NCBI GenBank assembly: GCA_013334975.1
Contig: JAAXWL010000015.1
Location: forward strand, 1 to 37,381
Length of the DNA: 37,381 nucleotides
Direction of reading: 5' to 3'
DNA from: Chlorobiaceae bacterium
GTDB taxonomy: Bacteria > Bacteroidota > Chlorobiia > Chlorobiales > Chlorobiaceae
Below the pieces are notes generated by a model. That model worked only from the letters and a program-made list of their open reading frames with translations. It was not told the origin of the DNA and searched no databases. How positions within the stretch are numbered: the first letter of the stretch is position 1; each line of letters opens with the position of its first letter. The translations under genes and the position numbers were made by a program. Positions 1-37,381 of this stretch are shown piece by piece.

Positions 1-369
1 TTGTAGCGTTCCTGATCCTCTGTTTTGGTTTTCTGGGTCAGAATGTGTGCCGCTGTAATCCACCCGAAGGCGTTGTCCGAAGCCAGCAGCTCATCGAGCT
101 TCTCTTCGTAATCAGTCAGTTTGGCAATCGGGAAATCCAGCGTATGGCGGCATCCGAGCACCAAAAAACCATAAGAGGTCGGTTTCCAGTTCTTGTGTTC
201 ATGGTCGAGTATAGCCAGACTTGCTATCGGTCGATCGTATCGGTCGAAAATCCGATAGTTTTACACAAACATCCGTTTGGCAAACTCAGTTGGCTTTGTG
301 CTCTGCACTTCAACGTGGATATTTTTCAAGCTTTCATCGCTGGAAAGTTGGTTCTGATGCTTCGGGAAT
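1..369 (-). pseudogene. Fragment of a PD-(D/E)XK / Rpn-like nuclease-transposase family protein, cut by the window edge and carrying an in-frame stop
   Basis: Reverse-strand translation reads ..LKNIHVEVQSTKPTEFAKRMFV*NYRIFDRYDRPIASLAILDHEHKNWKPTSYGFLVLGCRHTLDFPIAKLTDYEEKLDELLASDNAFGWITAAHILTQKTKTEDQERYK.., which resembles the 'HIEVQ..FAERMFVYNYRIFDRY' family. TAA (tta on +) lies at 261-263 where the family usually has Tyr. Confidence 0.6.
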
Positions 370-494
370 TTTCGTATTTTTCCCGATAAGTGTCACAAGC
401 ATAGGTTAGCTTACTTGTTCCTTGTACATGGAAGATGCCAGGCAGGGTACGGCGATCCACGGGTTTCCATCCACATCCACCATAAATCAACATC

Positions 495-1829
495 ATGCAA
501 TCACTGGAAAGCTTTTTGACTCAAATTGCCGATATCGTCTGGGGTATCCCTCTTCTGGTGGCGCTGTTCGGAACGCATCTGTTCCTTACCTTCAGACTCG
601 GCATCATCCAGAAGCACTTGCCTCATGCCATTCGTATCTCGTTTACCCGTTCGCATGAGGGAACGGGGGAGATCAGCCATTTCGGGGCGCTGGTGACGGC
701 GCTGGCAGCGACCATCGGCACGGGCAATATTGTTGGTGTGGCTACGGCGGTGGCGGCCGGAGGGCCAGGCGCGGTACTCTGGATGTGGTTTACTGGCGTG
801 TTCGGCATTGCCACCAAGTATGGTGAGGCGCTGTTGTCGGTCAAGTACCGCACGGTGAACGATGATGGTACGGTTTCGGGTGGCCCGATGTATGTGATCG
901 AAAAGGCGCTTGGCCAGAAGTGGCTGGCCGTGCTCTTTGCCGTGTTTACAGCAGTCGCGGCCTTCGGAATCGGCAACATGGTCCAGGCCAATTCGATAGC
1001 CACGATGTTGCAGTCTAACCTGCATGTATCGCCGTGGATCAGTGGCGCCTTGATGACGGTGTTTACGGCGGTGGTCATCATCGGGGGGATCAAGTCGATC
1101 GCAAAAGTGTGCGAGTATCTGGTGCCCTTCATGGCGATCTTTTATCTGATCGGCTGCGCGGTATTGCTTTTTCTCGGGCGGGAGACGCTCGGCGAGACGA
1201 TCCAGCTTATTGTTTCATCCGCCTTCACCGGTCAGGCGGCCCTTGGCGGTTTTGCGGGCGCAGGCATGAAAGAGGCGATCCGGTTTGGTATAGCCCGTGG
1301 TCTTTTTTCGAACGAATCGGGTCTGGGCAGCGCCCCGATTGTGGCGGCTGCGGCGCAGACCGATGAGCCGGTTCGACAGGCGCTGATCTCCTCGACCGGT
1401 ACTTTCTGGGATACGGTGGTTGTGTGCGCGGCAACCGGCATCGTTGTGGTCAACTCCGGAGCGTGGTCTACCGGCCTCAAAGGGGCGGAACTCACCAGTG
1501 CCGCTTTCGCCAAGGTACCCTTAATTGGCCCTGCCGTGCTGACCTTTGGCTTGCTTACCTTCGTTTTTTCAACCATTCTCGGCTGGTCATACTACGGCGA
1601 GAAGGCGATGGAGTACCTGTTCGGCAAGCGATCGATTATGCCCTACCGCTGGGCCTGGGTTGTGGCCGTCATGGTGGGTTCGGTGGCTTCGCTGCATGTG
1701 GTCTGGACCTTTGCCGACATAGCAAATGCCCTGATGGCGCTTCCGAACCTGGTCGCTCTGCTGGTGCTGACCCCGGTTATCGCCAGCGAGACTAAGAAAT
1801 ATTTTTCAAAGCGGGAGCAAGAGGGTTAA
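495..1829 (+). CDS. Sodium:alanine/amino-acid symporter (AGCS family)
   Basis: 444 aa ORF with many hydrophobic segments. Motifs: GTGNIVGVATAVAAGGPGAVLWMWFTG, KYGEALLSVKYR, GGPMYVIEKALG, GLFSNESGLGSAPI. Confidence 0.93.
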   Translation: MQSLESFLTQIADIVWGIPLLVALFGTHLFLTFRLGIIQKHLPHAIRISFTRSHEGTGEISHFGALVTALAATIGTGNIVGVATAVAAGGPGAVLWMWFTGVFGIATKYGEALLSVKYRTVNDDGTVSGGPMYVIEKALGQKWLAVLFAVFTAVAAFGIGNMVQANSIATMLQSNLHVSPWISGALMTVFTAVVIIGGIKSIAKVCEYLVPFMAIFYLIGCAVLLFLGRETLGETIQLIVSSAFTGQAALGGFAGAGMKEAIRFGIARGLFSNESGLGSAPIVAAAAQTDEPVRQALISSTGTFWDTVVVCAATGIVVVNSGAWSTGLKGAELTSAAFAKVPLIGPAVLTFGLLTFVFSTILGWSYYGEKAMEYLFGKRSIMPYRWAWVVAVMVGSVASLHVVWTFADIANALMALPNLVALLVLTPVIASETKKYFSKREQEG

Positions 1830-2053
1830 AGGCAGTGGCAGCAGGGTTAAGAGCGGCAAACCGTCTGGTTTTTTTCCCGACCATTAAGTCCTGTATGTTA
1901 TCTTCTGATCTTTTCGTCCCTTTCCTCTCTTAAGCTTGATCTATTCCTTGTGATTAACAATTGTTATCACGTATTTTTCTGGCAGGTTTGAAAAAAAATT
2001 CTATTTTGGCTCACCTTTTCAATTAACCATTACAGATCAAAAGACAGGCAACC

Positions 2054-2587
2054 ATGAATTTCAATCCGTGGCATCACGTCGAGATCGGGGATGACTGCCC
2101 GAATGTTGTGCATGCGATCATCGAGATTTCCAAAGACAGCAAGACCAAGTACGAACTGGACAAGAAAACCGGTATGCTCAGGCTTGACCGGGTGCTTTTT
2201 TCCTCTCTCCTTTATCCCGAGAACTATGGCTTCATTCCCAAAACTCTCGGTGAAGACCATGACCCTCTCGATATCGTCGTGATTTCCCAGTGCTCTATTG
2301 TGCCGATGTGCGTGGTGCGGGCAAGGGTGATCGGCGTCATGCGCATGATCGATCATGGCGAAGGTGACGACAAGATCATCGCTGTTGCCGAGGATGACAT
2401 GAGCGTCAGCGGCATCCAGGATATTCACGATCTCGGTAAGCATTTCAAGATGGAGCTTCAACACTTCTTCGAAGAGTACAAGGCGCTTGAGCAGAAGACT
2501 GTACTGGTCGAGGATTTCATGGATGCCGCAACGGCAAAAGAGATTGTGCTCGAATCGATCAGCAGGTATCAGGGAGTTTACGCCTGA
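2054..2587 (+). CDS. ppa: Inorganic pyrophosphatase, family I
   Basis: 177 aa; contains [47 protein letters not shown]. Confidence 0.93.
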
Positions 2588-3173
2588 TTTCGTTTGCGAA
2601 GCTGCTGCGATACGGGGATTCACAGGGACGGCCTGAATGAAAAGGTTTCAGGCCGAGCTCTGACAATCGACACCTCTCGGGTTCAGCTGAACCAGTATTC
2701 AGTGACTTTTCCATGTTGGACAGGAGCCTCTTATTGTACAGAATGGCTAAGGTATGGGTATTTTTTCCAGAAGCACCGTGCCTCACTGCTGAGCCTCTGA
2801 TGGAGTGTCTGTAATGTTGAAAAGAAAAAGTACCTGGCTGAGGTTACGGTATTCTGGCGGCCAGATGATTACGGCACAAGTGTGTTGCCAGTTTTGATTC
2901 AAGCTCCTCTAAAGGATTTATTCAAAAGACATTAATAACATTTCGCCGTTCAGGGGTGATGTATCCTTTTTTGACGTAACCGGTACCACGCCATAACGTC
3001 ATGTGTTTTTTATGGTTTTGTGGATGAAATGTTGATAACTTGTTGAATGGTGTGGATTCATCCAGATACTTCGGGTCTTTGGTACGGTTGAATCGATGAA
3101 GTGACAGAAATGTGATATATTGATTAATGAATGACTGTTCGTTTGCTTTTTTTCCGGAAAACTCACAATCCTC

Positions 3174-3692
3174 ATGATACTTCTCTCTCCGCAGGAACTG
3201 AAATCGAGGGCATCGCGAATCAGGCTCGTCCTTTCTGACAATGACGGGGTCTTCACCGATAATGGTGTTTACTATTCTGAAAGAGGTGAGGAGTTCAAGC
3301 GGTTTTCCATCCGTGATGGCATGGGCGTTGAACGGCTTCGGGCCCATGGTCTTGAAACCGGTATCATTACCGGCGAGGTTTCGCCAAGTCTTGTGAAAAG
3401 AGCGCAGAAACTTCATATCGAGAGCTTGTACCTCGGAGCAGGAGACAAGCTTTCCAGGCTTCAGGATGTAATGCGCGATACCGGGGTTGACGTGCCGGAG
3501 ATTGCTTATATCGGTGACGACGTCAACGATCTTGGTATCATGAACGCCATTGCACCTTCCGGTCTTGTGGCCTGCCCCGGTGACGCAATGCATTTCGTTG
3601 AGCGCAGCGTTCACTATCGATGCAGTGCATTTGGGGGCCACGGGGCTTTCAGGGAATTTGCCGAATGGCTGATCGCTTTGCGGCCTTCGTAA
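3174..3692 (+). CDS. HAD-superfamily KdsC-like phosphatase (KDO-8-P or acylneuraminate-9-P phosphatase-like)
   Basis: 172 aa; VLSDNDGVFTDNGVYYSERGEEFKRFSIRDGMGVERLRAHGLETGIITGE and GDDVNDLGIM motifs. Confidence 0.85.
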   Translation: MILLSPQELKSRASRIRLVLSDNDGVFTDNGVYYSERGEEFKRFSIRDGMGVERLRAHGLETGIITGEVSPSLVKRAQKLHIESLYLGAGDKLSRLQDVMRDTGVDVPEIAYIGDDVNDLGIMNAIAPSGLVACPGDAMHFVERSVHYRCSAFGGHGAFREFAEWLIALRPS

Positions 3693-3788
3693 GCAGTTCC
3701 ATGAGAACGCCGGTGAACTATTTTCCATTATTTACATTAACCAGGAAGTATGCTGTGCATGCTTTACACTATTTGATCGGATATTTTT

Positions 3789-4658
3789 ATGGCTGAAGTC
3801 AAAATCGGAAATACCATGGTCGGGGATGGCCATCTGGTTTATGTCATCGCAGAGATAGGTATCAATCATAACGGTTCTCTGGAAGTGGCAAAAAAACTGA
3901 TCGAGGGTGCTGCCCTGGCTGGTTGCGATGCCGTCAAATTTCAGAAACGGACTCCGGAGCTGTGTGTCCCCATGGATCAGCGACTCATCGAACGCGAAAC
4001 ACCATGGGGACGAATGACCTATATGGATTATCGTTACAAGGTTGAGTTCAGTTTCGACGACTATACCGAAATCGATGCATACTGTCGAGAGAAAGGGATC
4101 GCCTGGTTCGCCTCGTGCTGGGATGAAGAGGCGGTTGATTTCATGGAGCAGTTCAATCCCCCTTGTTATAAAGCAGCATCGGCATCGTTGACCGATCTCG
4201 CTTTACTGAAAAAAACCAAAGCTACCGGTCGTCCGCTCATCATTTCGACGGGCATGTCAACCATGGAGGAGATCGACCTGGCTGTTTCGGAACTGGGAAG
4301 AGACCAACTCCTGATTGCCCACACCAACTCCACCTATCCCTGTCCGGTTGAAGAGTTGAACCTCAGGATGATCGGCACCCTGAAGCAGCGCTATCCCGAC
4401 AATCCCATCGGCTATTCGGGCCACGAAGTGGGGTTGGCTACGACCTGGGCGGCGGTGGTGCTCGGCGCCGTTTTTGTCGAACGGCATGTGACGCTCGACC
4501 GGGCAATGTGGGGCTCCGACCAGGCTGCTTCGGTGGAAATTTCCGGTATGTCGAGGCTGGTATCCAACATCAGGGACATCGAAAAATCGCTTGGTGACGG
4601 CGTCAAGCGGGTCTACGCAGGAGAGGCCGCCGCGAGGAAGAAACTCCGGAGAGTCTGA
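3789..4658 (+). CDS. N-acetylneuraminate synthase (NeuB)-like nonulosonate synthase
   Basis: 289 aa; VIAEIGINHNGSLEVAKKLIEGAALAGCDAVKFQKR, IISTGMSTMEEI, YSGHEVGLATTWAAVVLGAVFVERHVTLDR. No obvious C-terminal SAF domain. Confidence 0.88.
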   Translation: MAEVKIGNTMVGDGHLVYVIAEIGINHNGSLEVAKKLIEGAALAGCDAVKFQKRTPELCVPMDQRLIERETPWGRMTYMDYRYKVEFSFDDYTEIDAYCREKGIAWFASCWDEEAVDFMEQFNPPCYKAASASLTDLALLKKTKATGRPLIISTGMSTMEEIDLAVSELGRDQLLIAHTNSTYPCPVEELNLRMIGTLKQRYPDNPIGYSGHEVGLATTWAAVVLGAVFVERHVTLDRAMWGSDQAASVEISGMSRLVSNIRDIEKSLGDGVKRVYAGEAAARKKLRRV

Positions 4659-4781
4659 ACCTGTCGTGAAGGCAGGCTGCTTGTTTTTACCTCTCGCGTG
4701 GTGTTCGCTCAACGCTGAATTGACATATTGAAGCCTTTCATGTCTTCTACGACTTTGAGGGCTTGCTGACCGGCAGCTTCT

Positions 4782-4820
4782 CTGAAAGTGACGAACTTTA
4801 GTGCCGTTCGTCACTTTCAG
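4782..4820. promoter_or_regulatory. Perfect 15-bp inverted repeat with 9-nt spacer upstream of htpG
   Basis: ctgaaagtgacgaac (4782-4796), tttagtgcc, gttcgtcactttcag (4806-4820). No T-run follows. Confidence 0.6.
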
Positions 4821-4928
4821 CGAGATCGCTTGCGATATTTGGTTTTCACCCTTAAATTTCCCCCGAAAAATCTTCTGTTCGCCAACAATGCAAACTTTAT
4901 CCGGCAGGCGCCCGGAACAATCCAAACG

Positions 4929-6818
4929 ATGACTGCAATGATTGAAAACAATCCTTCTTCAGTGAAACAATTTGAATACAAGGCCGAAATGAAACAGCTT
5001 CTGGACCTCATCGTCCATTCGCTGTATACCCACCCCGAGATCTTTCTTCGTGAGCTGATCTCGAACGCTTCTGATGCCATCGGCAAGGTGCGTTTCAGGA
5101 TGCTCTCTTCCGATGAGAATATCGACAAATCTACTGAACTGAAAATCTCGATAAACGTCGATCCGGAAAAAAGCAGTTTCGTGATTGAGGATACCGGTAT
5201 CGGTATGAGCGAAGAGGAGCTGATCGCCAATCTGGGCACGGTTGCCAGGTCGGGGACACTCGGTTTCATGGAGTCTCTGAAGGAGCAGCAGGAGGGGCAG
5301 CGACTCGATGCCAGTTTGATTGGCCAGTTCGGCGTGGGCTTCTATTCAGTGTTCATGGTGACCGACGAAGTGACTGTCGAGACCCGGAGCGCGGAGAGCG
5401 GTTCGCAGGGATGGTGCTGGAAATCTTCAGGACAGGGTACCTATACGATCGAACCGATGGAACTGGCCTCGCGTGGTACCCGGATTTCGTTCACCCTTAA
5501 GGAGGAGTTCAAAGAGTTCGCCGAAGAGTACCGGCTTGAGCAGATTATAAAAAAATACTCCAATTTCGTTGATTACCCGATCTGGCTTGGCAATCGCCAG
5601 ATCAACAGCGTCAGCGCACTCTGGCAGCGCTCGAAAAGCGAGATGAAGGAGGAGGAGGTCAACGAGTTCTACAAGTTCGTTTCAAACGATTACAAGGAGC
5701 CGCTCGACTATCTGCACATCTCGGTCGAGGGGGCGGTCAGTTTCAAGGCGCTTCTGTTCATTCCATCGGAAGCTCCTGTGGATCTGCTCTACAATCAGAG
5801 TTCACTCGAAAAACGGGGCCCGCAACTCTATGTAAGGAAAGTGCTCATTCAGCACGAATGCCGTGATCTCTTGCCGGAGTACCTGCGATTCGTCAGTGGT
5901 GTCGTTGATACCGAGGATTTGCCGCTGAACGTTTCACGAGAGCTGGTTCAGTCCAGTCCGGTTATGGCCAAAATGCGCCAGATCCTCACCAGCAAGCTTC
6001 TTGGCTGGTTCGATACCCTTGCCAAAGAGCAGCCAGACAAGTTCCGCACCTTTTACAAGGCTTTCGGTACGATCATCAAGATCGGTCTGAACACCGATTA
6101 TACGAATCGCGACAAGCTGATCGATCTGTTGCGTTTTGAAACGACCAGGAGCGCCGAGGGTGAGTATGTGACCTTCCGGGAGTATGCGGATCGTATGGCC
6201 GAGGGACAGGGAGAGATCTATTTCCATACGGGTAACAGCCGAAGTCAGATGCTGGTGCATCCCAATCTCGAATATTTCAGAAAGCGCGATATCGAGGTGT
6301 TGCTGCTCTCCGATCCGGTCGATGTTTTTGTCATTCCCTCCATTTTCGAGTACGACAAAAAACCGCTCAAATCGATCGAGAAAGCAGAGATCGATACCAC
6401 CGATGTGGTGCCCGAAGGGGAGCGCCTGAGTGCCGAGCGCACCTCAGGTGTGATCGCGCTGTTCCGGGAGGTGCTTGGCGATCGTATTGCTGACGTGGTC
6501 GAGTCAAGGAGGCTTGTCAGTTCTCCGGTGACTCTGGTGAGCGACAAGGATGGCCTCGACAGCCAGATGGAGCGGGTCATGAAGATGATGCATCAGGAGG
6601 CACCACCTTCGAAGAAGATTCTTGAGGTCAATGCATCACACCCGATCATCAGGAACCTTGCCGGCAAACATGCCGTGGGTCTTACGGGCGATCCTGTCGT
6701 CAGGGCGGCGGTGGTGCAGCTTTTTGAAAGTGCCCTGCTTCTGGAAGGAGACCTCGATTCGGTTGCTGATTACGTTTCGAGAATGAATGAGCTGGTCGAG
6801 GCAGCCACAAGGCCCTGA
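4929..6818 (+). CDS. htpG: Molecular chaperone HtpG (Hsp90)
   Basis: [69 protein letters not shown]. The track ORF starts at 4788 inside the hairpin; ATG 4929 is a more plausible start. Confidence 0.92.
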
Positions 6819-6929
6819 GGGCGCCACTCGTTATTTTCCCTCTCCGGCCCGTTGTTCATGGTAACGGCAACGGGTCGGAGAAAAAAGGTCGTTACCTTCA
6901 TACGGCCAGTGCAGTAACCCATAACCATC

Positions 6930-7817
6930 ATGATGGCATCAGAGAAGACATTGTTCGATCCCGATATCCGGCAGCTTGTCGGATACCAGAAAAACGAGAT
7001 TACCGAGCACTACATCTACAAAAATCTTGCCAGGCGGGTCGATGGAGTGAAAAATCGCAGGATATTCGCCCAGATAGCCGAAGACGAGTTGCGCCATTAC
7101 CAGGTCTGGAAGAAACATACCGGACAGGATGTCAAGCCGGGCCGTATCAGGATAGCCCTTTATTCACTGATCAGTATGCTCTTCGGCTTTACTTTTGCCG
7201 TCAAGCTCATGGAGGGTGGCGAAAAGGCTGCGAAACGCGAATATGAAAGCGTGGCGGCGATGGGGGAAGAGATCGGCGGACTTGCCAGGGATGAGGAGGA
7301 GCATGAGCAGGCGTTACTGACCCTGCTCGATGAAGAGCGTCTGCAATATACCGGCTCAATTGTTCTTGGTCTCAACGACGCCCTGGTCGAGCTGACCGGT
7401 GCTCTGGCCGGTCTGACCTTTGCCCTGCAAAATTCCAGATTAGTGGCCCTGACGGCGATCATTACCGGTTTTGCTGCGGCGCTTTCGATGGCATCCTCCG
7501 AATATCTTTCCACCAAGGCTGAACCGGGGGTGAAAAACCCGATCAAGGCATCGTTCTATACGGGCGTCGCTTATATCGTGGCCGTGACCGTACTGATTGT
7601 TCCTTACCTCTTTTTGCAGGACATCTACCTCAGCCTCGCCTTTGCTTTTGTCGGAGCGTTCCTCCTGATCGCATTGTTCAACTTCTATGTTTCCGTAGCT
7701 CAGGGCGTGCCTTTCAGAAGCCGTTTTCTTGAAATGGCCGGGCTCATTGTCGTGGTCTCCGGAATCAGTTTCCTTGCTGGTCTCGCTATCCGCTACTTTT
7801 TCGGTATTACGGTGTAG
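6930..7817 (+). CDS. Rubrerythrin/ferritin-like domain fused to a VIT1/CCC1-type transporter
   Basis: N-terminal [46 protein letters not shown] (ferritin-like EXXH). C-terminal [54 protein letters not shown] (VIT1 signature). Confidence 0.85.
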
Positions 7818-7830
7818 CTCCGTCAGACGT

Positions 7831-9378
7831 TCAGGTTTCGAGCGCTGCAAGCAATGCGGCCAAAGAGACTTCGCCTTCGGTGTCGATATCGATGCAGAGG
7901 GCTTTTTCATCTCCATCAGGCGGAATGTTGGCATGAATCTGGGCCTGGAGAACCTCAAGATCGGCCTCCGATGCATCGAGGGCTTCGGCATGACGGGCGC
8001 GTACACGCTCACGCAGCAGTTCTGCAGGAGCATGAAAGCGCAGGATACGGCAGGGGCTGTTCATCGATGAGGCCAGGCGGATAAAGGGCATTCTGAGGTT
8101 TCTGAAGAGGAAGGTGGCATCGACGATAACCGGAAAACCACCCGAAAGGGCCGATGAAGCCTCCGAAAGCATGGTGTCGTAGGTTTTGCCGGTTGCTTCG
8201 GGCGTATAGATATCGATCCCTTTGGAAGCGCTGCGTTCCGTGGTTTCAATGCCGAAAAGGCGCTTTCGTTCAACATCGGAGCGAATGTGGATGAATCCGC
8301 CCAGGTCGGCCAGTTTTGAGGAGAACCACGACTTGCCGGTTCCGGATACCCCCTGGGTGAGCACCAAGAGTGGTTGATGATGGTGTGTGTAACCCTGGGC
8401 AAGAGCGATGTATGAGAGATGTTCGGCAAGCGTCGCCGATTGTTCGGATTCAGAGGACTCCTGACCGAGGCGGATCGAGGTAACCTTTGCACGCACCATG
8501 GCCCGGTAGACGCAATAGAATCTTAACACCCGGAGCCCATCATAATCACCGCTTTTTTCAAGCCAGGCATTCAGGAAGTGCCACGCCAGTTCAGGCTTGC
8601 TGGAATGTGCAAGATCCATGAAAAGGAAAGCGACGTCGCTCATGATGTCGATGATGCTGAGCGCAGGATTAAACTCTATGCAGTCGAAGATCATGGTCCG
8701 GCCATTGCGGATGACCATGTTCCCGGTATGCATGTCTCCGTGGCACTCCCGTACCATGCCGATGGCTTTGCGCTCCCGGAGAACACCCGTGAGTCGTCGC
8801 TGCTCGGCGATCGTCCAGTGACGCAGTCGTTCGATTGTGCATCGCTCTTCGATCGAACGGGCAACCTCTTCGGTCAGATCCAGATTTTCAAGCATCGGCT
8901 TGATCAGGAGTTCGGGATCTCCGAAGAGCGAGGAAGGATCGGCTCGCTGGATGGACGCATGGAATGCGGCAATCACTGCCGCCGCATCTTCGATCTCACG
9001 GGGGCCGGTCTCACCTTTCCGGAGGAGGGTGTCGAGTTCCTGTGTTCTGTCGAACTGCACCATTCGGATGACATAATCGATCACTTTGCCATGGCCTCCG
9101 ATATGGATATTTTTGCCGTCCTGGGTAACGGGAAGCACCTCGAGATAGAGATCGGGGCAGAGCCGACGGTTGAGACGAAGCTCCTGGTAGCAGAAGTGCT
9201 GTCGCCGCCCGATGGATGAAAAGTCGAGGAAGCCCAGATTCACCGGTTTCTTGAGCTTGTAAGCCCAGGCGCCAGTCAGGAAAATCCAGGAGATATGGGT
9301 CTCGACCACTTCGATCTCAGGCGAGGTATGATGAGGATATGCCTTCGGATTCCGGAGGGCTTCGGCTGCCGGGTTCAT
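7831..9378 (-). CDS. Bifunctional aminoglycoside-phosphotransferase-like / AAA ATP-binding protein
   Basis: 515 aa; ECHGDMHTGNMVIRNGRTMIFDCIEFNPALSIIDIMSDVAFLFMDL (APH-like catalytic region) and a P-loop LTQGVSGTGKSWFSSKLA. Confidence 0.82.
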   Translation of the reverse strand: MNPAAEALRNPKAYPHHTSPEIEVVETHISWIFLTGAWAYKLKKPVNLGFLDFSSIGRRQHFCYQELRLNRRLCPDLYLEVLPVTQDGKNIHIGGHGKVIDYVIRMVQFDRTQELDTLLRKGETGPREIEDAAAVIAAFHASIQRADPSSLFGDPELLIKPMLENLDLTEEVARSIEERCTIERLRHWTIAEQRRLTGVLRERKAIGMVRECHGDMHTGNMVIRNGRTMIFDCIEFNPALSIIDIMSDVAFLFMDLAHSSKPELAWHFLNAWLEKSGDYDGLRVLRFYCVYRAMVRAKVTSIRLGQESSESEQSATLAEHLSYIALAQGYTHHHQPLLVLTQGVSGTGKSWFSSKLADLGGFIHIRSDVERKRLFGIETTERSASKGIDIYTPEATGKTYDTMLSEASSALSGGFPVIVDATFLFRNLRMPFIRLASSMNSPCRILRFHAPAELLRERVRARHAEALDASEADLEVLQAQIHANIPPDGDEKALCIDIDTEGEVSLAALLAALET

Positions 9379-9524
9379 GGTACAGGATTGTTGTTCAGTG
9401 CATCTTTGGGAGGGTTATTCCGGAAGCGAGCTCCTCTTTCAACGTAGTGAAAAAAAACGGGAATAGGGAATAGGGAAACCCAGTGCCCAAGTACCCATTA
9501 CCCAGTCCTGTCGTGTCATGATTA

Positions 9525-9788
9525 AACTGACGTATGATACAGAGCCATTGATTTTATCCAAATCCAAATCGGTATCGGTATCGAAATTGATTATTTAGTG
9601 TAAAAAAACAGAAAACCGGTCTGTGGCTGTATCTGTCGAATTATCAAATACTTATCACAATAAACCACAAAAAATCCAGGTGAGTTATAATCAGCTTTTT
9701 CAAGAGGAACTCGATACCGATACCGATTTGGATACCGATTTCGATGATAAAAGAAAATCTGACTATTTACCGTTGACACGCCACTAGT
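9525..9788. repeat. Intergenic repeat element, copy A (with internal inverted GGTATC/GATACC arms)
   Basis: Starts ctgacgtat..; left arm ccaaatcggtatcggtatcga, conserved acagaaaaccggtct core and attatcaaatacttatcacaataa, right arm aactcgataccgataccgatttggataccgattt; ends ccgttgacacgccactagt. Aligns with copies B and C. Confidence 0.85.
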
Positions 9789-9916
9789 CCTCAGTCCCCA
9801 TTACCTATTCCCCAGCCCTCGTGTTCATGGTTTGTTAAAAAAAAATGTAAATTCTGTAACTTACTGCCAGCCTTCATTTTTTCGCATCAATATCTGTAAT
9901 CAGGAGCGTTATCATT

Positions 9917-10351
9917 GTGATACAGCTTTCCAGGATTCTTTGCCCGACCGATTATTCTGTAGCTTCCGACAAGGCCGTCAGGTATGCTATTGACTTGGCC
10001 AGGCGTGTTCATGCGCACGTTCGTTTTCTGCATATTCAGGAAGTCTCATCCAGCACGAACTCGGGTGACGACGACGATTCATCGATGCCTGAAAGCTTCA
10101 CCCGGTTGCTTATCGCGGAAAAAAAGAGAGGATTGCAGGTCGATGTGAAAGTTATCAGCGGAACCCCGACCGATATGATCATAAGTCAGGCCAGAGTCTG
10201 GTTTGCTGACCTGATTGTCATTGGCTCTCATGGCCGCAGTGGTCTCATGAGACTCGTCATGGGCAGTGTGGCCGAAGCGGTGTTTCGTTCCGCTTCAATT
10301 CCTGTGCTGATCATCAAGCAGGATGTCATCGACAAGACCCTCGCACTATAA
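9917..10351 (+). CDS. Universal stress protein (UspA family)
   Basis: 144 aa, GTG start; SRILCPTDYSVASDKAVRYAIDLARRVHAHVRFLHIQE and IVIGSHGRSGLMRLVMGSVAEAVFRSASIPVLII. Confidence 0.9.
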   Translation: MIQLSRILCPTDYSVASDKAVRYAIDLARRVHAHVRFLHIQEVSSSTNSGDDDDSSMPESFTRLLIAEKKRGLQVDVKVISGTPTDMIISQARVWFADLIVIGSHGRSGLMRLVMGSVAEAVFRSASIPVLIIKQDVIDKTLAL

Positions 10352-10389
10352 TTGTTCAACAATATCGTTCACCACAAGCTTCCCCGTTT

Positions 10390-11922
10390 ATGAAACAGTT
10401 CAGGGACTCAATGATCGCTTTGATCACCGAGACCTCCGCCAATCTTCCGAGCGATGTCCGTCAGGCTATTGACAATGCTTTCGGAAAGGAAACGCCCGAT
10501 TCGAGGGCGGGGCTCGCCATGTCAGCCATCACGCTCAACATCGACATGGCGGTCGATTCCGTCGCTCCGGTCTGCCAGGATACCGGTATGCCCACCTTTT
10601 TCGTCCATGCGCCGAAAGGGGCTGACCTGCTTGCTATGAAAAAGGATATCGAGTCGGCCATTATCGAGGCGACCCGAACCGGCAAGCTTCGCCCGAATGC
10701 GGTCGATTCACTGACCGGCAAGAACTCCGGTAACAACCTCGGCGAACATGTGCCGGTCATCCATTTCGAACCCTGGGAGCGAGAGGAGATCGAGGTCAAG
10801 CTCATTCTCAAAGGTGGCGGCTGTGAAAACAAGAACATACAGTACTCATTGCCTGCCGAAATTCCGGGACTCGGTCGTGCGGCAAGAGATATCGATGGGG
10901 TGCGCAAGTGCATCCTTCATGCCGTCTATCAGGCACAGGGTCAGGGGTGCAGCCCCGGCTTCATCGGCGTCGGCATCGGCGGCGATCGTACCAGCGGCTT
11001 CGAGTTGGCCAAAAAGCAGCTTCTCCGTACAGTGGACGATACTAATACCGATCCGGCACTGGCCAGTCTCGAAGAGGAGATTCTCGACAAATGCAACCGC
11101 CTGAACATCGGGCCGATGGGCTTTGTCGGGCAGGTGACGCTGCTTGGCTGCAAGATCGGCAAATCGCATCGTGTACCGGCCAGCTTTTTCGTATCGGTTG
11201 CCTACAACTGCTGGGCCTATCGCAGGCTTGGCGTTCTGGTCGATCCTGCCGAAGGCGCCATCACCGAGTGGCAGTACCGCTATCCCGGCGAGATCAAGCG
11301 CATGTCCAGAGGCGCAGGCATACCGCTGACTGGCAATGAGGTGGTGCTCAGGGCTCCGATAAGCGAAGAGACCATCAGGTCGCTCAGCGTTGGCGACATC
11401 GTCATTGTCGAGGGTGAAATGCACACTGGACGTGATGCCTTCCACCACTACGTGATGCATCACGATCTTCCCGAAGGGCTCGATACCCGTGGAGGCATCA
11501 TTTACCATTGCGGCCCGGTGATGCTCAGGAACGAAGCGGGCGAATATACCGTCAATGCGGCAGGCCCGACCACCTCGATTCGCGAGGAGCCATACCAGGC
11601 TGATGTAATCGAAAAGCTCGGTCTTCGTGCCGTGATCGGCAAGGGGGGTATGGGTCCGAAAACGCTGGCAGGCCTCCAGAAACACGGTGCGGTCTATCTG
11701 AACGCCATCGGAGGTGCGGCTCAGTATTATGCACGGTGCATCGAAAAGGTGACCGGCGTCGATTTTCTTGAAGAGATGGGGGTGCCGGAGGCGATGTGGC
11801 ACTTGCAGGCAAAGGCATTCCCGTGCATCGTTACGATGGACGCTCATGGCAACAGCCTCCACCAGCAGGTCTATGAAGACTCCTTCAGCATTCTCGAAAC
11901 CCTCGGGAGCGCTAAGGAGTGA
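10390..11922 (+). CDS. Fumarate hydratase class I (4Fe-4S)
   Basis: 510 aa; PVCQDTGMPTFFVHAPKG, GKNSGNNLGEHVPVIHFE, CSPGFIGVGIGGDRTSGFELAKKQLLR, GKGGMGPKTLAGLQKHGAVYLNAIGGAAQYYA. Confidence 0.92.
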   Translation: MKQFRDSMIALITETSANLPSDVRQAIDNAFGKETPDSRAGLAMSAITLNIDMAVDSVAPVCQDTGMPTFFVHAPKGADLLAMKKDIESAIIEATRTGKLRPNAVDSLTGKNSGNNLGEHVPVIHFEPWEREEIEVKLILKGGGCENKNIQYSLPAEIPGLGRAARDIDGVRKCILHAVYQAQGQGCSPGFIGVGIGGDRTSGFELAKKQLLRTVDDTNTDPALASLEEEILDKCNRLNIGPMGFVGQVTLLGCKIGKSHRVPASFFVSVAYNCWAYRRLGVLVDPAEGAITEWQYRYPGEIKRMSRGAGIPLTGNEVVLRAPISEETIRSLSVGDIVIVEGEMHTGRDAFHHYVMHHDLPEGLDTRGGIIYHCGPVMLRNEAGEYTVNAAGPTTSIREEPYQADVIEKLGLRAVIGKGGMGPKTLAGLQKHGAVYLNAIGGAAQYYARCIEKVTGVDFLEEMGVPEAMWHLQAKAFPCIVTMDAHGNSLHQQVYEDSFSILETLGSAKE

Positions 11923-12031
11923 GAGCCGGCAGCTTTCCGGGAAAAGGAAGAGTCAGCCGCTACGTCTGATCCGGGTGATGGATTGATGCGGCGGTTGCAG
12001 AGGATCAGTAAATAACCAACGAAAGCGTTTT

Positions 12032-13912
12032 ATGAAAAAAATACGGTTTATGGATGTCTCTTTCCGTGACGGTTTTCAGTCATGTTACGGAGCAAGGGTC
12101 AAAACCGAGGATTTCCTGCCGGTGCTCGAAGCGGCAGTCGAGGCGGGAACCGATAACTTCGAGGTCGGCGGTGGAGCTCGCTTCCAGAGTCTCTATTTTT
12201 ATTGTCAGGAGGATGCCTTCGACATGATGGATGCCTGTCGTCGTGTGGTAGGGCCGGATATCAATCTTCAGACCCTTTCAAGGGGCGCTAACGTCGTCGG
12301 CCTTGTTTCGCAGTCGCGTGACATCATCGATCTTCATGCCAGGCTCTTCAAAAAGCACGGTATCAGTACCATCCGCAACTTCGATGCCCTCATGGATGTG
12401 CGCAACCTTGCCTGGTCAGGCCAGTGCATCGTCAATGCGGGGCTGAAGCACCAGGTTGTGGTTGCCCTGATGGGGCTTCCGCCGGGCCTGAACGAGTCCT
12501 ATTGCCATACCCATCAGTTCTACCTCGACAAGCTCAGGGAGATTCTTGACGCAGGCATTCCTTTCGACAGTGTGGCATTCAAGGATGCTTCCGGCACCAC
12601 CACTCCTGCGGTTGTCTACGAGACGGTCAAAGGAGCCAGGAATATGCTGCCCGAAGGCACGGTGCTTGAATTCCATACCCACGATACCGCCGGCATGGGT
12701 GTAGCCTGCAACTATGCCGCCATCGAAGCAGGCATCGACATCATCGACCTGGCCATGGCGCCGGTCAGCGGCGGCACGGCCGAGGTGGACATCCTCACCA
12801 TGTGGCACCGCCTGCGCGGCACCGACTACACGCTCGACATCGACCACGAGAAGTACCTCAACGTCGAGGCGATGTTCATCGAGCACATGGACAAATATTA
12901 CATGCCGCCGGAAGCCAAGGAGGTTAACCCCGTCATACCGTTCTCGCCTATGCCGGGCGGCGCTCTGACGGCCAATACGCAGATGATGCGTGATCACGAT
13001 ACCCTGCATTTTTTCCCTGAGGTGATTCGCAACATGCGCGAGGTGGTGGCCAAAGGCGGTTTCGGCGCTTCGGTTACCCCGGTATCCCAGTTCTATTTCC
13101 AGCAGGCCTTCGCCAACACCGTGCAGGGCCCCTGGAAGAAGATCGTCGATGGTTACGGACGGATGGTGCTCGGCTATTTCGGTAAAACGCCAGCCACTCC
13201 CGACCCCGAGGTGGTGCAGCTCGCTGCCGAACAGCTCGGACTGGAGCCAACCGTGCAGGATGTTCACGACATCAACGATCGCAACCCTGATCTCGGTATC
13301 GAGCATAACACGAAGCTGCTCGAAGAGGCGCATCTTCCGGTAACTGACGAAAATATTTTTATTGCCGCGACCTGTGGTGCCAAAGGCATCGCTTTCCTCA
13401 AGGGCGACCAGCCCAACGGCATTCGCTACAAGGCTGACATCAAGGCCGAGACAGAAGCCAAAAAGGATGAAGAAGAGCTGAAAGTCACCTCTCACGGCAA
13501 CTCCCTGCAGGATCGTTTGCAGGAGCTTATCAGGCCTGCCTCACGCGGGTTGTCGGGTAACTATCTCGTCATGGTTGATGGCAAATCCTTTAATGTGGTG
13601 ATTGCCGATGGCGTGGCCATGGCCCAGTCGGTTGTGCCTGGAGCCCAGCCCTTTGTGATGCCTATGGCCGTGGCTCCGGCTATCGTCCAGCAGCACCGAG
13701 GCACACCGGTCATGCCATCGATGCCCGGCACGGTTTTCAAAATGGAGGTTGAAGCCGGTCAGAAGGTGACCGCAGGCCAGGAGGTCGCGGTCATGGAGGC
13801 CATGAAGATGGAGTCCCCGGTCAAATCGCCCGTTTCGGGAATCGTCACGGTTGTCCTCTTCAAGCCCGGAGACACCGTCGGCGCCAACCAGCCGCTGCTG
13901 TACATCGAGTGA
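12032..13912 (+). CDS. Biotin-dependent carboxyltransferase (pyruvate carboxylase subunit B / oxaloacetate decarboxylase alpha-like) with C-terminal biotinyl domain
   Basis: 626 aa; MDVSFRDGFQSCYGARV, EFHTHDTAGMGVACNYAAIEAGIDIIDLAMAPVSGGTAE, C-terminal MPGTVFKMEVEAGQKVTAGQEVAVMEAMKMESPVKSPVSG (biotin lysine). Confidence 0.9.
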   Translation: MKKIRFMDVSFRDGFQSCYGARVKTEDFLPVLEAAVEAGTDNFEVGGGARFQSLYFYCQEDAFDMMDACRRVVGPDINLQTLSRGANVVGLVSQSRDIIDLHARLFKKHGISTIRNFDALMDVRNLAWSGQCIVNAGLKHQVVVALMGLPPGLNESYCHTHQFYLDKLREILDAGIPFDSVAFKDASGTTTPAVVYETVKGARNMLPEGTVLEFHTHDTAGMGVACNYAAIEAGIDIIDLAMAPVSGGTAEVDILTMWHRLRGTDYTLDIDHEKYLNVEAMFIEHMDKYYMPPEAKEVNPVIPFSPMPGGALTANTQMMRDHDTLHFFPEVIRNMREVVAKGGFGASVTPVSQFYFQQAFANTVQGPWKKIVDGYGRMVLGYFGKTPATPDPEVVQLAAEQLGLEPTVQDVHDINDRNPDLGIEHNTKLLEEAHLPVTDENIFIAATCGAKGIAFLKGDQPNGIRYKADIKAETEAKKDEEELKVTSHGNSLQDRLQELIRPASRGLSGNYLVMVDGKSFNVVIADGVAMAQSVVPGAQPFVMPMAVAPAIVQQHRGTPVMPSMPGTVFKMEVEAGQKVTAGQEVAVMEAMKMESPVKSPVSGIVTVVLFKPGDTVGANQPLLYIE

Positions 13913-13953
13913 TACGTGGTTAACATCTCGTATGTTTCGGGATTTCTCTGTAG

Positions 13954-13983
13954 GGGCAGACCTGTGTGTCTGCCCTTTTTTTA
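13954..13983 (+). terminator. Rho-independent terminator downstream of the biotin carboxyltransferase gene
   Basis: gggcagac-ctgtgt-gtctgccc followed by a T-run of about 8. Confidence 0.75.
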
Positions 13984-14024
13984 TGCCCCGCCAATCATGG
14001 CAGTAGTGTTATATCACCCTTAAG

Positions 14025-14282
14025 CTGACGTATATTCAGGAGCCCTTATTTTATCCAAATCGAAATCGGTATCGGTATCGAAATCGATTATTTATTGTGA
14101 AAACAGAAAACCGGTCTCTGATTTTATTTATTTAATTATAAAATAGTTATCACAATAAGTCACTATTCTGCAGTGAGTTTTTCTTTAGCATTTTTAAGTG
14201 GAACTCGATACCGATACCGATTTGGATACTGATTTTGATGATAAAGATAATTGCGACTATTTTCCGTTGACGCGACAGTAGT
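14025..14282. repeat. Intergenic repeat element, copy B
   Basis: ctgacgtat..ttttatccaaatcgaaatcggtatcggtatcgaaatcgattattta..acagaaaaccggtct..aactcgataccgataccgatttggatactgatttt..ccgttgacgcgacagtagt. Confidence 0.85.
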
Positions 14283-14473
14283 TTCTTTTCTGATTATGCG
14301 CTAATATTTGTGTGAGCTTTTCTGATTTGATAGGTTCGCGTGGCTCATCGCGGGTGATACTCCTGTTAAGACTCAATGATACGAGATGTTGATACTCAAT
14401 AGAAATTTGTAGATGGCAGAATTTATAAATCCCTCTATTTGCCAAATATATATCCATTTTCCATTCACTCTGT

Positions 14474-14731
14474 TTAAGCCTTGTTTACGAATTTATGCAA
14501 AATACTCGAAATCAACGTCTGGTACGGCAAGCCTTCTCTCAGGGCGATTTTCTGTAGTTCTTTCAGGTCGCGCTCAGAAATACGGATATTTACCCGTTTG
14601 TCTTTTCGGATGGTAGCACGCGCTGCGTCTTCAAGTTCCAGCTTTCGCTGTTTCAGGTCTTTAACAGAATGCCATTCATTTCGTTCAAAAGAATCCAGCA
14701 ACTCTTTTTCATCAGTATCAAAATGATTCAT
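14474..14731 (-). CDS. CopG-family antitoxin-like protein
   Basis: 85 aa; ..RATIRKDKRVNIRISERDLKELQKIALREGLPYQTLISSILHKFVNKA, a ribbon-helix-helix-like pattern. Overlaps the upstream toxin ORF by 4 nt. Confidence 0.75.
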   Translation of the reverse strand: MNHFDTDEKELLDSFERNEWHSVKDLKQRKLELEDAARATIRKDKRVNIRISERDLKELQKIALREGLPYQTLISSILHKFVNKA

Positions 14732-15006
14732 TTTTTACTCTCCAGATATTCTTTTGTCGCTTTTCTGCTTGGAATAATCGTTTTCAGAAAAATTTCATCA
14801 ACCGTTTCTACATAAGGAACAAGGTGGATATAGTTATCGATATTCAAAACCATCATTCTTTGTCCACCATATTTTTCCTGATTTGGATGTTCAACATCGT
14901 CTATCAGGCACTCACTATCCATATAAAAAAGAATATCCTCAAAACAGATACCTCTGTTTTTTCTCAGCCACTCGTTCTTCTCTCTATTCCAGTTTATCAG
15001 TTTCAT
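14728..15006 (-). CDS. BrnT-like toxin
   Basis: 92 aa; INWNREKNEWLRKNRGICFEDILFYMDSECLIDDVEHPNQEKYGGQRMMVLNIDNYIHLVPYVE..IFLKTIIPSRKATKEYLES; BrnT-like architecture immediately upstream of the antitoxin. Confidence 0.7.
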   Translation of the reverse strand: MKLINWNREKNEWLRKNRGICFEDILFYMDSECLIDDVEHPNQEKYGGQRMMVLNIDNYIHLVPYVETVDEIFLKTIIPSRKATKEYLESKK

Positions 15007-15073
15007 GAGACTAATTTATGGCATGGTGTGCACTTTGGCAACAGATTTATGCGGATTTAGCGTTGAAACACAT

Positions 15074-15106
15074 CACCTGTCCACCCGAAGATCGGGTGGA
15101 CAGGTG
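15074..15106. repeat. Perfect 15-bp palindrome with 3-nt loop
   Basis: cacctgtccacccga-aga-tcgggtggacaggtg. Confidence 0.75.
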
Positions 15107-15194
15107 TGTTCGCCCTTCCCCAAACCTCACCATATCAGGCCAGACACACAGATCTGCATCTACAGTTCACTGTTTGTTCAGTGAGATGGCGAAA

Positions 15195-15352
15195 CCTGGG
15201 AGCGCGGAGCTCCAGCTCGGCACATTGAGCCAACGGCTCCGGATCATTCAAGCAAATCAGGGAAGCAAGTCTGCGTTCACATTTCTACATATAAAGAGAG
15301 AAGATGCTGTCCCGAAAAAGTTCGGGACGGATGCCAAGCTGGAGCTTGGCGT
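15195..15352. repeat. MITE-like segment with near-identical terminal inverted arms
   Basis: Left arm cctgggagcgcggagctccagctcggca. Right arm read in reverse complement is cctgggaacgccaagctccagcttggca. Internal hairpin gtcccgaa-aaag-ttcgggac at 15309-15328. A third related arm, ccctgggagcgcggagccccagctccgca, lies near 27575-27604. Confidence 0.55.
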
Positions 15353-15432
15353 TCCCAGGGGTGGACGTCAGAAAACAGTGTTTTTCATACAAATTGACGA
15401 AATGATCTTAAATTTGTATATTTTTCGTTATA

Positions 15433-16476
15433 ATAGAACGTCGTTTAACATCTACCCTTTTACGGTTGGCTGGCTCGTTTCCGGTTATTGTCATGACCGG
15501 GCCGCGTCAGTCGGGTAAAACCACCCTGTCGAGAGCGGTTTTTTCCGATAAACCATACGTCAGTCTCGAAAATCCGGATGAACGGGCTTTTGCCATCGAG
15601 GATCCGAAAGGATTTCTCAGGCGTTTTGAAAACGGAGCCGTTTTTGATGAGGCTCAGCGCTGGCCGGAAGAGCTGGCATGACGCATCTTTTACCGTTATC
15701 GCTTTCTGAGATTCCGGGATTGAAGGAGCAATGTTTCTCTCTCGATACGTTGATTATCACCGGGGGCTACCCGGCCCCATCTATTCTCGTCCGCTTGCAC
15801 CGGAGGACTGGTTTGCCAGCTATGTGGCGACCTACGTCGAGCGTGACGTTCGGCAGGTGCTGAAGTTTCAGGATTTGTCGGTATTCCAGCGATTTCTGCG
15901 TCTGTGCGCCGGCAGAAACGGACAGTTGCTCAACCTCAGCACTCTGGCGGGAGAGGCTGGAATTTCACATTCAACGGCGCGTTCCTGGCTTTCGGTGCTC
16001 GAATCGAGTTATCTGGTGCATTTGTTACCGCCCTATTATCGAAACTTCGGCAAACGGTTAGTCAAGTCTCCGAAACTCTACTTTCTCGATGTTGGTCTTG
16101 CCTGCGGCTGCTCGGCATCCGCTCCCCCGAAACGCTCGCCCTGCACCCACTCCGTGGCGCTCTGTTCGAATCGCTTGTCGTCAGCGAATTCATCAAGGGG
16201 CGCTACAACAGGGGAGTCTCGCCTGACCTCTACTTCTGGCGCGACAACAACGGCGTTGAAGCCGATCTCGTCTTTGAAACCGGCGTAAAGCTCCAACCAG
16301 TCGAGATCAAGTCAGGAAGCACAGTCACGTCAGATTATATCAAAGCCGGTCAACGAGCAGGACGATTCGCAAACGGAGACGCAGAGTCGCCCTGGCTGAT
16401 CTACGGAGGAGATGAGTCCTGCGAGCGCAGCGGTGTAAAGGTCATCGGTTGGCCCGATCTTGGCGATTTGGTGTAG
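15433..16476 (+). pseudogene. Degraded AAA_14 / DUF4143-type ATPase
   Basis: Pieces in three frames: IERRLTSTLLRLAGSFPVIVMTGPRQSGKTTLSRAVFSDKPYVSLENPDERAFAIEDPKGFLRRFENGAVFDEAQRWPEEL (frame 1); MTHLLPLSLSEIPG..DTLIITGGYPAP (frame 3); RPLAPEDWFASYVATYVERDVRQVLKFQDLSVFQRFLRLCAGRNGQLLNLSTLAGEAGISHSTARSWLSVLESSYLVHLLPPYYRNFGKRLVKSPKLYFLDVGLA (frame 2); HPLRGALFESLVVSEFIKGRYNRG..LYFWRDNNGVEADLVFETGVKLQPVEIKSGSTV (frame 1). Central segment is missing. Confidence 0.88.
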
Positions 16477-16608
16477 CGCATTATCTCGCCACGTAGGTCT
16501 ATCGGGTGACCCGTCAGCCATTCTTTGACAGGGGGGCGGTTCCGACCGGTCGAAACCGCCATTCAATTACGATTCCAACCAGCAGAAGATAAGAGCTAAA
16601 CTTTCAAC

Positions 16609-16776
16609 ATGAAACCAGATCAAAAACTCTGCCAGCTTGGCAAGAAAGAAATCGAAGAAAACCTTGCGACCATTGCTGAGGTGGTTTCAAAGCCAAAGCA
16701 AATTTGCAAGAATTGTGCACGGGTATCGAAAAAGAAGAAAAATCTCTGCAAGCCGAAGAAGTTGCCTTTGCGTTAA
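16609..16776 (+). CDS. Small basic protein with Cys-X2-Cys motif
   Basis: 55 aa read by eye: MKPDQKLCQLGKKEIEENLATIAEVVSKPKQICKNCARVSKKKKNLCKPKKLPLR. Below the supplied ORF-track length cutoff; no clear RBS. Confidence 0.35.
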   Translation: MKPDQKLCQLGKKEIEENLATIAEVVSKPKQICKNCARVSKKKKNLCKPKKLPLR

Positions 16777-16891
16777 AAGAAATCATTGCATTTCTGTCTC
16801 ATTCCCCCGCATTGATATTTCCAAAAGATTTTAGAGCTTAATATCTCGTTGAGCCTTCGGCCCAATCTGGCAAGCTGGCGTTAGTGAATAA

Positions 16892-17126
16892 AAAGCCGTT
16901 GATTTTATCGAAATCGAAATCGGTATTAAAATCGATTTTTTTTGTGAATACAGAAAGTCCTGTTGCCTGTATCTATATAATTATCAAATGGTTATCACAA
17001 TAAACCAAAAAAAACAGGTGAGTTATAATCAGCTTCTTCCAAGTGGAACTCGATACCGATACCGATTTGAATACCGATTTTGATGAAAAAATATATTCCG
17101 ACCATTTGCCGTTGACGCACCACTAC
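16892..17126. repeat. Intergenic repeat element, copy C (degraded left arm)
   Basis: gattttatcgaaatcgaaatcggtattaaaatcgatt..attatcaaatggttatcacaataaacc..gtggaactcgataccgataccgatttgaataccgattttgatga..ccgttgacgcaccacta. Confidence 0.8.
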
Positions 17127-17216
17127 CACATTCAGCCGGGTTTTAACCCGGCGGACATTTAACTCTTCTTTCCTCTTTACGTTGCCCCGGTTTTAAACCG
17201 GGGGCGGGGGGGAAGA

Positions 17217-17270
17217 AATCAGAAAAGGGGATGATGGCATTTCAAACAAGCCATCATCCCCTTTCTGATT
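17217..17270. terminator. Long hairpin between repeat C and the LRR gene, probably terminating the minus-strand LRR gene
   Basis: aatcagaaaaggggatgatggc ... gccatcatcccctttctgatt: ~21-bp stem with one bulge. Confidence 0.5.
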
Positions 17271-17286
17271 ATTTCCAACAGCTATC

Positions 17287-18495
17287 TCACGCTTTGATCA
17301 CCACGTCGCAGGCCGGATGGAATTGCATGAAACGGTCAATTTCGGATTGTGGTATTCTGCCGGCTGAGAGTTCAAGCTTTTCAAGATTCTTCAGTGGCAT
17401 CAGTGGAGCAATCGATTCGACATGGGTATTGGTGATGATCAGCTCCTCCAGCTCGAAAAGGGCCGAAAGGGGTTCGAGTTGAGCGATTCCGGTCTCTTCG
17501 ATGCTCAGCTCCTTGAGGGATACAAGATGTCTCAACGGTTCGAGGCTGGTGATTCCGGTACGGCTGCACCTGAGATATTCGAGCTTATCGAGCCGTGAGA
17601 GCGGATCGAGGGAGCTGATGCGGGTGCTGTTGATACCCAGCTCAATCAGGTTTTCCAGATCGCGGAGCGGTTCTATCGAATCGATCTCGGTCTTGTAACA
17701 ACTGAGCTTTTCCAGATTGATGAGCCTGGCGACGGGTGAGAGATCACTGATGAGGGTCTCCGAACAGTAGAGTTCCTCGAGATTGACCAGAGCGTTGATT
17801 GGTTCGAGATCGCTGATTTCGGTACTTGAAACCCAGATGAGTTTTAACGACAGAATATCGCGCAGAGGATCCAGAGAGATGAAATCGCAGTCGAAAGCAT
17901 AGAGTCGCTTGAGACGCCTGAGGTGCCGGAGTGGTTCGAGGCTCTCGATCGGGGTTTCGTCGCATCGGAGCTGCTGGAGGTTTTCCAGGAGACTGACCGG
18001 CACGAGATTGTGAACCCGCATGTTGTCGCACCGTATGCTCGTGGTGTTCAGGAAGTCGAGCAACTCCGTATCGGTGGGCTCTCTCTGTAATTTCAGCGTG
18101 TGCCTTACCACCTCCTTCCAGTCTTGTCCCAGTGCTCTGAACCAATTGTGCCTTTTCTGGGGGTCACGCAGCAGCACGGCTCTCGAAGCGGCAAGCGCCT
18201 CCTGCTCAGCCGGAGAGAGACGGCTCTTGAAGTCCTCGTGCATCGGGGCGGTATGTTCCTGCGAAAAGGTGATGACCGGTGATCTGCCGGTGTCAAGATT
18301 CTCTGCAAGGCACCGGATATACCAGTCGGCTCGCTTGTCTTCGATGATACGGTAGTGCTTTTCGAGATTCTGCTCGTCGAGCGTGTTGATGTCTTCCAGA
18401 ATGTCGTTGCCGCATCTCGGGCAGATCGCATTCTCCTGTGTCAGGGGAAACCCGCATACAGGGCACTGTTTATAAATGTTTTGCTCCAATGTCAC
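17287..18495 (-). CDS. Leucine-rich-repeat protein with N-terminal zinc ribbon
   Basis: 402 aa; N-terminal CPVCGFPLTQENAICPRCGND, then repeated ~22-aa units of the type LxxLxxLxxSxTxIxxLEPLRxL. Confidence 0.85.
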   Translation of the reverse strand: MTLEQNIYKQCPVCGFPLTQENAICPRCGNDILEDINTLDEQNLEKHYRIIEDKRADWYIRCLAENLDTGRSPVITFSQEHTAPMHEDFKSRLSPAEQEALAASRAVLLRDPQKRHNWFRALGQDWKEVVRHTLKLQREPTDTELLDFLNTTSIRCDNMRVHNLVPVSLLENLQQLRCDETPIESLEPLRHLRRLKRLYAFDCDFISLDPLRDILSLKLIWVSSTEISDLEPINALVNLEELYCSETLISDLSPVARLINLEKLSCYKTEIDSIEPLRDLENLIELGINSTRISSLDPLSRLDKLEYLRCSRTGITSLEPLRHLVSLKELSIEETGIAQLEPLSALFELEELIITNTHVESIAPLMPLKNLEKLELSAGRIPQSEIDRFMQFHPACDVVIKA

Positions 18496-18804
18496 TCTTG
18501 CCTTGAGGGGTTATCGAAACCGGTTATGTTTTTGCAAAGTAAGAAAAAACAGCCTCAAACCACAAGGAGGCACAACCGCTGTTACAACATTTGTGTCTTG
18601 CCGATTGTATGGCCTCTTCTTCAGGGGGAATTTATTGTGTTGTACAGGTGAACTTATTGCTCTATAACCTTTGTTATATAAAGTGTATAGGCTTCTGGAC
18701 GCTGCAGTTCGTAATGGCAGGTTCCCTTTGCCATTTTCGAGTCATTGCTGGCTGAATGTTTGTTCTGCCAGCACAACACCGGGCTTCCTGTCCGGGGAGG
18801 AATC

Positions 18805-21210
18805 ATGTCCAGCAGCTCTTTGTCATACACGGTACCACAGGTACCTGAAACTGATATTCTTTTCGAACTCTCATCCGAAGAGTGGCTTCTGAGGAAAAAA
18901 GGGTTCCGTAAAGGCTCGAAAGCCATTCAGCTCAACGAGACCCTTCTGACTATCGGTAATGGTTATCTCAACATCAGGGGTAGCCTTGAAGAGTTGCCGC
19001 AGGGGAATGCTGGTGGTATGTATCTTTCGGGAATTTACGACAAGTCGGAATCCGACGTTGAGGAACTGGTCAAATGTCCGATGTGGACCGACGTATCGGT
19101 ATGGCATGAAGACAGCAAGTTCTGCCTTTCATGCTGTGATGCCCTTGCGCACGAACAGATCCTCGACATGAAGAAAGGTCTTCTTCACCGCCGGACCACC
19201 TTCAGGAACCAGCAGGGTAAAATATTGACCCTCGAAACCACCCGCCTGGCTTTCATGCACGATCCCCACAGGGGTTACATGCGGGTAATAATCACCCCGA
19301 AAAATTTTTCCGGCGCACTACGGGTTCTTTCCGGTCTCAATGGTGAGGTTACCAATCGGGGCTATTTTCCCAGGGAGCAGTACAAGCATTTGCAACTCGA
19401 AAGAATCGAGCACGGCAGGCACTTCATGTATCTCGAAATGAAGACCCGCGAACAGGGTATCCGCATTGCCGAGTCCGCTTCATGGAAAATGGTCTCCGGT
19501 TTCGGCAGGATGCTGCACTGGGAACCGAGGATCTATGGCGAGAAGTTCACCAGCGAAATTACTATCGAAGCTTCGAAAGGGATCTCCTGTGTTTTTGAGA
19601 AACTTGCCGTCGTCATGACCAGTCGCGATTTTGCGACGCCTCCTGCCCGCGGCATGTTCAGGGAGTCAATCTGCAATCTCAGGGACTTTGTCCGTATTGG
19701 ATCGACAGCGGAGATCAAGAGGCATATCGACGCATGGAACCGCCTCTGGGAGCAGGCCGATGTGCGTATCGACGGTGACGATGTCGCCCAACAGGCGTTT
19801 CGCTACAATATTTACCAACTGCTTATCAACGCCCCCTCCCGGCCGGGGCCCATCGGGGCCAAATTTCTCAGCTCTGAAGGCTATATGGGCCATGTATTCT
19901 GGGATACCGAAATCTTTATTCTTCCCTTCTACATTTACAATTTCCCGTCAATGGCGCGTAACATTTTGATGTATCGCTATAATACGCTGCCGGGGGCGTG
20001 CAGGAACGCCGAAAAGATAGGGTGCAAGGGAGCAAGGTTCGCCTGGGAGTCGGCCACAACAGGGGAGGATGTCACGCCACGTTTCGCGTCAAAGCTTGAA
20101 AAGACCATCAGGTTCATCTATACGGGAATCGAAGAGGATCATATTGTTTCTGATGTCATCTACGGTGTCGAGCGCTATTTCAGGGTGACTGGTGATCATG
20201 AGTTTCTGTTGAAATACGCTACGGAAATGATACTTCTCACTGCGCGGTTCTGGGCAAGCCGGGTGGTTTTTGCGGATGGTCTTTACCAGATACGAACCGT
20301 TATCGGCCCCGATGAATTTCATGAGCACATCAACAACAACGCTTATACTAACTATTTAGTCAGTTGGCATTTACGGCTTGCAGCCATGCTGTGCAAACAT
20401 TTGGGCAAGAGTAATCCGGAGGAGTTCCGGGAGCTTGCAGAAAAGATATCGCTTGAAGGGGATGAACCGGGCCGGTGGCTTGATATCAGCAGGAATCTCA
20501 AGTTTACCCGGGATGGTGCGACGGGGGTTGTCGAGCAGTTCGAAGGTTACTTTTCCCTGAAGGATCATGTGATTCTGCGTAACGATCGTTTAGGTCATCC
20601 GGTGTTTCCTCCCGGAGTGAACTACCGAAACATTGGGCGTACGCAACTGATCAAGCAGGCTGATGTACTGCTGCTGATGGTGCTTTTTCCGCACGCATTC
20701 AGCTTTGCGGAGAAGAGAGCCAATTATAACTATTATGAACAGCGTACTACCCACAAATCCTCCCTGAGCCACTGCGTCCATGCCATGATGGGTCTTGCCG
20801 TTTCAGAGCGTGTCAATGCTTACCGGTACTTCATGAAAACGGCTCTTTTCGATCTTGAAAATCTGCATAACAACACGGAACTCGGTATCCATGCAGCCGC
20901 GGTAGGAGGGAGCTGGCAAACGGTTATCCATGGCTTCGCCGGTCTCTTGCTCAAGAGTGACCGTATTGTGCTCAATCCCTGGTTGCCCCGGAAATGGGAA
21001 CGACTCTCATTCAGGGTCAGATGGCGTGAGCGACTGGTGTCGCTTGAAATCACTCATAAGGAGGTGTCGATACGGATCGATGCCGAGACTGAGATGAGCC
21101 TGCCATGTACCCTGTACGGTAATACCAGCAAGCTTATGACCAATGTATCCTACACCCTGAGTTATTGTCCAACAAGATCACGAGGAGACCATGTTTATGA
21201 AAAAGCTTAG
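18805..21210 (+). CDS. Glycoside hydrolase family 65 (kojibiose/maltose/trehalose phosphorylase-like)
   Basis: ATG 18805 preceded by ggagg; GYMGHVFWDTEIFILPFYIYNFP, IGPDEFHEHINNNAYTNYLVSWHLR, KQADVLLLMVLFPHAFS, LHNNTELGIHAAAVGGSWQTVIHGFAGL. Confidence 0.9.
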   Translation: MSSSSLSYTVPQVPETDILFELSSEEWLLRKKGFRKGSKAIQLNETLLTIGNGYLNIRGSLEELPQGNAGGMYLSGIYDKSESDVEELVKCPMWTDVSVWHEDSKFCLSCCDALAHEQILDMKKGLLHRRTTFRNQQGKILTLETTRLAFMHDPHRGYMRVIITPKNFSGALRVLSGLNGEVTNRGYFPREQYKHLQLERIEHGRHFMYLEMKTREQGIRIAESASWKMVSGFGRMLHWEPRIYGEKFTSEITIEASKGISCVFEKLAVVMTSRDFATPPARGMFRESICNLRDFVRIGSTAEIKRHIDAWNRLWEQADVRIDGDDVAQQAFRYNIYQLLINAPSRPGPIGAKFLSSEGYMGHVFWDTEIFILPFYIYNFPSMARNILMYRYNTLPGACRNAEKIGCKGARFAWESATTGEDVTPRFASKLEKTIRFIYTGIEEDHIVSDVIYGVERYFRVTGDHEFLLKYATEMILLTARFWASRVVFADGLYQIRTVIGPDEFHEHINNNAYTNYLVSWHLRLAAMLCKHLGKSNPEEFRELAEKISLEGDEPGRWLDISRNLKFTRDGATGVVEQFEGYFSLKDHVILRNDRLGHPVFPPGVNYRNIGRTQLIKQADVLLLMVLFPHAFSFAEKRANYNYYEQRTTHKSSLSHCVHAMMGLAVSERVNAYRYFMKTALFDLENLHNNTELGIHAAAVGGSWQTVIHGFAGLLLKSDRIVLNPWLPRKWERLSFRVRWRERLVSLEITHKEVSIRIDAETEMSLPCTLYGNTSKLMTNVSYTLSYCPTRSRGDHVYEKA

Positions 21211-22294
21211 AATAGCGCAGATCGCGCCTCTCATTGAAAGTGTTCCTCCACTCAAGTACGGCGGCACGGAAAGAGTGGTCTACTACCTTACCGAAGGATT
21301 AGTCAAGAGCGGTCATGAGGTAACGCTTTTTGCTTCCGGAGACTCGGTAACCAGTGCACGACTGGTGGCCCCGGTAAGCGAAAGTCTTCGGCTTGGAAGT
21401 AAGGCTCATTCGACCATCTTCATGCACATGCTGATGCTGTCGAAGGTCTATGAAGAGATGGCGGGGCAGTTCGATATCATTCATTCCCATCTTGAGTACC
21501 TCACTCTGCCCTATGCCGTTCGTTCCCGTATCCCGACAATCATGACCATGCATGGTCGGCTGGATGTGCCGGATTATGCCGACATTCTCAAGCGCTACTC
21601 TGCTCTGGATTATGTTTCGATCAGCGACTCCCAGAGAGCGCCGGCGCCTGCTCTCAACTGGGCGGGCACCGTCTATCATGGCTATCCGGAAAACCTGTTC
21701 AGTTATAATCCGGATCCCGAACGCTATTTCCTTTTCCTTGGTCGTTTTTCAGAGGAGAAGCGGCCAGATCAGGCGATCATGCTGGCCAGGGAGTGCAAAA
21801 TCCATCTGAAGCTGGCAGCCAAGATCGACCCGGCTGACAGGCTCTACTTCAAGGAGTACGTCGAGCCGCTTCTTGACAGTCCCTACATCGAGTATGTCGG
21901 TGAGGTTGACGACATCAGAAAAAGTGAGTTGCTCAGAAATGCGTGTGGTCTGCTCAATCCCATAGACTGGCCTGAACCGTTCGGCCTGGTCATGATAGAG
22001 GCTCTTGCCTGCGGCACACCGGTCATCGTTCGTCGATGCGGTTCCGCCTCGGAGGTAATCACTCATGGTGTCAGTGGATTTGTCTGTGACAACCGGCAGG
22101 ATTTCATCAATGCGATCCAGAATATCGATACCATCTCAAGGGCTGCGTGCAGGCGGGAATTCGAACAGCGATTTACTCTGGAGCACATGACCGAAAAGTA
22201 TGAAAGGCTCTACCGGAACATCATCTCTTCCGCCTATGCCCGGCACCCGGCATCTCAGGCTTTTGCAGTCAATGGCGCGGCGGTTGCAGTCTGA
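21191..22294 (+). CDS. Glycosyltransferase family 4
   Basis: 367 aa; PPLKYGGTERVVYYLTEGLVKSGHEVTLFASGDS, YFLFLGRFSEEKRPDQAI, PIDWPEPFGLVMIEALACGTPVIVRRCGSASEVI. Overlaps the end of the GH65 gene. Confidence 0.9.
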   Translation: MFMKKLRIAQIAPLIESVPPLKYGGTERVVYYLTEGLVKSGHEVTLFASGDSVTSARLVAPVSESLRLGSKAHSTIFMHMLMLSKVYEEMAGQFDIIHSHLEYLTLPYAVRSRIPTIMTMHGRLDVPDYADILKRYSALDYVSISDSQRAPAPALNWAGTVYHGYPENLFSYNPDPERYFLFLGRFSEEKRPDQAIMLARECKIHLKLAAKIDPADRLYFKEYVEPLLDSPYIEYVGEVDDIRKSELLRNACGLLNPIDWPEPFGLVMIEALACGTPVIVRRCGSASEVITHGVSGFVCDNRQDFINAIQNIDTISRAACRREFEQRFTLEHMTEKYERLYRNIISSAYARHPASQAFAVNGAAVAV

Positions 22295-22312
22295 GCCTTC
22301 CGCCAGAGCATA

Positions 22313-22418
22313 GATTTTCTGGTTGCAGGAACAATTCGATTGGTTATTATGACTGTTGAACTTCTGGCCGGATGACAGAGCATCCGGCCAGAGGTTCTGC
22401 GATTGCAACCAGAAAATC
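22313..22418. promoter_or_regulatory. Nested palindrome spanning the dnaE translation start region
   Basis: Outer perfect 15-bp arms gattttctggttgca (22313-22327) / tgcaaccagaaaatc (22404-22418). Inner perfect 12-bp arms tctggccggatg (22363-22374) / catccggccaga (22381-22392), loop acagag. Confidence 0.65.
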
Positions 22419-25400
22419 AAGGCGCCTTGGAGTTCGTTCATCTTCACACCCATACCCACTATTCGATGCAGAGCAGCCCGATTTTTCCGGGCGAGCTTTT
22501 CGCGGCCTGTCGTAAACAGGGCATGAAGTCTGTGGCCGTCACTGACTACGGAGCCATGTTCAATATGCCGGAACTCTTCGGCCATGCCCGCAAGGCTGAG
22601 GTGAAGCTGATCATGGGGGCGGAGATTTTTCTTGCCGGCACCGATGCTCGCGACGGGGGGCGTCCAGCTACCCTGGTGCTCTTGATCCAGAACGAAGCAG
22701 GGTACCGGAACATGTGCATTCTGCTGTCGAGGGCGGCCAGGGAGGGGTTTCAGAACGCCATTCCGCATGTCGAACGCGCGGTACTGGAGGAGTGCCGGGA
22801 GGGGCTGACCTGTCTGTCGGCTGCCCATGCCGGCCTGATCGGTCGTGCCATTCTATGTGGCGACGAGCGTGAAGCCGCACGACTTGCCGACTATTACCGC
22901 TCCCTGTATGGTGAGCACTTCTACCTTGAAGTACAGAAGCACGGTATGCCCTATGATGAGCAACTGGTGCCAGCAACGATTCGCCTTGCAGAATCACTCT
23001 CGATCCCGCTCGTAGCCACCAACAACGTCCACTATCTCGAAAGACGGGACGCCGGTTGCTATCGGGCCATGATTGCCAACCGCACCAAAGAGCGGCTGAG
23101 CAGTCAGAATTTGCAGTGCCTGTCGGGGCAGGAGAACTTCTTCAAGACAGCGGATGAGATGGCCGCACTGTTTGACAACGCCCACGGTGAACTCGACCAC
23201 ACGGTGCGGATTGCCGATGGGTGCACCTTCCGCTTCAGTTATCAGGAGCCCCGGCTGCCCCATTTTCCGATTCCGGAGGGGTTCACCAGCGAAAAGGAGT
23301 ATCTCAGGCACCTGACCTGGGAGGGGGCAAAGGAGAAATACGCCAATCCCGATGGCTCCATTCCGGAGGAGGTCAGTGCACGCATCGAACTGGAGTTCGG
23401 AGTGATCGAAAAGATGGGCTACAGCTCCTACTTCCTGATTGTCAGCGATCTGATTGCCGCATCACGCTCGATGGGCTATTCGGTCGGCCCCGGCAGGGGA
23501 TCGGCTGCCGGCAGCATCATCGCCTACCTGACGGGCATCACCCGGATCGATCCGCTCAGATACAAGCTGCTTTTCGAGCGCTTTCTCAATCCCGAGCGCG
23601 TTTCAATGCCCGATATCGACATCGATTTCACTCCGGTCGGCAAGCAGAAGGTGCTCGAATACACGGTGGAGAAGTATGGCCAGGATAGCGTGGCCAAAGT
23701 CGTTGCCATTGGCACCCTCGGCGCCAAAGCGGCTATTCGTGATGCCGGTCGTGTGCTCGATGTACCGCTCAAGGCGGTCGACCAGCTCGCCAAACTGGTG
23801 CCCACGAAGCCCGGCACCACTCTCGAAGATGCTTTCAGGGAGGTCAGGGAGCTGAAACGGTTGACGGAAACCGACTCGCAGTACCAGGAGCTCATGCAGT
23901 ATGCCAGGGCGATGGAGGGCCGCGCGCGCAACGTTTCCATGCACGCCGGTGCGGTGGTCATCACCAATGGAGCACTCGAAGAGCAGGTGCCACTCTACGT
24001 TTCCAACAAGATCGAGACCGAAGAGCGCAAGTATGCCGACGAGTTCGATCAGAACGATATCGACGGCACCTCCGGCAAGGCATCCGATGGTATCGACGAG
24101 AAGCAGGTGGTAACCCAGTTCGACAAAAACTGCATAGAACAGGCCGGTCTGCTCAAGATCGACTACCTCGGCCTTGAAACCCTCGCCGTGATCGATGAAA
24201 CCCTGCGGCTCATCAGAAAGCGACACAGCATCGACATCGATCTCGAAAAAGTGCCCATGGATGACCGCCAGACCTTCCGGATCTTTCAGGAAGGCAAGAT
24301 GGCCGGCATTTTTCAGTTCGAGTCCTCCGGAATGCAGAGCTACATGACCCGTCTGCAACCGACGCAGATCGGAGACATCATCGCCATGAGCGCCCTGTAC
24401 CGTCCCGGTGCACTCAATGCCGAGATCGACAAGGATCGTAACGCCGTCGATCTGTTCGTCGATCGCAAGCACGGTCGAGAGGAGATCGACTACATGCACC
24501 CCATGCTCGAAGAGATCCTCAAGGAGACCTACGGAGTAATCGTCTACCAGGAGCAGGTGATGCAGATATCGCAGGTTATGGGCCGCTTTTCGCTCGCCAA
24601 GGCCGATAACCTCCGCAAGGCAATGGGCAAGAAAGATGCCAGTCTGATGCAGAAGTTCAAGGACGAGTTCGTTGAAGGAGCGGTCAGCATCAAGGTCAAC
24701 CAGGCGCTGGCCACAAGGATATTCGACCTGATGGCCGAGTTTGCCGGGTACGGTTTCAACAAGAGCCATTCGGCGGCATACGGCGTGCTGGCCTACTGGA
24801 CAGGCTACCTCAAGGCACACTACACCATCGAGTTTGTCACCGCGATCCTGAACAGCGAGATCGGTGACACTGAACGCATGAAGCACCTGACCGATGAAGC
24901 CAAAGGGTTCGGCATCTTTACCCTGCCACCCTCCATCAACAACAGCGACGCCCTTTTCTCGGTTGACGAGCACAAAGGACGCTCCTGCATCCGCGTAGGG
25001 CTGAGTGCCATCAAGCAGGTGGGCGGGGGAGCCAGGGCGGTCGTGGCTGCCAGGTTACGCAGGAACAGCAAACCCTTTGTCAACCTGTTCGACCTGACCA
25101 CCTCGGTGGATCTTCGGGCCATGAACCGCAAAGCGCTCGAATCCCTCATTCTGGCCGGAGCGCTCGACGAGATCGATCCAAACCGGGCAAAGTTGATTGC
25201 CAACGTTGACAAGGCGATCAGGTTTGGCCAGATACAGAATAAAGCGGTCACGCTTGGTCAGGGAGGCTTTTTCAACGATGACGTCACTGATGGTTCAGCC
25301 GGAGTACACTATCCGGATATGGACAATGCAGAGCCGATGCCGGAAAACGAAAAGCTCCAGCACGAAAAAAAGCTGGTAGGCTTCTATCTCAGCCATCACC

Positions 25401-25984
25401 CTCTTGACCGCTACCGACGTGACTGGGAAGCATTCGCAAACCTGACGCTCGACCAGCGCGTGGTCACTCCGTCACGACTTTACAAAGTGATTGGGGTGAT
25501 TGTGTCGGTCAAACCCTATCAGGACAGAAAAGGCAAGCAGATGCTTTTCGGTATCATCGAAGACTTTACCGGAAAAGCGGATTTTACGGTTTTTGCCAGC
25601 GTCTACGAACAGTACCGCCACATGCTCCAGGCCGATGAGGCCGTCATGCTCGGAGTCGAGGCTGAAGCCAAAGACGGAATCCTCAAGCTTCTGGTGCGGG
25701 AAGTGATGCCGCTCAAAAAGGTGCGCTCGGGGATGGTTAAAAAAGTGGTGCTCAGAATCGATGCCGATGACGCAATACAGCTTGAAAAGCTCAAACAGGT
25801 GCACCAGCTTTTCGAAAAAAACAAAGGCGGAACGCCGGTCGATTTCGAGCTGCGGGCCACTATTGGCTCATGCATTGAGACCCTGAAGATTTTTGCCCGC
25901 AACACTCCGATAGAAGCTGACGATGAAACACTTGAGCAGCTCGAAGAGATTCTTGGGCCCGATAATGTGAAAATATCCGGATAG
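22403..25984 (+). CDS. dnaE: DNA polymerase III alpha subunit (start uncertain: TTG 22403 or TTG 22427)
   Basis: EFVHLHTHTHYSMQSSPIFPGELFAACRKQGMKSVAVTDYGAMFN (PHP domain), GPGRGSAAGSIIAYLTGITRIDPLRYKLLFERFLNPERVSMPDIDIDF, YQEQVMQISQVMG, GYGFNKSHSAAYGVLAYWTGYLKAHY. Confidence 0.93.
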   Translation: MQPENQGALEFVHLHTHTHYSMQSSPIFPGELFAACRKQGMKSVAVTDYGAMFNMPELFGHARKAEVKLIMGAEIFLAGTDARDGGRPATLVLLIQNEAGYRNMCILLSRAAREGFQNAIPHVERAVLEECREGLTCLSAAHAGLIGRAILCGDEREAARLADYYRSLYGEHFYLEVQKHGMPYDEQLVPATIRLAESLSIPLVATNNVHYLERRDAGCYRAMIANRTKERLSSQNLQCLSGQENFFKTADEMAALFDNAHGELDHTVRIADGCTFRFSYQEPRLPHFPIPEGFTSEKEYLRHLTWEGAKEKYANPDGSIPEEVSARIELEFGVIEKMGYSSYFLIVSDLIAASRSMGYSVGPGRGSAAGSIIAYLTGITRIDPLRYKLLFERFLNPERVSMPDIDIDFTPVGKQKVLEYTVEKYGQDSVAKVVAIGTLGAKAAIRDAGRVLDVPLKAVDQLAKLVPTKPGTTLEDAFREVRELKRLTETDSQYQELMQYARAMEGRARNVSMHAGAVVITNGALEEQVPLYVSNKIETEERKYADEFDQNDIDGTSGKASDGIDEKQVVTQFDKNCIEQAGLLKIDYLGLETLAVIDETLRLIRKRHSIDIDLEKVPMDDRQTFRIFQEGKMAGIFQFESSGMQSYMTRLQPTQIGDIIAMSALYRPGALNAEIDKDRNAVDLFVDRKHGREEIDYMHPMLEEILKETYGVIVYQEQVMQISQVMGRFSLAKADNLRKAMGKKDASLMQKFKDEFVEGAVSIKVNQALATRIFDLMAEFAGYGFNKSHSAAYGVLAYWTGYLKAHYTIEFVTAILNSEIGDTERMKHLTDEAKGFGIFTLPPSINNSDALFSVDEHKGRSCIRVGLSAIKQVGGGARAVVAARLRRNSKPFVNLFDLTTSVDLRAMNRKALESLILAGALDEIDPNRAKLIANVDKAIRFGQIQNKAVTLGQGGFFNDDVTDGSAGVHYPDMDNAEPMPENEKLQHEKKLVGFYLSHHPLDRYRRDWEAFANLTLDQRVVTPSRLYKVIGVIVSVKPYQDRKGKQMLFGIIEDFTGKADFTVFASVYEQYRHMLQADEAVMLGVEAEAKDGILKLLVREVMPLKKVRSGMVKKVVLRIDADDAIQLEKLKQVHQLFEKNKGGTPVDFELRATIGSCIETLKIFARNTPIEADDETLEQLEEILGPDNVKISG

Positions 25985-26085
25985 AATCGTTCGCAACTGT
26001 TGCCAACTTGATATTTATTCAAGTATATTGACGTAGAGTGAATTCGTTGCTCTTATCAATTGTTAACCCTTATCGTTATCTACCT

Positions 26086-26415
26086 ATGAGCGGAAAATAT
26101 TTTACGGCTACTGACGCTAATTTCCAGGCATCAATTCTCGATTCGGACAAAGTGGCTCTGGTTGATTTCTGGGCCTCCTGGTGTGGACCCTGCATGATGC
26201 TCGGCCCGGTTATCGAGGAGCTTGCCGCACAGTATGAAGGGCGCGCCATCATTTCGAAGCTCAATGTCGATGATAACCCGAACACAGCAGCAAAATATGG
26301 AATTCGCAGCATTCCCACCATGCTGATCATCAAGGATGGAAAGGTCGTTGACCAGATGGTAGGCGCCCTGGCCAAGAACGTGATTGCCAAAAAAATCGAC
26401 GATCAGATCGGCTGA
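26086..26415 (+). CDS. trxA: Thioredoxin
   Basis: ATG 26086 MSGKYFTATDANFQ..VALVDFWASWCGPCMMLGPVIEELA; WCGPC active site. Confidence 0.92.
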   Translation: MSGKYFTATDANFQASILDSDKVALVDFWASWCGPCMMLGPVIEELAAQYEGRAIISKLNVDDNPNTAAKYGIRSIPTMLIIKDGKVVDQMVGALAKNVIAKKIDDQIG

Positions 26416-26499
26416 TCTTTTTTCCTTTTTTTATTCTTTTCTGTCCCGGCACCTGCCGGGATGGTTTTGTGCCCCAACCCTACCTCCTGGAGACAAACG

Positions 26500-27435
26500 A
26501 TGGATAAAGAAATCAGGGATGTTGTCATTATCGGTACCGGTCCTGCCGGTTATACCTCTGCAATCTATACCGGACGAGCCAATCTCAAGCCTCTGATCAT
26601 CGAAGGGCACCAGCCAGGGGGACAGCTCATGATCACCACGGACATCGAGAACTTTCCCGGCTTTCCCCAGGGCATTCCGGGCCCGGAACTCATGAGCAGA
26701 ATGCGTGAGCAGGCAGCGCGATTCGGCGTCGAGTTCGTTTACGGCAGCGTTTCCGAAGCCGATGTGTCCCGCAGTCCCTTCAGCCTCACGCTCGACAGTG
26801 GCCAGGAGATTCTCGCCAGAACGCTGATCATCGCCACCGGCGCCAACGCCAAATGGCTCGGAATCGAATCTGAAGAACGCTATCGCGGACGTGGTGTGTC
26901 GGCATGTGCCACCTGCGACGGATTCTTTTTCCGCAACTGCCGGGTCTTCGTTGTTGGCGGAGGGGATACGGCCATGGAAGAGGCGCTCTATCTCACCAAA
27001 TTCGCATCCGAAGTGGTGCTCATTCATCGTCGCGAAGAGTTCAGGGCATCAAAGATCATGAGTCTCAGAGCGAGCAAGAACGAGAAGATCACCACCATGC
27101 TCAACCAGACCGTAGACGAGATTCTCGGCGACGACATGAAGGTGACCGGCATCAGGCTCAAAAACGTCAAGACCGGCGAACTCACCGAGCACGCCTGTGA
27201 CGGCGTTTTCATGGCCATCGGCCACGAACCGAACGCCAAACTCTTCAGGGGCCAGCTCGACATGGATGATTACGGCTACATCCTTACCAAAGGGCACTCA
27301 TCCGAAACCAGCGTCAAAGGTGTCTACGCCTGCGGCGACGTTCAGGACTTCGTCTACCGCCAGGCAGTAACGGCCGTCGGCACCGGCTGCATGGCCGCCA
27401 TTGAAGCCGAGCGATTCCTCGAATCGATACGATAA
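26500..27435 (+). CDS. trxB: Thioredoxin-disulfide reductase
   Basis: MDKEIRDVVIIGTGPAGYTSAIYTGRANLKPLIIEGHQPGGQLMITTDIENFPGF; CATCDGFFF active site. Confidence 0.93.
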   Translation: MDKEIRDVVIIGTGPAGYTSAIYTGRANLKPLIIEGHQPGGQLMITTDIENFPGFPQGIPGPELMSRMREQAARFGVEFVYGSVSEADVSRSPFSLTLDSGQEILARTLIIATGANAKWLGIESEERYRGRGVSACATCDGFFFRNCRVFVVGGGDTAMEEALYLTKFASEVVLIHRREEFRASKIMSLRASKNEKITTMLNQTVDEILGDDMKVTGIRLKNVKTGELTEHACDGVFMAIGHEPNAKLFRGQLDMDDYGYILTKGHSSETSVKGVYACGDVQDFVYRQAVTAVGTGCMAAIEAERFLESIR

Positions 27436-27458
27436 AGCCGGAGATTTTGGGTTTGCTA

Positions 27459-27494
27459 AAGCGCCGGAGCTGTTGATGTTCCGGCGCTTTTTTG
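27459..27494 (+). terminator. Rho-independent terminator after trxB
   Basis: agcgccgga..tccggcgct followed by a run of T. Confidence 0.85.
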
Positions 27495-27994
27495 CGTTTT
27501 GGCGGGGAAGAGTGGAAGAAAGGACGAAAGGGGGAAGAAGGGGAGAGCTATGGGTGCGTTAACCTTGGGCGCGCCAACCCTGGGAGCGCGGAGCCCCAGC
27601 TCCGCAAATGAAGCCAACGGATTCACATCTTCTGAACTTCGTGGTTAAGGCGATGCCGCGTTATTGCTCGAAGGTTCAGCATGTATGATACCGCCCATCC
27701 TTTTGGAGGGCGGGAAAAGAGTTGCGAACTGTTACATTAAAAGAAAAGTAACCCTTGACTCTGAATGCCAATGAGTGTCGTGTTGTGGTTGATTCCGGAC
27801 TGGAGCTTGTTGCTGAGGAGCTTCTTGATGCATGGTGCGGCAGTGAGTATGCAGCACGGGCGGTGGCGAGTGTTGAGCGGGCTTCGTCTTTGTCGTTTCC
27901 AATGGGAGAGAAGTACTTAATAATGAAAAACCGTGTGGGTGATTTGCAGCGTTATCGCTTATATGTTGCAGAAAAGAAAAGGAGGATACATCAA

Positions 27995-28426
27995 ATGGGA
28001 GATGTATTTGCAGAGATAGAGCTGAGCAATCCAAAAGATTCTGATCTGGAGCCTGTGCGTGTATAAGCGCTGGCTGATACCGGAGCTTTGATGTTATGTA
28101 TTCCGGAACATATTGCTCTTCAGCTCAAACTCGATACGGAATCCACCCGTGAAGTTTCAGTGGCTGATGGCCGCAGCATCAATGTTCCTTACGTTGGGCC
28201 AGTTCACGTCAATTTTGGCAAAAGATCATGCTTCGTAGGAGCGCTTGTGTTGGGGGATGAAGTGTTGCTTGGTGCTGTTCCTATGAAAGATATGGATTTG
28301 GTTCTATCACCAGGTCGTCGTGAAGTAACCGTTGATCCAGCCAGCCCAAATATTCCTCACGCACGGGTAAAATCGCAGACAACCAGATCGAACAGACTTT
28401 ACAAACACACGACAGAAACAAATTGA
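27995..28426 (+). pseudogene. Clan AA (retropepsin-like) aspartic protease with in-frame stop
   Basis: ATG 27995 preceded by aaggagg. MGDVFAEIELSNPKDSDLEPVRV*ALADTGALMLCIPEHIALQLKLDTESTREVSVADGRSINVPYVGPVHVNFGKRSCFVGALVLGDEVLLGAVPMKDMDLVLSPGRREVTVDPASPNIPHARVK. TAA at 28064-28066; both halves in the same frame. Confidence 0.75.
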
Positions 28427-28656
28427 TCAAGCGCATTCCTGACCGGTTGCGTTTTACTCCTGCGGCGCTCAAGCGTTGGGATGCAATCGATCCGACGATA
28501 CAGGGAAAGATTCTCAGCAACGTCTGGTGCAGATCGTGCCGGAAAGCGGTGTATATCAATATCGAATCAGCCAGAATCGAGACGAAAGAGCTGATATTGT
28601 CCGGCACGTGCGCAGACTGCGGCGGCACGGTTGCCAGATTGATCGAAAGCGAATAG
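28423..28656 (+). CDS. Small zinc-ribbon-like protein
   Basis: 77 aa with two CxxC pairs: WCRSCRKAVYINIESARIETKELILSGTCADCGGTVARLIESE. Start codon uncertain. Confidence 0.55.
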   Translation: MIKRIPDRLRFTPAALKRWDAIDPTIQGKILSNVWCRSCRKAVYINIESARIETKELILSGTCADCGGTVARLIESE

Positions 28657-28974
28657 CCGCGTAATCCCAATAAAGCACTTGAAAATCAGGCGTATTCTTC
28701 GTACCTATAAACTGTAAGCCATGCCGTCGGGTTTATGCAGTGCCCCTTCCGAGACGGTTCCGGATTAACGATGTTCAGTGACGATTGCCACGACCGACCA
28801 ACGTTGAGTTCAGAACAACTCAACTGACGTGTATGAAATGAGAATGATTCACCACGCTGTTCCTTGAAGGCGTGAGTGAGGGTGTTTTCAAAACCTCTTG
28901 AGGCTCTTGTCCCGCAAGTATTCTGAGCTGACCGTTGTTCTCCATCTCTTTCACTATTTGAAGTGTTACCGCTT

Positions 28975-31545
28975 ATGGCTGCAAGAGACTCATTTTATCT
29001 TGGTGCTTTGCTGCACGACGTCGGCAAGTTTATCCAGCGAGCAAGGTTGCCTGCCTGGACCCGTGCAGCAAGAGAGAGAGATTATGTCAAGCTCGGAGGG
29101 CGTATTCATGCTCACAAGAGGTATTCGGCAGCATTCATCAGACTTTTCCGTAGCAAGCCATTTTTATCAGATTCACATATTGAAGACTATGTTTTGCACC
29201 ACCATGCCCCCAGAGACAGGGGCGTTAAGGATTTTGGCAGAACAGACATTCCGATTCATCTGATACGGATTGCTGATGTCTGGGCATCGAAAGAGAGGGA
29301 AAAAGTCAGGTTCCTTGAGCCGGTAGCCTATTCAAGGGCACGGCTTCAATCGATATTTTCAAGTATACGTTTGAAGACAAAGGCCGGTGAAGATTATACT
29401 CCTAATCTTGAGTACCATGATCTGAGGAAGCTTTCGATTTTGCAAGAGGCGCTGTTTCCTGCCGGACAAACCCCACGATATGCTGATCAGGCATACAGGT
29501 CAATCATCGATGATTTCATGGAGTCATTCGGCAAGGTGCGGGATGACGATGAGTTTTTGTCGTTACTCTGGAAATACTTCAATGCGGTACCGGCACAGAC
29601 TCCCAACAGAAAAGAGGGCTCTTTACTTGACAGGCCAGACATCAATCTTTTCGATCATTCAAGGGTAACTGCGGCGATAGCGCTTTGTTTGTACGATGAA
29701 TGGCAACACGGTGACTGGAAAGATAAAGAAAAGACTATCAGGGATTACCGACCCGGTGGCGAGAATCAGGATACGTTACCTGCGCCTTGCATTTTGATTG
29801 GCGGAGATATATCGGGTATCCAGAAGTTCATTTTTAACGTCCCATCGAAGGGAGCAGCTAAAACACTTAAGGCGAGGTCATTTTACGTGCAGCTTTTTGC
29901 AGATCTTTGCGCAAGAAAGGTGCTTGAGTATCTCGACCTGAAACCAGCCAATCTGTTGTACAACGGTGGCGCACGGTTCTACATTCTCGCTCCGAAATAT
30001 CGGGAGTCTCAGCTCGACAAGTGCCGGATAGAGATTATGCAGAGTCTGCTCAGTCGTGAGTTCATTGATGATGAACTGTACCTTTCCCTTGCCTCTGTTG
30101 TTGTGGCTCCTGGAGATTTTATGAACAAATTCGGCCAGAAATGGGCTGAGGTTAACCAGACGCTTGACGTTGCCCGGTTGCAGAAGTTCAGGCAATCAGG
30201 CTATGGTGATGTGTTTGAGCCAAAAGAGCAACGTCGGGTAAGTGAAGCGCCGGAAAAAGGTGATCTCTATACCGACATTACAACATGCCTGAAAGAAAAG
30301 AGCTTCCAGGTATCACGTGCACCTGAAAACGATGTACCGGAGGGCAATTGCTGGAGGAATCTGTTCTGGAAGATGGGATATGTCGTTGATTTTCCTTCCG
30401 GTGTTGCAGAAGGCAAGACAACACTCTTCAATAGCACTGATTTTGAAGGGAATTACTCGGATTTCAGATTTGCTGTCAAGGATTTGCCTCTTTGGACGAA
30501 ACCGACCATCGAGCAATTCATGAAGGATGTTGTGGTGTGTGGTCGTTTGATAGAGGAGTATCAGGATGAGGATGACCGGGGCAACAAGCTGCCGATAATA
30601 AAAGACAATATCATAACCTATTCACAGCTTGCCTTCAAGGCTTTTGCTGAAACCGGTACTGAAAAGCTTGGCATTCTGAAAATGGACGTCGATGACCTCG
30701 GCCTGATTTTTTCAGAAGGTTTTGATGAAAAGTACAGGACTCCCTCGCGGATGATGTCGTTATCGCGATCATTGCAATGGTTTTTTGAGGGGTACATGAA
30801 CACCATTCTTCGCGATGACCAGTTCAGGGATTACATCTATCCGATTTTTTCCGGTGGTGATGACCTGTTCATGGTTGGGGCATGGCACAAAGTTTTTGAT
30901 CTGGCTTTGAGAATCCACGAAGAATTTCAGCGTTTTGTATGCGACAATCCGTCGCTGACGCTCTCGGCCAGTCTGCTGGTTGTCGATGAGCATTACCCGG
31001 TATCGCGATTTGCCGTGCTTGCCGAGGAGCGATTGCATGAAGCCAAGTACGGAAGCCTCAATAAAAACTCGGTCAATGTGCTCGGTGAGACGTTGAGTTG
31101 GGAGGAGTTCAAAGAGGCTTGTGATGTTAAAAAATGTCTTTTTGAACTTGTAGATGAAACGGGCGTTTATAAGGTTTCTCGATCAGTTATCTATAAGGTT
31201 TTACATAGTTGCGAAGGGTTGTCGGAATTGCATGATCGGGCACAATTGCTCTATAAGGCCGAATCTTCAAAGGACATGACTTATCTTTCCCGTTTACGGG
31301 ATATGCCGCTTGTGGGAGAAAAAATGTGGCGTATGAGTTACATGCTTCGTGATATCAGAAAAGATGAGGCAAAAGAGAAGGCTAAAAGTCTTATAGATAA
31401 ATATGAATCGGTTGTAAAAAAGGCCATTAAAGGAGAGCCAGTCAATCCCATGTATGTCGCTGTCGGAGCTCGATGGGCTGAGTTGGCAACACGATACAAA
31501 CAGAAATGTCTTGAAAACCAAAATCAGGAAAATCATGCAGAGTAA
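28975..31545 (+). CDS. csm1: Type III-A CRISPR-Cas Cas10/Csm1
   Basis: N-terminal HD nuclease motif LGALLHDVGKFIQRA; palm motif YPIFSGGDDLFMVGAW; first downstream in-frame ATG after the GTG of the track is 28975. Confidence 0.95.
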   Translation: MAARDSFYLGALLHDVGKFIQRARLPAWTRAARERDYVKLGGRIHAHKRYSAAFIRLFRSKPFLSDSHIEDYVLHHHAPRDRGVKDFGRTDIPIHLIRIADVWASKEREKVRFLEPVAYSRARLQSIFSSIRLKTKAGEDYTPNLEYHDLRKLSILQEALFPAGQTPRYADQAYRSIIDDFMESFGKVRDDDEFLSLLWKYFNAVPAQTPNRKEGSLLDRPDINLFDHSRVTAAIALCLYDEWQHGDWKDKEKTIRDYRPGGENQDTLPAPCILIGGDISGIQKFIFNVPSKGAAKTLKARSFYVQLFADLCARKVLEYLDLKPANLLYNGGARFYILAPKYRESQLDKCRIEIMQSLLSREFIDDELYLSLASVVVAPGDFMNKFGQKWAEVNQTLDVARLQKFRQSGYGDVFEPKEQRRVSEAPEKGDLYTDITTCLKEKSFQVSRAPENDVPEGNCWRNLFWKMGYVVDFPSGVAEGKTTLFNSTDFEGNYSDFRFAVKDLPLWTKPTIEQFMKDVVVCGRLIEEYQDEDDRGNKLPIIKDNIITYSQLAFKAFAETGTEKLGILKMDVDDLGLIFSEGFDEKYRTPSRMMSLSRSLQWFFEGYMNTILRDDQFRDYIYPIFSGGDDLFMVGAWHKVFDLALRIHEEFQRFVCDNPSLTLSASLLVVDEHYPVSRFAVLAEERLHEAKYGSLNKNSVNVLGETLSWEEFKEACDVKKCLFELVDETGVYKVSRSVIYKVLHSCEGLSELHDRAQLLYKAESSKDMTYLSRLRDMPLVGEKMWRMSYMLRDIRKDEAKEKAKSLIDKYESVVKKAIKGEPVNPMYVAVGARWAELATRYKQKCLENQNQENHAE

Positions 31546-31987
31546 TTTTTCCCGTTCAGGCGGTGGGCGTTCTGGGGGTTATCAGAAAAGCTGGAACGAA
31601 AAAACAGCTCATGAGGAAATACTGATTGCTTTTGGGGAAAATTTTGAAAACATGATTCTTTCCCCAAAGCCGCATGGCTATAACGATTATGTGAATCGTT
31701 TAAAAGAATATGTAGAGAAACATGTAAAAGGTATCACCTCTTCTCAGCTTCGGAATGTTTATGCTCTTATAAGGGAGAAAACCAACCCGGACAGTTTGCC
31801 TCATATCAGGCCGAGGCTTGCCTATGTGGCGGGGAGAGCAAATAATGATGAACTCAGGACGCTGATTTATTTACTCGATCTTCTTGCTGTTCGAGTCGAT
31901 GACAAAGCTAAACTGAAAAATTTCAAGTCATTTTTTGAATCGGTGATTGCCTACCACAAATATTTCGGAGGAAACGACAATGCATAA
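31535..31987 (+). CDS. csm2: Csm2 small subunit
   Basis: ATG 31535; ITSSQLRNVYALIREK..LPHIRPRLAYVAGRANNDELRTLIYLLDLLAVRV; position between csm1 and csm3. Confidence 0.88.
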   Translation: MQSNFSRSGGGRSGGYQKSWNEKTAHEEILIAFGENFENMILSPKPHGYNDYVNRLKEYVEKHVKGITSSQLRNVYALIREKTNPDSLPHIRPRLAYVAGRANNDELRTLIYLLDLLAVRVDDKAKLKNFKSFFESVIAYHKYFGGNDNA

Positions 31988-32741
31988 ACTCATTGGTAAA
32001 GCATTCATATCCGGCAGGATTGTTGTTAAAACAGGGTTGCATATCGGTGGTTCAAAGACGGTGCTTGATATCGGGGGTGTTGATTTGAACGTCATAAAAA
32101 CCCATCAGGGAGTCCCGTACATTCCAGGAAGTTCATTAAAAGGTAAATTACGATCTATTTTAGCTCGTGAAGAAGGTTCACTCGCAATAAAACGTGAGTT
32201 GAATATGCCAGTTGGCATGATCGTTGATAGTGAAAAAATAAACCTTTTGTTTGGAAAAGGGGCCGAAAAAGATACTGAAGAACAAAAGTTGCCAGCCAAA
32301 TGTCAGTTGACCAGGTTAATTGTCAGGGATGCATTTCTTGATGTCAGACATTTTCAAAAGTATTTTTACGATATTGAACCGGCTGATGAAGGGGTTGAAG
32401 ATGAACTTGTGAATTTTACCGAGATAAAGACCGAAAATACAATCAACAGAATTACAGGGACGGCACAGCATCCTCGACAGCTTGAAAGAGTGCCAACCGG
32501 AGCGGAGTTTGATTTTGAAATCATCTACAACGTTTTTAACGAAGCTGAGAAGGTCATGCATCTCAACGCATTGATGCAGGCGATGAGAATACTGCAGGAT
32601 GATTATCTCGGTGGGAGTGGTTCTCGCGGTTATGGGCAGATAGGTTTTAAAAGTATGAAATACGAATACTGTTCTGTTGATGATTACAAGAGTGGGAATG
32701 GTCGTCGTAATCTTGAGATTAAGGGTATAAAAAATTCTTGA
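31980..32741 (+). CDS. csm3: Csm3 RAMP (Cas7 family)
   Basis: ATG 31980 overlapping the csm2 stop; GKAFISGRIVVKTGLHIGGSKTVLDIGGVDLNVIKTHQGVPYIPGSSLKGKLRSIL, GGSGSRGYGQIGF. Confidence 0.93.
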   Translation: MHKLIGKAFISGRIVVKTGLHIGGSKTVLDIGGVDLNVIKTHQGVPYIPGSSLKGKLRSILAREEGSLAIKRELNMPVGMIVDSEKINLLFGKGAEKDTEEQKLPAKCQLTRLIVRDAFLDVRHFQKYFYDIEPADEGVEDELVNFTEIKTENTINRITGTAQHPRQLERVPTGAEFDFEIIYNVFNEAEKVMHLNALMQAMRILQDDYLGGSGSRGYGQIGFKSMKYEYCSVDDYKSGNGRRNLEIKGIKNS

Positions 32742-33775
32742 TAAATAGATGTAAAATGCAGGCACTCTTGTTGATTCCCGGTGATGGTGGTCAGTTTCAC
32801 TTCGGGGAAACCGGACTGGATGACAGCAGCGATCTGTTGCACTCCGATACGCTGTTTTCCGCTTTGGCAAATATTTATGAGTACGCATTGAGCGGAGCAA
32901 AGACATTTATTGATCTGGCTGAATCGGGGAGGCTTATGTTTTCTTCCGGGTTGTACGCTTTGCTGAAACAGGGGGAGCTGTCGCTGTTGTTTGTACCAAA
33001 ACCAGTCGTGGCCTACAGCAAGACCGATGACCGGAAGCGCTACAAGAGCCTGAAGTACTTCTCTCTCAAAGTGCTTGAGCAGTTCAGCCTTCATTTCAAT
33101 GCAGAGAAGCTGGAGTCCGAGCTTGACTTTGCAGCTTTCCCGTCAATCGGCAATGAGTTTCTCTATCTGGCAGATGAGCTTGGAGGGACGCAGGATGAAT
33201 TCACAAGTCGCTCTTTTCGCAGATTGACCACCAGTCCTAAAGTGAAAGTGCATACTACTCTTGAGGACAATGATCGGTTATATCACGAGACTACCGTGCA
33301 GTTCCATTCGTTTTCCGTTGCTGGCGTGGAATACGAGGGGGCGTATTGCGTTTTGTACGAAGCCGACGGACTGAGCCCGAGTGAGCGGCAGGAGTTTCTT
33401 GCGGCAGTGCGAATCATGGCCGACGAAGGTGTCGGCGGGCAGCGCTCCTCCGGCAAAGGCCAGTTCCGGCAAGTTCGGGAAGTGACCGTCTCTCTACCGT
33501 GTCAGACTGACGCATCAAAATATCTCGGTTTATCGGTTCTTTCCCCTGCCGATGCAGGTGAGTTCGATGCGCTGAACCGCTACGAGCTGTTTGTTCGTGG
33601 AGGTGGTTCGATTGGCTGGCGAGGGGAGAGCGAAAAGCATCGCAAGCAGGCGAGATTTATCAGGGAAGGCTGCGTCATGAGCCATAATATCAGCGGCAGG
33701 GTAGTCGATCTCTCCCCTGAAACCAAGACGGGTTCAATCAAACGCAACGGTAGAAACTTTGCCATTCCAATCTGA
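32738..33775 (+). CDS. csm4: Csm4 RAMP (Cas5 family)
   Basis: 345 aa; HFGETGLDDSSDLLHSDTLFSALANIYE, GVGGQRSSGKGQFR; gene order. Confidence 0.9.
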   Translation: MINRCKMQALLLIPGDGGQFHFGETGLDDSSDLLHSDTLFSALANIYEYALSGAKTFIDLAESGRLMFSSGLYALLKQGELSLLFVPKPVVAYSKTDDRKRYKSLKYFSLKVLEQFSLHFNAEKLESELDFAAFPSIGNEFLYLADELGGTQDEFTSRSFRRLTTSPKVKVHTTLEDNDRLYHETTVQFHSFSVAGVEYEGAYCVLYEADGLSPSERQEFLAAVRIMADEGVGGQRSSGKGQFRQVREVTVSLPCQTDASKYLGLSVLSPADAGEFDALNRYELFVRGGGSIGWRGESEKHRKQARFIREGCVMSHNISGRVVDLSPETKTGSIKRNGRNFAIPI

Positions 33776-33784
33776 ACGACACTC

Positions 33785-34939
33785 ATGCGGCAAACCTTGA
33801 CAACTCATACAATAAAACTGACAACACTCTCGCCGCTCCATATCGGTGCGGGAGATGAGCACATCCTTTCGCCCTATTGCGATTATGTGCAGCGTGGTGA
33901 TTCATTGATTTACATCGATACCAAAAAGCTTCAGGCGGCAATGCAGGGCGACAAGGGGTTTGTCGAAGCTTTTGTGAAAGGGATGCGGCAGTTTGAGAAC
34001 AACCGCTCGACATTCTCGCTTGACCATTTTATTACCAAGATATTGGGGCAGAAAATTGATGATTTTACCGCTCGTGTTGTGAAGATTGAGGGAGACTGCA
34101 AGAAAGCTCACATTCGCCGCTTTATTTTCACCGCCGGAAAACCCTTCATTCCCGGCAGCTCACTGAAAGGGGCAATCAGGACGGCGGTGCTGGTCGATTG
34201 GTTGTTGAAAAACAAAAAGGGTGAAGAAGAACTCAGCAAAATCAGGGCTGCGGTGAACAATCATGATAAAAAAAAGGCAAAAGAGGCTCTTGAACAAATG
34301 AATCCTGAGCAGTCCTGTTACGGTTCGATTGACTGTGATGTTTTCCGGCACCTGAGAATAAGCGATTCTGAACTGATCGACGTTTCACATCTGATGGTTG
34401 GGGGTATGAAGCGTGTTGCCTTGCCTTCTGAAAAGAAGAAAAAGCAGCAACAATCCAAGATTCCTCAATGGAGTGAAGTCATTGAAAAGTCAGTTGAGAC
34501 AGAGTTTTCTCTCTCCATGACAACTCCGTTTGACAAAACCGGTTTTGATTTTCTCGATCATCAATCGGTTACGAAACTGTTTCCGATTGTCAATACAATA
34601 TTTCGAAAGTCATGCAAACGTGAGCTTGTGAAGCTTAACGGCATTCAATTCTTCAGCTATTTTACCGGCTTTTACCATGATCTTATAGATTGTATTGACG
34701 AGTTAAAGCCCAATGAAGCGATTCTTCGCTTGGGGGGCGGAAAGACCTGGTTCGACAACTCTATCGGACTCTCAATCGATAGTAATGAGTTTGGCACGGT
34801 CAAGCTGTTTGAACGATACCTTGATTTGTTATTAGGTATAGAGACCAGTTCCTTTCCCGCAACCAGATCGGCCATTATCAAAAACAACCTTCCGGTTTAT
34901 CCGCTTGGCTGGGTCAAGCTTACACTGCTCAAGAATTAA
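33785..34939 (+). CDS. csm5: Csm5 RAMP
   Basis: 384 aa; IKLTTLSPLHIGAGDEHILSPYCDYVQRGDSLIYIDTKKL, PFIPGSSLKGAIRTAVLVDWLL; gene order. Confidence 0.9.
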   Translation: MRQTLTTHTIKLTTLSPLHIGAGDEHILSPYCDYVQRGDSLIYIDTKKLQAAMQGDKGFVEAFVKGMRQFENNRSTFSLDHFITKILGQKIDDFTARVVKIEGDCKKAHIRRFIFTAGKPFIPGSSLKGAIRTAVLVDWLLKNKKGEEELSKIRAAVNNHDKKKAKEALEQMNPEQSCYGSIDCDVFRHLRISDSELIDVSHLMVGGMKRVALPSEKKKKQQQSKIPQWSEVIEKSVETEFSLSMTTPFDKTGFDFLDHQSVTKLFPIVNTIFRKSCKRELVKLNGIQFFSYFTGFYHDLIDCIDELKPNEAILRLGGGKTWFDNSIGLSIDSNEFGTVKLFERYLDLLLGIETSSFPATRSAIIKNNLPVYPLGWVKLTLLKN

Positions 34940-34945
34940 CCACAG

Positions 34946-35938
34946 ATGTACACACCCCTCTCTTCTCTTCGTATTGCCCGGTTTCGTTTCACGATCGAGC
35001 CGCTGGAGCTGGTGCAGTTGCCGGATTACAAGGGCTCGGCGCTTCGGGGCGGGTTCGGACATGCTTTCAAGCGGGCGACATGCCTCTCCCGTGATCGGCA
35101 GTGCGAGCCTTGCATTCTCAAATCGGCATGTGCGTACCACACGGTGTTCGAGACGAAGGTGTCGCAAGAGAGAGCCGACCGGTTGCGGATCGGGGCTGAT
35201 GCGCCGCATCCATTCCTGATCGAACCGCCGATGACAGGGCAGCATACCTTCAGACCGGGTGATTCGATCCGGTATGGCGTTACCCTGTTCGGTACGGCCA
35301 TCGACAAGCTGCCGTTTTTCATTTACGCCTTCATGATTCTTGGCGAGAATCTCGGTCTCGGAAAAGGGCGTGGGCGGTTCAGGTTAGTGAGCGTCGAGGA
35401 TGATGCGGGTCGGAACATCTATGATAACGGCAATCTCGTCGGCCCCGTCTCCGTTGCGCAATCGAAGGATATTCTTGAATCAGCCGGTACGAGTGATCAC
35501 GAACTCAGCCTCGAATTCCTGACGCCGCTGCGCATCAGGACGGCATGGAAGCGGCAGGAGCAGGAGCTGCTCACAGGTATTACGGGTGATGGAGATTTCC
35601 GGCTTCTGCTCAAGTCGCTCTACCACCGCGCGTTCGTGCTGTCGCAGCTTTACGGCGAAAGATCGGAGACGCAGGCGTTCGACAGCCGCAACATGCCGCT
35701 TTTCGATGGTGATGTGCGTCTTGTTGAGTCGAAAACCCGCTGGCTGGACTGGACACGATACTCACAGCGCCAGCAGCAGCCGATGCAGCTCGGCGGCATC
35801 ATGGGCAACGTCACCTTCACCGGCAAAACCGGACGGTACTATCCACTGTTCCGCCTCGGTGAGTATCTGCACATGGGCAAAGGAACTACTTTCGGTCTCG
35901 GAAAGTATCGCCTGACCGAAAACCGGGTAGAACCATGA
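34946..35938 (+). CDS. cas6: Cas6-family pre-crRNA processing endoribonuclease (RAMP)
   Basis: 330 aa; YKGSALRGGFGHAFKRATCL, CILKSACAYHTVFE, C-terminal GGIMGNVTFTGKTGRYYPLFRLGEYLHMGKGTTFGLGKY. Confidence 0.88.
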   Translation: MYTPLSSLRIARFRFTIEPLELVQLPDYKGSALRGGFGHAFKRATCLSRDRQCEPCILKSACAYHTVFETKVSQERADRLRIGADAPHPFLIEPPMTGQHTFRPGDSIRYGVTLFGTAIDKLPFFIYAFMILGENLGLGKGRGRFRLVSVEDDAGRNIYDNGNLVGPVSVAQSKDILESAGTSDHELSLEFLTPLRIRTAWKRQEQELLTGITGDGDFRLLLKSLYHRAFVLSQLYGERSETQAFDSRNMPLFDGDVRLVESKTRWLDWTRYSQRQQQPMQLGGIMGNVTFTGKTGRYYPLFRLGEYLHMGKGTTFGLGKYRLTENRVEP

Positions 35939-36978
35939 GTGAGGACTCTCTTTTTCTCCGCACGCTCTACATTCAGGAACAGGGCTCGGTGCTCCGGGTT
36001 TCCAATGACCAGTTCAGGGTGACAACGGGCAACGACGATGATGAATCGGAACTGATCGAAATCCAGTCGATCAAGGTCGGGCAGATCGTCATTTTCGGGG
36101 CCTGCATGATTACTCCTCCGGCATTGAGGTATTGCCTCATGAAACGCATCCCCATTGTGCTCTTGTCACAGCATGGCGAATATTTCAGCCGGATCGAATC
36201 GACCGACGATGTGAACATCATGCTTGAACGCGACCAGTTCAGGCTCTCGACGGATGACGGGTTCGCTCTCGATTGCTCGAAGCATTTCATCAGGGCCAAG
36301 CTGCACAATTCGATGGTGCTGCTCAAGCGACGTTTGCCAGAGAGCAGTTCGGCTTCATTGCTTCATGCCATCGGGGAGCTGGAGTCATTGACGGCAGGTC
36401 TGGAGAAGGCCAGTACGCTTGATGCTGCTCGGGGTTACGAAGGAAGTGGGGCTGCGGCATATTTCGGTGTGTTTGAAGAGCTGTTCGAAACAGAGGGTTT
36501 CTGTTTCAGGAATCGAATCAAAAGGCCGCCACCCGATCCGGTCAACGCCATGCTGAGTTTTGGATACAGTCTGTTGTTCAACAACCTCTTCTCGATGGTG
36601 CGCATTCACCGGATGCACCCCTATGTCGGCTTTCTTCATGCCGACAAGCCGGTCCATCCTGCGCTGGTCAGTGACCTCATCGAAGAGTTCAGGACAATCA
36701 TCGATGGGCTGGTGCTGGGAATCATCAACAAGCACCTGATCGGGCCGGGTGAGTTCAGGATTGTGCATGATGAGGACGGGATTCTCAAGGGATGCTACCT
36801 CAGTGATGCCGCCCGGAAGGTGTTTTTGCGGGAGTTCGAGAACCTGATGCATCGGGAAACGACGCATACGGCAACCGGATACCGGGTGAGCTACCGCCGG
36901 TGCCTGGACCTTCAGGTCGGTCAGTTCGCCCTGTTTCTGAAAAAAGAACAACCGTACATTCCTTATCTGAGGAGGTGA
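35935..36978 (+). CDS. cas1: CRISPR-associated endonuclease Cas1
   Basis: 347 aa; RRLPESSSASLLHAIGELES, YEGSGAAAYFGVFEELF, DPVNAMLSFGYSLLFNNLFSMVRIHRMHPYVGFLHADKPVHPALVSDLIEEFR. Confidence 0.95.
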   Translation: MSEDSLFLRTLYIQEQGSVLRVSNDQFRVTTGNDDDESELIEIQSIKVGQIVIFGACMITPPALRYCLMKRIPIVLLSQHGEYFSRIESTDDVNIMLERDQFRLSTDDGFALDCSKHFIRAKLHNSMVLLKRRLPESSSASLLHAIGELESLTAGLEKASTLDAARGYEGSGAAAYFGVFEELFETEGFCFRNRIKRPPPDPVNAMLSFGYSLLFNNLFSMVRIHRMHPYVGFLHADKPVHPALVSDLIEEFRTIIDGLVLGIINKHLIGPGEFRIVHDEDGILKGCYLSDAARKVFLREFENLMHRETTHTATGYRVSYRRCLDLQVGQFALFLKKEQPYIPYLRR

Positions 36979-36981
36979 AGC

Positions 36982-37257
36982 ATGTTTTTGCTCATATCGT
37001 ACGACATCTGCGATACCAAACGCCTGCCCAAAGTTGCCAAACTGCTTGAAGGATATGGCAACCGTGTGCAGTACAGCGTGTTCGAGTGCATCCTGACGGA
37101 ACGGCAGTACAGAGAGTTGCAACGCCGGTTGTTGCGACTGATCAGGCCAGAGGAGGACAGCGTGCGGTTCTATCGTTTGTGCGAATCCTGCCGGGCCGAT
37201 ATTGAGATTTTCGGGCAGGGAAAAGTGAGCGAGAACGACTATTATTTTATAGCGTGA
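36982..37257 (+). CDS. cas2: CRISPR-associated endoribonuclease Cas2
   Basis: 91 aa; MFLLISYDICDTKRLPKVAKLLEGYGNRVQYSVFECILTERQYRELQRRLLRLI. Confidence 0.95.
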   Translation: MFLLISYDICDTKRLPKVAKLLEGYGNRVQYSVFECILTERQYRELQRRLLRLIRPEEDSVRFYRLCESCRADIEIFGQGKVSENDYYFIA

Positions 37258-37381
37258 CAGCCGAAAAGAGCGCGGTTTTGCACGGAGCTTTTCGGAAAAC
37301 CGCAACTGAATGGTGTGAATTCTGTAAAAATATGATAAATAATGAGTTACAAGGTTAACACTAAAAAAAGCTCCGTGTGAC
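37258..37381. promoter_or_regulatory. AT-rich post-cas2 region, possible CRISPR leader (no repeat visible before the window end)
   Basis: Non-coding, AT-rich and directly downstream of cas2. Interleaved inverted repeats at 37261-37303 and a distal 12-nt complement at 37366-37377. Confidence 0.45.

Follow-up and report, generated by a model that had tools for sequence, protein, structure and literature searches.

Three matching motif copies at fixed positions in CRISPR leaders as candidate docking sites for the Cas1-Cas2 integrase

Results

Type III-A operon and its truncated leader

The window analysed in this work, a stretch of 37,381 nucleotides from a Chlorobiaceae bacterium, is the whole of one contig (G000:C144) and ends in an operon of csm1-5, cas6, cas1 and cas2, which is assigned to type III-A by its gene content. 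The following features were recognized at this end.

28963..34939, plus strand: csm1-csm2-csm3-csm4-csm5, type III-A effector genes (NCBIfam TIGR02578, TIGR01870, TIGR02582, TIGR01903 and TIGR01899, all above cut-off)
34946..35938, plus strand: cas6 (Pfam PF10040 above cut-off; NCBIfam TIGR01877 below cut-off)
35935..36978, plus strand: cas1, integrase (PF01867, 4.9e-81; TIGR00287 above cut-off)
36982..37257, plus strand: cas2 (PF09827, 4.9e-28; TIGR01573 above cut-off)
37258..37381, plus strand: putative distal part of a CRISPR leader, truncated by the contig end (alignment with five complete leaders)

Position 37381 is the end of the contig and falls inside the leader before any CRISPR repeat is reached, and a search of the same genome found neither the window's own array nor the missing leader end. 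The DNA behind cas2 is probably a leader, with its array beyond the contig end, as judged from related loci. Seven close cas2 relatives (74-79% identical), all from the same family and named Chlorobiaceae, Chlorobium, Pelodictyon or Chlorobiota in public records, were collected, and a genome-wide Cas1 scan returned the same seven together with three distant relatives. In five of the seven, a complete leader of 270-275 nt lies between the cas genes and the first repeat of an array.

Several other features of these assemblies were observed. The second CRISPR system of the source genome, an RT-Cas1 system (L113, G000:C163:28500-32279), lies on a contig that ends exactly where its first CRISPR repeat ends, and in this assembly the two contigs with CRISPR loci both stop at the array or shortly ahead of it. 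In two relatives (L007/L061, G066:C97, and L011/L060, G053:C17) the III-A cas2 is adjoined by an RT-Cas1 gene on the opposite strand with no leader between them, and G053 has a partial second cas2 further downstream; these junctions are either fused CRISPR loci or assembly joins. Elsewhere in the window, positions 9551-9788 and 14048-14282 hold two copies of an element of ~240 bp, with pieces 81-89% identical and internal inverted repeats of the AATCGGTATCGG type, which is possibly MITE-like or a structured intergenic repeat.

Interleaved inverted repeats downstream of cas2

A preliminary description of this DNA had drawn attention to two interleaved perfect 8-bp inverted repeats in the order 1-2-1'-2' at the cas2/leader junction. 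Both the repeats and their placement are exact, and the element starts 4 nt past the cas2 stop codon.

37261-37268, plus strand: stem 1, 5' arm CCGAAAAG; present, pairing not conserved
37272-37279, plus strand: stem 2, 5' arm GCGGTTTT; present, not conserved in any relative
37288-37295, plus strand: stem 1, 3' arm CTTTTCGG; present, pairing not conserved, overlaps the outer part of motif copy 1 (see below)
37296-37303, plus strand: stem 2, 3' arm AAAACCGC; present, not conserved in any relative

The arrangement had been called unlikely by chance. This holds locally, since two perfect 8-bp repeats interleaved within 60 nt arose in none of 20,000 dinucleotide shuffles of the local 151 nt. It holds less well for an element picked from the whole window, where they arose in 4 of 200 shuffles (a ~2% event).

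One proposed role was an H-type RNA pseudoknot regulating cas2 or array transcription. Its arms are real and locally improbable, but the pairing is not conserved and shows no covariation above controls in five related III-A leaders. When the post-cas2 regions were aligned, as the preliminary description had advised, the pseudoknot pairing fared no better than shuffled or slid controls: across the six aligned leaders it was present in 53.8% of cells versus 50.3% for shuffled ones, and moving the partners by -2 or +1 columns scored higher than the real pairing. Helix 2 keeps only 1-5 of its 8 pairs in every relative. An H-type pseudoknot with a 0-nt loop across an 8-bp stem would be hard to build, and the third loop here is 0 nt; stem 1 also shares its bases with a conserved motif. 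Comparison with Rfam covariance models gave a sub-threshold chance match inside cas2 and nothing else. Since the preliminary description had itself named lack of covariation or conservation in related loci as refuting, the RNA pseudoknot is refuted by that measure, and we consider it extremely improbable; it is a peculiarity of the window sequence overlying the first of three motif copies.

Motif copies in type III-A leaders

The same leader sequence contains a longer perfect inverted repeat of 12 bp, formed by CACGGAGCTTTT and AAAAGCTCCGTG, which had been overlooked in the preliminary description.

37281-37292, minus strand: motif copy 1 (inverted) CACGGAGCTTTT, with the invariant core CACGGAG at 37281-37287 identical in six of six leaders
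37366-37377, plus strand: motif copy 2 (direct) AAAAGCTCCGTG, with the invariant core CTCCGTG at 37371-37377 identical in six of six leaders

The core of copy 1 lies inside the reported pseudoknot, and copy 2 ends 4 nt short of the contig end. In all five complete III-A leaders the motif occurs three times, and counted from the leader/repeat junction the copies lie at exactly the same positions: -245 (inverted), -155 and -54. The spacing of 90 bp between copies 1 and 2 in the window is that of all III-A relatives, and the 82 bp between them show no indel across six leaders, with an identity of 41-61% between lineages. Extrapolation from these leaders would place copy 3 of the window genome near 37472 and its first repeat near 37526, both past the contig end. 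The other role that had been proposed for the interleaved repeats, a DNA recognition site for spacer integration, is probably right in kind and wrong in sequence, with the candidate site being the CACGGAG core together with one partner 90 bp downstream of it and a second, predicted one at 191 bp.

The IHF consensus WATCAANNNNTTR was not found at a fixed place in the III-A leaders: one-mismatch matches occur in two of the five and in none of the other three. Leaders lacking a consistent IHF consensus may still be compatible with a degenerate or HU-type bend. The last 17-20 nt of the leader beside the first repeat, GGGTTTCACAGGGTACA, are identical among the III-A leaders (L005, L006, L008-L010) although the repeats themselves are quite unlike one another; the ends of RT-Cas1 leaders are similar (GGGTTTCCAGAGGTA). 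This segment is a candidate leader-end anchor.

The same layout in other CRISPR systems

Leaders with the same inverted/direct/direct order were also seen in RT-Cas1 and type I-C systems, in other Bacteroidota, in cyanobacteria (Synechocystis I-D among them) and in Chloroflexota; in each system the motif has its own sequence with three copies that match one another. Within the same family, 19 type I-C leaders carry CGCGAAC/GTTCGCG/GTTCGCG at about -176/-142/-54, with all three heptamers exact in 18 of the 19, some of which are near-duplicates. RT-Cas1 leaders have the inverted copy near -250 and the direct copies near -156 and -55, and their motifs differ by lineage (e.g. CTCCGGTTT, GAGCTGCGG, GAGCGTCGA and GAGCCTTCG). 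The RT-Cas1 system of the source genome on contig C163 uses the motifs GAGCCTTCGAT and GAGCCATCGAT; therefore, one cell contains two systems with two motifs. Other Bacteroidota leaders share the layout and have different motifs, and in roughly every second Bacteroidota outgroup leader, taken individually, the triplet is weak or absent. Among cyanobacteria the layout was first seen in six plasmid loci, and the Synechocystis I-D leader has its inverted/direct/direct copies at about -194/-156/-54.

In type I-C leaders (L027-L033, L045-L058) an additional degenerate copy, GTTTTCGTA or ATTCGCGTA, precedes a TTG[AG]CATA box, at about -75 and -85 relative to the first repeat; III-A and RT-Cas1 leaders have comparable boxes ahead of their copy 3. 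In the Chlorobiaceae RT-Cas1 systems (L012-L026), a small predicted protein gene is located between cas2 and the RT-Cas1 gene. By eye these intervening genes are of several unrelated kinds, some with a hydrophobic N-terminus.

Statistical support for copies and positions

In 29 representative leaders of systems other than type I-C, every direct offset between 20 and 199 bp was scanned with no spacing preset. The peaks for direct 9-mers were found at 101 and 100 bp (5.38 and 4.79 versus a mean of 3.81, sd 0.31). Between copy 3 and copy 2, 7.76 of 9 positions agree within a leader versus 6.11 of 9 when copy 2 is taken from other leaders (0/5000), with 7.25 versus 6.02 in the 16 leaders outside Chlorobiaceae (0/5000), and the inverted copy at -256..-240 gave 6.86 versus 6.10 (0/5000); these pooled counts come from leaders that share ancestry and are not phylogenetically independent.

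A held-out test, for which the windows and the statistic had been fixed beforehand, used 15 further plasmid Cas1 loci, which yielded 13 non-redundant leaders with an array downstream (twelve cyanobacterial and one from Chloroflexota). The direct copy scored 8.15 versus 6.72 and the inverted copy 8.54 versus 7.14, each with 0/10000 permutations (n=13). Five control positions were flat except for one weak signal at -104..-88, in the direct orientation only (24/4000). Fixed-window permutation tests were used instead of a triple-match score with broad windows, which took within-array repeats for triplets in some loci.

The position of copy 3 is -54 in III-A, -53 to -55 in I-C and -54 to -59 in 13 of 13 held-out leaders. 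Over all lineages the direct offsets form three classes spaced by about one helical turn (78-81, 89-92 and 99-103 bp), and a single offset of 74 lies outside them. The Rayleigh value for this phasing takes no account of common descent and serves as description only. Copies 2 and 3 agree over ~9-10 bp, and beyond this length their similarity is at background level. The motif does not resemble the CRISPR repeat of its own system (4507/10000), and the candidate explanation that it derives from this repeat was rejected with a match no better than chance. In summary, three copies at fixed positions, matching within each leader, are shown in at least three phyla, with a sequence that is specific to the system even inside one genome.

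Two explanations would refer this matching to nucleic acids. In the first, copy 1 would pair with copy 2 or 3 in the transcript to give a long hairpin or a two-state RNA switch. Indeed, the 12-bp pairing 37281-37292/37366-37377 dominates the predicted RNA fold of the window, with a z-score of -5.0 for 37278-37380 versus -1.3, which is not unusual, for the pseudoknot segment alone, and the complementarity of copy 1 to copies 2 and 3 persists even as the motif changes between systems. However, the III-A core never changes and the RNAalifold covariation term is unfavourable (+1.03). The loop length is kept to the base, which RNA hairpins do not need, and pairing predicts neither the fixed distance from copy 3 to the junction nor the grouping of offsets by helical turns. 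We regard such a switch as quite unlikely. The second explanation holds that copying, strand exchange or a guide RNA, and not recognition by a protein, keeps the copies identical, which would explain their fast change in concert. In its favour, RT systems whose Cas1 is 92% identical have different motifs, yet the copies within a leader largely agree. Against it, matching ends sharply at ~9-10 bp, as protein footprints typically do, the motif fails to match the CRISPR repeat, and no gene resembling a guide was observed. We consider this explanation very improbable.

Discussion

Proposed docking sites for Cas1-Cas2

We favour, with a probability of about two in three, the reading that the leader copies, with their system-specific sequence and helical phasing, are sites at which the Cas1-Cas2 integrase docks, with the leader working as DNA. 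From the sequence comparisons we infer Cas1-Cas2 as the probable binder of the copies and a looping of the leader. In this model, the leader holds three copies of a system-specific motif of ~9-10 bp, one inverted upstream and two direct, the last of them ~55 bp from the first repeat. The cognate Cas1-Cas2, together with DNA bending or looping, would read copy 3 as an anchoring site. Copies 2 and 1, always presented on one face of the helix, would let the integrase wrap the leader around itself and thereby restrict spacer entry to the leader-repeat junction of its own array. The integrase is favoured as the binder because the copies are tied to the junction and not to a promoter, and the fixed distance from copy 3 to the junction across subtypes points to the need of an integrase and not of a transcription factor. 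The adaptation genes common to these loci are cas1 and cas2.

An alternative is that the copies are operators, at which a DNA-looping transcription regulator would bind and control the promoter of the array. In several leaders copy 3 lies a short way downstream of a TTGACA-like box. In III-A and I-C leaders the sequence ahead of copy 3 is TTTGACATA or TTTGGCATA, and RT-Cas1 leaders have a similar CCTTTGACAT there. Operators that are spaced apart and act through looping occur widely. A precedent is known from Sulfolobus, where the regulator Csa3a binds a distal leader motif (PMC9456107). However, the site is locked to the leader-repeat junction, whereas its distance to the TTGACA-like box varies between systems, and this box is absent from the G026 and G047 leaders. 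The csm-cas operon contains no regulator gene, and no motif site was found upstream of csm1 with up to one mismatch allowed. Two systems with different motifs in one genome also make a common host regulator unlikely. On balance, we consider the operator explanation unlikely.

Some observations would count against docking sites for Cas1-Cas2 as well. The motif differs between the RT systems of G001 and G009 though their Cas1 and Cas2 are 92% and 91% identical, which implies that either i) specificity rests on few residues, or ii) another factor reads the motif. The inconsistent IHF site of the III-A leaders, the weak triplets of the outgroup and the predicted location of copy 3 beyond the contig would weigh in the same direction.

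Comparison with known leader systems

Leader motifs, anchoring sites and phase dependence are already known. At about -55, copy 3 would suit the role of the type I-E integrase anchoring site. In type I-E, the leader-proximal integrase anchoring site, or upstream motif, recruits Cas1-Cas2 to the leader-repeat junction after bending by IHF (PMC9456107, PMC10212523). Unlike in I-E, the site described here is triplicated, one copy is inverted, its sequence is system-specific, and the IHF consensus is not consistent in the III-A leaders. In type I-F, Cas2 of the Cas1-2/3 integrase contacts leader inverted-repeat motifs in a folded integration complex (PMC12259127). The present leaders share with I-F an inverted repeat, there contacted by the integrase during integration. 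I-F differs in relying on IHF and on a fusion of Cas2 with Cas3, and that work describes no fixed triplets of a hypervariable motif.

The Synechocystis I-D system has a long leader (202-220 bp), in which we observed the inverted/direct/direct layout. Three motifs of this leader are reported to enhance spacer uptake, and motif III to resemble the I-E integrase anchoring site (reviewed in PMC10212523), which lends indirect support to a role of the copies in anchoring the integrase; motifs I-III may correspond to the present copies. For the literature searched, whose scope did not extend to Kieper 2019, Santiago-Frangos 2021 and Buyukyoruk 2025, we found no description of three matching copies of a system-private sequence in the inverted/direct/direct order. 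Kieper 2019 reportedly treats the type I-D leader motifs I-III of Synechocystis, and Santiago-Frangos 2021 and Buyukyoruk 2025 are said to describe diverse subtype-specific upstream leader motifs whose phase matters for adaptation, including those of a subset of I-C leaders. To our knowledge, three mutually matching leader copies with a changing sequence have not been reported. Motif finders that look for a shared sequence would tend to miss such triplets.

Conclusions

For the IHF-using types I-E and I-F, structural work explains well how Cas1-Cas2 locates its own array and no other; for types III, I-C and I-D this is less clear. The motif described here is hidden from ordinary conservation, as its sequence changes between systems, and becomes obvious as three matching copies at fixed spacing. 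We hold the odds as evenly balanced for a broader view, in which leaders of many subtypes and phyla would share a hidden triplet layout, helically phase-locked to the first repeat, with a sequence turning over quickly but in concert, and Cas1-Cas2 would have private, rapidly evolving leader addresses with no cross-writing between co-resident arrays. The triplet would serve as a readable address for each such leader and as a simple means to recognize leaders and their orientation from sequence. In this way, leader specificity, the orthogonality of co-resident systems and the folding of leaders become directly testable.
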